Assembly: GCF_001999285.1 (NCBI RefSeq)
Contig: NZ_MLHN01000001.1
Span: 1 to 64,000, forward strand
DNA length: 64,000 nucleotides
Origin: Rodentibacter genomosp. 1
GTDB lineage: Bacteria > Pseudomonadota > Gammaproteobacteria > Enterobacterales > Pasteurellaceae
Direction of reading: 5' to 3'
The notes beneath the pieces are model-generated. The model did no database searches. It saw only the letters and a program-made list of their open reading frames with translations, and was not told where the DNA came from. Numbering within the stretch: position 1 is the first letter of the stretch; the number at the start of each line of letters is the position of its first letter. Positions 1-64,000 of this stretch are shown piece by piece. The position numbers were made by a program, and so were the translations under genes.

Positions 1-60
1 CAGAAAGGAAAATAATATGCGCCGTCTATGTACGCAGGTCGGCGATTCGGAGAAAAGAAA

Positions 61-1167
61 ATGTCGATCAGAAAAAATAAATTCGGCGTATGGCAAATCG
101 ATTTCACCACGCCAAACGGCGAGCGAATTCGATGCAGTAGTCAAACGACTGAAAAAAAATTAGCCCAACAGCTCCACGATAAGATGAAACACGAGGCTTG
201 GCAGGTTGAAAAGCTCGATAAGAAACCTGAAAAAACCGTAGAACAAGCCTTGATCTTAATGCTCAAAGAAGCTGAACATAAAAAGGATGTGGCAACCAAA
301 ATACGCCACGCACAATATTGGCGTGATGTACTCGGGCATAAGCTCATCAGCTCTTTAACAAGTGATGATATTCAGGCATATTTGCCAACTCACGTAACCC
401 GCACCGGGAAAAAACTCTCTCCTGCCACTCAAAACCGTTACCGCTCATCAATTATGCGTGCGCTCAATCTCGCCAAACAAGCAGGCTGGAGCGACAGCGT
501 CCCTTATATTCAAAAAAATAATGAGGCCAAAAAGCGGGTTCGGTGGCTAACGAAAGATGAGGCTAATCATCTATTAAAAAATCTTAACTTAGATTGGATG
601 CGTGATATATGTAAATTTGCTTTACTCACCGGTGCAAGAATGGGCGAGATTCTCACGCTTACGTGGAATAAAATTGATTTTGAGCGACAGATTGCCATCG
701 TTACAAGTGATATTGCTAAATCAGGTCGTGCAAGATCGCTCCCATTGAGCGAAGAAGCAATAAATTTCTTACAGCAACGCATATTCAAGCGCTGTTCAGA
801 TTATGTTTTTCATAGCGGACAAGGCTTGAAACTTCGAGATATTTCCAGAAATGACTTCAGACGGGCTTTAGAACGAGCCAACATTAAGGATTTTCGATTC
901 CACGATCTCAGGCATACTTGGGCGAGTTGGCACACTCAAGAGGGAACACCCCTGATGGTGCTGAAAGAATTGGGCGGTTGGGAAACAATAGAGATGGTTC
1001 AAAAATACGCACATTTGAATGCCGGTCATCTATTGGATTATGCCAATCACGTCAAACTTACGTCAAACTCGCTTTTAGTTTGTTCAAATCAAGTGGCAAA
1101 AAATGACGAACAGGAGGATATTTCAGGCAAGAAAAAAAGCCGTAAGCTATTGAATTTAAAGGTATAA
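61..1167 (+). CDS. Tyrosine recombinase / integrase of an integrated element
   Basis: Phage-type integrase, about 368 aa, that would cut and rejoin DNA at an attachment site. The N-terminal part (residues 1-50) resembles an arm-binding domain, about 65-165 is a SAM-like core-binding domain, and the C-terminal half is catalytic. Visible catalytic residues are Arg193 in TGARMGE, His281 and Arg284 in HDLRHTW, Trp307 in LGGWE (the His/Trp position) and Tyr316 in KYAHL, so it looks intact. I place the start at 61 rather than 28 because GGAG lies 8 bases before this ATG. The stop is 26 bp from the 3' end of tRNA-Lys, the usual place for an integrase at the edge of a tRNA-targeted prophage, ICE or island. 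The rest of the element would lie left of the window. Family call is sure; element type is unknown. Confidence 0.93.
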   Translation: MSIRKNKFGVWQIDFTTPNGERIRCSSQTTEKKLAQQLHDKMKHEAWQVEKLDKKPEKTVEQALILMLKEAEHKKDVATKIRHAQYWRDVLGHKLISSLTSDDIQAYLPTHVTRTGKKLSPATQNRYRSSIMRALNLAKQAGWSDSVPYIQKNNEAKKRVRWLTKDEANHLLKNLNLDWMRDICKFALLTGARMGEILTLTWNKIDFERQIAIVTSDIAKSGRARSLPLSEEAINFLQQRIFKRCSDYVFHSGQGLKLRDISRNDFRRALERANIKDFRFHDLRHTWASWHTQEGTPLMVLKELGGWETIEMVQKYAHLNAGHLLDYANHVKLTSNSLLVCSNQVAKNDEQEDISGKKKSRKLLNLKV

Positions 1168-1193
1168 CTTACAGCTATTAGAAATTCGATATT

Positions 1194-1269
1194 TGGTGGG
1201 TCGTGAAGGATTCGAACCTTCGACCAACGGATTAAAAGTCCGCTGCTCTACCGACTGAGCTAACGACCC
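1194..1269 (-). tRNA. tRNA-Lys (anticodon UUU)
   Basis: On the minus strand this folds as a normal cloverleaf: 7-bp acceptor stem starting GGGTCGT, loop CTTTTAA with anticodon TTT, T-arm GGTTCGAATCC, and encoded CCA at 1194-1196. It is the last gene of a Gly-Leu-Lys tRNA operon. Its 3' end faces the integrase, so the 3' half is the probable attachment site of the element on the left and has been kept intact by that insertion. Confidence 0.97.
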
Positions 1270-1318
1270 AAATATAGGATTTTGAAAGAGTTTTTTACAA
1301 AATTGAGATTTTGTAAAA

Positions 1319-1405
1319 TGGTGCCCGAAGCCAGACTTGAACTGGCACGCCTCGAAAGGCGAGGGATTTTAAATCCCTTGTGTCTACCGATTCCACCACT
1401 CGGGC
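1319..1405 (-). tRNA. tRNA-Leu (anticodon UAA)
   Basis: 87-nt minus-strand tRNA with a long variable arm, as expected for leucine. The anticodon loop TTTAAAA gives TAA, the acceptor stem begins GCCCGAG, and CCA is encoded at 1319-1321. It lies between tRNA-Gly and tRNA-Lys and is probably transcribed with both. Confidence 0.97.
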
Positions 1406-1409
1406 AAAT

Positions 1410-1485
<76 letters not shown>

Positions 1486-1511
1486 ATCGCTATTGCTAAA
1501 CAGCGAGGCGT

Positions 1512-1539
1512 ATTCTACTGATTTATGACATGCTGTCAA
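1512..1539 (-). promoter_or_regulatory. Promoter of the Gly-Leu-Lys tRNA operon
   Basis: On the minus strand a perfect TTGACA (1534-1539) is followed after 16 bases by TAGAAT (1512-1517) and then a GC-rich discriminator ACGCCTCGC. Such discriminators are typical of stringently controlled stable-RNA promoters. The same ACGCC(T/C)CGC string follows the -10 of the second tRNA operon near 33756. Confidence 0.8.
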
Positions 1540-1585
1540 ATAAAAATAGTAAAAAATAAATTGATTGCTTAAAAATAACTCAAAA

Positions 1586-1615
1586 AAAAGTGCGGTTGGT
1601 ATTAACCGCACTTTT
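1586..1615 (-). terminator. hflC terminator built from an inverted uptake-signal pair
   Basis: AAAAGTGCGGTT and AACCGCACTTTT face each other across a 6-base loop, giving a 12-bp stem with flanking A and T runs. It lies directly after the hflC stop codon. It can act as an intrinsic terminator and contains two DNA uptake signals. Confidence 0.85.
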
Positions 1616-1627
1616 ATATGATTTTGG

Positions 1628-2515
1628 CTATTTATTTGGTGCTTGCATAAAGCGAAAGAAATCACTATCAGGTTTTAAAAGCATCATATTTTCCGAATTG
1701 GAAAAACTTGCTTCATAAGCTTTTAGACTGCGGACAAAACTGAAGAATTGTGGATTTTGTGAGAATGCCTCAGAATAAAGTTTTGCTGCGCTAGCATCAC
1801 CTGAACCCCGCAATTCTTGCGCAGTTTTATTTGCATTTGCGAGGATTAAGGTGACTTTACGATCAACATCGGCTTGAATAAACGCAGCCTTTTCCTTACC
1901 TTGTGAACGATGTTCACGAGCCACAGCATCACGCTCTGCACGCATACGTTGATAAATTGAAGATGAAACTTCATCCGGTAGGTTAATTTGTTTTACACGG
2001 ACATCAATGACTTCAATACCTAGCTCTGCAGTGCTGTCTTGACCTGAATTTAAGGCTTTTTTGGCACCTTCCATGAGCTCACCACGAGTACCGGAAACAA
2101 TGTCTTTAATTGTTCTCGTACCAATTTCGGAACGTAAACGGTCATTGACTTTGCGGCTTAATAAACTTGCAGCTTGGTTGTAATCACCACCACCGGTTGA
2201 AGTATAGAAACGACCAAAATCGCTAATTTTCCATTTTACATAGGAATCTACCAATAAGTCTTTTTTCTCAACGGTGACAAAACGTGTTGCTGAACCATCT
2301 AAAGTGCGAATGCGTGCATCAAGTAGTTTAATACTATCAATAAGGGGGATTTTAAAATGTAACCCAGGCTCATATACCACCACCTTATTATCGGCATCAC
2401 GCTGAACTTTGTTAAAACGCAACATAATCCCTCTAGTGCCTTCAGTAACGACAACAATACTTGAGTAAATTACCGCCACGATGACGAAAATAACGGGTAA
2501 TAAAAGTTTACGCAT
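1628..2515 (-). CDS. hflC: HflC, membrane protease modulator (SPFH/band 7)
   Basis: HflC forms with HflK the membrane-anchored periplasmic cage that surrounds the FtsH protease and limits its access to membrane substrates. The 295-aa product has one N-terminal transmembrane segment (residues about 4-22), then a band 7 domain with the family signature region around residues 25-200 and an Ala/Arg/Glu-rich coiled-coil region (AERDAVAREHRSQGKEKAA). The start ATG overlaps the hflK stop by one base (TAATG), so translation is probably coupled. Length and order hflK-hflC match the family. An uptake-signal terminator follows at once. Confidence 0.96.
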   Translation of the reverse strand: MRKLLLPVIFVIVAVIYSSIVVVTEGTRGIMLRFNKVQRDADNKVVVYEPGLHFKIPLIDSIKLLDARIRTLDGSATRFVTVEKKDLLVDSYVKWKISDFGRFYTSTGGGDYNQAASLLSRKVNDRLRSEIGTRTIKDIVSGTRGELMEGAKKALNSGQDSTAELGIEVIDVRVKQINLPDEVSSSIYQRMRAERDAVAREHRSQGKEKAAFIQADVDRKVTLILANANKTAQELRGSGDASAAKLYSEAFSQNPQFFSFVRSLKAYEASFSNSENMMLLKPDSDFFRFMQAPNK

Positions 2516-3738
2516 TAGTTAAATCTCCCTTGGCGAACAGGTTCGGATTTGCTTGGTTGAGCACTATTTGATTGATTTTCAGATGAGATTAAATTCGGTG
2601 TAGGATTAACCACATTTTGCCCTTTCTGTACTACTTTTTTAGCCATAATCTGTTCAAGTGGTAGCACGGTTAAATTGTTACTGTTATTGCCATCTAACAT
2701 CACTTTCGGCGTATTTGCCATTACTTTTTCCATTGTTTGAATGTATAAACGTTCACGCAATAGATCCGGTGCGGCTTTAAATTCCGGTAATAAACGTTGG
2801 AAACGTTCTACTTCCCCCTGTGCATCTAATACAATTCGATCTTTATAAGCAGTTGCTTCCTCTACGATTCGCTGCGCATCACCACGTGCAATCGGTTCCT
2901 TCTCACGCGCATAGGCTTCTGCCTCACGAATAAAGCGTTGTTCATCTTCTTGTGCTTTAATAGCATCATCAAAGGCATCTTTGACTTCTTCCGGAGGACG
3001 TGCGGATTGGAAGTTTACATCAATTACTTCAAGACCCATATCGTAAGGTTTGATAATATCATTCAAAGCTTTCCAAGTATTTTCACGTACCACAGCGCGA
3101 CCGGTTGTGAGAATATCATCCATTGTCATATGCCCGACGACGTAACGTAAAGCACTATCCGTTGCTTGATTTAAACTATCGTCAGCGTTGGTTACGTTAA
3201 AACGATATTTTGCCGGATCTTGCACACGATACTGCACGGTCATTTCGACTTTTACCATGTTTTCATCTTGGGTAAGCATTGAACCTTGGGTTTTCAGCTC
3301 TTTTACCTGTTCTACATTGACCGGTAGCACTTTATCTACAAAAGTAGGTTTCCAATTTAAGCCCGGTTGAACAATGGAATGTAGTTCTCCAAAACGTAAT
3401 ACCACACCACGTTCAGCTTCTTTGATGGTATAGAAACCACTTGCGCCCCAAATAATAGCGCCTAATACGGCTACAACAGGTAAGGTTTTACCAAAATTTA
3501 ATGGGAGAGATGGGGGCGAATTAGAACCGCCATGATTTTGACCGCGCTTTTTGCCGTTGCCCCCACCTAATTTTTTTAATAGATTATTAAAAATCTCTTC
3601 AATATCTGGCGGTGATTGTTCTTGATTACCGCGATTTTGATTTGAATCCCATCCGTTATTTGATGAGTTTTCGGGCTTTTGCTCATTGCGTTGCCCCGGC
3701 TTGCCCCAAGGATCTTGGCTTGAACCATTCTGCGACAT
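2515..3738 (-). CDS. hflK: HflK, membrane protease modulator (SPFH/band 7)
   Basis: Partner of HflC in the FtsH-regulating complex. About 407 aa: a cytoplasmic N-terminal tail rich in Gly, Asn and Gln (residues 1-75), a transmembrane segment near 80-98 (LPVVAVLGAIIWGASGFY), a band 7 domain, and a coiled-coil stretch with QDEEQRFIREAEAYAREKE. The longer reading frame begins at 3750, but I choose the ATG at 3738 because GGAG lies 6 bases before it, inside the longer frame. The Ser/Gln-rich C-terminus is usual. The hfq/hflX genes that precede hflK in enterobacteria are absent here; a phosphopantetheinyl transferase gene lies upstream instead. Confidence 0.95.
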   Translation of the reverse strand: MSQNGSSQDPWGKPGQRNEQKPENSSNNGWDSNQNRGNQEQSPPDIEEIFNNLLKKLGGGNGKKRGQNHGGSNSPPSLPLNFGKTLPVVAVLGAIIWGASGFYTIKEAERGVVLRFGELHSIVQPGLNWKPTFVDKVLPVNVEQVKELKTQGSMLTQDENMVKVEMTVQYRVQDPAKYRFNVTNADDSLNQATDSALRYVVGHMTMDDILTTGRAVVRENTWKALNDIIKPYDMGLEVIDVNFQSARPPEEVKDAFDDAIKAQEDEQRFIREAEAYAREKEPIARGDAQRIVEEATAYKDRIVLDAQGEVERFQRLLPEFKAAPDLLRERLYIQTMEKVMANTPKVMLDGNNSNNLTVLPLEQIMAKKVVQKGQNVVNPTPNLISSENQSNSAQPSKSEPVRQGRFN

Positions 3739-3857
3739 GTCGTTCTCCATTTGTCAAAAAATTGTTACGAGTTTATCGGAATAATGGGGATACGTCTATT
3801 AAAATACAAGAGATTCCCACAATAAAAATCCTTGAATATTCTCCAGGATTTCTAGCT

Positions 3858-4568
3858 TTAGTTAACGTCATAATACATAAGTGGGAGATGTTTTTGAGGA
3901 ACCAAAGTATTCCCTTCCCAATGGAAAAAGTGCGGTTGATTTTGACGTTGATTGACAAATGCCGCTAAATAAAAGGGGAGTTCACCTGTAAAAAAGATCC
4001 TACCTTGAGGGCAATGCTCAGAAAAGATTTTTTGCGCATGGGGAAAATGATGGACTTCCGATAATTTTGCAATTCCAACGCCTTGTGATTTCAATATCGC
4101 TTCACGTAGGCACCAACAACGATAAAATGCCAGCTTGGAACAAGATTGTTGCTCAAACCACGCCAATTCATCTTGAGATGCAAAATGTTTCATTAGGGCA
4201 AGAAAATCACGTGGTCTGGGACATTCAATGTCAATGCCGACCGTACTTTGTTCTCTCTGGTTAATATCTAATACCACGGTCACCCAATCAGCTGAATGGC
4301 TAATATTAAAATCAATAGTTTCATTGGGGAAATAAGGACGCCCACTTTTGGTGCGTTCAATGTTTCCTAAAAGTGAGGTATTTTTCCCCGTTATTCTTAA
4401 TAATTTCCATAATAGGAAGTGAGCTAATCTCCGACACTGATGGCGTTGTTGAACACGGTGATATTGATGGTTAGGTGTGATAATTAATTTTTCAGGAACC
4501 AGTTCATTTGGTATTTCGTGGAATGGGAAAGGTTGCTGAATATTGGCGTAAGCGATAATCGTTGTCAT
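3858..4568 (-). CDS. Sfp-type 4'-phosphopantetheinyl transferase
   Basis: Transfers the phosphopantetheine arm of CoA to a serine of a carrier protein. The 236-aa length and motifs fit the Sfp/AcpT superfamily: FNISHSADW (residues 87-95), the Mg-binding GIDIE (111-115), and WCLREAILK (152-160), which is the W-x-x-K/R-E-A-x-x-K motif with Arg in place of the usual first Lys. No carrier-protein or synthase gene is nearby, so the target is unknown; it may serve as a second ACP-modifying enzyme beside AcpS. It is followed by hflK on the same strand but 119 bp away, and its start is 12 bases after the thrC terminator. Confidence 0.88.
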   Translation of the reverse strand: MTTIIAYANIQQPFPFHEIPNELVPEKLIITPNHQYHRVQQRHQCRRLAHFLLWKLLRITGKNTSLLGNIERTKSGRPYFPNETIDFNISHSADWVTVVLDINQREQSTVGIDIECPRPRDFLALMKHFASQDELAWFEQQSCSKLAFYRCWCLREAILKSQGVGIAKLSEVHHFPHAQKIFSEHCPQGRIFFTGELPFYLAAFVNQRQNQPHFFHWEGNTLVPQKHLPLMYYDVN

Positions 4569-4580
4569 AAGAAAGTGTGA

Positions 4581-4610
4581 AAAAGTGCGGTCAAAATTAA
4601 CCGCACTTTT
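4581..4610 (-). terminator. thrC terminator (inverted uptake signals)
   Basis: AAAAGTGCGGT and ACCGCACTTTT form an 11-bp stem with an 8-base loop and flanking A/T runs just after the thrC stop. It closes the thrLABC operon before the phosphopantetheinyl transferase gene. Confidence 0.85.
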
Positions 4611-4612
4611 TG

Positions 4613-5887
4613 TTATTTCAACAAATATGCACGTAATTGTGCAAAATCATTGTCCATTTCATCAGAAAGCAGTGTGAGCTTATTGTGTTTATCTAATGTT
4701 TCAGGCAAGGGTAATTCAAGGTTGAGAATCCGCTCAACAGATTCTTTAAATTTTGCCGGGTGTGCAGTACAAAGGAAAATACCGGTCTCGCCCGCATTAA
4801 GCTGATCTTTTAGCACTTGGTAAGCGATAGCACCATGGGGTTCGCAAACATATCCTATCTTGTGCATCGCTTTGAGGGTTTCTTCTGTTTGTGTATCAGT
4901 GAGCATACCCGCACCTAATTCTGCTAAATTCCAGCCATTACGTTTAAATAATTCTTCTACGCGTGGCCAGTTATTTGGACGACTGACATCCATCGCATTA
5001 GAAAGTGTGGCAACGGTGGCTTTCGGTGCCCATTCACCAGATTGTAAATACCGTGGTACGGTATCATTCGCGTTGGTTGAAGCGATAAAACGCTTAATTG
5101 GTAAACCTAAGGTTTTTGCAATTAATCCCGCGGTTAAATTACCAAAATTCCCACTTGGTACAGAAATAACCACATTATCACGTTTTTCTTTTGGTAATTG
5201 GGCGACAGCCTCAAAATAATAGCAAATTTGCGCTAATAAACGGCTAATATTAATGGAGTTGGCAGAGTTTAAGCCGATCGCTTCACGCAACGTTGCATCG
5301 TCAAAGGCTTGTTTTACCAGCGCTTGACAGGCATCAAAATCACCATTAATGGCAACGGTGCGGATATTTCCCCCTAGTGTGCAGAACAATTTTTCTTGTA
5401 ACGGGCTGATTTTACCTTTTGGATATAGAATCACGACATTGATATTTTCCAAACCATAAAATGCGTGCGCCACCGCTGCACCGGTATCACCGGATGTTGC
5501 TGTTAGAATTGTAATTTTTCCGTCTCCACGCACAGCCGCGAGTGCTTGTGCCATAAAACGACCGCCAAAGTCTTTAAATGCCAATGTTGGTCCGTGGAAA
5601 AGTTCAAGGGCATAAATATCTTCTTCAACTTTTTCTAAAGGCGCTTGGAAAGTAAAGGCATTTTTCACCATCACATTGAGCGTTTCAGAGGGGATTTCAT
5701 CGCCAATGATGGCAGAGAGAATTTTTTGACTACGTTCCACAAGTGGGAGATTGAGTAGTTCGTTAATATGAGAAAGTTGGGGAATGATTTGTGGAAAAAA
5801 TAAGCCTTGCTCTTTTCCTAGCCCTTGGCGGACAGCTTGGGCGAAATTCACCTGTTGTTCTGGATGTTTGATGTTATAAAGGTTCAT
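4613..5887 (-). CDS. thrC: Threonine synthase
   Basis: PLP enzyme that converts O-phosphohomoserine to threonine, the last step of the pathway. 424 aa, as expected for the proteobacterial class. The PLP lysine lies in HGPTLAFKDFGGRF near residue 106, and the phosphate-binding stretch TATSGDTGAAVAHAF follows near 130-145; SVPSGNFGNLTAG is near 243-255. It is the last gene of thrA-thrB-thrC, 67 bp after thrB, and should be controlled by the thr attenuator upstream of thrA. Confidence 0.97.
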   Translation of the reverse strand: MNLYNIKHPEQQVNFAQAVRQGLGKEQGLFFPQIIPQLSHINELLNLPLVERSQKILSAIIGDEIPSETLNVMVKNAFTFQAPLEKVEEDIYALELFHGPTLAFKDFGGRFMAQALAAVRGDGKITILTATSGDTGAAVAHAFYGLENINVVILYPKGKISPLQEKLFCTLGGNIRTVAINGDFDACQALVKQAFDDATLREAIGLNSANSINISRLLAQICYYFEAVAQLPKEKRDNVVISVPSGNFGNLTAGLIAKTLGLPIKRFIASTNANDTVPRYLQSGEWAPKATVATLSNAMDVSRPNNWPRVEELFKRNGWNLAELGAGMLTDTQTEETLKAMHKIGYVCEPHGAIAYQVLKDQLNAGETGIFLCTAHPAKFKESVERILNLELPLPETLDKHNKLTLLSDEMDNDFAQLRAYLLK

Positions 5888-5954
5888 TCTTGATCCTATG
5901 TTAATATTTTAATCTCTTAATTTTAATGATATTGCTTGTTTAACGAGATGCGCA

Positions 5955-6899
5955 TTAGCCAAGTACTCGTGCACCCTCATTATCCACCTTGCAAATATGC
6001 ACAAAACCTTCGTTATTTTGCAAGTAATGATTTTCAAGATAAGTCGCAAGTTTAGTGGCCGTTTGTAAATCTGAGGCAATGGAAAAAATCGTTGGACCTG
6101 AGCCTGAAATGCCGGTAGAAAGCGCGCCTAAATCACGGGTTGCCTGTTTCACTTCTGAAAAATTCGGTAATAATGACTCACGATACGGCTCTGCAATGAC
6201 GTCTTTCATCATCATTGAGGCTAAATTTTCTTGGCGGGTGTGACAAGCATGAACAAAACCACCCAAGTGACGACCGTGGGTGATCACATCCTGTCTTGTG
6301 TAGCTTTTCGGTAAAATCGCCCTAGCCTCAGCGGTAGAAACTTCAATGCCCGGATAAGCTAAAACCCAATACCAATTATCAAAGAATGGTAGTTTTTGAC
6401 AAATATTACCAAGGGACTGTACCATAAATTGTACCCCACCAAGATAACAAGGTGCGACATTATCGTAGTGAATAGACCCTGAGATTCTACCCTCTAATTC
6501 CCCCATCATTTCGAGTAATTCCATTTTTGAGAATGGTTCATTATGGAATTGATTTAGTGCCACTAATGCAGCCACAATCGAGCAAGCACTTGAACCTAAG
6601 CCGGAACCAATGGGCATATTTTTTTCAAGGGTTAATCGAAGTGGTTTGATATGACCACCGCGTAATTTTAATTGTTCACTGAATAATACATAGGCTTGAT
6701 AGACGATATTTTTTTGTGGTTCTTTTGGTAATTTACGGACAAAATAGCCCGCACTTTCTAGTTCAAAACCACTTGTGATTGATTCAATTTGAATCACATC
6801 GCCTAATAATGAACCGTCAATGGGGGAGATTGCCGCCCCCAATGTATCGAAGCCCACGCTGATGTTTGCACTTGATGCCGGTGCATAAATTCGTAACAT
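5955..6899 (-). CDS. thrB: Homoserine kinase
   Basis: GHMP-family kinase that phosphorylates homoserine with ATP. 314 aa. The ATP-binding motif [21 protein letters not shown]-type loop is near residues 90-110, the N-terminal [16 protein letters not shown] is the substrate-side GHMP motif 1, and [14 protein letters not shown] near 258-271 is motif 3. It starts 12 bases after the thrA stop and is clearly in the thr operon. Confidence 0.97.
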
Positions 6900-6911
6900 C
6901 GGAAGTCCTCA

Positions 6912-9359
6912 TTAATGTTGTAATGTTCTTAAAATATCAGCGAAGATGCCAGCAGCCGTGACTGCATTACCTGCACCATAACCACGTAATAATAATGGAA
7001 TAGGCTGATAATAGCGAGTGTAGAAAGCGAGGGCGTTTTCTCCGTCTTTTACTTTGTAAAGTGGGTTATTTTGATCAACGGCAACAATCGAAACTTTGCA
7101 TTTCCCCTCAATAATTTGTCCGACATAACGTAATACTTTTCCTTCGGCCTTGGCTGCTTCTACCCGTGCTTTGAAGTCATCATCAAGCTGTGGCAACATC
7201 GCCATAAACTCATCGGCTGATTTACCTTCAGAGAAACCTTGTGGTAATACCCCCTCCACTTCGACATTAGAAAGCTCTAATTCTAGGCCTGCTTCACGTG
7301 CGAGAATTAAGAGTTTACGTGCCACATCTTGACCTGATAGGTCATCTCGGGGATCCGGTTCGGTAAATCCTTTTTCACGAGCAAGTGCGGTCACTTCTGA
7401 GAGAGAAAAGCCTTCTTCCAATTTACCAAAAATAAAGGATAGCGAGCCGGATAAAATGCCTTCAAAACGTTCTAGCTCATCACCGGCCGCAAGGAGATTT
7501 TGCAAGTTTTCAATCACGGGTAAGCCTGCACCGACATTGGTCTCATATAAAAACTTATGCTGACTTGCCTGCGCATTTTGGCGTAACTCATGATAATAGG
7601 ACAGATCGCGTGTGTTGGCTTTTTTATTTGGTGTGACGACATGAAACCCCTCTTTTAATGCTCGAGCATAAAGACCAGCGACAGATTCAGCCGAGGTGCA
7701 ATCAACGAATACCGGATTAACCACATGATGTAATTTAATGAACGAAAGTAAGACATCAAAATCAGAAGGCTGGGTTGCATTTTCAAGATCGGTTTTCCAA
7801 TTTTCTAAATCTAAGCCATTTTCATTGAGGAGCATTTTGTTGGAGTTTGCAATGGCACAGACGCGAATTTCCACCTCTTTCTTCGCCAAATACTCCTTTT
7901 GGCGCTTTACCTGCTCAATTAATTCACCACCGACACCACCGACGCCCACAAGAAACATATCTACGACCTTTTTATTGTTAAAAAGGGCTTGATGTGTGGC
8001 TTTCACCGCTTCAATTGCTTTATTTTGTGGCACAACAGCAGAGATAGAACGTTCGCTAGAACCCTGTGCGATTGCCACAATGCTGATATTCGCCTGTGCT
8101 AATGCGGAGAAGAAACGGGCGGCAATACCTTTCGCTTGTTTCATTCCATCGCCTACTACTGAGATAATGGATAAATCTTTAATCACCTCAATCGGCTCTA
8201 ATTGATTTGCATTAAGTTCGTTCGAAAATTCAGTTTCAAGCACAACTTTAGCGGTTTCTGAAGATTTCACCGGAACACAGAAACTGATACTGTATTCGGA
8301 TGAGGACTGAGTAATTAAAATCACTGAAATACCAGCGCTCGACATTGCTGAAAATACACGGGCTGCCATTCCTACCATACCTTGCATACCAGGGCCTGAA
8401 ATATTGAACATTGCCACATTATCTAAATTGGTAATGCCTTTTACTTGTAAACCTTCGGATTTTACATTGCCATCAATAATCGATCCCGGTGCGGAGGGAT
8501 TACCGGTATTTTTAATCACACAAGGAATATTTTGTGGTAATAATGGACCGATAGTACGAGGATGAATCACTTTTGCCCCGAAATAGGAAAGTTCCATTGC
8601 TTCACGATAAGAAAGGGTAGGTAATAATCTCGCATCCGGTACTAAACGGGGATCACAAGTGTAAACCCCGTCCACATCTGTCCAAATTTCACATACACGG
8701 GCATTTAAACAAGCGGCCAGACAAGCCGCAGAATAATCCGAACCGTTGCGACCTAATAGTACGAGTTCCCCTTTTTCATTGCCGGCAGTGAAACCTGCCA
8801 TTAATACCACTTTATCTTTTGCAATATTTTCAGCACTGACTCGTTTGGTGGATTCGGCAATTTCAACGGAGGATTCTAAATATCCTCCCGTTGCTAATAA
8901 TTGTTTTACCGGATCAACAATATGGACGTGATAACCACGGGCTTCAAACCAAGCTTTCATCATTGCGATGGAAAGCTTTTCACCACGACAATCAATCGTT
9001 GCTTTCACCGAATCTTCAACTTTACCTGCTTGACGTATTTCTTCCAATAGCCCTTTAATTTGAGAAAACTCCGCATCAATGAGTGCTTTTGTACCATTTA
9101 AGTCAAACTGATTATTTTCTGCATGTAACCCATTAATAATGTTGTAGAAAATATCAAGAGCTTCGTTGAAATGAGTATCGGTGGGTTGGTTTAGTGCAGC
9201 TTTTTCTGAGAGGGCAACAAGGTGATTGGTAATTTTTGCCGGTGCGGACAAGACGCCTGCGGCTTGCTCTTCTAAGTGAGCCTGTTCAATCAGTTTTGCT
9301 GCCTGAGAAAAACGTTCGGGATTTGCAAGCGAAGTGCCACCAAATTTGAGTACGCGCAT
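6912..9359 (-). CDS. thrA: Bifunctional aspartokinase I / homoserine dehydrogenase I
   Basis: Catalyses the first and third steps from aspartate to threonine. About 815 aa. The N-terminal aspartokinase shows KFGGTS near residue 5 and [10 protein letters not shown] near 205. Paired ACT-type regulatory segments lie near 310-455 (the [13 protein letters not shown] and [10 protein letters not shown] repeats), which in this family bind threonine. The homoserine dehydrogenase begins at the Rossmann motif [14 protein letters not shown] near 463-476. I choose the ATG at 9359 over 9365 because GGAG is 7 bases before it and too close to the other. It is the first structural gene after the leader peptide and attenuator. 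Confidence 0.97.
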
Positions 9360-9397
9360 ATTCATTCTCCTAAAGATGTTGTATTTTTAAAATTTAT

Positions 9398-9431
9398 AAA
9401 AAAACCCGCATTCGGTTGAATCGCGGGTTTT
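9398..9431 (-). terminator. thr operon attenuator hairpin
   Basis: On the minus strand AACCCGCGATTC, loop AACC and GAATGCGGGTT form a long stem followed by a run of T. It lies between the leader peptide stop and thrA. Its position after a Thr/Ile-rich leader is the layout of classic thr attenuation. Confidence 0.9.
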
Positions 9432-9452
9432 CGGTATCCTGTTTTCTATGTA

Positions 9453-9530
9453 CTAACAACCCGCACCATTAAGCATCGTAATAGTCATCATAATAATGGT
9501 AATGGTGTTAAAAGTGCGGTTATTTTTCAT
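9453..9530 (-). CDS. thrL: thr operon leader peptide
   Basis: 25-residue minus-strand ORF starting MKNNRTFNTITIIMMTITML and ending NGAGC. It holds five Thr and four Ile codons clustered in residues 6-18, the two amino acids whose charged tRNAs control the thr operon. An attenuator hairpin starts 22 bp after its stop. The function follows from the E. coli paradigm: ribosome stalling at Thr/Ile codons would prevent the terminator from forming. Codons 4-7 overlap a complete uptake signal (ACCGCACTT), so the Arg-Thr-Phe stretch is partly dictated by that repeat. Confidence 0.9.
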   Translation of the reverse strand: MKNNRTFNTITIIMMTITMLNGAGC

Positions 9531-9562
9531 GGTGTTTTTATTTTTCAAAACGAGTGCGTTAA

Positions 9563-9591
9563 GAAATACTGAAATTTATGTAACTTGTCAA
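9563..9591 (-). promoter_or_regulatory. Putative thr operon promoter
   Basis: On the minus strand TTGACA (9586-9591) is followed after 17 bases by TATTTC (9563-9568), about 33 bp before the leader peptide ATG. The -35 is perfect and the -10 weak. Confidence 0.6.
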
Positions 9592-9674
9592 ACAGAAAAT
9601 GATGATTCTCTAGAAATTTTCTCGTCTGACTAAATTTCGTGTAAACTAACCGCACTTTGAATAAGGAGAATTTG

Positions 9675-10379
9675 ATGGATATTCAACATAATTTAAAAGG
9701 CATTCAGCAAGCGATTCATCGTCTATGTGAGCAAGTTCATAGGTCTTCAAGTGCGGTAACATTACTGGCTGTTTCCAAAACTAAACCTGTTTCAGATATT
9801 CTCGAGGCTTATCAGGCGGGACAAATCGCTTTCGGGGAAAATTATGTACAAGAAGGTGTGGAAAAAATTCAATATTTTGATGCGCAGGGAATTAAGCTAG
9901 AGTGGCATTTTATTGGCCCATTGCAATCAAATAAGAGTCGATTAGTTGCTGAACATTTTGATTGGATGCAAACCCTTGATCGGGTGAAAATTGCGGAACG
10001 ATTAAATGAGCAACGCCCTGTAAATAAAGCACCACTAAACGTGTTGATTCAAATTAATATCAGCGATGAAGAAAGTAAATCCGGTATTCAGCCCGAAGCG
10101 ATGTTGGATCTTGCAAAACACATTGAAAATCTACCGCACTTACGTTTACGTGGGTTAATGGCGATTCCTGCACCAACAGTCGATATGACTGAACAAGAAA
10201 ATACCTTCAAAAAAATGGTCGATTTATTTGAACAGCTCAAGCAAGCATTGCCGACACAAGAAATTGACACGCTTTCAATGGGAATGAGCAATGATATGGC
10301 AAGTGCAATTAAATATGGGTCAACAATGGTGCGTATCGGCACAGCAATTTTTGGTGAAAGGGATTATTCAGAGAAGTAG
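9675..10379 (+). CDS. yggS: PLP-homeostasis protein, YggS/PROSC family
   Basis: Pyridoxal-phosphate-binding protein of the YggS/PLPBP family, which buffers PLP and affects amino-acid metabolism without a known catalytic reaction. About 234 aa, a single TIM-barrel domain. The PLP lysine lies in LLAVSKTKP (near residue 36), followed by FGENYVQE and WHFIGPLQSNK, and near the end LSMGMSNDMASAIKYGSTMVRIGTAIFG, all family hallmarks. I choose the ATG at 9675, preceded by AAGGAG, over an upstream TTG at 9657. It is divergent from the thr operon and stands alone, with a hairpin terminator after it. Confidence 0.95.
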   Translation: MDIQHNLKGIQQAIHRLCEQVHRSSSAVTLLAVSKTKPVSDILEAYQAGQIAFGENYVQEGVEKIQYFDAQGIKLEWHFIGPLQSNKSRLVAEHFDWMQTLDRVKIAERLNEQRPVNKAPLNVLIQINISDEESKSGIQPEAMLDLAKHIENLPHLRLRGLMAIPAPTVDMTEQENTFKKMVDLFEQLKQALPTQEIDTLSMGMSNDMASAIKYGSTMVRIGTAIFGERDYSEK

Positions 10380-10412
10380 AAACCTAAGTGGTTGATAAAA
10401 ATTACTCAAAAA

Positions 10413-10438
10413 AATAACCGCACTTTTGTGCGGTTATT
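10413..10438. terminator. Bidirectional terminator between yggS and argG
   Basis: AATAACCGCAC and GTGCGGTTATT form an 11-bp stem with a TTTT loop between two convergent genes. It contains one uptake-signal core. Confidence 0.8.
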
Positions 10439-10453
10439 CAGATCCATTGAAGA

Positions 10454-11797
<1,344 letters not shown>

Positions 11798-11811
11798 TTA
11801 ACTTAACGTTA

Positions 11812-11852
11812 TTTTGAATATTTAATCATTTTTAGTGAATAAAAACTCGCAA
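11812..11852 (-). promoter_or_regulatory. Tandem ArgR (ARG) box-like operators upstream of argG
   Basis: Two imperfect palindromes lie 27-60 bp upstream of argG: TGAATATTTAATCA (11815-11828) and TGAATAAAAACTCG (11836-11849). Their centres are 21 bp apart, which is exactly the spacing of paired 18-bp ARG boxes with a 3-bp gap in enterobacteria. The first has one mismatch to the core TGAATNNNNATTCA and the second has two. This is an inference from pattern only. Confidence 0.55.
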
Positions 11853-11928
11853 GAATATAACCGCACTTTCATCATTTGTCTAGTGATTTTCACGGTTAAC
11901 CAATAACTTTACGGTAACTTTTACCCAT

Positions 11929-11960
11929 AAAAATCCCTGCCTTCTTTTAGCAGGGTTTTT
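11929..11960 (-). terminator. purC terminator
   Basis: On the minus strand CCCTGC and GCAGGG with flanking A and T pairs form a stem with a 9-base loop and a trailing T run, directly after the purC stop. Confidence 0.8.
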
Positions 11961-11964
11961 AGTA

Positions 11965-12831
11965 TTATTGGATCAAAAGATTTAAGGCTTCTTGATATTT
12001 AGCCACGGTTTTTTCAATCACATCAGTTGGCACTTTTGGTGCCGGTGCTTGCTTGTTCCAACCGCTACTTTCTAGCCAGTCACGCACAAATTGCTTGTCA
12101 AAAGAAGGCGGATTTATCCCCTCTTTATAAGTTTCAACAGACCAAAAACGGCTAGAATCCGGCGTTAATACCTCATCCATTAGGGTTAGTGTACCATTTT
12201 CATCTAAACCAAATTCAAACTTCGTATCGCAAATAATGATACCCTTAGTGAGTGCATATTCTGCTGCGGCGGTGTAAAGCGCGATCGCTTTTTCTTTTAC
12301 TTGTGATGCTAAGTCTGCACCAATTAATTTTTCACATTCTTCATAGCTAATATTAATATCGTGGCTTCCCACTTCCTCTTTGCTTGAAGGGGTAAAAATA
12401 GGTTCAGGCAATTTACTGGCTTCCACCAAACCTTCCGCTAATTTCAAACCGCAAATTGTTCCGGTTTGTTGATAATCTTTTAACCCGCTTCCGGTTAAAT
12501 AGCCACGCACAATAGATTCAATTTTAATCGGATTCAAACGTTTGCAAACTACCGCACGATCTTTAACTAAATCCGCTTCCTCTTTTGGTAGCACATCGTA
12601 AACAGAGTCACCGGTAAAATGATTTGGCATAATATGTGCCAATTTGTTAAACCAAAAATTAGAAATTTGCGTTAGAATCTCGCCTTTTCTTGGAATGGGA
12701 TCGTCTAAAATCACATCGAATGCCGAGAGACGATCTGTGGCGACCATCAACATTCGCTTATCATCAATTTCATAAAGATCACGCACTTTGCCTGAGTAGA
12801 TTTTTTTCAGACTTAGATTTTGTTGTGTCAT
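11965..12831 (-). CDS. purC: SAICAR synthetase
   Basis: Phosphoribosylaminoimidazole-succinocarboxamide synthase, an ATP-dependent step of purine synthesis. 288 aa, the longer class. N-terminal KKIYSGKVRDLYEI is the nucleotide-binding start, VVCKRLNPIKIESIVRGYLTGSG lies near 92-114, and DTKFEFGLDENGTLTLMDEVLTPDSSRFW near 202-230 is the substrate-side signature. It stands as a single gene with its own terminator and a PurR operator in its promoter. Confidence 0.97.
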   Translation of the reverse strand: MTQQNLSLKKIYSGKVRDLYEIDDKRMLMVATDRLSAFDVILDDPIPRKGEILTQISNFWFNKLAHIMPNHFTGDSVYDVLPKEEADLVKDRAVVCKRLNPIKIESIVRGYLTGSGLKDYQQTGTICGLKLAEGLVEASKLPEPIFTPSSKEEVGSHDINISYEECEKLIGADLASQVKEKAIALYTAAAEYALTKGIIICDTKFEFGLDENGTLTLMDEVLTPDSSRFWSVETYKEGINPPSFDKQFVRDWLESSGWNKQAPAPKVPTDVIEKTVAKYQEALNLLIQ

Positions 12832-12889
12832 GGTTTACACCTTTTTTATTTGCGGTAAAAAAATCGGCGCATATTGTACCGCACTTTTT

Positions 12890-12905
12890 AAGCAAACGTT
12901 TGCTA
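12890..12905. promoter_or_regulatory. PurR operator in the purC promoter
   Basis: AAGCAAACGTTTGCTA is a near-perfect palindrome and matches the enterobacterial PUR box (ACGCAAACGTTTGCGT) in its 12-base core. It covers the presumed -35 of purC: on the minus strand a -10-like TACAAT sits at 12873-12878. It should mediate repression by PurR with a purine corepressor. The divergent prfC starts 106 bp to the right. Confidence 0.88.
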
Positions 12906-13010
12906 TTTTTGAAAAAATAATCAAATTCGTTGAATTTTTCCAATTTAATTTGAGCAAAATGCCAAAATCAGCGAGAATAGCGGACATTTTTTAACGAACA
13001 AGAGAAGATC

Positions 13011-14591
13011 ATGACTTATCCTCAAGAAGTGAATAAACGCAGAACCTTTGCGATTATTTCCCACCCTGATGCAGGTAAAACCACTATTACCGAAAAAGTG
13101 CTTTTATACGGTAACGCCATCCAGACCGCCGGTTCGGTTAAAGGCAAAGGATCAGCGGCACATGCCAAATCCGACTGGATGGAAATGGAAAAACAACGTG
13201 GTATTTCCATTACCACCTCTGTGATGCAATTTCCTTATAATGATTGTTTGGTCAATCTGCTTGACACCCCAGGACACGAGGATTTCTCGGAAGATACCTA
13301 CCGCACTTTAACCGCGGTGGACAGTTGCCTAATGGTGATTGATTCCGCAAAAGGGGTTGAGGAACGGACGATTAAATTAATGGAAGTCACCCGTTTGCGT
13401 GATACGCCCATTATCACCTTTATGAACAAACTTGACCGTGATATTCGTGACCCAATGGAATTGCTAGACGAAGTGGAAAATGTCCTGCACATTCGTTGTG
13501 CACCAATCACTTGGCCGATCGGCTGCGGTAAATTGTTCAAAGGCGTTTATCATCTTAGCAAAGACGAAACTTATTTATACCAATCAGGGCAAGGTTCAAC
13601 CATTCAAGAAGTACGTATTGTAAAAGGATTGAATAACCCTGAATTAGATGAGGCGGTGGGCGATGATTTAGCCCAACAATTACGTGATGAATTGGAATTG
13701 GTGCAAGGGGCGAGTAATGAATTTGAGTATGATGCCTTTATCAAAGGTGAATTAACCCCTGTATTTTTTGGCACCGCACTGGGTAATTTCGGTGTGGATC
13801 ATTTCCTGGACGGTTTAACCGAATGGGCGCCAAAACCACAGGCTCGCCAAGCAGATACCCGCACAGTGGAAAGCTCTGAAGAAAAATTTAGCGGTTTCGT
13901 GTTCAAAATCCAAGCGAATATGGATCCAAAACACCGAGATCGTGTCGCCTTTATGCGTGTGGTTTCCGGTAAATATGAAAAAGGCATGAAGCTTAAGCAT
14001 GTGCGTATTGGTAAAGATGTGGTAATTTCTGATGCCTTAACCTTTATGGCGGGGGATCGTTCACATGCTGAAGAAGCCTATGCCGGCGATATTATCGGCT
14101 TGCATAATCACGGCACAATCCAAATTGGCGATACTTTCACTCAAGGCGAAAATTTAAAATTCACAGGCATTCCAAATTTCGCCCCTGAATTATTCCGTCG
14201 CATTCGTTTGAAAGATCCCCTCAAACAAAAGCAGTTGTTAAAAGGTTTAGTTCAACTTTCCGAAGAAGGGGCGGTACAAGTTTTTCGTCCGTTAATCAAT
14301 AACGATTTGATCGTAGGTGCTGTGGGGGTGTTACAGTTTGATGTGGTGGTTTCCCGCTTGAAAACCGAATACAACGTAGAAGCCATTTACGAAAATGTAA
14401 ACGTAGCAACCGCCCGCTGGGTTGAATGTAACGATGGGAAAAAACTTGAAGAATTTAAACGTAAGAACGAGCAAAATTTAGCCCTAGACGGTGGGGATAA
14501 CCTGACTTATATTGCCCCAACCATGGTGAATTTGAATTTAGCGCAGGAGCGTTATCCTGACGTGGAATTCTTTAAAACTCGAGAACATTAG
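13011..14591 (+). CDS. prfC: Peptide chain release factor 3
   Basis: GTPase that removes RF1/RF2 from the ribosome after termination. 526 aa. G-domain motifs: HPDAGKTT (P-loop, about residues 18-25), [16 protein letters not shown] near 86-101, and NKLDRD near 141-146. Family regions such as [12 protein letters not shown] follow. It is preceded by a weak SD (AGAGAAG) and followed by an inverted-repeat terminator. It is a single-gene transcription unit. Confidence 0.97.
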
Positions 14592-14595
14592 TGTG

Positions 14596-14624
14596 AAAAG
14601 AGCGGTCAATTTGACCGCTCTTTT
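14596..14624. terminator. Bidirectional terminator after prfC
   Basis: AAAAGAGCGGTCAA and TTGACCGCTCTTTT form a 14-bp stem with a single-base loop. It resembles the uptake-signal terminators but has GAGCGGT instead of GTGCGGT, so it is probably a decayed uptake-signal pair. It also ends the small gene on the opposite strand. Confidence 0.85.
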
Positions 14625-14627
14625 TTA

Positions 14628-14861
14628 TTACATCTTGTCTTTTTTCATACCGTCCTTTTCCATACTGCTGGATTTCATTTTCATCTCATCCTTCATCATC
14701 TTGTCATCTTTCATCATACTTTCGGATTCCATTTGCACGGATTTTTCACAACCTATTTTGTCTTTTGAACACTCGGTTTGCATTGATGAGGCATAAACGC
14801 TTGTTGCCCCAAATAACATGGTTATACTGATGATGGCATTTTTAAATGTGCTATTTTTCAT
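14628..14861 (-). CDS. Small exported Met/Lys/Asp-rich protein
   Basis: 77 aa. A Sec signal peptide is visible (residues 1-25: KNSTFKNAI, then a hydrophobic core, ending VYASS). The mature part of about 52 residues is extremely polar: 11 Met, many Lys, Asp, Glu and Ser, no obvious fold, and one Cys pair (CSKDKIGC). I do not recognise a named family; it resembles the small Met/Lys/Asp-rich 'pentapeptide MXKDX' type. It is divergent from an ECF sigma factor gene (110 bp gap), so it may belong to that regulon. A role in scavenging oxidants or binding metal in the periplasm is an inference from Met/Cys content and context only. Confidence 0.75.
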   Translation of the reverse strand: MKNSTFKNAIISITMLFGATSVYASSMQTECSKDKIGCEKSVQMESESMMKDDKMMKDEMKMKSSSMEKDGMKKDKM

Positions 14862-14970
14862 TTTTAGTTTCCTTCTATAAGTGATACATTATTTTTATGA
14901 ATAAACATCATTCATTGCTATTAGACGAAGAAAGGTTTCGTTTCTTACAATATTTTTTAAAGGGAGCACA

Positions 14971-15522
14971 ATGGTTAATCACATTTCCGAAAAGGAATTA
15001 ACAGTTATTCGGCAGCAGATGCTGAAATTTGCCGAATTGCAATTACACAACCATGAACTTGCAGAAGATCTTGTGCAAGAATCCTTTTTAAGCGCATTTA
15101 AACATATCGATCGTTTTAAGCGTGAGGCAGCATTTAAAACTTGGATATTTGCGATTTTAAAAAATAAAATTATTGATTATTTTCGTCAGAAGGGACGATT
15201 TGTTTTAGAAAGTGAAATGATAGAAGAGGACGATTCGCCAAATACATTTTTTGATGAAGCGGGTCATTGGAATCTAGCTTTCACACCGAGTAATTTACAG
15301 GAATATGAAGAAAAGGTTTATGCCGAAGAATTCTGGTTGATTTTTGAAACTTGCCTAACTTGCCTGCCGTCTCAGCAAGCCCGAATTTTTATGATGCGTG
15401 AATTTTTAGAACTATCATCAGATGAGATTTGCGAAGAAACTCAGTTAAGTACCTCTAATTTACATACCACACTTTATCGTGCACGCTTACAGCTGCAACA
15501 TTGTCTTTCTCAAAAATTATAA
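14971..15522 (+). CDS. ECF-family RNA polymerase sigma factor
   Basis: 183 aa, with region 2 at about residues 20-85 (ELAEDLVQESFLSAFKHIDRF and the -10-recognition FKTWIFAILKNKIIDYFR) and region 4 at about 125-178 (LPSQQARIFMMREFLELSS with the HTH CEETQLSTSNLHTTLYRAR). No region 1 or 3, which is the ECF pattern. It is preceded by AAAGGGAG. The next gene, 9 bases later, is a ZAS-type anti-sigma. In H. influenzae a comparable sigma/anti-sigma pair is tied to an oxidative-stress regulon with methionine sulfoxide reductase, from memory; no msr gene is in this window next to it. Confidence 0.93.
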   Translation: MVNHISEKELTVIRQQMLKFAELQLHNHELAEDLVQESFLSAFKHIDRFKREAAFKTWIFAILKNKIIDYFRQKGRFVLESEMIEEDDSPNTFFDEAGHWNLAFTPSNLQEYEEKVYAEEFWLIFETCLTCLPSQQARIFMMREFLELSSDEICEETQLSTSNLHTTLYRARLQLQHCLSQKL

Positions 15523-15531
15523 GGAGCCTCT

Positions 15532-15726
15532 ATGCGTTGTCGTCAAGCGACAAGAATCATTTCAGATTCTCATGAACGTTCGTTAACTTTACAAGAAAAA
15601 GTCGGCTTACGTCTTCATTTAGTGACCTGCCCTCATTGCCGTAATTTTAAGCAAAATTGTGGTGAACTAAGTCAATTAATGAAGGCATTCGCAAAAAGTT
15701 CAAAAAATAAAAAAGCGGAAGTTTGA
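15532..15726 (+). CDS. Zinc-finger (zf-HC2/ZAS) anti-sigma factor
   Basis: 64 aa, no membrane segment. The motif HLVTCPHC (residues 30-37) is H-x3-C-x2-C, the zinc-binding core of ZAS anti-sigma factors; an upstream Cys3 could be the fourth ligand. It should bind the ECF sigma encoded immediately upstream and release it on thiol oxidation or metal change. That mechanism is known for the family (RsrA, ChrR) and inferred here. Its last codons lie inside the terminator hairpin at 15715-15735. Confidence 0.88.
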   Translation: MRCRQATRIISDSHERSLTLQEKVGLRLHLVTCPHCRNFKQNCGELSQLMKAFAKSSKNKKAEV

Positions 15727-15735
15727 AGCTTCCGC
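15715..15735. terminator. Terminator shared by anti-sigma gene and ytfJ
   Basis: GCGGAAG and CTTCCGC form a 7-bp perfect stem around TTTGAAG. On the minus strand it is followed by TTTTTTATTTTTTG, so it is a good terminator for ytfJ. Its left arm lies inside the 3' end of the anti-sigma coding sequence. Confidence 0.75.
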
Positions 15736-15742
15736 GTGAACG

Positions 15743-16300
15743 TTACTTCGTTAATTCGGTGACTAAAGAAATCACGGTTTGAATATCGGTATGAGATAAC
15801 TTGCCTTCTTTCACAAATTTCACTTTACCTTTTTTATCCAACACAATAATCGCACTGTCTTTAGCATTCAAATTCCAAGCGTTTTTTACGGTACTTTTAT
15901 CATCGAGTACCACTTGGCTATGTGGATTTTCTATTTTTCCCTTTTCCGCACTACTTTTCACAAACATACCGGTGCCAACGATGGCGTCATCAGCATTGAT
16001 AATTGTCGTTGTTTGATAGTTGGCTGGCGAAAAATGGGCTGCTTTGATGGCATCTATCATCGCTTGATTTTTTTCTTTTGCAGCACTTCTTCCTGCGAGA
16101 TGATGAACCACCCGTACTTTTCCCGTTAATGAGGAAGATGCCCAAATTTGGAACTTAGTTTCTTTTCCGGAAAGTATGATTTCACCATATTCTGCAACTT
16201 TTGCTACCGGTAATGATTGCTCAAGTTGTATATTGTGTGCAAATGCAAAACGGCTTAGCATCACTGAACCTAATACAAAAATTAACATTTGTTTCTTCAT
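15743..16300 (-). CDS. ytfJ: YtfJ-family periplasmic protein
   Basis: About 185 aa with a Sec signal peptide ending FAFA|HN. The mature protein shows GKVRVVHHLAGRSAAKEKNQAMIDAI and DDAIVGTGMFVKSSAEKGK, typical of YtfJ, whose fold is thioredoxin-like but whose function is unknown. Start chosen at 16300, preceded by AAAGGAAAAC, rather than 16321. It is convergent with the sigma/anti-sigma operon, so its link to that stress unit is only positional. Confidence 0.85.
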   Translation of the reverse strand: MKKQMLIFVLGSVMLSRFAFAHNIQLEQSLPVAKVAEYGEIILSGKETKFQIWASSSLTGKVRVVHHLAGRSAAKEKNQAMIDAIKAAHFSPANYQTTTIINADDAIVGTGMFVKSSAEKGKIENPHSQVVLDDKSTVKNAWNLNAKDSAIIVLDKKGKVKFVKEGKLSHTDIQTVISLVTELTK

Positions 16301-16406
16301 TTGTTTTCCTTTAAAAATCATTTAAAAACAACCGCACTTTTGGCGAATTTTGCATTTTTTGCTATACTCGCGCACCTATTATAATTGAAGAAAGAAGGAA
16401 AACCCA

Positions 16407-16733
16407 ATGGAACAAATGCCGGCTTGCCCCAAGTGCCATAGTGAATATGTCTATCATGATTCTGTCAATTTTGTTTGTCCGGACTGCAGCTATGAATGGA
16501 ATGGCACTGAGCCCGTTGAAACAGATGATGATCAACTTATTGTGAAAGACAGTAATGGCAACTTACTTGTAGATGGTGATGATGTACTTTTAATTAAAGA
16601 TCTAAAATTGAAAGGTTCGTCTGAAGTTTTGAAAAAAGGCACAAAATTCAAAAATATCCGCTTAGCTAAAGGCGATCATAATGTCGATTGTGGCAAGATT
16701 ATGTTGAAATCCGAGTTTTTGAAAAAAGCATAA
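16407..16733 (+). CDS. yjdM: Zinc ribbon protein YjdM (PhnA family)
   Basis: 108 aa. N-terminal zinc ribbon CPKC ... CPDC (residues 7-10 and 24-27) followed by the PhnA domain with [24 protein letters not shown] and [12 protein letters not shown]. The family was once linked to phosphonate use because of the gene position in E. coli; its function is not established. Single gene with its own terminator. A TGCTATACT extended -10 lies about 37 bp upstream. Confidence 0.93.
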
Positions 16734-16737
16734 TGAT

Positions 16738-16781
16738 AAAAAGTGCGGTTAAAAAACAATAATTTTTATGACCGCACTTTT
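16738..16781. terminator. Bidirectional terminator between yjdM and eda
   Basis: AAAAAGTGCGGT and ACCGCACTTTT face each other across a loop of about 20 bases. It is another inverted uptake-signal pair between two convergent genes. Confidence 0.8.
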
Positions 16782-16797
16782 CCTTTGATATCTCATT

Positions 16798-17436
16798 TTA
16801 TCTTGTCAAATCAATCACTTCTTTGACTAAACGTCCAATCTCGCCCCAGTTTTTTTCCTGAATCAGTTTTTTCTCCACAAACCAAGAACCACCACAAGCC
16901 ACCACATTAGGAATAGCAAGATAATCTTTAATATTATGTAATCCAATACCGCCGGTCGGCATAATTTGTAATTGTCCATAAGGTCCAAGTAAGGCTTTGA
17001 TCATTTTAATACCGCCCGAAGCTTCTGCCGGAAAAAACTTCACTGCAGAAATTCCCAATTCTAGCGCAGCCTCAATTGACATCGGATTATTCACCCCCGG
17101 TGTAATTAGGAAATCGAGGTCTTGACATAATTTCACAATTTTTGGGTTAAAACCCGGTGTAACGACAAAATCCGCCCCACTATTTTTGGCTAAAACCACT
17201 TGATCCGCCGTTAAAATCGTTCCTGCAGCAATTAAAAAATCCGGTTTATTCGCACGTAATAAACGAATTGCCTCTTCCGCTGCATCAGAACGGAATGTAA
17301 TTTCCGCCACCGGTAAACCATTTTTAGCTAAGGTATCGGCTAAGGGTAAAATATCCTCCGCATTATCTAATGCGATCACCGGCACCACTTTAAACTGACG
17401 GAGTTTTTCAATGATTTGATTGGTTGTGTATGACAT
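16798..17436 (-). CDS. eda: KDPG / KHG aldolase
   Basis: Splits 2-keto-3-deoxy-6-phosphogluconate to pyruvate and glyceraldehyde 3-phosphate. 212 aa TIM barrel. Visible motifs: EITFRSDAAEEAIRLL (catalytic Glu near residue 44), AAGTILTADQ, TPGFNP, and the Schiff-base lysine in SAVKFFPAE near residue 132. It is the last gene of the leftward glucuronate operon and catalyses its last step. It starts 9 bp after uxaC. Confidence 0.96.
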   Translation of the reverse strand: MSYTTNQIIEKLRQFKVVPVIALDNAEDILPLADTLAKNGLPVAEITFRSDAAEEAIRLLRANKPDFLIAAGTILTADQVVLAKNSGADFVVTPGFNPKIVKLCQDLDFLITPGVNNPMSIEAALELGISAVKFFPAEASGGIKMIKALLGPYGQLQIMPTGGIGLHNIKDYLAIPNVVACGGSWFVEKKLIQEKNWGEIGRLVKEVIDLTR

Positions 17437-17445
17437 AGCTTTTCC

Positions 17446-18849
17446 CTATTTAAAATAATGTTTAGCATTGTTAAAGCAGATATTTTCAATCATTTTGCTT
17501 AACAGAGGCATATCATTTGGTGCTTCACCGTTCTCGACCCATTTCCCAATCATTTCACATAGAATACGTCGGAAATACTCGTGACGGGTATAGGATAAGA
17601 AACTCCGAGAATCCGTTAACATTCCAACGAATTGGCTTAATAAGCCTAATTGTGAGAGCTGTTGTAACTGACGTTCCATCCCATCTTTTTGATCATTGAA
17701 CCACCAACCTGAACCAAATTGGATTTTTCCTGCAATGCCATCGGTTTGAAAATTACCAATCATGCTGGCAATCATTTCGTTATCACGTGGATTTAAACAA
17801 TATAAAATAGTTTTAGGTAACTGATTTTGGCGATCCATTGCATCCAATAAACGGGAAAGCGGCTCTGCATAAGTGCGGTCACCAATAGAATCAAATCCGC
17901 TATCTGCACCAAGTAAAGAAAACATTCTGCTGTTATTATTACGGATTGCGCCAATATGCATTTGCATTACCCACTGACGTTTACAATATTCAGCGGCTAA
18001 CCATACTAAAATAGCAGTACTAAACTGGGCAATTTCTTCTTCTAAGAGCGGTTGATTTTGCAAGCGTTTTTGAAGAATAGCGTTAAGGACGGATTCATCA
18101 GGAATAGGGGCAAAGCGTACAATTTCCATACCATGATCCGCTGATTTACAGCCATGCACATCAAAATGTTCAAGACGTTTTAACAATGCTTTTTGTAAAT
18201 CTGCAAAGGTACGAATTTCCACATCTGAAACCTCGCTTAATTGAGCGATATAGTCGTTAAATTGTGGCAACTCAATTTTGAACACTTTATCCGGTCGCCA
18301 GCTTGGTACCATATCAATATCAAAACTTTCATCGTTTTTAACCGCTTGATGATATTCTAACGAATCAATGGGATCATCTGTTGTACCGGCCAGTTTTACA
18401 TTCATTTGTTGCATGATACCACGTGCGGAAAATTCCGGTTGCTGTAACATTTCGTTACATTGATACCAAATTTTATCTGCATTTTGCGGATTGAATAAAG
18501 TATTAGTTATACCAAAGGGGCGGCGTAATTCTAAATGCGTCCAATGGTAAATAGGATTACCAATACAAAGTGGAACGGTTTTTGCCCAAGCCAAATATTT
18601 TTGATAATTATCTGCTTTTCCTGTAATCAATTCTTCAGGGACACCGGCGGTACGCAATGCCCGCCATTTATAATGATCCCCCTCTAACCAAATTTCAGCT
18701 AAGTCTTTAAATTGGCGATTCTCAGCGACTTCTTTTGGGTTTAGATGACAGTGATAATCAAAAATAGGCTGATGTTTGGCATAGTCATGATAGAGTGTTT
18801 TTGCTGTATTCGTTGAAAGCAAAAAATCTTCGTCCATAAATTGTTTCAT
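17446..18849 (-). CDS. uxaC: Glucuronate (uronate) isomerase
   Basis: Isomerises D-glucuronate to D-fructuronate. 467 aa, an amidohydrolase-like fold. [18 protein letters not shown] near residues 30-47 holds the metal-binding His pair, [16 protein letters not shown] lies near 295-310, and the C-terminal [18 protein letters not shown] is conserved. AGGAG is six bases before the ATG. It lies between the SDR gene and eda in one operon. Confidence 0.97.
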
Positions 18850-18858
18850 TTGGTTCTC

Positions 18859-19704
18859 CTATACACCACTATAAGCCGAGAACCCACCGTCAACAGGGAC
18901 AACAACACCATTCACAAAGCTGGAATAATTGTCATCAATCAAGAATAATAAGGCACCGAGCAATTCTTCCGGTTCGCCAAAACGTTCCATTGGGGTATTC
19001 GTCAGAATTTTATTTGCACGTGCGGTAGGTTTTCCTTCTGCGTCAAATAATAAAGCACGATTTTGATTGCTGATTAAAAAGCCCGGTGCGATAGCATTAC
19101 AACGAATGCCGACTTTTGAAAAATATACCGCAAGCCATTGAGTGAAATTACTAATTGCCGCTTTGGCGCCTGAATATGCAGGGATTTTTGTGAGCGGTGT
19201 AAAGGCATTCATACTGGAAATATTGATAATATTTGCGCCTTTTTTACCCAGCATATCTTTGGCAAAAACTTGAGTTGGCAATAAGGTTCCCAAATAATTG
19301 AGATTAAAAACAAACTCAATACCGGATTTATCCAAATCAAAGAAAGTTTTTGTGCTTTCATTTAAATGAAACTGATGAAATTCATTATCTGTTGTCGCTT
19401 TTGGATTATTGCCGCCTGCACCGTTAATTAAAATGTCACAAGTACCAAAATCAGCCACAATTTGATTCCGTACTTCTTTAATACTTTCAAATTCCAATAC
19501 GTTTGTTTTATAGGCTTTGGCATTGCCTCCCGCTTGGTTAATTTCTTGTGCGACTTTATCAGCAGCTTCAAAATTAATATCAAGTAGGGCAATGCTCGCT
19601 TTAGTGTAAGCCAGTTGCTTTGCTAGAAAGGCACACAATATGCCTCCGGCACCGGTGATAACAATAACTTTATTTTCCAGATGATGGTTAGCTGCAATAT
19701 TCAT
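18859..19704 (-). CDS. SDR-family oxidoreductase, probable fructuronate reductase
   Basis: 281 aa short-chain dehydrogenase. Rossmann motif VITGAGGILCAF (residues 15-26, TGxxxGIG variant), NGAGG near 92-96, catalytic Ser in ISSMNAF and the Tyr-x3-Lys in YSGAKAA near 175-181. Context fixes the likely reaction: uxaC, uxuA, kdgK and eda are all present, and the only missing step is reduction of fructuronate to mannonate, normally done by UxuB of the mannitol dehydrogenase family. SDR enzymes of the B. subtilis YjmF/UxuB kind do this job. The substrate is therefore inferred from pathway logic. Confidence 0.85.
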   Translation of the reverse strand: MNIAANHHLENKVIVITGAGGILCAFLAKQLAYTKASIALLDINFEAADKVAQEINQAGGNAKAYKTNVLEFESIKEVRNQIVADFGTCDILINGAGGNNPKATTDNEFHQFHLNESTKTFFDLDKSGIEFVFNLNYLGTLLPTQVFAKDMLGKKGANIINISSMNAFTPLTKIPAYSGAKAAISNFTQWLAVYFSKVGIRCNAIAPGFLISNQNRALLFDAEGKPTARANKILTNTPMERFGEPEELLGALLFLIDDNYSSFVNGVVVPVDGGFSAYSGV

Positions 19705-19716
19705 ATTAATACTCCG

Positions 19717-20661
19717 TTAATTAAATTCAGATGGAAGATGGGATGTGGCGTGCTTATCAATAATTGCACCTTTGTGTTGAATCACGATGCCGGCAACACG
19801 ATTGCCTTGATAGCAACAAATATTGAGCGGTTTATTGCGTAAGTAACCGTTTAAAAATCCTGCGTTGAAGGAATCTCCCGCCGATGTTGTATCAACAACA
19901 TTTTGTATCTTTTCAGGTATAACCTGCCCATATTGGTGTGATTGAGAATCTGAAAAACAAGCACCATTTTGACCGCACTTTACAATCACTGTTGGTATGC
20001 CAATTTGATGTAAACGTGTTTGTGTGGCTTGTTCGTTATCATCTCCCCATAGTAATTGTTCATCATCAAAGGTGACTAATGCCAAGCTTACATGAGGTAA
20101 TAACTGCAAATAACAGTCTTGAGCCTCTTTCCATGAATTCCATAATTTAGGGCGAAAATTGCTATCAAATGCAATTTCTATACCTAATTTAGTTAATGAT
20201 ATTAACTGTTCAATTAAAAAAGAGCGGTCATTTTTAGGCAAGATTGCAAGTGAAATACCGCTTAAATAAATCATATCCACTTGTTGAAGCTCGGTTAAAA
20301 CTTGATGAAAATCAGGATGTTGTATCATATAGTGCGCAGCGGATTGGTTACGCCAATAAAGAAAGGTACGCTCGCCTTGCTCATCAAGTTGGATAAGATA
20401 TAGCCCCGGTTGATGTGTTTCATCTTTTAATACCCAATTCGTATGGATATTATCTGCTTGCCAACAACGACACATTTGTGAACTTAAGTTATCCGTACCT
20501 AATGCTGACACATAATGAACTTGAATATCATTTGGAGAACTCATTCGACCCAGATAAGTAGCGGAATTTAGTGTATCACCACCATAACTTTGCCACATTT
20601 CACCAAATGGCTTACCATTCAGTTCAATCATACATTCGCCGATAAATGCAATTTTTTTCAT
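19717..20661 (-). CDS. kdgK: 2-keto-3-deoxygluconate kinase
   Basis: PfkB-family sugar kinase, 314 aa, phosphorylating KDG to KDPG. IAFIGECMIELNG starts the N-terminal lobe, GGDTLNSATYLGR (about 28-40) is the sugar-binding glycine-rich motif, and DTTSAGDSFNAGFLNGYL near 252-269 is PfkB signature 2 with catalytic Asp in GDSF. It sits between the TRAP binding-protein gene and the SDR gene. Confidence 0.95.
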   Translation of the reverse strand: MKKIAFIGECMIELNGKPFGEMWQSYGGDTLNSATYLGRMSSPNDIQVHYVSALGTDNLSSQMCRCWQADNIHTNWVLKDETHQPGLYLIQLDEQGERTFLYWRNQSAAHYMIQHPDFHQVLTELQQVDMIYLSGISLAILPKNDRSFLIEQLISLTKLGIEIAFDSNFRPKLWNSWKEAQDCYLQLLPHVSLALVTFDDEQLLWGDDNEQATQTRLHQIGIPTVIVKCGQNGACFSDSQSHQYGQVIPEKIQNVVDTTSAGDSFNAGFLNGYLRNKPLNICCYQGNRVAGIVIQHKGAIIDKHATSHLPSEFN

Positions 20662-20676
20662 AGTGATCCCAAAAGG

Positions 20677-20700
20677 AAGGATACGATAGGACGTATCCTT
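20677..20700 (-). other. Intercistronic stem-loop between dctP and kdgK
   Basis: AAGGATACG and CGTATCCTT form a perfect 9-bp stem with a 6-base loop, in the 49 bp between dctP and kdgK. It lacks a long T run. Such hairpins after binding-protein genes usually stabilise the upstream mRNA and reduce expression of downstream genes; that role is inferred here. Confidence 0.6.
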
Positions 20701-20710
20701 TTCATCTTAA

Positions 20711-21703
20711 TTATTTGTTGATTAAGCTATCAATACGTTCTATGTAATCTTTAAGTAAAGGATTGGCTTTGGCTGCATCATGCATACTTTTCGTTGCATC
20801 AATAAATGGCTGTTTATCCACTTTTACAAATTCTACCCCCAATTTATCTTTCGCTTCTTGAGTCGTTTCAGCAATCATTTTTTGCCATAAGTCTTTGTGA
20901 TACATCATAGAATCATCCGCTGCTTTTTTGAGTGCCTGTTGCTGTTCCGGTGTTAATTTATCCCAAGATTTTTGACCGATAACAAGCACATCCGGAATCA
21001 TGGTATGTTCATCTTCACTAAAGAATTTTGCCACTTCACCATGACGAGCTAACGTTAAAGCGGTTTGATTATTTTCAGCCCCATCTACGACTTTTTGTTG
21101 TAAAGCGGTATAGAGTTCACCATAGGCTAAAGGTGTTGGTGAAGCGCCCATCAATTTCATCATTTCAACTGCGGTTGGGCTAGGTTGAACACGAACTTTC
21201 ATTCCCTTAAGATCGGCAGGAGATTTGATAGGCTTGTCCGCATAAAAACTACGTGCACCACCATCATAATAGGTTAAGCCAATAAATCCTTTACCTTTTG
21301 ATGAATCAAGAATTTTTTGTCCGACTTCCGGATCAAGTAGAGCTCGATAGTAGTGATCTACATTATGGAAAAGATAGGGAATGTTATAGGCACCGTAAGA
21401 GCCTTCAAAGGCTTCTAATTCACTTGCATTCGATTTTGCCATATCAAGTGAACCGGATTGTAATAGCTCCATTGATTCACGCTGTGTTCCAAGCTGACTA
21501 TTCGGATAAATACGGACGACAACCTCACCGTTAGTCAATTTCTTTACCTCATCCGCCATATATTGCATTGAGATATGTACCGGGTGAGTTTTGTCATTGT
21601 TATGACTTAGTTTCAATACCGTTTTTGCTGATGCTGAAAACGACATTCCGGCGGACAATGCCAAAACTAATGCACAAGAAAGAATACTTTTTTTGATTCG
21701 CAT
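20711..21703 (-). CDS. TRAP transporter solute-binding protein (DctP type)
   Basis: Periplasmic binding component of a TRAP transporter, 330 aa, with a signal peptide ending SFSASA|K. KLSHNNDKTHPVH, NSQLGTQRESMELLQSGSLDMAKSN and the conserved Arg region DLKGMKVRVQPSPTAVEMMKLMGASPTPLAYGELYTALQQKVVDGAENN (residues about 165-215) match the DctP family. It heads the leftward operon whose products catabolise glucuronate, so a hexuronate is the likely ligand. Its membrane partners dctQ and dctM are on the other side of the divergent promoter. Confidence 0.93.
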   Translation of the reverse strand: MRIKKSILSCALVLALSAGMSFSASAKTVLKLSHNNDKTHPVHISMQYMADEVKKLTNGEVVVRIYPNSQLGTQRESMELLQSGSLDMAKSNASELEAFEGSYGAYNIPYLFHNVDHYYRALLDPEVGQKILDSSKGKGFIGLTYYDGGARSFYADKPIKSPADLKGMKVRVQPSPTAVEMMKLMGASPTPLAYGELYTALQQKVVDGAENNQTALTLARHGEVAKFFSEDEHTMIPDVLVIGQKSWDKLTPEQQQALKKAADDSMMYHKDLWQKMIAETTQEAKDKLGVEFVKVDKQPFIDATKSMHDAAKANPLLKDYIERIDSLINK

Positions 21704-21764
21704 AATGGATCTCCCATAGATAATAAATTGAAGAGCATCCTCTAACCGCTAGGATGTTGAAAAG

Positions 21765-21794
21765 ATAATAGACCAAAAAAAATTATTTGGTCAA
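21765..21794 (-). promoter_or_regulatory. Promoter of the dctP-kdgK-SDR-uxaC-eda operon
   Basis: On the minus strand TTGACC (21789-21794), an 18-bp spacer and TATTAT (21765-21770). The -35 lies inside the UxuR-like palindrome at 21785-21801. The predicted start near 21758 puts the CRP-like site at about -61. Confidence 0.65.
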
Positions 21795-21801
21795 TCCAAT
21801 T
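21785..21801. promoter_or_regulatory. UxuR/ExuR-like operator 1
   Basis: ATTTGGTCAATCCAATT is an imperfect palindrome that resembles operator 2 (one mismatch per half-site). It covers the -35 of the leftward operon, a position suited to repression. Probably bound by the GntR-family regulator encoded at 26150-26905. Confidence 0.6.
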
Positions 21802-21811
21802 ATTTTAAATT

Positions 21812-21827
21812 GGTGATCCTGATCACA
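21812..21827. promoter_or_regulatory. CRP-like site in the divergent hexuronate promoter region
   Basis: GGTGATCCTGATCACA matches TGTGA-N6-TCACA except for the first base. It is centred about 61 bp from both predicted transcription starts, the class I activation distance, so one site could serve both operons under catabolite control. Confidence 0.7.
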
Positions 21828-21844
21828 ATTTTAAATAAAAAAAC

Positions 21845-21873
21845 TTGCAGGAAAGTGATTTTAACGCATAATT
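21845..21873 (+). promoter_or_regulatory. Promoter of the dctQ-dctM-GH31-uxuR-uxuA operon
   Basis: TTGCAG (21845-21850), a 17-bp spacer and CATAAT (21868-21873). Operator 2 overlaps the -10 and the start point. AAGGAG precedes dctQ. Confidence 0.6.
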
Positions 21874-21886
21874 GGTCTTACCAATT
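21870..21886. promoter_or_regulatory. UxuR/ExuR-like operator 2
   Basis: AATTGGTCTTACCAATT is a perfect 7-bp inverted repeat around a 3-base centre and is close to the enterobacterial UxuR/ExuR consensus AAATTGGTATACCAATTT. It overlaps the -10 region of the rightward operon. Confidence 0.78.
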
Positions 21887-21915
21887 TAATATTAAGATAA
21901 ATTAAGGAGTCACTA

Positions 21916-22434
21916 ATGAATAAATTCATATCAGCGATGAATTGGGCTTTATCGACACTTTGCATTGTTTTGAGCTCATTTTTAGTATGCTGTGTTGTCT
22001 GGCAAGTGTTATCTCGCTATATCCTTAACTCCCCTAGTACTTATACTGATGAAATTGCTCGTTTTCTCTTTATTTGGGTGGGATTGATGGGCGCGGCTTA
22101 CGCATTAGGGCAAAAGAAACATCTAGCGATAGATCTCTTGGTCTGCAAATTAGAAAATTCCCCTATTAATCAGAACCGTTTACAACTTCTCATTAATTTT
22201 ATCAGTATCGTATTTGCCGCAATCATTATGTGTTATGGCGGATTCAAACTTGTTGTGGATACCATAAGTCACGGTCAAATTTCACCTGTGATTGGGATTC
22301 AAATGGGGCTTGTTTATCTTGCAATCCCTTTAAGTGGATGCTTTATGTTGATTTATTTAATCAGAGATATTATCGACAATATTCATAATATAAACGCAAC
22401 TTCATTATCGATTTTAGATCACAAAGGAGAATAA
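21916..22434 (+). CDS. TRAP transporter small permease (DctQ type)
   Basis: 172 aa with four predicted transmembrane helices (about residues 12-34, 48-68, 88-110 and 130-152). FLFIWVGLMGAAYALGQKKHLAIDLL is the DctQ family signature. It should pair with the DctM protein whose start codon is one base after its stop, and with the divergently encoded DctP. Confidence 0.92.
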   Translation: MNKFISAMNWALSTLCIVLSSFLVCCVVWQVLSRYILNSPSTYTDEIARFLFIWVGLMGAAYALGQKKHLAIDLLVCKLENSPINQNRLQLLINFISIVFAAIIMCYGGFKLVVDTISHGQISPVIGIQMGLVYLAIPLSGCFMLIYLIRDIIDNIHNINATSLSILDHKGE

Positions 22435-22435
22435 A

Positions 22436-23737
22436 ATGGAATGGTCAAATATTATTGTACTTTGCTCAAGTTTCTTTGTACTGCTCTTTATTGGTGTACC
22501 AATTTCATTTTCTATTGGTATAGCCTCACTCCTTACTATCATGCTATCAATTCCGTTTGATGCAGCTATTGCAGTCATTTCACAAAAAATGGCATCGGGA
22601 TTAGACAGTTTCTCTTTACTTGCTATCCCTTTCTTTATTTTGGCCGGTAATATTATGAACCGTGGTGGTATCGCCATGCGTTTGATTGAATTTGCTAAAG
22701 TTATTGGCGGGCGTTTACCGGGATCTTTAGCACATGTAAACGTGCTAGCTAATATGATGTTCGGTTCTATTTCCGGTTCTGCCGTTGCCTCCGGTGCAGC
22801 AATGGGCGGAATTATGTCTCCGTTACAAAAGAAAGAAGGTTATGACCCCACCTTTTCCGCAGCGGTCAATATTGCCTCTTGTCCTACCGGATTACTTATT
22901 CCACCAAGCAATACGTTTATCGTTTATTCCTTAATTTCAGGCGGTACATCTATTGGTGCATTATTCCTTGCAGGTTACATTCCCGGTATTTTAATGGGGC
23001 TTTCTATTATGATTATTGTCTCCATTATTGCGAAAAAGAGAAAATATCCCGTTTCACCAAAACCAACCCGATCTGAGGCCGTGAAAAAAACGCTTGATGC
23101 ATTACCAAGTCTTGGTCTAATCATTGTGATTATGGGCGGGATTATTGGAGGGATTTTCACTGCAACGGAAGCATCTGCATTTGCTGTCGTCTATACTCTT
23201 ATTCTGGCTGCTGTTTTCTATCGTGAAGTGAAAATTAGAGAGCTCCCAAAAATTATTTTAGATTCTGTTGTTACTACTGCGATTGTTTTACTTTTAATTG
23301 GCACATCTATGGGGATGTCTTGGGCGATGGCTAATGCCGATATCCCTTATACCATTAGCGATGCATTATTAAATATTTCTGATAACCCGATTATTATTCT
23401 TTTAATCATTAATATGATTTTACTCGTGGTAGGGGTATTTATGGATATGACACCGGCTTTACTTATTTTTACCCCAATATTTTTTCCTATCGTAACGGAA
23501 TTGGGCATGGATCCTGTGCATTTTGGTATATTAATGGCATTCAACCTTTCTATCGGTATTTGCACTCCTCCTGTTGGTAGTGCGCTCTTTATTGGCTGCT
23601 CTGTTGGTGGGGTTAAAATTAATCAAGTCATTAAACCGCTACTTCCGTTCTATTTTATGCTTATTTTAACGTTACTATTGGTGACTTATGTACCTTCATT
23701 AAGTTTGGCCTTACCACAAATCTTATTAGGTTATTAA
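22436..23737 (+). CDS. TRAP transporter large permease (DctM type)
   Basis: 433 aa, about 11-12 transmembrane helices, the sodium-coupled transport channel. FFILAGNIMNRGGIAMRLIEFAKVIGGRLPGSLAHVNVLANMMFGSISGSAVASGAAMGGIM (about residues 65-125) and IPPSNTFIVYSLISGGTSIGALFLAGYIPG are typical of DctM, as is GVFMDMTPALLIFTPIFFPI near 330-350. It completes a three-part TRAP system for a presumed hexuronate. Confidence 0.95.
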   Translation: MEWSNIIVLCSSFFVLLFIGVPISFSIGIASLLTIMLSIPFDAAIAVISQKMASGLDSFSLLAIPFFILAGNIMNRGGIAMRLIEFAKVIGGRLPGSLAHVNVLANMMFGSISGSAVASGAAMGGIMSPLQKKEGYDPTFSAAVNIASCPTGLLIPPSNTFIVYSLISGGTSIGALFLAGYIPGILMGLSIMIIVSIIAKKRKYPVSPKPTRSEAVKKTLDALPSLGLIIVIMGGIIGGIFTATEASAFAVVYTLILAAVFYREVKIRELPKIILDSVVTTAIVLLLIGTSMGMSWAMANADIPYTISDALLNISDNPIIILLIINMILLVVGVFMDMTPALLIFTPIFFPIVTELGMDPVHFGILMAFNLSIGICTPPVGSALFIGCSVGGVKINQVIKPLLPFYFMLILTLLLVTYVPSLSLALPQILLGY

Positions 23738-23758
23738 AGCAGGCATTAGGAAAATAAT

Positions 23759-26134
23759 ATGAAAACGATTAAAAATTGGCAATTTATAAAAGATCATAAT
23801 CATCGTATTGATGTTGTTTGTGAATATGGTTTCCAACTTCATATTTTCGTATTAGAAAGTGATATATTCCGTGTCGCTTTTACTCAAGATAATGAGTTTA
23901 AAGTGCCTCATTCCTGGGCGATTACCCCTAATCAATCAGATGTAGATTGGCAAGGTCGTGATAAATGGTCGTTAGAAGGATTCTCCTGTCCCGATTACAA
24001 TATTAAGCAGACAGAAAAAACACTTGAAATATCGACCGCACTTTTGAAAGTTACTCTTCATCAACCTCTTTATTTAGAATGGGAATATAAGCAAGATGGT
24101 GAGTGGAAGCCATTATTTACCGATAGAAAAACCGGTGCTTATTTAATGGGAATTTCAAATACAGAAGTCTCACATTATTTACAGAGAGATATAAAAGAGC
24201 ATTATTACGGTTTAGGGGAGAAAACAGGGAATTTAAATCGTCATGGTCGTCGCTTTGAAATGCGTAATCTTGATGCGATGGGATATAATGCAGAATATAC
24301 CGATCCACTTTATAAACATATTCCTTTCTATATCACACATAGCTCAGATGTAAGTTATGGATTATATTATGATAATTTAGCTTCCTGTTGGTTTGATTTA
24401 GGTAACGAAATAGACAATTATCACGCATATTACCGTAGCTATAAATCAGAAGATGGAAATCTCGATTATTATGTCATTTTGGGGCCTAAAATTTTAGATG
24501 TGACCAAAAAATATTGCCGATTAACGGGAGGAACAATTTTCGGGCCTAAATGGAGCTTAGGCTATAGTGGTTCAACGATGCATTATACTGATGCGTCGGA
24601 TGCTCAAGAACAACTGAAAAAATTCGTGGATTTATGTGATGAACATGATATTCCATGCGACTCATTCCAGTTATCTTCGGGCTACACATCCATTAATGGA
24701 AAACGTTATGTTTTCAACTGGAATTATGACAAAGTTCCAACCCCAAAAGACATGACAAAACATTTCCATGATGCGGGAATGAAATTAGCAGCCAATATTA
24801 AACCTTGTTTACTACAAGATCATCCGCATTATCAAGAAGTTGAAAAACTTGGCTTATTCATTAAAGATTCTGAATCAGATACCCCTGAAAGATCGATGTT
24901 TTGGGATGATGAAGGTTCTCATCTTGATTTTACAAATATGGATACCGTAAATTGGTGGAAAACGAATGTAAAACAACAATTATTGGATTACGGCATTGAT
25001 TCTACGTGGAATGATAATAATGAATTTGAAGTGTGGGATAACTACGCTAAATGTCATTATTTTGGTAAAGGTATGCCAATAAAATTGTTACGCCCGTTAC
25101 AACCACTCTTGATGATGAAATCATCTTATGAAGCTCAATTAGAACATGCGCCAAATAAGCGCCCTTATTTAATATCACGTTCCGGCTCACCGGGGATGAA
25201 CCGTTATGTTCAAACATGGTCAGGTGATAACCGCACAAATTGGAATACTCTGCGTTATAACATAAAAATGGGACTGGGAATGACCCTTTCCGGTCTTTAT
25301 AACGTAGGACATGATGTGGGCGGTTTCTCCGGTAATAAACCGGATCCAGAATTGTTTGTTCGTTGGGTTCAAAATGGCGTTATGCATCCCCGTTTTACAA
25401 TTCACTCTTGGAATGATGACAAGACAGTGAATGAACCTTGGATGTATCCACAGGTTACTAATATTATTCGTGATGCAATTCAGTTACGTTACACCCTAAT
25501 GCCTTACCTATATAACCTACTTTGGAAAGCTCATCACGATAATGAACCCATGTTACGCCCAACATTTCTTGACCATGAGCATGATATAAATACCTTTGAA
25601 GAAAATGATGATTATCTGTTTGGTGAAGATTTATTCGTTGCGTCCGTGGTTGAACCGAACCAAAGAAAACGTGATGTTTATCTTCCACAAAATTTTGCCG
25701 GCTGGTATGACTTTTATACATACAAATGGTTTAATGGCGGCGAAAAAATCACGGTTGATGCACCATTAGAAAAAATCCCACTCTTTTTAAGAGCGGGAAG
25801 CATTATTCCAATGGCAAGAAAAGGTCACAAAAATACACTATCTGATGATTATCGAGAATTATTAATTGTACCCTTTATTAATCAAGGAGAGAGAAATATC
25901 ACCATTTTTGATGATGATGGTGAAAGTTTCGATTATCTACAAGGTCAATATTTGAAACTTGATATTCATTTAAAATGCACTGCTCACACCATAGAACTCA
26001 TGTTGGAAAAATCAGGCCATTATGTCCCTCAATATACTGAAATTCATTTCTGTTTCCCTAAAAATGAGAAAAGAGAATTCGTTATTAATGGTAAATTAGC
26101 CGATCGCAACTATAAAATGAGTTTATTAAATTGA
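23759..26134 (+). CDS. Glycoside hydrolase family 31 protein
   Basis: 791 aa, no signal peptide, so cytoplasmic. The layout is that of GH31: N-terminal beta-sandwich (to about 260), catalytic barrel (about 270-620) with candidate nucleophile Asp419 in STWNDNNEFE and acid/base Asp490 in WSGDNRTNW, then C-terminal beta domains. GH31 enzymes cleave alpha-glycosides (alpha-glucosidase, alpha-xylosidase and others). The bond cut here cannot be read from sequence. Its place inside the glucuronate operon, between the TRAP permease and the regulator, suggests a substrate that yields glucuronic acid or accompanies it. The nucleophile motif NDNNE differs from the common DMNEP form. Confidence 0.9.
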   Translation: MKTIKNWQFIKDHNHRIDVVCEYGFQLHIFVLESDIFRVAFTQDNEFKVPHSWAITPNQSDVDWQGRDKWSLEGFSCPDYNIKQTEKTLEISTALLKVTLHQPLYLEWEYKQDGEWKPLFTDRKTGAYLMGISNTEVSHYLQRDIKEHYYGLGEKTGNLNRHGRRFEMRNLDAMGYNAEYTDPLYKHIPFYITHSSDVSYGLYYDNLASCWFDLGNEIDNYHAYYRSYKSEDGNLDYYVILGPKILDVTKKYCRLTGGTIFGPKWSLGYSGSTMHYTDASDAQEQLKKFVDLCDEHDIPCDSFQLSSGYTSINGKRYVFNWNYDKVPTPKDMTKHFHDAGMKLAANIKPCLLQDHPHYQEVEKLGLFIKDSESDTPERSMFWDDEGSHLDFTNMDTVNWWKTNVKQQLLDYGIDSTWNDNNEFEVWDNYAKCHYFGKGMPIKLLRPLQPLLMMKSSYEAQLEHAPNKRPYLISRSGSPGMNRYVQTWSGDNRTNWNTLRYNIKMGLGMTLSGLYNVGHDVGGFSGNKPDPELFVRWVQNGVMHPRFTIHSWNDDKTVNEPWMYPQVTNIIRDAIQLRYTLMPYLYNLLWKAHHDNEPMLRPTFLDHEHDINTFEENDDYLFGEDLFVASVVEPNQRKRDVYLPQNFAGWYDFYTYKWFNGGEKITVDAPLEKIPLFLRAGSIIPMARKGHKNTLSDDYRELLIVPFINQGERNITIFDDDGESFDYLQGQYLKLDIHLKCTAHTIELMLEKSGHYVPQYTEIHFCFPKNEKREFVINGKLADRNYKMSLLN

Positions 26135-26149
26135 AACTAGGAAAAGCTT

Positions 26150-26905
26150 ATGAATTTTGATGACTTACGATCCTATAAAAAAATAGGGAATGAATTAAAA
26201 GAGCAACTGATTAATCGTCAGTATCAAGTGGGTGATAAATTGCCTGCCGAGCGAGATTTAGCTGAACAGTTTAACGTAAGTCGTACTGTTATTCGGGAAG
26301 CGTTAATCATGCTTGAGATTGAGAACCTCATTGAGGTGCGTAAAGGTTCCGGTATATATGTGATTGCATTGCCTCATCATATTGCAAGCAATGATGACTT
26401 TTTAGATAAAGTTGATGTAGGCCCTTTCGAGTTGTTGCAAGCCCGTCAGTTATTAGAAAGTAGTATCGCCGAATTTGCCGCCTTGCAAGTCACAAGAGCT
26501 GATATAACAAAGCTAAAAGAAATTTTAGCAACAGAACGTGCAACCTTGGAACATGGTGATGAAGATTATATTGCTGATGAAGATTTCCATCGCACTATTG
26601 CGGAAATTACGCAAAATGAAGTGATCATACAAATGCAGAAAGCTTTATGGGATCTTCGTGTTGATAGCCAAATGTGGAAGGGATTACATCTTCATATTCC
26701 AAATCAAAGTTATCGTTATTTGTGGTTGCAAGATCACGAAAATATTATTACCGCTTTGCAGAGAAAAGATCCTGCAATGGCAAAAAAAGCAATGTGGCAA
26801 CATTTAGAAAACGTCAAACAAAAACTTTTTGAGTTATCAGATGTTGATGACCCGAATTTTGATGGTTATTTATTTAATATGAGTCCGATTGTTGTCGATC
26901 GTTAA
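26150..26905 (+). CDS. uxuR: GntR/FadR-family regulator, probable UxuR
   Basis: 251 aa. Winged helix N-terminal domain (residues about 10-75: YQVGDKLPAERDLAEQFNVSRTVIREALIMLE is the GntR signature) and an all-helical FCD ligand domain with the metal-site pattern (EDFHRTIAEI, HENIITAL). It lies between the GH31 gene and uxuA in the glucuronate operon. It should repress both divergent operons through the AATTGGT-type palindromes near 21785 and 21870, released by fructuronate or a related uronate; operator assignment is an inference. Confidence 0.88.
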   Translation: MNFDDLRSYKKIGNELKEQLINRQYQVGDKLPAERDLAEQFNVSRTVIREALIMLEIENLIEVRKGSGIYVIALPHHIASNDDFLDKVDVGPFELLQARQLLESSIAEFAALQVTRADITKLKEILATERATLEHGDEDYIADEDFHRTIAEITQNEVIIQMQKALWDLRVDSQMWKGLHLHIPNQSYRYLWLQDHENIITALQRKDPAMAKKAMWQHLENVKQKLFELSDVDDPNFDGYLFNMSPIVVDR

Positions 26906-26926
26906 AAATATAAGAGGAGTTTAAAA

Positions 26927-28111
26927 ATGGAACAAACATGGCGTTGGTATGGCCCCAAAGATCCGGTTTCTTTATCTGATATTCGTCAGGCCGGTGCAAC
27001 CGGTATTGTGACCGCACTTCACCATATTCCAAATGGAGAAGTGTGGTGTATTGAAGAAATTGAAAAACGTAAGGCTGAAATAGAACATGCAGGCTTAACT
27101 TGGTCTGTTGTGGAGAGTGTACCGGTTCATGAAGAAATTAAAACACAAACCGGTGATTATCAAAAATGGATTGATCACTACAAACAAACGCTACGTAACT
27201 TGGCCCAATGCGGCATTGACACTGTGTGCTACAACTTTATGCCTGTTTTAGATTGGACCCGCACCGATTTAGCCTATGAATTGCCAGACGGTTCTAAAGC
27301 ATTGCGGTTTGATCATATTGGTTTTGCCGCCTTTGAACTTCATATTCTAAAACGTCCAGGGGCTGAAAGCATTTATAACCAAGAAGAAATCACTGCAGCA
27401 AAAACCTACTACGATCAAATGACGGAAGATGAAATTCAGCAGCTTACCCGAAATATTATCGCTGGGCTTCCGGGGGCTGAAGAAGGCTATACGTTAGATG
27501 AATTTCAAAGCCAGTTAGACCGCTATAAAGAGATTTCTCCTGAAAAATTCCGTACACACTTAGCTTATTTTTTAAATGAGATTGTGCCTGTTGCACAAGA
27601 AGTTGGGATTAAAATGGCGATTCATCCGGATGATCCACCCCGCCCGATTTTAGGTTTACCACGAATCGTATCAACTATTGAAGATATGCAATGGTTTGTA
27701 GAAACCCAGCCTTTACCTGCTAATGGTTTCACAATGTGTACCGGCTCTTATGGTGTGCGTTCTGATAATGATTTAGTGAAAATGACGGAGCAATTTGCCG
27801 ACAGAATTTATTTTGCTCATTTACGCTCCACCCAACGTGAGGATAATCCTTTTAGTTTCCATGAAGCGGCGCACTTAGAAGGCGATGTAGATATGTTTAA
27901 TGTAGTGAAAGCGTTATTAAGCGAAGAATATCGTCGCTTAAATCATGGCGAAACCCGTTTAATCCCAATGCGTCCGGATCACGGTCATCAGATGTTAGAT
28001 GATTTACATAAAAAAACCAACCCGGGTTATTCTGCGATTGGCCGATTAAAAGGTTTAGCCGAATTTCGTGGGTTAGAAATGGCGTTAAAGAAAGTTTATT
28101 TTAATAAATAA
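26927..28111 (+). CDS. uxuA: Mannonate dehydratase
   Basis: Dehydrates D-mannonate to 2-keto-3-deoxygluconate, using a divalent metal. 394 aa, same length as E. coli Uxu[39 protein letters not shown] is the family start, [21 protein letters not shown] (near 228-248) and RPDHGHQM (near 345) hold metal ligands. AGAGGAG lies before the ATG. Last gene of the rightward operon, followed by a strong terminator. Confidence 0.97.
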
Positions 28112-28133
28112 AATGATTTCTTGTAAATTGAAT

Positions 28134-28163
28134 AAAATCAGCACGTGAATCCGTGCTGATTTT
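28134..28163. terminator. Bidirectional terminator between uxuA and ycaO
   Basis: AAAATCAGCACG and CGTGCTGATTTT form a perfect 12-bp stem with loop TGAATC between convergent genes. It does not contain an uptake signal, unlike most terminators in this window. Confidence 0.9.
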
Positions 28164-28207
28164 ATTTAGTAGAAAATATATTAAGGTTATTTACTTGTTA
28201 AATATTT

Positions 28208-29956
28208 TCATTTTGCTTTTTGTAGCTTAGCATAGGCGTTTAACAACGCCTGATGTTCTTTGAAATTCTCTAATTTCTCATCACTTGCCGGAAGATTGTA
28301 GAAAGGATTTCCATTCTCTATGACGGCAGTCCAGGCCTGTTCAGTGGTTTCCTTGCCATACATTTTTTCAAATGCACTGCGATATTGTTCAGGAACACGA
28401 TTTTTATCTAAACAAAGTTCAAGTACGCTAATGAGCGCACGATAATAATTGGTACGTTCCGGTGTGAACACAGAACTATTCATATTTAACGTCCAGTTAG
28501 CCCAATCCAATGCTTGTTCTAATTCGCCTAATGCGAGGTGTAACATGGATTTCAATTCGCCTACCCGTAAGGTTGTCCAGCCGCTAGTTTTAGGAGCAAC
28601 GATGCCGATAAACTCTCGCACGCGGGTCGCATCATCAATATTTTGACTGTCCAATTCTTCTAACAATTCTGCGTAAGTTTCAGGGGCGTGATGCCAGTTT
28701 GGTAAATCTAATAGAATTTCTCTCCAATCCATTCCCATATTGTTATTGGCATAGATCAAGTCGTCTGCCGGGTAAATATCTGACATGCCCGGTACGATGA
28801 TACGGCAAGCATATACGCCCAAATGGTTGTAATCCATAATGTACACCTCTTTATTTTCTTGACGAAAAATCGCCATGAGGTTGTTGTATTCTTCTTGGGT
28901 TGTGCCGGAAAAATCCCAATCGACAAATGTATAATCAGGCGTTTGTTTGAATAAATCCCACGAAATTAAACCGCTGGAATCAATGAAATGGGTTTCAAGA
29001 TTGGCATGCTCGGCGACATCTTCATTACTAAAGGAAGGTGGTGAAAATACGTCTAAATCCTTTAAACTACGACCTTGAAGAAGTTCTGTCACGGTACGTT
29101 CTAATGCTACTTGGAAATTAGGATGAGCGCCGAAAGAGGCAAAGCAAGTGCCGTTATTGGGGTTGAATAACACTACGCAAATCACCGGATATTGACCACC
29201 TAAGGAAGCATCAAAAGCGTAGATTGGAAAGCCTTCTTCTTCTAATTTATTGATAGAAGCTTGGATAGATGGATAGCGAGCCATCACTGTGGTTGGAATT
29301 TCCGGTAAGCTTATCGCTTCAGCGATAATTTTGTTTTTGACATAGCGTTCAAACACTTCCGATAGACCTTGTACACGGGCTTCAAATTTGGAGTTACCTG
29401 CCGACATACCATTTGATACATAAAGATTAGCGATAATACTTTGTGGAACATATAGCGTTTTTTCATCGGATTGGCGAACATAAGGCATTGCGACAATACC
29501 ACGATCGTAATTACCTGATTGTAAATCGACTAACAATTCCGGTGTGAGTTCACCATTGGGATCAAAATAGGCAAGTAGGTCATCATCTAAAATACCTTTC
29601 GGTAGCCTTGATTCATCTTCAATTGGAAACCATTTTTCACTTGGATAGTGAACAAAACTGCCATTTGCAATTTCTTGCCCTAAATAGAAATCTGCAAAAA
29701 AGTAGTTAGTGGAAAGACGTTCAAAATATTCTCCCAATGCTGATGCGAGTGCCGCTTTTTTGCTTGCTCCTTTGCCGTTTGAGAAACATTGAGGACAATC
29801 TCTATCACGAATATGAACCGACCAAACATTCGGTACAGGATTAAGCCATGAGGCTTCCTCAATATTAAAACCAAGTGCGGTTAATTTTTGTTGAAATTTT
29901 TCGATGCTATCTTCTAAGGCGGCATCTTTGCCCGGAATAAAGGTTTGTTCAGTCAT
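28208..29956 (-). CDS. ycaO: YcaO-type protein (RimO-associated, ribosomal S12 modification)
   Basis: About 582 aa, the size of E. coli YcaO, which helps RimO methylthiolate Asp of ribosomal protein S12. YcaO proteins use ATP in an unusual fold; visible segments are SNGKGASKKAALASALGEYFERLSTNYF (near 75-100), SNGMSAGNSKFEARVQGLSEVFERYVKNKIIAE (about 185-217) and ERTVTELLQGR. A C-terminal TPR-like extension (residues about 430-580) is also E. coli-like. I choose the start at 29956 (MTEQTFIPGK) over 30010. There is no bacteriocin-type precursor or oxidase next to it, so an azoline-peptide role is unlikely. Confidence 0.9.
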   Translation of the reverse strand: MTEQTFIPGKDAALEDSIEKFQQKLTALGFNIEEASWLNPVPNVWSVHIRDRDCPQCFSNGKGASKKAALASALGEYFERLSTNYFFADFYLGQEIANGSFVHYPSEKWFPIEDESRLPKGILDDDLLAYFDPNGELTPELLVDLQSGNYDRGIVAMPYVRQSDEKTLYVPQSIIANLYVSNGMSAGNSKFEARVQGLSEVFERYVKNKIIAEAISLPEIPTTVMARYPSIQASINKLEEEGFPIYAFDASLGGQYPVICVVLFNPNNGTCFASFGAHPNFQVALERTVTELLQGRSLKDLDVFSPPSFSNEDVAEHANLETHFIDSSGLISWDLFKQTPDYTFVDWDFSGTTQEEYNNLMAIFRQENKEVYIMDYNHLGVYACRIIVPGMSDIYPADDLIYANNNMGMDWREILLDLPNWHHAPETYAELLEELDSQNIDDATRVREFIGIVAPKTSGWTTLRVGELKSMLHLALGELEQALDWANWTLNMNSSVFTPERTNYYRALISVLELCLDKNRVPEQYRSAFEKMYGKETTEQAWTAVIENGNPFYNLPASDEKLENFKEHQALLNAYAKLQKAK

Positions 29957-30041
29957 TTTTGTTCCTAAATAAAAAGAAAAGTGCGGTGAATAATAGGGGA
30001 GTTTGGGCAAGGGAGCAAGAATTGATTTTAAGCATAGCGCA

Positions 30042-30770
30042 TTACTTAGCGTGAGGTGATCGGTGGTAATCGGGCATTTCCTCTTGGAAAGCTTCCGCCG
30101 GTTGTAAAAACGTTGGTGTTTTTGACCGCTCTTTCTCAGTATTGAGCGTTAAGGGAGTGTGACGTTTTTGTGCGATTATCAGCGTTAAAGGGGAAAACAT
30201 CGTGGCGTGTTGATGTTTGATAGCAATATTTTTGCGTTCCACAATATCAAAATGGAGCAACGCTAGCCAGTCAATAATACGCCAAGTCGGGTATTGGCGG
30301 AAAGGAAAATTCCCAAGTTTACGCTTAAAAATAAGTGGGCTGAGTGGATTAAATAAGGAAAGAAATAGCCAACCGTCATCCTCTAATACACGGTGTATTT
30401 CACGTAAGATTTGGTGAGGATCTTGTGCAAAGTTAAGTGTATTGATCAGAAAGCAGGCGCTAATTTCCTTTTGAACAAGCGGCAATGCCGTTGATTTTGC
30501 TTGGAGCAACGTATCATTTGCGGTTAAAAGTGCGGTTAAATTTGGCGAGATTTTTTCGCTGACCAATATTTGATGGCGCATAGGCAACTCGGTGATGACT
30601 TCTGCACTTAACGCACCGAGTTTTAATATTTGGTAACCTAAAATTTTTGATAGCCAAGGCGACAATGCTTTTTGTAATGCGTTACAATATGCCTCGCCCT
30701 GTGGGAGTTGCTGCCAACTTATTGGGGAAGAAAGAGGGTGTTTTGCCTTTGCTTGCCAGTTGATGATCAT
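30042..30770 (-). CDS. SAM-dependent methyltransferase, YafS-like
   Basis: 242 aa class I methyltransferase-like protein. The C-terminal half of the fold is clear (NTLNFAQDPHQILREIHRVLEDDGWLFLSLFNPLSPLIFKRKLG), whereas the N-terminal GxGxG SAM loop is weak (ILGYQILKLGALSAEV). This matches the E. coli YafS group, which is also divergent from gloB as here (26 bp apart). Substrate unknown. Confidence 0.75.
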   Translation of the reverse strand: MIINWQAKAKHPLSSPISWQQLPQGEAYCNALQKALSPWLSKILGYQILKLGALSAEVITELPMRHQILVSEKISPNLTALLTANDTLLQAKSTALPLVQKEISACFLINTLNFAQDPHQILREIHRVLEDDGWLFLSLFNPLSPLIFKRKLGNFPFRQYPTWRIIDWLALLHFDIVERKNIAIKHQHATMFSPLTLIIAQKRHTPLTLNTEKERSKTPTFLQPAEAFQEEMPDYHRSPHAK

Positions 30771-30796
30771 CAGATATCCAAATTTAGAGAGGAATT

Positions 30797-31498
30797 ATGT
30801 TATTTGCCTTACCCGCCTTGAATGACAATTATATTTGGCTTTATCAACGTGAAAATTTACCGCTTATTATTGTTGATTTACCGGAAACTGACAAGCTTTT
30901 TACTTGGCTTGACGTGAATCATTCACCTATTGAAGCGCTATTATTAACCCATGAACATGATGATCACACTCAAGGTGTTGAGGCATTCAAGCTACGTTAT
31001 CCAAATGTGCCCATTTATGGCTCACAAGAATGTGCGTCAAAGGGGGCAACCCAGATTGTTAATGAGGGAGAGATTATTACGCCAAATTATCATATCCAAG
31101 TGATTCCCACCGGCGGGCATACTGCACAACATATCAGTTTTGTTGTCGATAATCATTTATTTTGTGGCGATGCGTTATTTTCTGCCGGTTGTGGGCGTGT
31201 ATTTACCGGTGATTATGAGCAAATGTTTGAGGGGCTATCACGCCTAAAAACATTACCTGATGACACCATTGTTTGCCCTGCTCATGAATATACGTTGGGT
31301 AATTTAGCTTTTGCGGAAACTGTGATAACAGATAAAAGTGCGGTTAAAAATCACCGCACTTTGGTGGCGCGTTTACGTGCGGAAGGCAAGCCGAGTTTAC
31401 CAACAACGCTAGAATTGGAAAAATTAATTAATCCTTTTTTACAGGCAAAAACGCCGGAGGTATTTACTGCATTACGAAAAGCGAAAGATCAATTCTAA
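30797..31498 (+). CDS. gloB: Hydroxyacylglutathione hydrolase (glyoxalase II)
   Basis: Hydrolyses S-lactoylglutathione in methylglyoxal detoxification. 233 aa metallo-beta-lactamase fold with the metal motif THEHDDH at about residues 52-58, further ligands in GGHTAQH and [13 protein letters not shown], and PAHEYT near 160. Short for the family (about 250) but complete. Codons near 31335-31362 contain two uptake signals in inverted orientation inside the C-terminal substrate-binding region. Confidence 0.95.
31335..31362. repeat. Inverted uptake-signal pair inside gloB
   Basis: AAAGTGCGGT and ACCGCACTTT, 8 bases apart, lie in frame in gloB and encode [10 protein letters not shown]. The pair could form a 10-bp hairpin in the mRNA. 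Elsewhere in this window such pairs are intergenic terminators. Confidence 0.85.
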
Positions 31499-31593
31499 CT
31501 ATTTTGCGTTATTCTGAGAGGATGACAGAGAGTTGATTTGCTCAAACGACGGCAATTCATTAAAATAGCCCATAAGTTTCTCTCTAATTTTTC

Positions 31594-31620
31594 ACCGCAC
31601 GTTAAAAGTGCGGTTATTTT
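31594..31620 (+). terminator. Terminator-like uptake-signal hairpin before hemA
   Basis: ACCGCAC and GTGCGGT form a 7-bp stem with a 7-base loop followed by TATTTTTA. It can end gloB transcripts, but hemA begins only 11 bases later. A possible hemA promoter (TTGCTC 31538-31543, 17 bp, TAAAAT 31561-31566) is upstream of the hairpin, so the hairpin would be in the hemA leader. Confidence 0.6.
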
Positions 31621-31630
31621 TAAATGTATT

Positions 31631-32953
31631 ATGACCCTTCTTGTTCTTGGTATTAATCATAAAACGGCTTCAGTTTCTGTACGTGAAAAAGTCGCTTTTT
31701 CTGATGAAAAGCGGCGTATTGCCTTGCAACAAATTAAACAGCAGAACCTTGCCCAAGGTGCAGTGATTCTTTCTACTTGTAATCGAACAGAGGTCTATTT
31801 GCATCATCGCCAAATTTCACCACAAGAATGTGATGAATGGCAGAGAAGTGCAGAAAAATGGTTTGCAAATATTCATCAAATCCCTTTAGACGAACTTGTT
31901 TCCTGTATTTATGTCCATCAAAATCAACAAGCGGCAAATCATTTAATGAGAGTAGCTTGTGGTTTAGATTCTTTAATTTTAGGTGAACCACAAATTTTAG
32001 GACAGGTTAAACAAGCTTTTCAGGTGAGCGAAGACTATTATCAAACGGAAAATTCACCTTTTTCCACAGAGCTTTCCCGCTTGTTCCAAAAAACATTTTC
32101 TACGGCAAAACGTGTACGTACGGAAACTAATATTGGAGAGAGTGCGGTCTCTGTTGCCTATGCGGCTTGCAGTTTGGCGCGTCAGATTTTTGAATCACTA
32201 CAGGATTTGACCATTTTGCTTGTCGGCGCAGGAGAAACCATTGAATTAGTGAGCCGTCATTTATTACGCCATGGTGTAAAAAAATTAATGATAGCGAACA
32301 GGACATTAGCAAGGGCTGAACAGTTGGTCGATACCTTGGTTACAGAAACTAAAATTGAGGTCTTTTCCTTAGAAAATTTGCAAAACGCTTTGAATCAGGC
32401 TGATATTGTCATTAGTTCTACTGGTAGCCCTAATGTATTAATTCATCAAGAGATGGTGAAGCTTGCACAGAAAAAACGGCATTATTCGCCAATGCTGTTA
32501 GTGGATATTGCGGTGCCAAGAGATATTGATGAAAATGTGGAAAAATTAGACAGCGTTTATCATTACACCGTTGATGATTTACAAGGTATTATTCAACGTA
32601 ACTTAAATCAACGTGAGCAAGCCTCTAAACAAGCCGAGGGAATTATTGCACAAGAATGTGCCGATTTTTTTGAATGGTTAAAAGTACGTCAATTTTCCAA
32701 TCTTATTAAGCATTATCGTGCTGACGCAGAACATATTCGCCAAGATTTGTTGGGGAAAGCATTACAACATTTGGCTCAAGGCGATAATGTGGAAAGTGTA
32801 CTGCAAGAATTTAGTTATAAGTTAATGAACAAACTCATTCATGCGCCGACACAGACAATGCAATCCATGATGAAAGCAGGCAATGCCGAAGGGTTGCATT
32901 TGTTTTCTAATACTCTCAATCTTTCCCATCCCCTCGATGAAAAAAATAATTAA
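31631..32953 (+). CDS. hemA: Glutamyl-tRNA reductase
   Basis: First committed enzyme of C5-pathway tetrapyrrole synthesis: reduces Glu-tRNA(Glu) to glutamate semialdehyde with NADPH. About 440 aa. [20 protein letters not shown] starts the catalytic domain, the nucleophile Cys is in [11 protein letters not shown] (near residue 50), followed by [14 protein letters not shown], and the NADPH motif [16 protein letters not shown] is near 196-211. I choose 31631 because the conserved [11 protein letters not shown] begins there; no clear SD precedes it. It overlaps the next gene by 17 bases. Confidence 0.95.
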
Positions 32954-33656
32954 ATTTTTGACCGCACTTTGTGGCTTTTTGGTCTTTTCTCTACAAGCGT
33001 CATATCGCACTTTTACAGAATCGAATATTACTTATGGTATTTTCCAAGCGAAACCGGAAGACGTAAGGTTACACTGGCGTGATAGTGAAGGCAAAAATTA
33101 TCGCTCTCTGACGAATTTAAAACGCGAGTTGGAAAAAAATTATCAGGTAAAAATGATTATGAATGCCGGTATTTACAGTAAAAACGATGTCCCTGCCGGT
33201 CTATGGATTGAAAATGGTAAAGAATTGAATCCATTAAATATAAAACGAGGCCGTGGAAATTTTCATATTCAACCCAATGGGGTATTGGCATTGGTGGGAA
33301 AACAGGCTTACATTCTTACCACGAAAGCATATCAACAGAAAAAATTGAACCCCATATTTGCACTGCAATCCGGTCCAATGCTGTTAATTGAAGGGAAAAT
33401 CAATCATCAATTCAGCCCAACGTTAGAAAGTTATCATAAACGTAATGCAGTATGTTTGAATAAGCAAAATGAACTTTTATTTATTCTGACGACATCAGGG
33501 AAACCAAATCTTTATACATTCAGTCAGGGATTGCAGAAAATTGGTTGCCATAATGCCTTATATCTAGATGGTACAATTTCTAATTGGTATATTCCTAGCA
33601 TGTTTAATAGTTTTCACTGGCACCATTTTGTTGGGATGATTTCTGTTGCGGAGTAG
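32937..33656 (+). CDS. Phosphodiester glycosidase (NAGPA/DUF2233) family protein
   Basis: About 239 aa with an N-terminal hydrophobic stretch ([20 protein letters not shown]) that is a signal peptide or anchor. [57 protein letters not shown] and the C-terminal [18 protein letters not shown] match the NAGPA domain, whose founding member removes GlcNAc from a phosphodiester. Its bacterial role is unknown; acting on a surface or wall phosphodiester is possible. The ATG lies inside the end of hemA (17-bp overlap), so it is probably translated from the hemA transcript. Confidence 0.85.
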
Positions 33657-33727
33657 GGTAAAAAATAATAAAAGCGTTTTTTTTATAAGCAACTAAATCC
33701 AAAAATAGGATTTTTTATAAAAAGTGA

Positions 33728-33756
33728 TTGACTAGATTGGGACAAATCAGCATAAT
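33728..33756 (+). promoter_or_regulatory. Promoter of the Met-Leu-Gln-Gln tRNA operon
   Basis: TTGACT (33728-33733), 17-bp spacer, CATAAT (33751-33756), then a GC-rich discriminator ACGCCCCGC. This is almost the same discriminator as in the first tRNA operon. Confidence 0.75.
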
Positions 33757-33788
33757 ACGCCCCGCAAAGCCGATATGGTTAGCAAGAT

Positions 33789-33865
33789 GGCTACATAGCT
33801 CAGTTGGTTAGAGCACAACACTCATAATGTTGGGGTCGCAAGTTCGAATCTCGCTGTAGCCACCA
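33789..33865 (+). tRNA. tRNA-Met (elongator, anticodon CAU)
   Basis: 77-nt cloverleaf starting GGCTACA with anticodon loop CTCATAA and encoded CCA. Closely resembles E. coli elongator tRNA-Met; the first base pair G-C rules out the initiator. First gene of a four-tRNA operon. Confidence 0.93.
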
Positions 33866-33866
33866 T

Positions 33867-33951
33867 GCGGGACTGGCGAAATTGGTAGACGCACCAGATT
33901 TAGGTTCTGGCGCCGAGAGGTGTGTGGGTTCAAGTCCCTCGTCCCGCACCA
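33867..33951 (+). tRNA. tRNA-Leu (anticodon UAG)
   Basis: 85-nt tRNA with a long variable arm, acceptor GCGGGAC, anticodon loop TTTAGGT giving TAG, CCA encoded. One base separates it from tRNA-Met. Confidence 0.96.
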
Positions 33952-33980
33952 TTTATCGCTTTGTAAGTCAAAATAGTAGT

Positions 33981-34055
33981 TGGGGTATCGCCAAGCGGTA
34001 AGGCACCGGGTTTTGATCTCGGCATCCCTAGGTTCGAATCCTAGTACCCCAGCCA
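33981..34055 (+). tRNA. tRNA-Gln (anticodon UUG), copy 1
   Basis: 75-nt tRNA starting TGGGGTA, anticodon loop TTTTGAT giving TTG, CCA encoded. Identical to copy 2, which starts 120 bp later. Confidence 0.96.
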
Positions 34056-34100
34056 TACTATCCTAGTTTCTCCTATATTCTTAGTTAAAAGAATTTCTAT

Positions 34101-34175
34101 TGGGGTATCGCCAAGCGGTAAGGCACCGGGTTTTGATCTCGGCATCCCTAGGTTCGAATCCTAGTACCCCAGCCA
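34101..34175 (+). tRNA. tRNA-Gln (anticodon UUG), copy 2
   Basis: Base-for-base the same as copy 1, but the spacer before it differs, so only the tRNA itself is conserved. Last gene of the operon; an imperfect uptake-signal hairpin near 34244-34270 may end transcription. Confidence 0.96.
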
Positions 34176-34243
34176 TATCAATTTTTCTATTTGTTTTATT
34201 GTTTCGTTTCGCCTTGTTTTGAAATTTCTCATTTCCAATGTAA

Positions 34244-34270
34244 AAATGCGATCAAAATTGACCGCACTTT
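34244..34270 (+). terminator. Possible terminator after the tRNA operon
   Basis: AAATGCGATCAA and TTGACCGCACTTT pair with one mismatch and one bulge. The right arm is a full uptake signal and the left arm is decayed. Confidence 0.5.
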
Positions 34271-34290
34271 AAGAGTTCTTATCAAAATAA

Positions 34291-34309
34291 AACCCTGATT
34301 CAAAGGGTT
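34291..34309 (-). terminator. ribA terminator
   Basis: On the minus strand AACCCT and AGGGTT form a short stem with a 7-base loop, followed by TTATTTTG, 14 bases after the ribA stop. Confidence 0.7.
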
Positions 34310-34322
34310 AACCACAAATTTT

Positions 34323-34982
34323 TTATTTTTTATTAGGTATCACTTCTTCCTGACAATGAGGGCAATTTATGAGGTGTTCTTCATGGTTATGCACAATATA
34401 GTGTCCCATTTTTTTGGCTTTTGTATCTAAATATTTCGTATTATAGCGATTTTCCCCCACATTTAGAGGCACCCGTTCCACCACGTTAATACCTGCTTTT
34501 TTCATTGTTTCTACTTTTTCCGGATTATTTGTCATTAGACGGACTTTTTTTACGCCAAGTAACTCAAACATATCGGCACAGACTTCAAAATTGCGTTCAT
34601 CCGCTTTAAAACCGAGGGCAAGATTGGCTTCAATCGTATCCATCCCCTGATCCTGTAAAGAATAAGCACGAATTTTATTGATTAGACCGATACCACGCCC
34701 TTCTTCACGGTGATAAATTAAGACGCCACGGCCTTCTTCCTTAATTTGACGAAGTGCGGTAGCAAGTTGGAAACCGCAGTCGCATTTTAAACTATGCAGG
34801 GCATCACCGGTTAAACATTCGGAATGAATGCGGGCTAAAACAGGTTCATCACTATTTGAAATATCGCCCATTACTAATGCAACATGTTCTTTTTTCGTAT
34901 CGGGAAATTCAAACCCGACCATTTTAAAAATACCATATTCAGTCGGTAAATTAGCTTGAGTGACCAGTTGAATTTTTGCCAT
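34323..34982 (-). CDS. ribA: GTP cyclohydrolase II
   Basis: First step of riboflavin synthesis from GTP. About 219 aa. The zinc Cys ligands are in [21 protein letters not shown] (about residues 54-74), then [21 protein letters not shown] with the catalytic region, and [10 protein letters not shown]. The C-terminus has an extra CPHC pair after [11 protein letters not shown], a small extension beyond the core. Start taken at 34982 (MAKIQL) with TAAGGATAA upstream rather than the longer frame to 35024. Divergent from pgpB, as in H. influenzae from memory. I see no FMN riboswitch in the short upstream gap. Confidence 0.95.
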
Positions 34983-35052
34983 AAAGTTATCCTTATTCCT
35001 TTTCATTTCTGCTAAAATGCACACTTTGTTTTTTTATTATCAAGGGGCGAGC

Positions 35053-35772
35053 ATGTTTAAAAGGCTGTCATTATATACGTTATTACTTTGTCTTGTACCG
35101 TTTTTTATGTGGGGTTTTTCCTATCAATGGAACGGTAATGCTCAACTCACGGAAGCTGATTATTGGCTTTATTTGCTCACCGAAACAGGCAGTGTGCCCT
35201 ATGCGTTGATTACCTGTGGTGTGTTTGCTGTTATTTTTGGCTTTTTGTTTAAAAGTCGTAAACAGTGGATGCTAGGTGTGGCTGTAATGGCATTTTCTGT
35301 GGTCGCAACTCAAGCAGTGAAAACAGGGTTAAAAGCAGTTTTTAAAGAACCACGCCCGTTCACGGTATATCTAGCGGAACAAACCAATCAAACTACAGAA
35401 AACTTTTATAGAAATGACCGCACTCAGCGGGCTGCGATTGCAAAAAACTTTTATTCTACACAGCCAGACACGCCAGTTTGGCTTGTAAACCACTACGAAA
35501 ATGAAACGGGTTATTCTTTCCCATCAGGACACACCATTTTTGCTGCGACTTGGTTAATGCTTGCCGTAGGGTTTACGCAATTATTAGGTAATCGTTCGTG
35601 GCAAGCTAAATGGCTGGTTGGAGCTATAGCATTATGGAGTTTGTTGATGTTAGTCAGTCGCGTCCGTTTGGGGATGCATTATCCTATCGATCTTTTTGTT
35701 TCAACGGTTTTTGCTTGGATAATCAACCTCGCTATTTTCGGTTTTTTACAGAAAAAACGATCTTCGTCATAA
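35053..35772 (+). CDS. pgpB: Phosphatidylglycerophosphatase B, PAP2 family
   Basis: Membrane phosphatase acting on phosphatidylglycerophosphate, and in E. coli also on undecaprenyl pyrophosphate. About 239 aa with about six membrane helices. The three PAP2 motifs are visible: KAVFKEPRP (C1), YSFPSGHT (C2) and SRVRLGMHYPIDL (C3). Start taken at 35053, with AAGGGGCGAGC before it. Confidence 0.92.
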   Translation: MFKRLSLYTLLLCLVPFFMWGFSYQWNGNAQLTEADYWLYLLTETGSVPYALITCGVFAVIFGFLFKSRKQWMLGVAVMAFSVVATQAVKTGLKAVFKEPRPFTVYLAEQTNQTTENFYRNDRTQRAAIAKNFYSTQPDTPVWLVNHYENETGYSFPSGHTIFAATWLMLAVGFTQLLGNRSWQAKWLVGAIALWSLLMLVSRVRLGMHYPIDLFVSTVFAWIINLAIFGFLQKKRSSS

Positions 35773-35836
35773 AATCAAAATAAAAGTGCGGTTAAAATTT
35801 CGCTTAGTTTTCCATTTTTTATAAGAGGATTCGATT

Positions 35837-36751
35837 ATGTACTATGGTTTGGATATCGGTGGCACAAAAATTGAGCTTGCGGTATTTAATGAAAAGTTAG
35901 AAAAATTATATTCTGAACGTGTTCCTACTCCTAAAACAGATTACGATGAGTGGCTCAACGTGATTGTGGATTTAGTCAATCGTGCGGATGAACAATTTGG
36001 CGAGCGTGGCACGGTTGGATTAGGCGTACCGGGATTTGTGAATCAACAAACGGGGCTGGCGGAAATTACCAATATTCGTGTGGCGGATAACAAGCCTATT
36101 CTACGTGATCTTTCCGAACGTTTAGGGCGTGAAGTGAGAGCGGAAAATGATGCGAATTGTTTTGCCTTATCTGAAGCCTGGGATGAAGAAAATCAACAAT
36201 ATCCTAGCGTACTCGGGTTAATTCTTGGCACAGGATTTGGTGGCGGTTTTGTGTTAAATGGGAAAGTACATTCCGGGCAAGTTGGGATGGCCGGTGAGCT
36301 TGGACATTTGCAGTTAAATTATCACGCCCTGAAATTGCTTGGTTGGGGTAATGCCCCGATTTATGATTGCGGTTGTGGTAATAAAGCTTGCTTAGACACC
36401 TATCTCTCCGGTCGTGGGTTTGAAATGTTGTATCATGATCTTAAAGGTGAAAAGCTATCTGCCCGTGAAATTATTGATGCCTTTTATCGTGGGAAAGAAA
36501 GTGCGGTCGATTTTGTGAACCTTTTTGTGGAATTAGCGGCGATTTCTATTGGAAACATTATAACGGCGTTTGATCCGCACATGATTGTGCTGGGTGGGGG
36601 ATTATCAAATTTTGATTATTTATATGAAGCCTTACCAAAAGCGTTACCGGCTCATTTAATGCGTACGGCAAAAGTTCCGCCAATTAAAAAAGCCAAACAT
36701 GGTGATTCCGGTGGTGTGCGCGGTGCGGCGGCGTTATTTTTAACTAAATGA
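35837..36751 (+). CDS. nagK: N-acetylglucosamine kinase (ROK family)
   Basis: 304 aa ROK sugar kinase. [10 protein letters not shown] is the ATP motif, GLGVPGFVN and [13 protein letters not shown] follow, and the zinc-binding segment reads [17 protein letters not shown], with Ala-Cys-Leu-Asp where most ROK proteins have Gly-Cys-x-Glu. GELGHLQL holds the His ligand. The position beside an AGCS symporter is the same as nagK of H. influenzae, from memory. Used to rescue GlcNAc from recycled wall or host glycans. Confidence 0.9.
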
Positions 36752-36761
36752 TTTTTTTAAG

Positions 36762-36787
36762 GCGTATGAATTTTTCATACGCTTTTT
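36762..36787 (+). terminator. nagK terminator
   Basis: GCGTATGAA and TTCATACGC form a perfect 9-bp stem with a TTT loop, followed by TTTTTGTTTTT. No uptake signal is involved. Confidence 0.9.
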
Positions 36788-36928
36788 GTTTTTATCTAAT
36801 AATTGTCCATTTTATTAAATAAAATCTTCTCAAATCTCATTTCTTTTCAATATTTTTTGATAAATATCGTTTTTTTTCCTCTTTTTCTCTACAATTCCTT
36901 CTCTTTATTTTCATTTGGGAGGAGCTTT

Positions 36929-38362
36929 ATGGAATTGATTCACTATTTAGAACAATTATTAGTTTGGATTGTTGATCATCTTGATGGGCCACTATGGAAT
37001 TTGACTATTGTCATTTTACTTGGTGTCGGTTTATTTTTTACCATCACAACGGGTTTTGTGCAGTTACGATTATTTCCGATGAGTATTCGAGAAATGTGGT
37101 TTGGGCGGGCCGCCGAAGGTAGCTCTTTAACCCCTTTCCAAGCCTTTGCTACAGGGCTTGCCAGCCGAGTCGGGGTAGGGAATATTGGTGGTGTTGCTAC
37201 GGCGATAGCCCTTGGTGGCGAAGGGGCGGTATTTTGGATGTGGATCACCGCTTTTATCGGAATGTCGAGTGCCTTTGCCGAATCCACGTTAGCACAATTA
37301 TTTAAAATTCAAGATAAAGATGGCTCATTTCGTGGTGGCCCGGCTTACTATATGGTACAAGGATTGAAATCACGTACTATGGCGGTGGCGTTTGCCATAG
37401 CACTCATTTTTACCTTTGGCTTCGCTTTCAATTCCGTGCAGTCAAATTCCATTGTAGAAGCGACCCGTAATGCTTGGAACTGGCAAGGTGAATATGTTGG
37501 TATTGCATTGGTGGTTTTAACTGCTGCGATTATTTTTGGCGGTATCAAACGCATTGCTGTCATTTCTAGTAGTCTCGTGCCAATAATGGCATTGTTCTAT
37601 TTAATTATGGCGGTGATTATTCTGGGGATGAATATTGAATTGGTACCAACGGTGATCAATAACATTATCAAAAGTGCGTTTACCTTTGATGCAGCAGCAG
37701 GTGGCTTTTTCGGCGCAATGGTTTCCAAAGCTATGATGATGGGAATTAAGCGGGGGTTGTTTTCTAATGAAGCAGGGATGGGCTCAGCCCCTAATGCCGC
37801 AGCGGCTGCTCATGTGAAGCATCCTGTTAGCCAAGGTTTAGTCCAAATGCTTGGTGTGTTTGTGGACACGATGATGGTGTGCACTTGTACGGCTATCGTG
37901 ATTTTACTTTCAAACAACTATGGAGGTGAGGAGCTTAAAAGTATTTCTCTCACGCAAAACGCTTTGCAATATCATGTGGGTGAATTTGGCTTGCATTTCC
38001 TTGCCTTTATTTTGTTGCTTTTTGCTTATTCTTCAATTATTGGAAACTACGCTTACGCAGAAAGTAATATCCGTTTTATTAAAAATAAACCTTGGTTTGT
38101 ATTGTTATTCCGTTTAACGGTTCTGTTTTTCGTTTATTTCGGTGCAGTGCGTTCAGGCAATGTAGTATGGAATTTTGCCGATACGGTGATGGCTGTGATG
38201 GCAATTCTGAATTTGGTGGCAATCGTGCTACTTTCACCAATTGTGTGGAAATTACTGAAAGATTATCAACGTCAACTTAAAGCCGGAAAAACACCGGAAT
38301 TTAAAATTGAAGATTATCCGGAATTGAAAAAACGGGTGTTTGAACAGCAAACTTGGAAATAA
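36929..38362 (+). CDS. Sodium:alanine symporter (AGCS family)
   Basis: About 477 aa with about ten membrane helices, importing alanine or glycine with sodium. Family signature FATGLASRVGVGNIGGVATAIALGGEGAVFWMWITAFIGMSSAFAE lies near residues 70-115, and FSNEAGMGSAPNAAAAAHVKHPVSQGL near 270-300. I choose the start at 36929 with GGGAGGAG just upstream; the longer frame from 36803 is AT-rich leader. Confidence 0.93.
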   Translation: MELIHYLEQLLVWIVDHLDGPLWNLTIVILLGVGLFFTITTGFVQLRLFPMSIREMWFGRAAEGSSLTPFQAFATGLASRVGVGNIGGVATAIALGGEGAVFWMWITAFIGMSSAFAESTLAQLFKIQDKDGSFRGGPAYYMVQGLKSRTMAVAFAIALIFTFGFAFNSVQSNSIVEATRNAWNWQGEYVGIALVVLTAAIIFGGIKRIAVISSSLVPIMALFYLIMAVIILGMNIELVPTVINNIIKSAFTFDAAAGGFFGAMVSKAMMMGIKRGLFSNEAGMGSAPNAAAAAHVKHPVSQGLVQMLGVFVDTMMVCTCTAIVILLSNNYGGEELKSISLTQNALQYHVGEFGLHFLAFILLLFAYSSIIGNYAYAESNIRFIKNKPWFVLLFRLTVLFFVYFGAVRSGNVVWNFADTVMAVMAILNLVAIVLLSPIVWKLLKDYQRQLKAGKTPEFKIEDYPELKKRVFEQQTWK

Positions 38363-38474
38363 CGGTATGATGTCGCAAATATATAGGGTAGGAATTTTAC
38401 CGAGAGGTAGGAACACACACCTTTCAAATAAACCCTAAATGAGATTTGTACAACATATAATGTTGAGAAATAGT

Positions 38475-38502
38475 AAAGTGCGGTCAAAATTGACCGCACT
38501 TT
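38475..38502. terminator. Bidirectional terminator between the AGCS gene and bcr
   Basis: AAAGTGCGGTCAA and TTGACCGCACTTT form a 13-bp stem with a 2-base loop, then a T run. It is an inverted uptake-signal pair between convergent genes. Confidence 0.85.
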
Positions 38503-38504
38503 TT

Positions 38505-39698
38505 TTATCCCTTCAAATTTCGATAAGTTAAAAAATAATAAGCGAGAACCCCGATTACGACACAAGCCCCCATTGTGAACAGCATGGGCGCTGCCGTGTC
38601 CATTTTCATGGTGGCGACTAAGCTGCCCATAATCGCACCGGTGGCAAAACGCACACTACCCACCAAGGAATTAGCCGTGCCGGACATTGTTGGGAATTTC
38701 TCTAAAATGGATGCCATCGCATTAGAAGAAATCAGCGGATTTTGCCCGACAAAAAACGCCACGCCTAGCGCCATTGACCAAAAACCGAAATCAAAAAGTG
38801 CGGTTAAAATGAGCCACATTCCCGATAAAAATTGAACGGTAAGACCAGTACGTAACATGGTTTCCGCACCAACTTTTGTGACAAATCGTCCGTTAAGAAA
38901 AGAGGCGAAAGTCATAATTGCAATATTCAGCATAAAGAAATAACCGAATTGATCTACGGGAATGCCGTAAATACCGATATACACAATAGAGCCTGCAGTC
39001 ACAAAGGCAAATAAACCACCAAAACCGAAAGAGGCAGCGAACATATAACCCAACACTTCTTTTTGTTTCCACAGGCTCATAAAGTTTCGAGCAATAATAT
39101 TCAAACGAAGTGGGATACGATTTTCTTTTTTGTGGGTTTCAGGAATGATAAAAAATACTAAAAATGCAGATAATGCTCCCATTAACGAAATAACATAAAA
39201 AATGGCGTGCCAGTGGAAATATTTTACGATATAACCACCGATAATTGGTGCAACCAATGGCGCAACCATAAATACGAGCGTGATGGTGGACATCACTTTT
39301 GAGAGTTCATTTTTACTGAATAAATCTCGCAATAATGCACCGGAAAGCACCACAGGTGCGGCACCAAAGAAACCTTGTACAAAACGAAGTGCGGTGAAAT
39401 TTCCGATGGAATTGATTTCGGTTAGAACCAATGCGGTGATCGCACCGATAACCACGCCAAGTAAAATGATCGGTTTACGTCCGAAACTATCGCCGAAAGG
39501 TCCCCAAAACAACTGCCCGAATGCCATACCATAGGCAAAGGCGGTGAGGGTGTGTTGAACTTGCTCTGGGCTGATTTGAAGATCTTTGGCAATTTCTAAA
39601 AAAGAGGGCAAATACATATCGACACCGAAAGGTGGCAACATGGATAAAATGCCCAATGTCATAATAAAGATAAAGGTAGGTTGGGTCGTTTTGTTCAT
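38505..39698 (-). CDS. bcr: Bcr/CflA-family drug efflux MFS transporter
   Basis: 397 aa with 12 predicted membrane helices. GVDMYLPSFLEIAKDL at the first loop, FGQLFWGPFGDSFGRKPIILLG (MFS motif A, about residues 57-80) and RFVQGFFGAAPVVLSGALLRDLF (about 104-126) are typical of the Bcr/CflA group. Encoded 1 bp after rsuA on the same strand; the bcr-rsuA pair is conserved in Haemophilus and E. coli. Confidence 0.93.
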   Translation of the reverse strand: MNKTTQPTFIFIMTLGILSMLPPFGVDMYLPSFLEIAKDLQISPEQVQHTLTAFAYGMAFGQLFWGPFGDSFGRKPIILLGVVIGAITALVLTEINSIGNFTALRFVQGFFGAAPVVLSGALLRDLFSKNELSKVMSTITLVFMVAPLVAPIIGGYIVKYFHWHAIFYVISLMGALSAFLVFFIIPETHKKENRIPLRLNIIARNFMSLWKQKEVLGYMFAASFGFGGLFAFVTAGSIVYIGIYGIPVDQFGYFFMLNIAIMTFASFLNGRFVTKVGAETMLRTGLTVQFLSGMWLILTALFDFGFWSMALGVAFFVGQNPLISSNAMASILEKFPTMSGTANSLVGSVRFATGAIMGSLVATMKMDTAAPMLFTMGACVVIGVLAYYFLTYRNLKG

Positions 39699-39699
39699 A

Positions 39700-40398
39700 T
39701 TATTTTCCTAAACTTGCGATTTCTGCTTGTGTAAGGGGGCGGTATTCACCTTCTTCTAGGGTTTCATCCAATACGACTTCACCGATTTTCCAACGGTGCA
39801 ATTCGACGACTTTATTACCAAGTGCGGCAAACATTCGTTTAACTTGGTGATAGCGTCCTTCCGAGATGGTCAGATTGACATTGTAATCGTCTAAAATTTC
39901 AAGTTTTGCGGGTTTGGTCGGCGTTTTTTCTCCACGTAATAAAATCCCTTCTTCAAAAGTTCGCTCATAATGAGGTTCAACCGGATCAGCCAAGGTGACA
40001 AGATAGGTTTTTTCACAATGATGTTTCGGCGAAGTAATGCGGTGCGACCATTGTCCATCATCAGTGAGCAACACCAGCCCTGTGGTATCCACATCTAAAC
40101 GCCCGGCACTGTGTAACTTTCCGGCGAGAGGGTAATCAAAAAATTGATAAATAGTCGGATAGTCACCATCATCATTTGAACATACACAACCTTGTGGTTT
40201 GTTCAACATCAAGTATTGTCCACCTTCTAACCAAGTCAGTCGGGTTTCTTCAAAATAAATCCCATCTTCCGGTGAAATTTTACGGGCACTATTTTTTTCA
40301 ATTTCACCGTTAATTTTGACCGCACTTTGGCGAATGGCTTTGCTGGCTTGAGAACGGGTTAAGCCGGTATTTTCGGCTATGAATTTATCTAATCGCAT
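39700..40398 (-). CDS. rsuA: 16S rRNA pseudouridine(516) synthase
   Basis: 232 aa. N-terminal S4 RNA-binding domain ([31 protein letters not shown]) and the pseudouridine synthase domain with the catalytic Asp in [17 protein letters not shown] (near residue 102). [18 protein letters not shown] is a further conserved element. Cotranscribed with bcr. Confidence 0.95.
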
Positions 40399-40507
40399 AA
40401 GATTTTCTCTTTTTTATTTATTAGGGCGTTTTTCTGCAGACTTGAATCTGCCGACGAGAAAGGAAAAATAAAAAAACACCCTATGGGATTATTGGGGTAG
40501 TGATAAA

Positions 40508-41131
40508 TTAAGTTTGGTTAAACCAAGATACATAATCAAATTGATCATAATACTTCATTCCATTCCAACCGGAAAAAGCAAATAAATCACCCACCTGATT
40601 TTGTCGTTCAAAACCTTGGATATAAAACGCAGAGCGTAACTCCGGATAAGGTTTATGGGTAAATACCACTTTATTTTTGAATGGAAGTTGATCAAAGGCG
40701 ACAAGATTTTCATAAGTGATACCTTGTGCACCGTCTTTATCCGTCATGATGATAAATAAATTATCAGGATTGATCCGAGCAGATCGGATTTGCCATTTTT
40801 CTCTTGCTTCTTGCTCACTATGATAGTGCATAAAATGGATTTCAATATCTGACAGTTTTCCGACCGGATAGGTTTTCTCAGAGGCGATAAACTCAAGGGA
40901 TTGCTGTTGATAAAAATCAATATTTTGCAAATAACGAATAAAGTCTCTTGGGCTTAAATAGAGATTTACAAAAGGTGAGTTAAAAGGTTCACCAAGATCA
41001 TGCAAAATAAACGCACCGACACAGTTGGCGGAGATAACCGTCATACCATGTTTTTTTAAACGTGATTTGAGTTGATGATTAATGAATTTTCTTTGCAGTT
41101 GATTCACTGCTGTGTTGATTTTTGATAGCAA
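40508..41131 (-). CDS. DUF1919 family protein
   Basis: 207 aa. The start is TTG at 41131 with AGGAG 10 bases upstream. The segment TVISANCVGAFILHDLGEPFNSPFVNLYLSPRDFIRYLQN and the C-terminal LFAFSGWNGMKYYDQFDYVSWF are hallmarks of DUF1919, a family of unknown function found near polysaccharide genes in many bacteria. The same gene lies beside maeB in H. influenzae, from memory, so it is probably core and not part of the capsule locus that begins 2.5 kb to the right. Confidence 0.85.
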   Translation of the reverse strand: MLSKINTAVNQLQRKFINHQLKSRLKKHGMTVISANCVGAFILHDLGEPFNSPFVNLYLSPRDFIRYLQNIDFYQQQSLEFIASEKTYPVGKLSDIEIHFMHYHSEQEAREKWQIRSARINPDNLFIIMTDKDGAQGITYENLVAFDQLPFKNKVVFTHKPYPELRSAFYIQGFERQNQVGDLFAFSGWNGMKYYDQFDYVSWFNQT

Positions 41132-41320
41132 TAGCGCCTCTCCTGAATGGTTGTATGCTACTCTCTTTAATCTATGAATTCAACCGATAATTTTTGTAAC
41201 AAATTTGTAAAAATTTGCGGTTCATCACAAATTTAGGCGAAAAAAGGGCGTATAATCAGGCCGTTTTTTAATTTGGTTCTATGCGAACCAAGTTCCGTAT
41301 CACCACAATGGAGTATTTAT

Positions 41321-43585
41321 ATGAGCGAACAACTACGTCAAGCCGCATTGGATTTCCACGAGTTCCCTATCCCGGGAAAAATTGAAGTTACCCCTACTAA
41401 ATCATTGGCAACCCAACGCGATTTAGCCCTCGCTTATTCTCCGGGTGTGGCAGAGCCTTGTTTAGAAATTGAAAAAGATCCTTTAGCATCTTATAAATAC
41501 ACTGCACGCGGGAACTTGGTAGCTGTGATTTCAAACGGTACCGCAGTTCTAGGATTAGGCAATATCGGTGCGCTTGCCGGTAAGCCTGTGATGGAAGGAA
41601 AAGGTGTCTTATTTAAAAAGTTTGCCGGTATTAATGTATTTGATATTGAAGTAAATGAACATGATCCGGACAAGTTAGTGGATATTATCGCCTCGCTTGA
41701 GCCTACTTTTGGCGGTGTAAACCTTGAAGATATTAAAGCACCGGAATGTTTCTATATTGAGCAAAAATTACGTGAGCGTATGAATATTCCTGTGTTTCAT
41801 GACGATCAGCACGGTACGGCAATTATTAGTGCGGCAGCAATTATTAATTCACTTCGCATTATTGGTAAAAAAATTGAAGAGGTACGTCTCGTTGCCTCCG
41901 GAGCAGGGGCAGCTTCCATTGCTTGTTTGAATTTATTGCTTTCCCTTGGGATGAAACGTGAAAATATCACAATTTGCGATTCAAAAGGCGTGGTCTATAA
42001 AAATCGTGGTGATCGTATGGATAAAACGAAAGAAGATTATGCAATTGAAGACAACGGTTGGCGCACATTAGCTGATGCTATCCCGAATGCGGATATTTTC
42101 CTCGGTTGTTCTGCCGCAGGGGCATTGACACAAGATATGGTTAAAACTATGGCGGCGCACCCAATAATTCTTGCCTTGGCTAATCCGAATCCTGAAATTA
42201 CCCCGCCGGAAGCCAAAGCCGTTCGTCCTGATGCGATAGTTTGTACCGGTCGTTCAGACTATCCGAATCAAGTTAACAATGTCCTTTGCTTCCCATTTAT
42301 TTTCCGTGGGGCATTAGATGTGGGGGCAACCACGATTAATGAAGAAATGAAGCGTGCAGCGGTTTATGCCATTGCCGATTTGGCACTTGAAGAACAAAAT
42401 GACGTAGTGACTTCAGCCTATGGCGGAGAAGGCGCAACCTTTGGTGCAGATTATGTGATTCCACGTCCGTTTGACCCTCGTTTAATTGTACGTATCGCTC
42501 CTGCTGTGGCAAAAGCCGCAATGGATTCAGGTGTCGCTACACGCCCCATCTTGGATTGGAATGGATACATTGAAAAATTGACTCAATTCGTTTACAAAAC
42601 CAGCTTGTTTATGCGACCGATTTTTAATCAAGCCAAATCTGCAAAACAGCGTATTATCCTTGCGGAGGGGGAAGAGGCAAAAGCCTTACATGCGGTACAA
42701 GAAGTGGTTTCCATGGAACTTGCCTTGCCAATTTTAATTGGCCGTAAAGACGTGATTGAAGAAAAAATCAAAAAACTGGGGTTACGTTTGGAAGTGGGGG
42801 TAAACGTAGAAGTAGTAGATAATGAAAATAATCCACGTTATGAAGAATGTTGGAAATATTATTATGAACTGACAAAACGCAAGGGCGTCACACCAGCAAT
42901 CGCTAAACGTGTTGTGCGTTCAAACACAACTGTACTTGCCTCCGTCTTAGTCAATTTAGGCTATGCAGACGGATTAGTATGCGGTTTGTTTGGTTCTTAT
43001 GGCAAACATTTAGATTCTATTAGAGATATTATTGGCTTAAAAGATGGGGTAAAAACCGCCGCAGCTTTAAATAGCCTTGTATTGCCAAGCGGTAATGTTT
43101 TCTTAACGGATACGCATGTCAATGATGATCCAAGTGCAGAAGAATTAGCAGAAATAACCTTAATGGCGGCTGATGAAGTTCATCGTTTTGGTATTGAGCC
43201 GGCGGTTGCCTTGCTTTCTCACTCCAATTTTGGTTCATCAAACACGCTAGGCGCACCAAAAGTACGTGATGCTTTGAAAATTGTACAAGAACATAACCCA
43301 CAGTTAATGATTGATGGCGAAATGAGAGGTGACATTGCACTTTGTGCAGCACAACGTACAGAGGTTATGCCGGATAGCCCGTTAAAAGGTTCGGCGAACT
43401 TACTTGTGTTTCCTAATTTAAGTGCGGCACGTATTAGTTACAGCTTATTGCGTGGTACTACCACGGCCGTCACAGTAGGACCAATCTTAATGGGAATGAA
43501 TAAATCAGCCCATATATTAAACCCAAGCGCTTCTGTTCGCCGGATCATTAATATGATTGCTTATGCAGCAGTAAAAGCACAATAA
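41321..43585 (+). CDS. maeB: NADP-dependent malic enzyme (MaeB type)
   Basis: Oxidatively decarboxylates malate to pyruvate. 754 aa in two parts: the malic enzyme domain (residues 1-430: [55 protein letters not shown] for NADP) and a C-terminal phosphotransacetylase-like domain (about 435-754: [31 protein letters not shown]) that is regulatory in E. coli MaeB. I choose the ATG at 41321 ([14 protein letters not shown]) over 41273; GGAG is 11 bases before. Its 3' end borders the capsule locus. Confidence 0.96.
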
Positions 43586-43600
43586 GACTAATTTGTTTGA

Positions 43601-43652
43601 GTAAAAAGTGCGGTCAATTAAATTTCTGTTTTATTGACCGTACTTTGTTTTT
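43601..43652 (+). repeat. Direct repeat copy 1 flanking the capsule locus; also the maeB terminator
   Basis: This 52-bp segment recurs at 54901-54952 in the same orientation with two differences (T/C at 43641, G/A at 43647). The arms AAAAAGTGCGGTCAA (43603-43617) and TTGACCGTACTTT (43634-43646) form a terminator hairpin with a 16-base loop, between convergent maeB and kpsS. The right-arm uptake signal is damaged by the T/C change. The repeat ends exactly at the base before the kpsS stop codon. Confidence 0.9.
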
Positions 43653-44873
43653 TTACTGATTATATGGATATTTCAACATCACTTTATTATAAAAACTACC
43701 ATTAACCATAGTTTTGTGTAGATGATATTTCCGATAAGATTTAAATACTATTGGATTTGGTGGAGTTGGATTTATCCAAAAATCAGTTAAGGTACCTTGA
43801 TGTGTTAATCCCTCAAAATCATAATTTGCTCTCCCAAGAGTCATAACGGACATATTGTGATGTAGGGCTGAAATCCCACTTGTACTATTGATTGTTACCA
43901 TTCCTTTTCCATGCTGTAGTAATACTGGCAGTGGTACATCGTGAATATAGTAAATTCTTCCTCTTAGGTGTGCATAACGCTGTTCAAAGGTTTCAATTAT
44001 GCCGCAATAATCAATAAGCCCTCTATCCATTGGATGATGTTTCACGATTAAATTCAAATTATGGGGCGCGTTTTCGGCAAAGGATTGTAATACTGTTTGA
44101 AGAAATTTTGCTACGTTACCATAATCACAATGTACTTTTACTTGACTATCATCGTACACTTGTAATGGCACGATAAAAAATTCCCCTAGCTTTCCTGCTC
44201 TGACTTTTTTGGCAAAATTGTGATCACGTAAATAGTAACAAGTGCGTTTAACCGCAGATTTCCCCCATAATTTAATATAATACCTAAGATTTAAAATACG
44301 ATGATGTTGATATTTTGGAAAATTAGATCGGCCTAGGTATGCCTGAACATAATAAATAATTGCCTGTTTTGCCATGGGGAGAAAGCCTTTTGCTAATTTT
44401 AGTGGCTTTGTTGGTTCAGGTAAGTTTTTTGCTTGTTTTAGGAAAAACTCTGCCTCTTTTGGCAGTGTCGAAAAAGCATTTACACCTGTCTTTTCAAGGG
44501 TGATATAGTCAGGACGGAAATAACCCTCTTCAAATACCCAGAAATCTAAATCAAGGGAATAGGCTACTTTTTTGCCAATTTTGTGGTATTTTCGGTTATC
44601 GCCAAAGCAAATAATTGAATCAATCTTATTTTTCTCACAGAAGAGACGTAATGATGGATAAAATTTACTTACAGAGTCGGTATAAGCAATCGTATTTTCA
44701 ATAGTGGGTGGATAAAAATGTGAATCTCCACCGTTGAAATTGATTTTATAGACCGTTTTTCCATGTGATTGTAGCCAGAGGGATAAATCGGTAAAAAAAG
44801 TACCAACGGGACCTTGTAGTAGTAATACCTTTTGATATTTTTGAACTAATTTATCTAAATTATGTGAAATCAT
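43653..44873 (-). CDS. kpsS: Capsule polysaccharide beta-Kdo transferase (KpsS/HcsB/LipB family)
   Basis: 406 aa. In ABC-dependent capsules KpsS adds the first Kdo to the lipid acceptor on which the polymer is anchored. Family segments: FNGGDSHFYPPTIENTIAY, ICFGDNRKYHKIGKKVAYSLDLDFWVFEEGYFRPDYITLEKTGVNAFS (about residues 92-140), LIVKHHPMDRGLIDY and VTINSTSGISALHHNMSVMTLG (near 335-357). It is the last gene of the leftward capsule transcript. It stops one base from the direct repeat. Confidence 0.93.
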   Translation of the reverse strand: MISHNLDKLVQKYQKVLLLQGPVGTFFTDLSLWLQSHGKTVYKINFNGGDSHFYPPTIENTIAYTDSVSKFYPSLRLFCEKNKIDSIICFGDNRKYHKIGKKVAYSLDLDFWVFEEGYFRPDYITLEKTGVNAFSTLPKEAEFFLKQAKNLPEPTKPLKLAKGFLPMAKQAIIYYVQAYLGRSNFPKYQHHRILNLRYYIKLWGKSAVKRTCYYLRDHNFAKKVRAGKLGEFFIVPLQVYDDSQVKVHCDYGNVAKFLQTVLQSFAENAPHNLNLIVKHHPMDRGLIDYCGIIETFEQRYAHLRGRIYYIHDVPLPVLLQHGKGMVTINSTSGISALHHNMSVMTLGRANYDFEGLTHQGTLTDFWINPTPPNPIVFKSYRKYHLHKTMVNGSFYNKVMLKYPYNQ

Positions 44874-44946
44874 AGTAAACGTTAGAGATTATAACTTATT
44901 GTTTTATTTAAAAATGATTATAGATACGAGTTTTATTTGAAATTAA

Positions 44947-47013
44947 TTATATTTCATTTTTTAGTATAAACTCATTTTTCAGGGTTATAAGCAAATGCCT
45001 CAATTTCCCCCATTGTTTGGAAAACCAGTTACGATGAATGCCGCTGTGTTCTAGGTTTTCTCTTTGCTGTTTGAGTAAATAAATAGCTGATAATGCATTT
45101 GTCATTTCACCTGTATATGGGTTGATATATTGTGGGTAATAGACCAACGAACCTGCAATGAGTTCCAATAAAGTTAATTTTCTGGTACGGCGTGTAATTG
45201 GTAGCTTATCTATGGTTAGTCCCCAGCCAGCATAAAATGGTAGACCATAGCAATAGACTTTTTTACCGCGTAATAATGCCTCAAATCCTGCGAGTGATGT
45301 CATGGTATGTAACTCATCCACTGCTTGAATACAGTCTAGCACATTCTCATTATCGGCAAATTGATCTGCAAATTTGACTGCTTGTTCAAGAGGAATTTCC
45401 CCCACTCGATTACCGCTGATGACATCAGGGTGGGGTTTATAGACGATATATGCTTGTGGGTTGGCCTTTCTTACAGCCTGCAATAAGCCAAGATTCGTAA
45501 AGATTTTCGGTGAACCGGTTCGAATAGAGGCATCATCTTCCACTTGCCCAACGACTAAAATTTTAGTTTTTGAGGTTTGTGGCAAGGAAAACTTGTGCTC
45601 GCCCACATTATATTTGTTAATATGTTGAACAATCAGTTCTTTCTGCAATTCAGAAGCTTGTTGTAAATCTGCTTCACTAAATACTTGTGTTTGCAAAATC
45701 TGCTCTAGGCGAGAAGGCTTTTGTGCGTTGAAATAAATACCTAAATCATCACATACTAAGGAAAGCGGTGCGACCAAATTAGAACCTAATCCCACAGAAC
45801 GAATAAAGCCATCTTCTATCCTTAGAACAGAAATACCGTTGCGGTTTGCGTATTCTAATACGGTTTCTTTTCCCACACCCCAAAGCAGTAAACGATCAGA
45901 TTTTTTCCATTTTTTATGGTTGAGTTTCGTTACCTTAGAAACAAAATGAAGCTTACAACTCGGTAAATGGAAAAACGGGCGAATTACCGCACGTTTCCAA
46001 AGAGACATTCCCACACAATAGAGATTGCCTCGCAGACGATTATTTAATGACTTCATTTTTGTGAGATAATCAATTACATCAAAAATCGTCCCTGTTTGCC
46101 CCGTGTTTGGGTTTATATAACGGCTATATTGAAAGTATGCGGCATAAAATAGTTGTAAAACTGACCGCACTTTTCGTCGTTCACTTTGAGCAAGGGCTTG
46201 AGCTTGTGGATGGCGATCTTCCGTTATGCCCCAACCGGCAAACCAAGGAACACCAAAAGTGATGACTTTCTTCTTGGCTAACAATGCCTCAAAACCCATT
46301 TGTGACGTTACGCAATAAACTTTTTCCACCACAGCAATTAGCGAGAGCGGATTTACATCTTCTGTCAAAATTTGCACGTTTTCGGGCAAATCTTCCTGCA
46401 AAGTGAGATAGCCTTTTTTCTTACCGGAAAGTACATCTGGATGCGTTTTCACTACAATGATGGCGTGCGGATTTTCCGCAATTGCAGCTTGCAACATCGA
46501 ATGAAAATGCGACTCATCAGCCTGACCATATTTCACCGCCATATCACCAAAGGTTTGATCTACCACCAATACGGCAGGTTTTGTAAAACTACCTGAAAAA
46601 TCGACTGCGTGATTATACTTTGACAAACGAACTTTCAAGATCAAATCTAGTGCCTGCTGTGCTTCCGGTGGCGCTTCATCAGGCTGTGCCAATACCAATT
46701 GCTCAAGCTCTGAAGGCGTACTGGTATCGTAATAAATCCCGAGTGAATCAACCACTATTGACATCGGTGGATATCCATTTACACCCAAGCCAATAGAACG
46801 AAGAAAGCCATCTTCTAATGCGACAAAAGGAAGATTATGTTGTTTGGCATAAGTTCTTGCTTTTTTCGTGGAGGGACGTAGTCCCCACCCTAGCACTTTA
46901 TCTCCTTTTAGGTTTAACCAAGGGCGATAAAAAGTAAGAGTTTCATTCGGTAGGAATGAGACCAAGTGTGGAATTTTTTTTATTCCGAAGGAGAAAATAA
47001 GAGCGGTTAGCAT
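44947..47013 (-). CDS. kpsC: Capsule polysaccharide beta-Kdo transferase (KpsC/HcsA/LipA family)
   Basis: 688 aa with two related glycosyltransferase modules, as in KpsC, which extends the poly-Kdo linker. Each module shows the same marks: LEDGFLRSIGLG (near residue 86) and IEDGFIRSVGLGSN (near 400), KTHPDVLSGKK and KPHPDVISGNR, then VTSQMGFEALLAKKKVITFGVPWFAGWGIT and MTSLAGFEALLRGKKVYCYGLPFYAGWGLT. It starts 15 bp after the polymerase gene, and 73 bp separate it from kpsS. Confidence 0.95.
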   Translation of the reverse strand: MLTALIFSFGIKKIPHLVSFLPNETLTFYRPWLNLKGDKVLGWGLRPSTKKARTYAKQHNLPFVALEDGFLRSIGLGVNGYPPMSIVVDSLGIYYDTSTPSELEQLVLAQPDEAPPEAQQALDLILKVRLSKYNHAVDFSGSFTKPAVLVVDQTFGDMAVKYGQADESHFHSMLQAAIAENPHAIIVVKTHPDVLSGKKKGYLTLQEDLPENVQILTEDVNPLSLIAVVEKVYCVTSQMGFEALLAKKKVITFGVPWFAGWGITEDRHPQAQALAQSERRKVRSVLQLFYAAYFQYSRYINPNTGQTGTIFDVIDYLTKMKSLNNRLRGNLYCVGMSLWKRAVIRPFFHLPSCKLHFVSKVTKLNHKKWKKSDRLLLWGVGKETVLEYANRNGISVLRIEDGFIRSVGLGSNLVAPLSLVCDDLGIYFNAQKPSRLEQILQTQVFSEADLQQASELQKELIVQHINKYNVGEHKFSLPQTSKTKILVVGQVEDDASIRTGSPKIFTNLGLLQAVRKANPQAYIVYKPHPDVISGNRVGEIPLEQAVKFADQFADNENVLDCIQAVDELHTMTSLAGFEALLRGKKVYCYGLPFYAGWGLTIDKLPITRRTRKLTLLELIAGSLVYYPQYINPYTGEMTNALSAIYLLKQQRENLEHSGIHRNWFSKQWGKLRHLLITLKNEFILKNEI

Positions 47014-47028
47014 GACTAATATAGAATT

Positions 47029-49602
47029 TTATTCCTCTAATTTTTTTATTGCTTCATATGTTCTAGCACAGCATTCCCCATCTATGAAAGGGAATGTTCT
47101 TTTTATTCGTTTATTATAGGGATAGAATGGTTTACCTTTATTTTTCAAAATTCTTTTAAGTGAAAGGACAAGATCTTTTTCTTGGTAAACAACTGGACCA
47201 AAGCCATGTTTTTCATAACTGAAATATCCTCTTTGAAATACATGAGCATTTGTGAAGAAATCTTCTTGGTCAAATTGATAATACAAGACAGTTTTACCCA
47301 AAACGCCCATTTCGAATGCAACAGATGAATAATCTGTAATCATAAATGTGGAATTTTGAAATAGTGTTTGGATGCTACCATCTTTTGCTCGCCATAATTT
47401 TATATAATCTGGAAGGTTAAGTTTGGTTAAATAAGGTTCTATATTCGCATGAGGTGCAAATATAACTTGATAACCATACTTTTTTGACAAACTTCTTAAT
47501 TCATTACTGCAAAGGAAACTACGCCAATGTTTGGCATATTCTGTTTCCATAAATGAATTATTTAATTCTCGTTTATTTCCATTTGTTGTATTTCCTAAGA
47601 TACTTTTTCTCCAAGTTGGCATGATAAGAATAGATTTTGATTTTGTATTATTTCCTTTAACTAGAGCATCATGCCTTGGAAAACCAACCAGAGAAACTTC
47701 TTTTTGGGTTAATTTATATTTTGTATTGTTTGCTATAAAAGCTTCATGTTCATATGGAGTTGCTGAAATAATTAAACTAAGATTTCTCTTTGAGTTTATC
47801 CATGATGATAGATCATTATGTGTTATACCATGTTGTAGAAATATAAATTTTTTAGTAAATTCAAAATTATCTTTAAATGGATTAATAATATATTCATCAA
47901 GATGACTACTAATTAAATGGCTAGATAATTTTAATTGTGATCTGTATTGCTCACTTTTAAAATTTATTAAGTTAAAATTATCTTTTTCTAGTCTTTTCCA
48001 ATCATGAGAATCTTTATTTAAAGCAAAATAAATCCTTTTTTCAGGGTGATTTTTTTGCATGTAACGATAAAAGTGTTCACCATTATCATCAGCTTGGGTA
48101 TCCCTATCCATAATAATCCAACTGTGATCTGTTTGAGTATAGATCTGAGGCTCTAAATCTCTAAAAATTACTCTAAGTGGTAAACCATTTAGATGTTGTT
48201 TCCCTGTCAAGGATATTCTAGCATCTTTACCATCAATTTTAAGTCTAAACATATCTTTGGGTTTTCTGTCTTTATATGAGATCCAAAACCTATGCTCATA
48301 TAATATGGTTTCACCAGCCAAAGTATATATCCTTGATTTTTCATATTGCGGTTTAATTAGTGAACCATTCCAAGAAATCTCTTCATTTGGAGTATCTTCA
48401 TTTGAGAAAGAATACAAGTTGAATTGTTCTTTTTCTCTATCTATACTGTCTATATAGACTATATGAAAAGGTATTTTCATCTTCTTAAAATGACAGATAT
48501 ATAAAACCCGTTGAAAAAACCATGTCCCCACTAGCTCAAAATCCATAATGGTTTTTACATCAATAAACTTAAAGATCTTATATAGAAGAGATATAAATTC
48601 TGTTTTTTCTTCTTTAGATAGGATATTTAATGCGGATTCATTATTCACAAGATATTTGAAATACCAAGATAGGTGATATAAAACAGTTCTTTGAATGTAA
48701 ACAGGAACAAATCCTAGATTTGATTGGCAATTCTCAAATAGTTTTAAGCATCCTTCATGTAATACTTTAGTATAAAGAGTATTTTTCTGCCAGGCACCAT
48801 CTAATGTGGATGTTCCGTCAGAACGTTTTCTATAAAAATAATTAGCATCTTGAATGAATCCAATAGTATTTTCTTGACTTGCATGAGTTAGATAATCACC
48901 AACAAATTTTGCATCTTCAAAATTTGGTTTAATATCGCTAAATGTAATGTTGAATCGTTTGATTAAATTAGTTCTAAAGAAAGCATTATTTACACTCATT
49001 TGAAAGTGACGATCTAATTCTTTAATTTTACATTTGTGTTCTCCTTCATCAAATCTAAATTTTAACGGATGAGAGTTTTTATAGATTTTTTTATCTTCAA
49101 AATAAAAAATGAATGGACAACTTACTAACGAAACATTTTCATTATCTGAAATAAACTTATCTACTTTTTGAAAGTATTTTCTAGAAATAAAGTCGTCTGG
49201 ATCAATAAATGTTATCCATTTTGTTTTTGCATACGGGATTCCATGGTTTCTAGCAGATGCTTGCCCACCATTCTCTTTATAGTAATAATGTATATTTTTA
49301 GGATATCTCTTTTGCCATTTTTCTATAATAGACTTTGAGTTATCTGTAGAACCATCATCAACAAGAACAATTTGTATAAACTCAACAAAATTTACTGATT
49401 GTTTTACGATACTTTTGAAATAGTCGTCTAAATATTTTTCTACATTATATACAGCAGAGATAATGGTGAACTTATTTCTTGGGGTGTAGTTTCTTCTATA
49501 AATGAGATTATTAAGTTTACTCTTTTTTTTATCTATCATATCCTTAAAAAATAATTTAGGATCTCTTTTTAATTTTCTTAATTTTCGTTTTATATTATTC
49601 AT
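47029..49602 (-). CDS. Bifunctional capsule polymerase: GT2 glycosyltransferase fused to TagF-like phosphotransferase
   Basis: 857 aa. The N-terminal GT2 domain starts near residue 44 (FTIISAVYNVEKYLDDYFKS), with DDGSTDNSKS near 83-92 and FIDPDDFIS near 132-140. A central region (about 290-500) is unassigned. The C-terminal half is a CDP-glycerol glycerophosphotransferase (TagF) domain: FLQHGITHNDL near 589-599 with the catalytic His, IMPTWRKSILG near 655, and TDYSSVAFEMGVLGKTVLYYQFDQ near 757-780. Such fusions build teichoic acid-like capsules in Actinobacillus and relatives, alternating hexose and polyol phosphate. No CDP-glycerol synthase gene is in the locus. Markedly AT-rich. It overlaps the upstream Stealth gene by four bases (ATGA). 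Confidence 0.9.
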   Translation of the reverse strand: MNNIKRKLRKLKRDPKLFFKDMIDKKKSKLNNLIYRRNYTPRNKFTIISAVYNVEKYLDDYFKSIVKQSVNFVEFIQIVLVDDGSTDNSKSIIEKWQKRYPKNIHYYYKENGGQASARNHGIPYAKTKWITFIDPDDFISRKYFQKVDKFISDNENVSLVSCPFIFYFEDKKIYKNSHPLKFRFDEGEHKCKIKELDRHFQMSVNNAFFRTNLIKRFNITFSDIKPNFEDAKFVGDYLTHASQENTIGFIQDANYFYRKRSDGTSTLDGAWQKNTLYTKVLHEGCLKLFENCQSNLGFVPVYIQRTVLYHLSWYFKYLVNNESALNILSKEEKTEFISLLYKIFKFIDVKTIMDFELVGTWFFQRVLYICHFKKMKIPFHIVYIDSIDREKEQFNLYSFSNEDTPNEEISWNGSLIKPQYEKSRIYTLAGETILYEHRFWISYKDRKPKDMFRLKIDGKDARISLTGKQHLNGLPLRVIFRDLEPQIYTQTDHSWIIMDRDTQADDNGEHFYRYMQKNHPEKRIYFALNKDSHDWKRLEKDNFNLINFKSEQYRSQLKLSSHLISSHLDEYIINPFKDNFEFTKKFIFLQHGITHNDLSSWINSKRNLSLIISATPYEHEAFIANNTKYKLTQKEVSLVGFPRHDALVKGNNTKSKSILIMPTWRKSILGNTTNGNKRELNNSFMETEYAKHWRSFLCSNELRSLSKKYGYQVIFAPHANIEPYLTKLNLPDYIKLWRAKDGSIQTLFQNSTFMITDYSSVAFEMGVLGKTVLYYQFDQEDFFTNAHVFQRGYFSYEKHGFGPVVYQEKDLVLSLKRILKNKGKPFYPYNKRIKRTFPFIDGECCARTYEAIKKLEE

Positions 49603-50711
49603 TGTTTATCTCCATTATAATATTTTTCTAATGTTGTAATAAGTAATTCTTTATAATTAGGAATATTTACGTTACTATGGAAATCGTTTGCACAAAAAGA
49701 ATGTGGTTGATTTACTGTATTTTTTTTACGTAATAATTTTTTATATTGAGAAGCAGCATTGACAGATCGTATATTGAAATAATAACAAACCTCAGGAGTG
49801 ATTACGCTTTCCCCTTCAAAATACATTGCGTAAGGGATAAAAAATGTTGCGAGGTTAAGATCGTTTTTACCTCTAAATCGGTTTGATAAGAAACCTGATA
49901 TTTCATTAGGAAATGTTTGCCATACTTTTTCAAAAAAACTTTTCTTTAATGGTATATAAGAGTGAATCAATGGAGTTTGTGCATTTAATTCTTGCCCATA
50001 CAGCTTTCTCAATAGCTTTCTAGAATTCATAGACGCAAGCAGTGTTGGAGTTTCCGTTCCTTTTTCATACATTTTGTCTAAATTTTTAACTGATAAGAAA
50101 AGAGAAGCCAATCCATTGGGTTTGAAAAAATGTGATCTTTGTAATGGTTTGGCGACAAAAACATCGTCATTAAAATAGATAAAATTTTCACTTAAATGAG
50201 GTATTTTGTGCAAATGTGCTTCAATTACATGAGAGTTAAAGGTTGGCAGATATTGTTTATCAATCAATATTTTATGATCAATAATTTTAATCTGTTGGTT
50301 TTCTTCATCCAACCATTCCGGTGTTTGGTTATCAGTAACGATGAAGATATATCGAACCCAAGGCAGAAATTTCTGCACACTTTTTACGGCAAAAAAGAGC
50401 TCATTATGCTCTTCAAATCGTGCATCATCTTTTGCATATAGGGCGGTATCTTGAGTGAGCTGTGCATAGTGCTGTTTTTTCTCTTTCCATATTTGCTCTT
50501 TGTTGTTTACCCAAGTGAATACCACGTCAATAGGATCTTTTGCATTGAGTAATAAACTTTCTAATATTTCCAAGCTATCTTGATGAGAAATAATCGCTCT
50601 TTCATCATTTTCTCTAATTCCCTGTTCATTGTTGATTTCTGGGTATCTCTTATTCAACGCATCACGAAAGAAAATGTGAGGTTTAAAAATTAGTTTCTTT
50701 AGTTTACTCAT
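49599..50711 (-). CDS. Stealth-domain sugar-1-phosphate transferase
   Basis: 370 aa. All Stealth conserved regions can be seen: CR1 IDVVFTWVNNKEQIW (about residues 61-75), CR2 ARFEEHNELFFAVKSVQKFLPWVRYIFIVTDNQTPEWL (about 96-133), CR3 FNSHVIEAHLHKIPHLSENFIYFNDDVFVAKPL (about 155-188) and a CR4-like end near 310. Stealth proteins move hexose-1-phosphate from a nucleotide sugar and form phosphodiester-linked capsules. First gene of the leftward capsule transcript. Together with the TagF fusion it suggests a capsule with two kinds of phosphodiester, or a Stealth enzyme acting as primer. Confidence 0.92.
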   Translation of the reverse strand: MSKLKKLIFKPHIFFRDALNKRYPEINNEQGIRENDERAIISHQDSLEILESLLLNAKDPIDVVFTWVNNKEQIWKEKKQHYAQLTQDTALYAKDDARFEEHNELFFAVKSVQKFLPWVRYIFIVTDNQTPEWLDEENQQIKIIDHKILIDKQYLPTFNSHVIEAHLHKIPHLSENFIYFNDDVFVAKPLQRSHFFKPNGLASLFLSVKNLDKMYEKGTETPTLLASMNSRKLLRKLYGQELNAQTPLIHSYIPLKKSFFEKVWQTFPNEISGFLSNRFRGKNDLNLATFFIPYAMYFEGESVITPEVCYYFNIRSVNAASQYKKLLRKKNTVNQPHSFCANDFHSNVNIPNYKELLITTLEKYYNGDKQ

Positions 50712-50834
50712 GCGACTAGAAAGTATTTAGTATTCTTTTACAATAAGTAGAATATTTTACACAACTTAAAATTAGAGTCCTGTATTTTGTACTGCAATGA
50801 AAAATTCGCTGAAATAATGGTAAAACATACTGAA

Positions 50835-50863
50835 ATTATATTTATAAAATGTAATTTATTCAA
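50835..50863 (-). promoter_or_regulatory. Promoter of the leftward capsule synthesis operon
   Basis: On the minus strand TTGAAT (50858-50863), 17-bp spacer, and a perfect TATAAT (50835-50840). Predicted start near 50828, giving a leader of about 115 bases before the Stealth gene ATG. Confidence 0.7.
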
Positions 50864-50914
50864 GTAAATTCTCAATAATTTACTTTATTTACAATAATCC
50901 CCTTGATAGGCTAC

Positions 50915-50944
50915 ATTGCCATTGCCATTGCCATTGCCATTGCC
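50915..50944. repeat. Hexanucleotide tandem repeat (ATTGCC)5 between the two capsule operons
   Basis: Five perfect head-to-tail copies of ATTGCC, in the 410-bp gap between divergent capsule synthesis and export genes. It lies outside any ORF. It is about 87-116 bp upstream of the predicted start of the synthesis operon and about 150-180 bp upstream of that of bexD. Perfect short repeats in Haemophilus often change copy number; a regulatory effect here is an inference. Confidence 0.95.
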
Positions 50945-51028
50945 AAATTATTCATAAAAAATCAAGAATCTTTATAAAATTCAAGCAAATAGTTGAGTCA
51001 AGAAAACAGGGGATTCAATGATATTTTT

Positions 51029-51046
51029 TGTCCAAACTTATGGACA
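51029..51046. promoter_or_regulatory. Palindrome upstream of the bexD promoter
   Basis: TGTCC and GGACA form an inverted repeat around AAACTTAT, about 50-67 bp upstream of the predicted bexD start. It could bind a regulator; I do not recognise the site. Confidence 0.35.
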
Positions 51047-51080
51047 TCTTTAATATTATTTTTCTGATTTACTATTTAAG

Positions 51081-51089
51081 TGTTATACT
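51081..51089 (+). promoter_or_regulatory. Extended -10 promoter of the capsule export operon
   Basis: TGTTATACT fits the extended -10 pattern TG-N-TATAAT with one change, 36 bp upstream of bexD. No good -35 is visible at 17 bp, as is usual for extended -10 promoters. Confidence 0.6.
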
Positions 51090-51124
51090 TTTATCCATTC
51101 GTCTTAACTAATTGAGAACTGTTG

Positions 51125-52315
51125 ATGAAAAATTACCAATTAAAACAGGTTGCGATGAGTTTAATTTTGACTCTGGGTTTTTCGGCTTGTTCTACGTTGC
51201 CAACCTCTGGCCCTAGTCATTCTGCCGTATTGAAAGCAAATCAAAATCGTGAAACTTCGAAGTTCGCAGGTCAAGTAAATGTGGTTGAGCTGAACGATAC
51301 CTTGGTGCAGGGAATGTATCTTGCCCAACAAAACCAGAAATTTTCAGGCTTTTCCGGTTTGGGTGTTGACTCGGGCTATGCTGGTGCAGTGAATGTGGGT
51401 GATGTGCTAGAGATTTCTATTTGGGAAGCTCCGCCTGCAGTGTTGTTTGGTACAACATTTAGTAGTGAGGGGCAGGGCAGTGGGCATGTTACGCAATTGC
51501 CTTCACAGATGGTGAACTCAAATGGGACGGTAACCGTACCTTTTGTGGGGAATATTCGTGTAGCGGGTAAAACACCAGAAATTATTCAATCTCAGATTGT
51601 TGCTGCGCTAAGCCGTAAGGCGAATCAGCCACAAGCTGTGGTGAAAGTGGCAAATAATTTTTCGAGCGATGTGACAGTGATTCGTCAAGGTAGCACCGTA
51701 CGTATGCCACTCACGGCAAATAGTGAGCGTGTGTTAGATGCGGTTGCAGCGGTCGGAGGTACTACAGAAAATATTGAAGATGTAACGGTTCAGTTAACTC
51801 GTGGTAATCAGGTGAAAACTTTAGCATTTGAAACCTTAATTGCTGATCCCGCTCAGAATATTATGTTGCGTTCAGGCGACGTTGTCTCACTTTTAAATAC
51901 ACCCTATAAATTCACGGGGTTGGGGGCATTGGGTAATAATCAACAAGTGCGTTTTTCAAGTAGCGGAATTACTCTTGCTGAAGCAATTGGTAAAATGGGG
52001 GGGTTAATTGATACCCGTTCTGATCCCCGTGGTGTGTTTGTCTTCCGTTATACGCCATTTACTCAGTTAGATTATCAGGTTCAGCAAGAATGGGCTGCGA
52101 AAGGCTACAGCACTGGAATGGATATTCCAACTGTGTACCGGGTGAATTTGTTAGAACCGCAAGCGATGTTTTTGTTACAGCGCTTTCCAGTCCAAGATAA
52201 GGATATTGTTTATGTTTCAAATGCCCCACTTGCAGAGTTTCAGAAATTCTTGAGAATGATTTTTTCGATTACCTTGCCTGCAACCAGTACGGCTAATTCG
52301 ATCAATAATTTATAA
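51125..52315 (+). CDS. bexD: Capsule export outer membrane lipoprotein (BexD/CpxD/Wza family)
   Basis: 396 aa OPX protein that forms the outer membrane exit of the capsule exporter. Lipobox GFSAC ends the signal peptide (Cys24), so it is a lipoprotein. The polysaccharide export domain (GDVLEISIWEAPPAVLFG ... VTVPFVGNIRVAGKTPEIIQSQIV) and SLBB-type repeats (VTVIRQGSTVRMPLTANSERVLDAVAAVGG) follow. First of four genes; bexC starts 11 bp later. Confidence 0.94.
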   Translation: MKNYQLKQVAMSLILTLGFSACSTLPTSGPSHSAVLKANQNRETSKFAGQVNVVELNDTLVQGMYLAQQNQKFSGFSGLGVDSGYAGAVNVGDVLEISIWEAPPAVLFGTTFSSEGQGSGHVTQLPSQMVNSNGTVTVPFVGNIRVAGKTPEIIQSQIVAALSRKANQPQAVVKVANNFSSDVTVIRQGSTVRMPLTANSERVLDAVAAVGGTTENIEDVTVQLTRGNQVKTLAFETLIADPAQNIMLRSGDVVSLLNTPYKFTGLGALGNNQQVRFSSSGITLAEAIGKMGGLIDTRSDPRGVFVFRYTPFTQLDYQVQQEWAAKGYSTGMDIPTVYRVNLLEPQAMFLLQRFPVQDKDIVYVSNAPLAEFQKFLRMIFSITLPATSTANSINNL

Positions 52316-52326
52316 GAGTAAAAGAT

Positions 52327-53457
52327 ATGACGACCGATACTTCGGTAAAACCGAAAAAGAAAAAATCCTTGTGGAAAAAGTTAAATCCGTTATTTTGGAT
52401 TACAGTCTTAATTCCGACCGCACTTTCAGCGGTCTATTTTGGTTTATTTGCCTCAGATATTTATGTTTCAGAGTCAAGCTTTGTCGTGCGTTCTCCACAC
52501 AATCAATCTTCGCTTTCGGGGGTGGGGGCATTGTTGCAAGGATCGGGTTTTTCCCGTTCTCAAGATGATACCTATTCTGTGCAGGAGTATATGCGTTCCC
52601 GAACGGCATTAGAACGCCTTGAACAAGCCTTACCAATTCGTGAATTTTATTCGGAAAAGGGTGATATTTTGAGCCGTTTCAATGGTTTTGGATTAAATGG
52701 TACGCAAGAAGCGTTCTATCGTTACTTTAAAGAGAGATTAGGCGTTGATGTGGATTCTATTTCTGGCATTGCAACCTTACGTGTGCGAGCTTTTGATGCT
52801 GATGAAGGCTTCCGGATAAACGAGCGTTTGTTGAAAGAGGGAGAGTCATTAATTAACCGTTTAAATGAACGTGCTAGAAAAGATACCGTTGAGTTTGCCG
52901 AACAAGCGGTGATGGAGGCTGAAAAAAATGTCAATGAAACAGCCAAAGCATTAAGCCAGTATCGGATAAAGAATAAAATTTTCGATTTGCCGGCTCAATC
53001 AGGCGTACAGTTGACTTTGATTTCAAGCCTTAAGAGCGAGTTGATTCGTGTGGAAACTCAGCTTGCACAGCTAATTTCTATCACACCGGATAATCCACAA
53101 GTACCGGCCTTGCAAATGCGTCAAAAAAGTTTGAAAAAAGAGATTGATGAACAATCCCGCCAGCTTTCAGGTAACGGTAATTCTGCTGCTACGCAAACGG
53201 CAGATTATCAACGTTTAGTGCTTGCTAATGAGTTAGCGCAACAACAATTGACGGCGGCAATGACTTCCCTGCAAAACACTCGCGGTGAAGCAGACCGCCA
53301 ACAGCTTTATTTAGAAGTGATTAGCCAACCGAGCAAACCGGACTGGGCATTAGAACCAAACCGCATTTACAATATTATCGCTACTTTCATTATTGGCTTT
53401 ATTTTGTATGGCGTGTTGGGGTTATTGATTGCTAGCATCAGAGAGCATAAAAACTAA
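52327..53457 (+). CDS. bexC: Capsule export inner membrane/periplasmic protein (BexC/KpsE family)
   Basis: 376 aa polysaccharide co-polymerase of the ABC-dependent type, linking the inner membrane transporter to BexD. It has one N-terminal helix (WITVLIPTALSAVYFGLF, about residues 24-41), a long periplasmic coiled-coil-rich middle (SLKSELIRVETQLAQL, MRQKSLKKEIDEQSRQL) and one C-terminal helix (IIATFIIGFILYGVLGLLIASI). Stop and bexB start overlap by one base. Confidence 0.94.
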   Translation: MTTDTSVKPKKKKSLWKKLNPLFWITVLIPTALSAVYFGLFASDIYVSESSFVVRSPHNQSSLSGVGALLQGSGFSRSQDDTYSVQEYMRSRTALERLEQALPIREFYSEKGDILSRFNGFGLNGTQEAFYRYFKERLGVDVDSISGIATLRVRAFDADEGFRINERLLKEGESLINRLNERARKDTVEFAEQAVMEAEKNVNETAKALSQYRIKNKIFDLPAQSGVQLTLISSLKSELIRVETQLAQLISITPDNPQVPALQMRQKSLKKEIDEQSRQLSGNGNSAATQTADYQRLVLANELAQQQLTAAMTSLQNTRGEADRQQLYLEVISQPSKPDWALEPNRIYNIIATFIIGFILYGVLGLLIASIREHKN

Positions 53458-54254
53458 TGGGATATGGCGAACAAACCTCCTTTAGACAGTCATTAGCCAT
53501 TCAAGGACGAGTGATCAATGCCTTGCTAATGCGTGAAATTATTACACGCTATGGGAGAAAGAATCTTGGCTTTTTATGGCTATTTGTTGAGCCTCTGTTG
53601 CTCACATTTTTTATTGTGATGATGTGGAAATTCTTGCGTGCGGATAAAGTTTCCACATTGAATATCATTGCGTTTGTGATGACTGGTTATCCTATGGCGA
53701 TGATGTGGAGAAATGCTTCAAACCGAGCTATAGGCTCAATTTCGGCAAATTTAAGCTTACTTTATCACCGTAATGTGCGAGTGTTAGATACCATTTTTAC
53801 TCGTGTATTACTGGAAGTGGCAGGAGCTTCCATTGCTCAAATCTTGTTTATGGCAATATTAGTGGCAATTGGTTGGATTCCTGTCCCACAGGATGTATTG
53901 TATATGTTGATTGCATGGTTTTTGATAGCGGTTTTTGCTCTCGGATTAGGGTTAATCATCTGCGCTATTGCTCAACAAGTGGACTTCTTTGGAAAAATTT
54001 GGGGGACGCTAAGCTTTGTATTGTTACCGCTTTCCGGTGCATTTTTCTTTGTTCATAACCTACCGACCCAGGCGCAGAATATGGCTCTTTGGTTGCCAAT
54101 GATTCACGGTACTGAGATGTTCCGACACGGCTATTTTGGCGAAACGGTGGTGACTTATGAAAGTGTGGGATTTTTGATTGTCAGCGATTTAATCTTATTG
54201 TTGATTGGTTTGGTGATGGTGAGAAACTTTAGCAAAGGAGTAGAACCACAATGA
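53457..54254 (+). CDS. bexB: Capsule ABC transporter permease (BexB/KpsM family)
   Basis: 265 aa with six predicted membrane helices, ABC-2 type. [30 protein letters not shown] near residues 27-56 is the family start, and [37 protein letters not shown] near 195-230 is conserved. It overlaps bexA by four bases (ATGA), so the pair is translationally coupled. Confidence 0.95.
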
Positions 54255-54904
54255 TTCGAATCAAGAACGTTAGCAAAAAATATCACACCAATAGTGGGTG
54301 GAAAACCGTACTAAAAGATATTAATCTTGAGCTGCAAAAAGGTGAAAAAGTCGGGATTTTAGGGCGAAATGGTGCAGGAAAATCAACTCTTATTCGTTTA
54401 ATGAGCGGTGTAGAACCTCCAACAATGGGTATAATTGAACGAGAAATGTCGATTTCTTGGCCTTTGGCTTTTAGTGGTGCATTTCAAGGCAGTCTAACTG
54501 GAATGGATAATTTACGTTTTATCTGCCGTTTGTATGATGTAGATCCTGATTATGTAAAAAGATTCACCGAAGAATTCTCAGAATTGGGCGATTATTTATA
54601 TGAACCGGTGAAAAAATACTCTTCGGGAATGAAAGCTCGCTTAGCCTTTGCATTATCTCTATCGGTTGAATTTGATTGCTATTTGATTGATGAAGTGATC
54701 GCAGTTGGAGACTCTCGTTTTGCTGAAAAATGCAAGTATGAATTGTTTGAGAAACGTAAAGATCGCTCCATTATTCTTGTTTCACACAGCCCTTCAGCAA
54801 TCAAATCCTATTGTAATAATGCGGTTGTATTGGAAAATGGGGTAATGCATCACTTTGAGGATATGGATAAGGCTTATCAGTATTATAATGAGTCACAAAA
54901 GTAA
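54251..54904 (+). CDS. bexA: Capsule ABC transporter ATPase (BexA/KpsT family)
   Basis: 217 aa. Walker [14 protein letters not shown] (about residues 38-50), ABC signature [15 protein letters not shown] (about 122-136) and Walker [15 protein letters not shown] (about 140-153), with the switch His in LVSHSP. Powers export of the finished lipid-linked polymer. Its TAA stop is inside the first bases of the second direct repeat. Confidence 0.96.
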
Positions 54905-54952
54905 AAAGTGCGGTCAATTAAATTTCTGTTTTATTGACCGCACTTTATTTTT
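54901..54952 (+). repeat. Direct repeat copy 2 flanking the capsule locus; also bexA/cmoB terminator
   Basis: Same 52 bp as 43601-43652 (50 of 52 identical, spacing exactly 11,300 bp). Arms AAAAAGTGCGGTCAA (54903-54917) and TTGACCGCACTTT (54934-54946) are two intact uptake signals in inverted orientation around the same 16-base loop as copy 1. It contains the bexA stop codon (54902-54904) and lies 10 bp before the cmoB stop. Confidence 0.9.
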
Positions 54953-54962
54953 AATTAGCCAG

Positions 54963-55928
54963 TTATTTATTCGCTAAAATTACGGCTCTTGTTGGGGCTT
55001 GGTAACCTTCAATGGTTTTACTCTGATCATTCGGATCTAAAAAATCAATCAGGCTTTCGTTTTCCAACCAATCGGTTTTACGCTGTTCTTCCAATGTGGT
55101 TGGGGCGACATCGACACAGCGAGCGTGAGTGAAACCTACTTTTTCTAACCAGTTAATTAATGTGGCAACCGAGGGAATAAAATAGACATTTTTCATTTTG
55201 GCATAGCGATCTGCTGGCAGGAGAACAGTATTGGCATCGCCATCTACCACAAGGGTTTCTAGTACGAGTTCTCCACCTTTCTTCAATTGATTCTTAAGTT
55301 GAATAAGATGATCGAGGGGGGATTTTCGGTGGTATAACACGCCCATTGAAAACACAGTATCAAAGGCAGCGAGTGGTTGCATTTGCTCTATCCCAAGAGG
55401 AATGAGGTTTACACGGCGATCATTATTGAGGAGTTTACGAACCGCTTCAAATTGGCAAAGGAAAAGTTCTGTAGGATCAATCCCCACCACCATTTTTGCT
55501 CCTTCACCCAGCATTCGCCACATATGATAACCGCTACCGCAGCCTACATCTAAAATAGTGCGATCTTTTAGGGGGGCGAGATGAGGAAGCACACGATCCC
55601 ATTTAAAATCAGAACGCCATTCGCAATCTATATAAATACCAAATAGATGATAAGGCCCTTTTCGCCATGGCATAAGCTGTTTTAAATGATGAATAATGCG
55701 CTGTTTTTCGCCTTCCGAAAGGGGAGAAGTGCGGTCAGATTTCACCGCATTTTTTAAATCAATGGTATCTGCCGTTAAGTCAGGTAAAAAGTCGATGATT
55801 TTTGACCATTTCTCGTAATCACCATGAGTTTGTTTTTCCCACTCTTTTATTTGGAGAGGGAGGGTTTCAAGCCAATCAGAGAGAGGGCTTGTGGCGATTT
55901 GTTGATAAAAAGGGCGAAAATCGATCAT
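54963..55928 (-). CDS. cmoB: tRNA U34 carboxymethyltransferase
   Basis: Uses carboxy-SAM to make cmo5U at the wobble position of several tRNAs. 321 aa. [27 protein letters not shown] start, [33 protein letters not shown] near 88-120, SAM loop [15 protein letters not shown] near 125-139 and [24 protein letters not shown] match CmoB. No cmoA gene is in the window. The gene is the right-hand neighbour of the capsule locus. Confidence 0.96.
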
Positions 55929-56088
55929 TGGGTTTCCTTATAAGCTTTTCTGCTTAATTGGCGTTATAGAGAATAATTTGTTTTACTTTAAAACTATTAA
56001 AATAGCCTTAAAGTATATTGAAGATTTGAGAAAGGGCGCATTTTACCCTATTATGCGAGTTCTTAAAATAAGATTCAGAGACGATAGA

Positions 56089-57564
56089 ATGGATGCCGTA
56101 GAATTATTGATGAACGTTACGCCCAATGAAACCCGTATTGCATTGATGGAAATGGGCGGATTGAAAGAAGTTCATGTAGAACGCCAAGCCAAACGTGGCA
56201 TTGTGGGAAATATTTATAAAGGGCGGGTAATGCGTGTATTACCCGGAATGCAGTCCGCTTTTGTGGATATAGGCTTGGAAAAAGCGGCATTTTTACACGC
56301 TTCCGATATTGTGTCTCACACAGAATGTGTTGATGAAAATGAGCAGAAGCAATTTAAAGTAAAAAGTATTTCTGAGCTGGTTCGAGAGGGACAGGATATT
56401 GTTGTACAAGTTGTAAAAGATCCCCTAGGTACAAAAGGTGCACGTTTAACCACTGATATTACATTACCTTCCCGCTATCTTGTATTTATGCCGGAAAATA
56501 GCCATGTAGGGGTGTCACAACGTATTGAAAGTGAAGAAGAACGTACCCGTTTGAAGGCATTGGTAGAACCTTTCTGTGATGAATTAGGGGGATTTATTAT
56601 TCGCACGGCAACAGAGGGGGCAACTGAGGAAGAGCTTCGCCAAGATGCTGAATTTCTTAAACGTTTATGGCGAAAGGTATTAGAACGTAAAAGTAAATAT
56701 CCTACCCGATCAAAGATTTATGGTGAACCGGCACTCCCACAGCGAATTTTACGTGATTTTATTGGGACGAGATTGGAAAGAATCCGTATTGATTCAAAGC
56801 TTTGTTTCAACGAAGTGAAAGAATTTACCGATGAATTTATGCCGGAATTAAGCGATAAGTTAGTACTTTACTCCGGAAATCAGCCACTCTTTGATGTGTA
56901 TGGTGTAGAAAATAGCATTCAACAGGCCTTAGATCGACGGGTGAATTTAAAATCCGGTGGTTATTTGATTATCGAACAAACAGAAGCGATGACGACTATT
57001 GACATTAACACCGGCGCATTTGTCGGGCATCGTGATTTAGCAGAAACGATTTTTAACATCAATATTGAAGCAACAAAAGCTATTGCCCAACAACTTCAGT
57101 TACGCAATCTTGGTGGAATTATCATCATTGATTTTATTGATATGCACTTGGAGGATCACCGTAATCGAGTATTGGAATCTTTACAAGAGGCTCTTTCCAA
57201 AGATCGTGTTAAAACAAATGTTAATGGTTTCACTCAACTTGGTTTAGTTGAAATGACACGTAAGCGAACCCGTGAAAGCCTTGAACATATTCTTTGTGAT
57301 GAATGTCCGGTATGCCGTGGTCGTGGTCATGTGAAAACGGTGGAAACGGTATGCTATGAAATTATGCGTGAGGTAATTCGCGTGTATCATTTATTTAGTA
57401 GCGAGCAATTTGTTGTATATGCTTCCCCTGCAGTGGCGGAATATTTAATTAACGAAGAATCTCATGGGCTTTTACCTGAAGTGGAAATGTTTATTGGCAA
57501 ACGTGTCCAAGTAAAAACCGAACCCTTTTATAACCAAGAGCAGTTTGATGTTGTGGTGATGTAA
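56089..57564 (+). CDS. rng: Ribonuclease G
   Basis: Endoribonuclease that matures the 16S rRNA 5' end and degrades some mRNAs. About 491 aa, close to E. coli RNase G (489). S1 domain near residues 38-120 (RGIVGNIYKGRVMRVLPGMQSAFVDIGLEKAAFLH), catalytic Asp pair in TIDINTGAFVG (near 304) and IIIIDFIDM (near 347), and the zinc-link CPVCRGRG near 407. It lacks the long RNase E C-terminus. I choose the ATG at 56089, where similarity to RNase G begins, over 55978. Confidence 0.96.
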   Translation: MDAVELLMNVTPNETRIALMEMGGLKEVHVERQAKRGIVGNIYKGRVMRVLPGMQSAFVDIGLEKAAFLHASDIVSHTECVDENEQKQFKVKSISELVREGQDIVVQVVKDPLGTKGARLTTDITLPSRYLVFMPENSHVGVSQRIESEEERTRLKALVEPFCDELGGFIIRTATEGATEEELRQDAEFLKRLWRKVLERKSKYPTRSKIYGEPALPQRILRDFIGTRLERIRIDSKLCFNEVKEFTDEFMPELSDKLVLYSGNQPLFDVYGVENSIQQALDRRVNLKSGGYLIIEQTEAMTTIDINTGAFVGHRDLAETIFNINIEATKAIAQQLQLRNLGGIIIIDFIDMHLEDHRNRVLESLQEALSKDRVKTNVNGFTQLGLVEMTRKRTRESLEHILCDECPVCRGRGHVKTVETVCYEIMREVIRVYHLFSSEQFVVYASPAVAEYLINEESHGLLPEVEMFIGKRVQVKTEPFYNQEQFDVVVM

Positions 57565-57582
57565 CAAAGTGGGGGGTTAAAT

Positions 57583-57611
57583 AAAAGTGCGGTCAATTTT
57601 GACCGCATTTT
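57583..57611 (+). terminator. rng terminator (inverted uptake signals)
   Basis: AAAAGTGCGGTCAA and TTGACCGCATTTT form a stem with a 2-base loop, followed by TTTT. The right arm has lost one base of the uptake signal (GCATTT for GCACTT). Confidence 0.85.
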
Positions 57612-57664
57612 TTATGTTTTCGATATTATGTATCTGTTGCACAACGCTATTTTGGGGCTCGCTT

Positions 57665-57747
57665 GTAGGGATATATTGCAAGTGCCAAAATTTTAATATA
57701 TTGAAATGATTTGTTTCTTATAAGGGACACACGCAGTATCTCCCTAC
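57665..57747. repeat. Degenerate inverted-repeat element in the rng-yddA gap
   Basis: The 341-bp gap after rng has no convincing ORF. Besides the rng terminator it holds GTAGGGATA (57665-57673) and TATCTCCCTAC (57737-57747) in inverted orientation about 63 bases apart, and similarity continues inwards (TATTGCAAGTGCC against the complement of GGACACACGCAGTA). This looks like a decayed dispersed repeat with inverted ends. I could not search for other copies, and there is no second copy in this window that I can see. Confidence 0.4.
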
Positions 57748-57853
57748 GTTCGTTGAAATTTCTGTTTTGTACTTGCCACATAACATTATCACTTTTGAAG
57801 TGAAATAATATCAAATCATTTCTTATTACGATTGATTATCAACTAGAGTTTAA

Positions 57854-57862
57854 TGTTATACT
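57854..57862 (+). promoter_or_regulatory. Extended -10 promoter of the ABC transporter gene
   Basis: TGTTATACT, identical to the one before bexD, lies 44 bp upstream of the start codon. The palindrome TTGATTATCAA (57832-57842) lies 14 bp further upstream, where an operator could act; it is not a good Fur box. Confidence 0.5.
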
Positions 57863-57905
57863 GCGAAACCATAAATGGTTTTTACTTATCCACTAAGGAC
57901 GCGAA

Positions 57906-59693
57906 ATGAATTGGACGCAAGAATTGTTGAATTCTTTTTATTGGATAATCAGTGTCATGGGGATTATTTTGACGATTTCTCCCCTGGTTGTATTCCTTTT
58001 GAGCAGGATGACTAAGTGGGGAAGAGAGTTTTGGCTTTTAAGTGCTGATTATTTTTCAATTAAACGCAGAATTAAACCTTTGGCTTATTTTTTCACTGTG
58101 CTATTTTTTAGCTTGGTGACAGTTCGAATTGATATTTTATTATCAGAATGGAATAAAGCCTTATACAACGCATTGCAAAAGTTGGATGCCGCTGAATTTT
58201 GGGGGCAAATTATTATTTTTGCTGTGTTATCAAGCGTGTATATTGCCAATGCCTTGTTAATTTATTATGTACAGAAAGCCTTCACGATTCATTGGCGAAA
58301 ATGGGCAAATGAAGCCATTTTAGATAAATGGTTTGTCAATCAAGCCTATTATAAAATGCTCTGTGATAGTGAAAAAACCGATAATCCGGATCAACGTATT
58401 CAACAGGATATTACCGCTTATATTACAAATTCCTTAAATTTATCCTTGGGATTAATCAAGTCCGTGACTTCAATGGTGTCATTTACGATTATTTTATGGG
58501 GGCTATCAGGTCCTATGCAGATAGGGGATTTTACGTTGCCTCATGCTATGGTGTTTTTGGTTTTTATTTATGTATTAGCCAGCACCGTATTTGCTTTTAA
58601 AATTGGTAAACCTCTAATCAGGCTTAATTTTAATAATGAGAGATTGAACGCTAATTATCGTTACTCTTTAATGCGTATGAAAGAATATGCCGAAACTATC
58701 GCCTTTTTTAAAGGTGAAAAAGTAGAAAAAAATCAGCTACTCGCTCAATTTAACAAAGTGATTGATAATGTTTGGAAAATTGTACATCGAACCCTAAAAT
58801 TTAATGGATTTAATCTTGCGGTGACACAGGTGTCGACAATTTTTCCCTTTTTAATTCAGGCGACCCGCTTTTTTGAGAAGCAAATCCAATTAGGTGAATT
58901 AATGCAAACGGCTCAAGCTTTTAGAAGGGTTCAGTCCTCTCTCTCTTTTTTCCGTAATATTTATGATGATTTTGCCGGTTATCGTGCGGTGTTGGAACGT
59001 TTGAGCGGTTTTTATCAAGCCACTGGGGAAGCCCGCCATTTTGTCAATATTAAAATTGAAGAAGATAAAAATAACGTTATTTTTGAAGATCTTACTGTTA
59101 AAACCCCTGAAGGGGAGGTTTTAGTTAGGGAACTTAACATTCATTTATCTTTAGGAGATACATTATTAATTCAAGGTCTTTCAGGTTCAGGGAAGACGAC
59201 CCTATTGAGAGCGGTTGCCGGTTTGTGGCGATATGCAGAAGGAAAAATATCTTACCCATTCCATAATAGTTTATTTATTGCTCAAAAAACGTATTTACCT
59301 CAAGGTCGTTTGATTGATGCACTATATTACCCAAATACTGTGCCTACTGATGTTGATCTCAGTAATGTTGCAAGCGTTTTAGATAGGGTTCAATTAGCAC
59401 ATCTTGTTGAAAAATTAGAGGAAGAAAATGATTGGACAAGAATTTTATCGCTTGGTGAGCAACAACGTATTTCTTTTGCCCGAATATTACTTTATCGTCC
59501 TATGATGATTTTTTTAGATGAGTCAACGTCAGCACTCGATGAGTATCTGGAAGAGCAGATGTATCTTCTTCTGAGAAAAGCGCTGCCGGGAAGTATCATT
59601 ATTAGTGTGGGACATCGTTCTACATTATTTCATCATCACCAGCAATGTTTACGACTTCATACTGATGGGACTTGGTACTTAACTAACCTTTAA
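57906..59693 (+). CDS. ABC transporter with fused permease and ATPase, YddA/SbmA-BacA type
   Basis: 595 aa. The N-terminal half has about six membrane helices with the SbmA/BacA-like ABC_membrane_2 marks (RIDILLSEWNKALYNALQKLDAAEFWGQIIIF; WRKWANEAILDKWFVNQAYYKM; NPDQRIQQDITAYI). The ATPase follows: Walker A LSGSGKTTLLRA near residue 425, signature LSLGEQQRISFARILL near 517-532, Walker B MIFLDESTSALDE near 535-547. In E. coli (yddA) and in the Pectobacterium Fus locus such a transporter accompanies a TonB receptor and an M16 protease, the same three genes as here. Peptide transport across the inner membrane is the family role; the substrate is inferred. Confidence 0.88.
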   Translation: MNWTQELLNSFYWIISVMGIILTISPLVVFLLSRMTKWGREFWLLSADYFSIKRRIKPLAYFFTVLFFSLVTVRIDILLSEWNKALYNALQKLDAAEFWGQIIIFAVLSSVYIANALLIYYVQKAFTIHWRKWANEAILDKWFVNQAYYKMLCDSEKTDNPDQRIQQDITAYITNSLNLSLGLIKSVTSMVSFTIILWGLSGPMQIGDFTLPHAMVFLVFIYVLASTVFAFKIGKPLIRLNFNNERLNANYRYSLMRMKEYAETIAFFKGEKVEKNQLLAQFNKVIDNVWKIVHRTLKFNGFNLAVTQVSTIFPFLIQATRFFEKQIQLGELMQTAQAFRRVQSSLSFFRNIYDDFAGYRAVLERLSGFYQATGEARHFVNIKIEEDKNNVIFEDLTVKTPEGEVLVRELNIHLSLGDTLLIQGLSGSGKTTLLRAVAGLWRYAEGKISYPFHNSLFIAQKTYLPQGRLIDALYYPNTVPTDVDLSNVASVLDRVQLAHLVEKLEEENDWTRILSLGEQQRISFARILLYRPMMIFLDESTSALDEYLEEQMYLLLRKALPGSIIISVGHRSTLFHHHQQCLRLHTDGTWYLTNL

Positions 59694-59730
59694 CCATAGT
59701 TCGAATATGAATTCTTTTTGAATTTTGGGG

Positions 59731-59755
59731 GGAGATTTATTGAAAATATCTCCCT
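59731..59755 (+). terminator. Possible terminator after the ABC transporter gene
   Basis: GGGAGAT and ATCTCCC form a 7-bp stem with an 11-base loop. The T run after it is interrupted (TCATTTGTTTG), so termination may be partial. Confidence 0.55.
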
Positions 59756-59790
59756 CATTTGTTTGAATTTGTGATCTATCTCTCATTTTT

Positions 59791-59819
59791 TTCATTTTAT
59801 TTTTAGTACACTCTAAAAT
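59791..59819 (+). promoter_or_regulatory. Putative promoter of the TonB-dependent receptor gene
   Basis: TTCATT (59791-59796), 17-bp spacer, TAAAAT (59814-59819). Weak -35, fair -10. The Fur-like site starts 2 bp after the -10. Confidence 0.5.
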
Positions 59820-59820
59820 C

Positions 59821-59839
59821 CTTAATGATAATCTTTCTT
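59821..59839 (+). promoter_or_regulatory. Fur box-like site before the TonB-dependent receptor gene
   Basis: CTTAATGATAATCTTTCTT matches the 19-bp Fur consensus GATAATGATAATCATTATC at 14 positions, including 11 in a row. It would cover the transcription start, a usual place for iron-dependent repression. Confidence 0.68.
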
Positions 59840-59863
59840 ATTTGAAAAAGGGTTTAGCTTATT

Positions 59864-62497
59864 ATGATGAAAAAAACACAGGTTGCGACATTCATTTCTT
59901 CTTTATTTATTACTTCAATAGCCTATGCTGATAGTTTGGAATCGGAAAATCAATTAGAGACGATTTCTGTGATTGCGAACTCATCATCGGGGTTTTCCGG
60001 CGCTGTAACACTTTCATCGGAGGATATCGCCCGTAAACCGGCAAGAAATGGGAATATTTCAGAATTACTTAAGAATAATCCGGCAGTACAGTTTAGCGGT
60101 ACAACAAATAATTCAGCACAGGCGGGTGAAATTGCCCCTGATTTAGTCAGTTTTCATGGTGAGCTCTATTATAACAATAGCTATTTAATTGATGGTTTAT
60201 CAAACAGTGATATGCTTAACCCTGGTTCATCTAATGGAGGGTATCGATCTGCTGAGGATTTTACTCAACCTACTTCTATGTATATTGCCCCCGGGTCGCC
60301 GGAATCTTTCTACATTAATAGTCGTTTATTAGGCAATGTTGCTGTTTATGATAGCAATGTACCGGCAAAATATTCTCGCTTTACCGGTGGTGTTGTCGAT
60401 GCACAAATTAAAGAACCTGAAGTCTCAAAATCAAGTGGTTCAATCAGCTACCGTACCACTCGTGATAGTTGGACATCGTTTCAACTTAGTGATGAAGAGC
60501 GGTTAGAATTTGATAATGCTTACGCTGAAAGCAATGTCCAACCAAAATTTACTAAACATATTTTTGATTTCACGTTAAATCAGCCTATTAATGATAAAGC
60601 CGGTATATTATTCAGCTATAACCGTACACAGTCTAAAATGCCGGAATATCATCAGGGACGAAATCGTTGGGAAAAAGAGCGGCGTTTAGCAGAAACCTTT
60701 TTGGTGAAAGGCAGCTATCAAACAAGTGATCAACATAAATTATTGGCTACATTACTATATTCTCCTCATGAAAGTGTGTATTACAACGACAATGTTAAAA
60801 ATGGGCGCTATGTAAGTGATGGTGGTGGTTGGCGTGCTAACATTGAATCACAATATGCAGATGATTGGGGGATAGTGAAGAGTATTCTTGCTTATCAGTA
60901 TAACCGCAATCGAATCGCTTATGATGCAGGTACAAATTATTACAATTGGGTAGGGAATACTTTGCTGAGTACAGCCGGCACAGAATGGTGTTCGTTAAAA
61001 AATAAAAAATCGGGAAAATGTGATTATAAGCGAGAAGGGGGAATCGGTGAGTTATCTTCAGAGCTTAAAACATTAACATTGAAACAAGATTATGAATTAG
61101 AGCCTCTAAATTGGGGAAAGAGCGAACATAAGCTCTCTTTGGGCTGGCAGATAGATTTTGCTTCCGCACAGTCTGAGCGTCCAAATGCTGTGCGTTATAT
61201 GCAATCAGTTCTTAATTATAACGGAAAAGATGGACGGGTTGTTTTAGCGCCAAATTTTAATTCATTATTCAGAAATACGGGAAAAAATTGCCTTGATTGT
61301 ATTCCAACTGAACAATTTCAAAATAGAATGACCTATTACCCGGCTTTTAATACGAAAGTCAATGTGAATAACTATAATCTCTATTTTTCTGACGAAATTT
61401 ATTGGCAACGTTTTAAATTTGTACCGGGTGTCAATGTAAACTATGACAGCTTCTTAAAAAATCTCAATATTGCCCCTCGTTTTGCCTTTAATATTAATGT
61501 GTTAAATGATGACAGTTTTAATATTACAGGGGGTTATAACCGTTATTTTGCTAACAATATGTTGGCTTATGCGTTACGTTCAAATATTCCTTGTAATCGG
61601 GAAGGAGAGCGTTATGCGGATAAAAATGGTTCGGGAGAATGGAAATTTGGTGATTGTATCAACAACTCTATTTCTTGGGCGAACAGTCGGGATTTAAAAA
61701 CACCTTATAGTGATGAATATAACCTTGGTTTTAACTACCGGCTAGCGGATCACACCTTGGTATTTAACTGGGTTCATCGTAAAAGTGAGCGCCAATTTAC
61801 ACCAGTGAAACAGGATTTAAAAAAGAACGCCCCTAAAGAAATGTCAAATGAGGGTAAAGGGCAAACAAACACCTTTACACTTAGCTTCCAAAATAATAAA
61901 GCCTATCAATTGGGTAAAATATTGATGAACTATCGTGCCGGTTTACGCTATCAAAATCGACATGTGAATTATCATGGTAATTATGATGATAGCTTAGTTT
62001 TCGATCCCGCTGCATTTAATGGTCGATACTACCTTTTTGAAGGGAAACGTTATGCCACGGTAAATGAATTACCACCGTTTAACTTTAATCAACCTTGGGA
62101 AGGCTTTCTTGAACTTCAAACCGATATTCCGGCTTGGAATTTAAAGTGGACACATACTCTTAATTATAAAACGGGCTATAAAGCTTATAACCGCTATGAT
62201 GTTGCTCAATGTGTGAACTCAAGCCAGCCTCAAGCCTGTGGTGATTATAGTGGGGCGGTTTATGATTACCGTCTGAAAAAATACAGTGGAAAAGCTACAT
62301 TAGATTGGCATTTACTTTGGGCATTACCTATCCGTGAACAAAAAATGGAAGTGAGCCTTGATGTATTGAATGTCTTCAACAGTCGGATTGCAACCGCGAG
62401 TCCTCGTTCTGAATATTTAGGTGGAACGGAAAGCCAAAGCACAACGAGTTATGAATTAGGCCGTCAATTTTGGCTAGGCATTGCTTACCACTGGTAA
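59864..62497 (+). CDS. TonB-dependent outer membrane receptor (YddB/FusA-like)
   Basis: 877 aa. Signal peptide ends IAYA|DS, and a TonB box ETISVI follows at about residues 30-35. Plug domain: about 40-170 (ISELLKNNPAVQFSGTT, NSYLIDGLSNSDMLNPGSS). The rest is a 22-strand barrel ending in Phe-Trp-Leu-Gly-Ile-Ala-Tyr-His-Trp. Long predicted loops hold Cys pairs (EWCSLKNKKSGKC, NCLDC, two more further on), suggesting disulfide-bonded loops. It lies between the YddA-type ABC transporter and the M16 protease gene and carries a Fur-like site, so import of an iron-containing protein or peptide is plausible. The ligand cannot be read from sequence. Confidence 0.9.
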   Translation: MMKKTQVATFISSLFITSIAYADSLESENQLETISVIANSSSGFSGAVTLSSEDIARKPARNGNISELLKNNPAVQFSGTTNNSAQAGEIAPDLVSFHGELYYNNSYLIDGLSNSDMLNPGSSNGGYRSAEDFTQPTSMYIAPGSPESFYINSRLLGNVAVYDSNVPAKYSRFTGGVVDAQIKEPEVSKSSGSISYRTTRDSWTSFQLSDEERLEFDNAYAESNVQPKFTKHIFDFTLNQPINDKAGILFSYNRTQSKMPEYHQGRNRWEKERRLAETFLVKGSYQTSDQHKLLATLLYSPHESVYYNDNVKNGRYVSDGGGWRANIESQYADDWGIVKSILAYQYNRNRIAYDAGTNYYNWVGNTLLSTAGTEWCSLKNKKSGKCDYKREGGIGELSSELKTLTLKQDYELEPLNWGKSEHKLSLGWQIDFASAQSERPNAVRYMQSVLNYNGKDGRVVLAPNFNSLFRNTGKNCLDCIPTEQFQNRMTYYPAFNTKVNVNNYNLYFSDEIYWQRFKFVPGVNVNYDSFLKNLNIAPRFAFNINVLNDDSFNITGGYNRYFANNMLAYALRSNIPCNREGERYADKNGSGEWKFGDCINNSISWANSRDLKTPYSDEYNLGFNYRLADHTLVFNWVHRKSERQFTPVKQDLKKNAPKEMSNEGKGQTNTFTLSFQNNKAYQLGKILMNYRAGLRYQNRHVNYHGNYDDSLVFDPAAFNGRYYLFEGKRYATVNELPPFNFNQPWEGFLELQTDIPAWNLKWTHTLNYKTGYKAYNRYDVAQCVNSSQPQACGDYSGAVYDYRLKKYSGKATLDWHLLWALPIREQKMEVSLDVLNVFNSRIATASPRSEYLGGTESQSTTSYELGRQFWLGIAYHW

Positions 62498-62526
62498 CCA
62501 ATATATCTATTTATCAAAAAAGAGAA

Positions 62527-62560
62527 CACGTTAGGATGATGATGTCCTAACGTGGTTTTT
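62527..62560 (+). terminator. Terminator hairpin between the receptor and protease genes
   Basis: CACGTTAGGA and TCCTAACGTG form a perfect 10-bp stem with an 8-base loop and a following GTTTTT. The protease gene starts only 12-24 bases later, so no separate promoter fits and the hairpin probably lowers its expression by partial termination. Confidence 0.8.
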
Positions 62561-62571
62561 ATTTGCAGTTT

Positions 62572-64000
62572 ATGGAGTTGATTTTGCGTAACCTATTTTA
62601 TCTTTTCTTATTTTTATTTTCGGCAAACGTTGTTGCCGTTTCCCCTATTCCTGTTCAGGGACAATTAGAAAACGGTTTACGTTACACGATTTTACCTATT
62701 CATACCCAGCCACAGCGTGTTGATGTCATTATGCGGGTTTATGCCGGTGCGATTGATGAAACGCCGGCACAAAGTGGCGTTGCTCATATGGTGGAACATA
62801 TGGCGTTTCGTGCCACGGAAACTCATTCAAAAGGCGTGATGCCCTACCTTCATCAGCAAGGTTGGTTACGGGGAAAAAATTACAATGCCTTTACCAACCA
62901 AGAAAACACGACCTATATTTATATTCCACCGAAAGCATTCAGCCTAACGGAAACATTGGATGTGGTGAAACAAATGCTTTTTAAGGCTCAAATTACGGCG
63001 AGTGATTGGGAAGATGAACGTAAAATTATTTTAGAGGAGTGGCGGACAAGAGACAGCTCAAAACGACGTCTCTTTGAACAACGCCAAAGTTCTTATCGTG
63101 TTGGTTCACGTTATGAAAATCGCCCGGTGATTGGTACGGAAAAGAGTATCAACACGATGCCGGTTACTGAATTACAACGATATTACAAAACGTGGTATGT
63201 ACCCAATAATATGCAGTTACTGCTTGTTGGAGATATTAAAGCAAATGAGGCTGAAAAATTAATCAAAACGTTTTTTGCCGATTTGCCTCGAAAAGTACTT
63301 CCTACTCGGGGTAACGATTATTATGAGCCTGCATTAGATGAACAAATTAAAGTTGATAGGCTTAGTGATCCCCAAAATAGCAATAGTCAAGTGAGCTATT
63401 TATGGCGGTTTGATGACAGTGCAAGCCAAGCTCAAACAGAGATGGGGTTTGAACAACGTCTTATTAATCAATTAGCCGTAAATAGTTTAAATCAGCGTTT
63501 TAGAAACGAAAAAGATCAAATACCGACAACCTTGTCTTCTCTCTCTGCCCGCCAGATCCCAGTAGGAAAAATAACATCAGCTTTAGTTCTTTCGGCTAAT
63601 GTTGAGAAACAATCACATCGTGTTGGGGCAAATTATATTATTGAGCAAGCCGAGCGACTAAAACGTTATCCGATTACACAGGCAGAATTGGATAAACAGA
63701 AAGAAAAAATTTTATTTCAGCTAGAAAACGACAAGGTAACCCAACAAAATTTCACCTTTGAAGATTGGGTGCAAGCTATGATTAATACCCTACTGAATGA
63801 GAAAGCCTACTATAACCAAGTTCAAATTGAACAAATGACTAAAAATGGAATAGAAAAAATCAGTTTGGAGGAGATTAATCAGCGTATTCAAGATTGGCTC
63901 AATGCCTCCGATCAAGTTTTTCAATATATGCCGCCATTAAATGTTGAAATGTCGCCAATTAAACTGACGGAAATTCAACAATGGAGGAAAATCGCTAGAC
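62572..64000 (+). CDS. pqqL: M16 zinc protease, PqqL/FusC-like, truncated by window end
   Basis: Open to the end of the window; about 476 codons are visible of an expected 900 or more. Signal peptide LFYLFLFLFSANVVA, then the inverted zinc motif HMVEH (His72, Glu75, His76) and a downstream ILEEW with Glu155/156 as candidate third ligand, typical of M16 peptidases. The PqqL/FusC group is periplasmic and cuts an imported protein: in Pectobacterium FusC processes ferredoxin. An alternative start is TTG at 62584, which has GGAG 6 bases upstream; the ATG at 62572 has no SD. It follows the receptor gene in the same direction. Confidence 0.85.
   Translation, partial: MELILRNLFYLFLFLFSANVVAVSPIPVQGQLENGLRYTILPIHTQPQRVDVIMRVYAGAIDETPAQSGVAHMVEHMAFRATETHSKGVMPYLHQQGWLRGKNYNAFTNQENTTYIYIPPKAFSLTETLDVVKQMLFKAQITASDWEDERKIILEEWRTRDSSKRRLFEQRQSSYRVGSRYENRPVIGTEKSINTMPVTELQRYYKTWYVPNNMQLLLVGDIKANEAEKLIKTFFADLPRKVLPTRGNDYYEPALDEQIKVDRLSDPQNSNSQVSYLWRFDDSASQAQTEMGFEQRLINQLAVNSLNQRFRNEKDQIPTTLSSLSARQIPVGKITSALVLSANVEKQSHRVGANYIIEQAERLKRYPITQAELDKQKEKILFQLENDKVTQQNFTFEDWVQAMINTLLNEKAYYNQVQIEQMTKNGIEKISLEEINQRIQDWLNASDQVFQYMPPLNVEMSPIKLTEIQQWRKIAR

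Follow-up and report, generated by a model that had tools for sequence, protein, structure and literature searches.

Minimal mobile elements of Neisseria are alternative cassettes situated between conserved genes and exchanged via transformation without mobility genes. What defines them is homology of the core genes on either side rather than the doubling of a terminator, and they have in common with the Rodentibacter capsule block described here that a cassette lies between core genes without mobility genes. The cap locus of Haemophilus influenzae is also a capsule locus between direct repeats, namely IS1016 copies permitting copy-number change, whereas the repeats of the Rodentibacter locus are predicted terminators rather than insertion sequences. 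In the same species, the hif pilus island is reportedly flanked by direct repeats of the insertion-site sequence. This island is inserted between purE and pepN (PMC3928620). As a cluster for an accessory surface structure lying between core genes in the Pasteurellaceae, it is the closest structural precedent. For the rnf insertion of H. influenzae type f, 41-bp identical direct repeats have been proposed as the edges of the insert (PMC3928620), so that short direct repeats at insert edges are found in the same family as here; unlike the repeats of the present locus, they are presented in the part of that paper devoted to them without mention of a terminator hairpin.

The closest functional analogue is wzy of Salmonella Typhimurium, likewise a surface-polysaccharide gene between direct repeats. 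In the account of excision given in PMC12074656, wzy lies between identical 113-bp direct repeats and is excised precisely to one repeat, the excised circle being detected by PCR and the locus being restored in co-culture, and no recombinase was identified. Excision is thus demonstrated there, whereas for the present locus it is inferred, and the repeats are here 53-bp terminators made of paired uptake signals (USS) around an 11.3-kb multi-gene locus. Inverted pairs of USS or DUS are an established kind of terminator (PMC2397512), and the element duplicated around the capsule block is of this same kind; the relevant portions of that paper deal with the role of such pairs in termination and uptake rather than with their duplication at the ends of inserted loci. 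Judged by titles and abstract openings, the open-access collection searched yielded no report of USS-terminator duplication around a capsule locus, and a term search for flanks and repeats in PMC6418240 and PMC6790013 gave no relevant passage.

The window analysed here is a stretch of 64,000 nucleotides from Rodentibacter genomosp. 1 (contig NZ_MLHN01000001.1, positions 1 to 64,000). It contains a capsule block between two core neighbours, maeB on the left and cmoB on the right. The maeB gene for malic enzyme (41318..43585, + strand) is an open reading frame matching NCBIfam NF009501 below cut-off, with 89-98% amino acid identity across 14 genomes of the genus, and cmoB (54963..55928, - strand) matches TIGR00452 above cut-off. 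The left part of the block is encoded on the minus strand and includes, from its end inwards, a kpsS/hcsB-like capsule gene (43653..44873; Pfam PF05159), a kpsC/hcsA-like capsule gene (44947..47013; PF05159), a gene for a capsule polymer enzyme combining a GT2 glycosyltransferase with a CDP-glycerol glycerophosphotransferase domain (47029..49602; PF00535, PF04464), and a gene for a Stealth-family sugar-phosphate transferase (49599..50711; PF11380, PF17102). The plus strand carries the export genes, encoding a bexD-like polysaccharide export outer-membrane protein (51122..52315; PF02563, SLBB), a bexC-like export inner-membrane protein (52327..53457; TIGR01010, above cut-off), a bexB-like ABC-2 permease (53457..54254; PF01061) and, at the right end of the block, a bexA-like ABC ATPase (54251..54904; PF00005). 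With bexDCBA and kpsC/kpsS around type-specific genes, the block is a Group II-type capsule locus of Pasteurellaceae. Open reading frames and Pfam/NCBIfam profiles revealed no recombinase, integrase or transposase gene among the block genes.

The block is bracketed by a 53-bp direct repeat lying at 43600..43652 (copy 1, between maeB on the plus and kpsS on the minus strand) and at 54900..54952 (copy 2, between bexA on the plus and cmoB on the minus strand), neither copy being assigned to a strand. The two copies are identical at 51 of 53 bases, with a longest shared exact run of 41 bp. The sequence-only reading had described a 52-bp repeat spaced by 11,300 bp; realignment confirmed the start-to-start spacing and the two mismatches of this shorter version, and showed that the repeat can be extended to 53 bp. 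The same reading had seen the repeats as marking the capsule coding block from stop to stop, which is also the case, as the kpsS stop codon (43653-43655) adjoins copy 1 and that of bexA (54902-54904) is located within copy 2. In each copy, the uptake signal AAGTGCGGT is present twice, as an inverted pair; of the four signals in total, one in copy 1 has a single changed base. The middle of the hairpin consists of 22 bases, CAATTAAATTTCTGTTTTATTG, the ends of which lengthen the stem. Combining two inverted USS, a stable stem and a T-run, both copies are predicted intrinsic terminators of the USS-pair kind. Compared with dinucleotide shuffles, folding gives z values of -6.5 and -5.7 on the two strands for copy 1 and of -8.0 and -6.2 for copy 2. 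A simple terminator scan restricted to loops of 3-8 lists neither copy.

USS within the repeat copies would be expected to aid transfer by transformation, but with 44 exact USS in the 64-kb window, their mere presence in the repeats is nothing special. The genome of the window also has 83 perfect USS hairpins, so common a structure that the likeness of the two ends might be thought a coincidence, both having to be bidirectional terminators built of USS. Nevertheless, loop identity between the two repeat copies is 1.00, versus a maximum of 0.86 and a mean of 0.68 over the 36 pairs formed by the nine other long-loop hairpins listed. Moreover, a search for the 42-base hairpin with at most three mismatches finds only two places in this 2.35-Mb genome, both at the ends of the capsule locus, and none in the 14 other Rodentibacter genomes. 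The match therefore extends beyond USS likeness alone, as had been claimed, and the same 52 bp do not recur at many unrelated terminators in this genome or in the 14 others. A dispersed repeat is rejected on these counts, and chance likeness of USS hairpins by the loop comparison together with the genome-wide count. As the pattern is encountered again in R. rarus and in Mannheimia, coincidence through shared function is a very improbable explanation.

The site was compared across 15 Rodentibacter genomes, one per species, including R. rarus, R. ratti, R. heidelbergensis, R. pneumotropicus, R. myodis and R. trehalosifermentans. A kpsS match is present in three of the 15. Among the 12 genomes without kpsS, nine display maeB, a single USS hairpin and cmoB in succession, and this one-hairpin junction supports the earlier proposal that the locus entered at a single maeB/cmoB terminator. 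The related expectation that acapsular relatives keep the maeB-terminator-cmoB arrangement is borne out in these nine but fails in the remaining three (G003, G012, G013), where maeB and cmoB lie apart. In R. heidelbergensis (G004), one of the nine empty sites, the hairpin is interrupted by a small element. With G004 omitted owing to this insert, the outer flanks of the window joined around one repeat copy align with the empty sites from the maeB end to the cmoB end. Near-identical direct repeats thus go together with a single-copy empty site, the latter seen in other species, and insertion at the maeB/cmoB terminator is well supported. Duplication of the resident terminator meets a difficulty in R. 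ratti, which is closest to the window in its maeB and cmoB identity, as its terminator at the site has a short loop and the long-loop form could therefore have come with the capsule. Single long-loop hairpins are found at the empty sites of G001, G006 and G004, and both window copies resemble those of long-loop relatives, although their loop sequence has undergone turnover.

In R. rarus, a capsule block spread over two contigs occupies the maeB/cmoB site in the same orientation as in the window. The loop of its hairpin pair, CAATAAAATCATTGTTTTTATTG, is identical between the copies and has an identity of 0.83 with the window loop. A small element, with the 10-base repeat AATAAAATCA on either side of it, splits the cmoB-side hairpin; leaving out this inserted element, the two hairpins differ at 2 of 43 bases, both in one arm. 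Neither core gene places R. rarus with the window: by cmoB its tree partner is R. heidelbergensis, which is without kpsS, and by maeB it clusters with both R. heidelbergensis and R. trehalosifermentans. Nucleotide identity between the window and R. rarus is 83-86% for the bex genes, comparable to maeB (87.2%) and cmoB (85.6%), whereas kpsS (82.1%) and kpsC (77.3%) are more diverged than bex or core genes. The capsule block is thus a mosaic, which counts against the reading favoured below. The two loci are either recent separate insertions or one old insertion kept matched by recombination. As the bex genes are about as diverged as core genes, yet the loops are identical within each genome, recombination at the hairpins is needed either way, and later homogenisation of the hairpins is implied if the window and R. 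rarus share one insertion.

In R. trehalosifermentans, the capsule is located at another site, where bexA abuts the tpiA hairpin, a predicted terminator. A USS hairpin follows tpiA in 12 of 13 other genomes with a tpiA match, the exception being the genome of the window, in which tpiA is followed by a small element and no USS hairpin is present there. The loop of the R. trehalosifermentans tpiA hairpin is close to that of R. heidelbergensis. Against the general pattern, its kpsS-end hairpin is unlike its bexA-end hairpin, and no matched pair is formed. The bexDCB genes are 99.7-99.9% identical between R. trehalosifermentans and R. rarus though the sites differ, which indicates that capsule modules move between sites; identity falls to 94.2% for bexA.

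Matched ends were also surveyed in the whole family, in which 51 genomes are kpsS-positive, 48 of them outside Rodentibacter. Capsule regions were taken from 40 of these 48, and both kpsS and bexA ends are in view in 19 of the 40. Three loci (L201, L203, L204) were dropped because their kpsS and bexA ends face each other across one intergenic region. Two of the 16 remaining loci outside Rodentibacter (L231, L235) have matched ends, and 14 of these 16 loci with both ends readable have none, which rules out matched ends as a universal feature of capsule loci. Both positive loci belong to the genus of Mannheimia sp. USDA-ARS-USMARC-1261 (G109), where the USS is of the other dialect, ACAAGCGGT. 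All seven genomes of this genus have one long hairpin after yebE (DUF533), and four of them are without a kpsS match. In G106, G107 and G110, yebE and this one hairpin are followed by a phosphoglucomutase-family gene (pgm), the product of which is identical at 119-120 of 128 residues to that of the gene beside the G105 capsule. In G105, the capsule block lies between yebE and pgm with a hairpin copy at each end, in direct orientation and 13.8 kb apart. The pgm-side copy is identical to the G106/G107 form at 55 of 56 positions, and its derivation from the empty-site sequence is clear; the yebE-side copy keeps the resident left half and departs from the resident form at 5 of 56 positions. Beyond this site, the hairpin pattern is matched less closely at one place in G105 and at one in G106, and nowhere else in the seven genomes. 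In G104 and G109, another gene comes after the yebE hairpin. Several observations in this genus speak against the general pattern. The two G105 copies are only 50/56 identical to each other, and the pair is palindromic, its inverted score being as high as its direct score. Likewise, G108 has the resident hairpin at the bexA side only, its kpsS end being different. In favour of the pattern, G109, with its capsule at a different site, has a bexA-end hairpin to which a half hairpin at its kpsS end corresponds, the latter being cut off by an IS256-family transposase fragment (below the family cut-off).

USS-containing direct repeats of at least 40 bp were sought in 132 loci amounting to 2.60 Mb, some of them overlapping, which were chosen around cmoB and capsule genes and supplemented with 280 kb of the genome of the window, a set enriched in capsule regions. 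Six repeats were found, three of which are hairpin pairs that all bracket accessory cassettes, namely those of the window, of G105 and of a toxin-antitoxin cassette of Pasteurellaceae bacterium Pebbles2. The inverted control gave three matches in two loci, one being the palindromic G105 pair. The repeat of L022 was rejected as a cassette bracket since it is dispersed and occurs in inverted orientation as well; two further repeats lie in L041 (181 bp) and L227 (378 bp). The Pebbles2 cassette, encoding a ParE-type toxin and an antitoxin without a Pfam family match, is bracketed by an 85-bp repeat made up of the hairpin and the tldD 3' end. Such a hairpin-plus-tldD pair is absent from all 17 further loci in which the tldD 3' end can be read. 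At this site, a long USS hairpin is present in L020 and a short one in L039, and 15 of the 17 show no USS within 72 bases after the tldD stop, so that this case offers no clean empty site, a point against it.

The empty one-hairpin site in relatives, the genome-specific matched pairs and the Mannheimia case together lead to the reading that we consider the probable one, in which the capsule block is an enzyme-free cassette inserted by recombination at a USS-hairpin terminator shared by maeB and cmoB, with duplication of this terminator. The target would be the hairpin common to both core genes, and the cassette would need neither transposase nor integrase. A single crossover at the hairpin would duplicate the resident terminator and copy the resident loop to both sides, the incoming DNA being possibly circular, or else linear with hairpin arms at its ends and repaired ends-in. 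After insertion, copy 1 would close maeB and kpsS, and copy 2 bexA and cmoB. The copies may stay alike by recombining with each other through gene conversion, and recombination between them could remove the 11.3-kb block, so that the cell would lose its capsule but retain one working terminator. Length limits for recombination of 23-27 bp for RecBC and 44-90 bp for RecF are quoted in PMC12074656, and going by these published limits, deletion via the 41-bp exact match is plausible. The same 41 bp are short for frequent recombination, and among the genomes compared, one per species, none is from a strain polymorphic for the block; both points weigh against this reading.

Gene conversion alone might have produced the repeat if the incoming locus had an unrelated terminator at one of its ends, which was afterwards overwritten by the hairpin of the opposite end or the reverse, so that the repeat would record homogenisation and not target duplication. 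The pairs of the window and R. rarus are each matched, yet different from one another, and the divergence of the bex genes suggests an age like that of the species split, with the same site and the same orientation, as this explanation would have it. It does not fit well with G105, where one copy is nearly the resident form and the other keeps the resident left half, nor with the toxin-antitoxin case, in which tldD 3' coding sequence beyond the hairpin is duplicated, and we regard it as rather unlikely. Alternatively, the long-loop hairpin pair could travel with the capsule locus, as USS arms at both cassette ends, and long-loop hairpins in genomes without capsule would then be scars after loss. 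The single long-loop hairpins of G001, G006 and G004 could be such scars, R. ratti and others having short loops, and USS hairpins stand at capsule ends at the tpiA site too. However, the Mannheimia pair matches the yebE hairpin of all seven genomes, including the four without kpsS match, and loops differ among the window, R. rarus and R. trehalosifermentans, which makes a travelling pair an unlikely origin. A further alternative is an island of an integrase or transposon that has lost its enzyme, the repeats being att sites, which direct repeats at both ends do resemble, or a target-site duplication. Usual target duplications are shorter than 53 bp, the block has no recombinase gene, and the repeats, unlike an invariant att core, vary between genomes and look like the local terminators. 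With no enzyme and with repeats that differ by site, att sites and target-site duplication are rejected, and a lost-enzyme island is the least probable of all the explanations considered.

Beyond insertion at the maeB/cmoB terminator, what is new here is the matched-but-different pair of R. rarus, the Mannheimia case with its empty sites, and the toxin-antitoxin case, and with these added cases a single oddity becomes a rule that can be tested and that has clear exceptions. As a tentative generalisation, gene cassettes of Pasteurellaceae may commonly land at USS-hairpin terminators, by an enzyme-free and reversible insertion. DNA ending in USS arms would integrate ends-in, copy the resident loop to both sides and thereby arrive with its own terminators. 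It is possible, but far from assured, that such sites are used by a toxin-antitoxin cassette as well as by the capsule loci of two or more genera, from which reversible capsule loss would follow. If true, this would explain how capsules and other cassettes enter and leave the genomes of naturally competent Pasteurellaceae without mobility genes, and why cassettes would arrive already equipped with terminators. It would also tie uptake signals to the recombination step, beyond DNA uptake alone, and it predicts that capsule loss would be reversible.

Several inverted pairs of uptake signals (USS) that serve as terminators are interrupted by a small element with inverted ends resembling ATTATGTAGC...GCTACATAAT. 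Such copies lie at 11005-11248 of locus L011, 4994-5157 of locus L274 and 794-927 of locus L026, and two others were spotted by eye, at about 8803-8990 of L158 in Rodentibacter rarus and after tpiA in the window's own genome (L245). The listing of the element holds 14 rows corresponding to 12 distinct places, as three rows fall on a single R. heidelbergensis place. By place, and with the L158 and L245 copies left out of this tally, a forward USS adjoins the element at left in six of 12, a reverse USS at right in four and both in three.

Next to the hairpin, the window's maeB is cut short by two codons relative to the other 14 genomes of the genus: the codon at 43583-43585 is TAA, where they have CAA. 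A Pasteurellaceae cmoB/rng region was also found in a record titled Pseudomonas stutzeri NCTC11607 (L017), which is probably mislabelled. In Pasteurellaceae bacterium Pebbles2 (L021), a ParE-type toxin-antitoxin cassette stands between copies of an 85-bp direct repeat (4478-4562 and 5146-5230, 96% identity) in which a USS hairpin is joined to the 3' end of tldD.

The bexDCB genes of R. rarus (L158 5000-8137) and R. trehalosifermentans (L160 872-4009) share 99.7-99.9% identity despite the location of both capsule loci at different chromosomal sites, which points to a recent exchange of this export module. Upstream of kpsC, R. rarus also carries a partial second kpsC-like stretch (L157 1675-1901, 52-59% identity). 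In the window, the CDP-glycerol glycerophosphotransferase and Stealth domains of the capsule genes at 47029-50711 suggest a phosphate-linked, teichoic-acid-like polymer. As for the small element, uptake-signal terminators may be its favoured sites.
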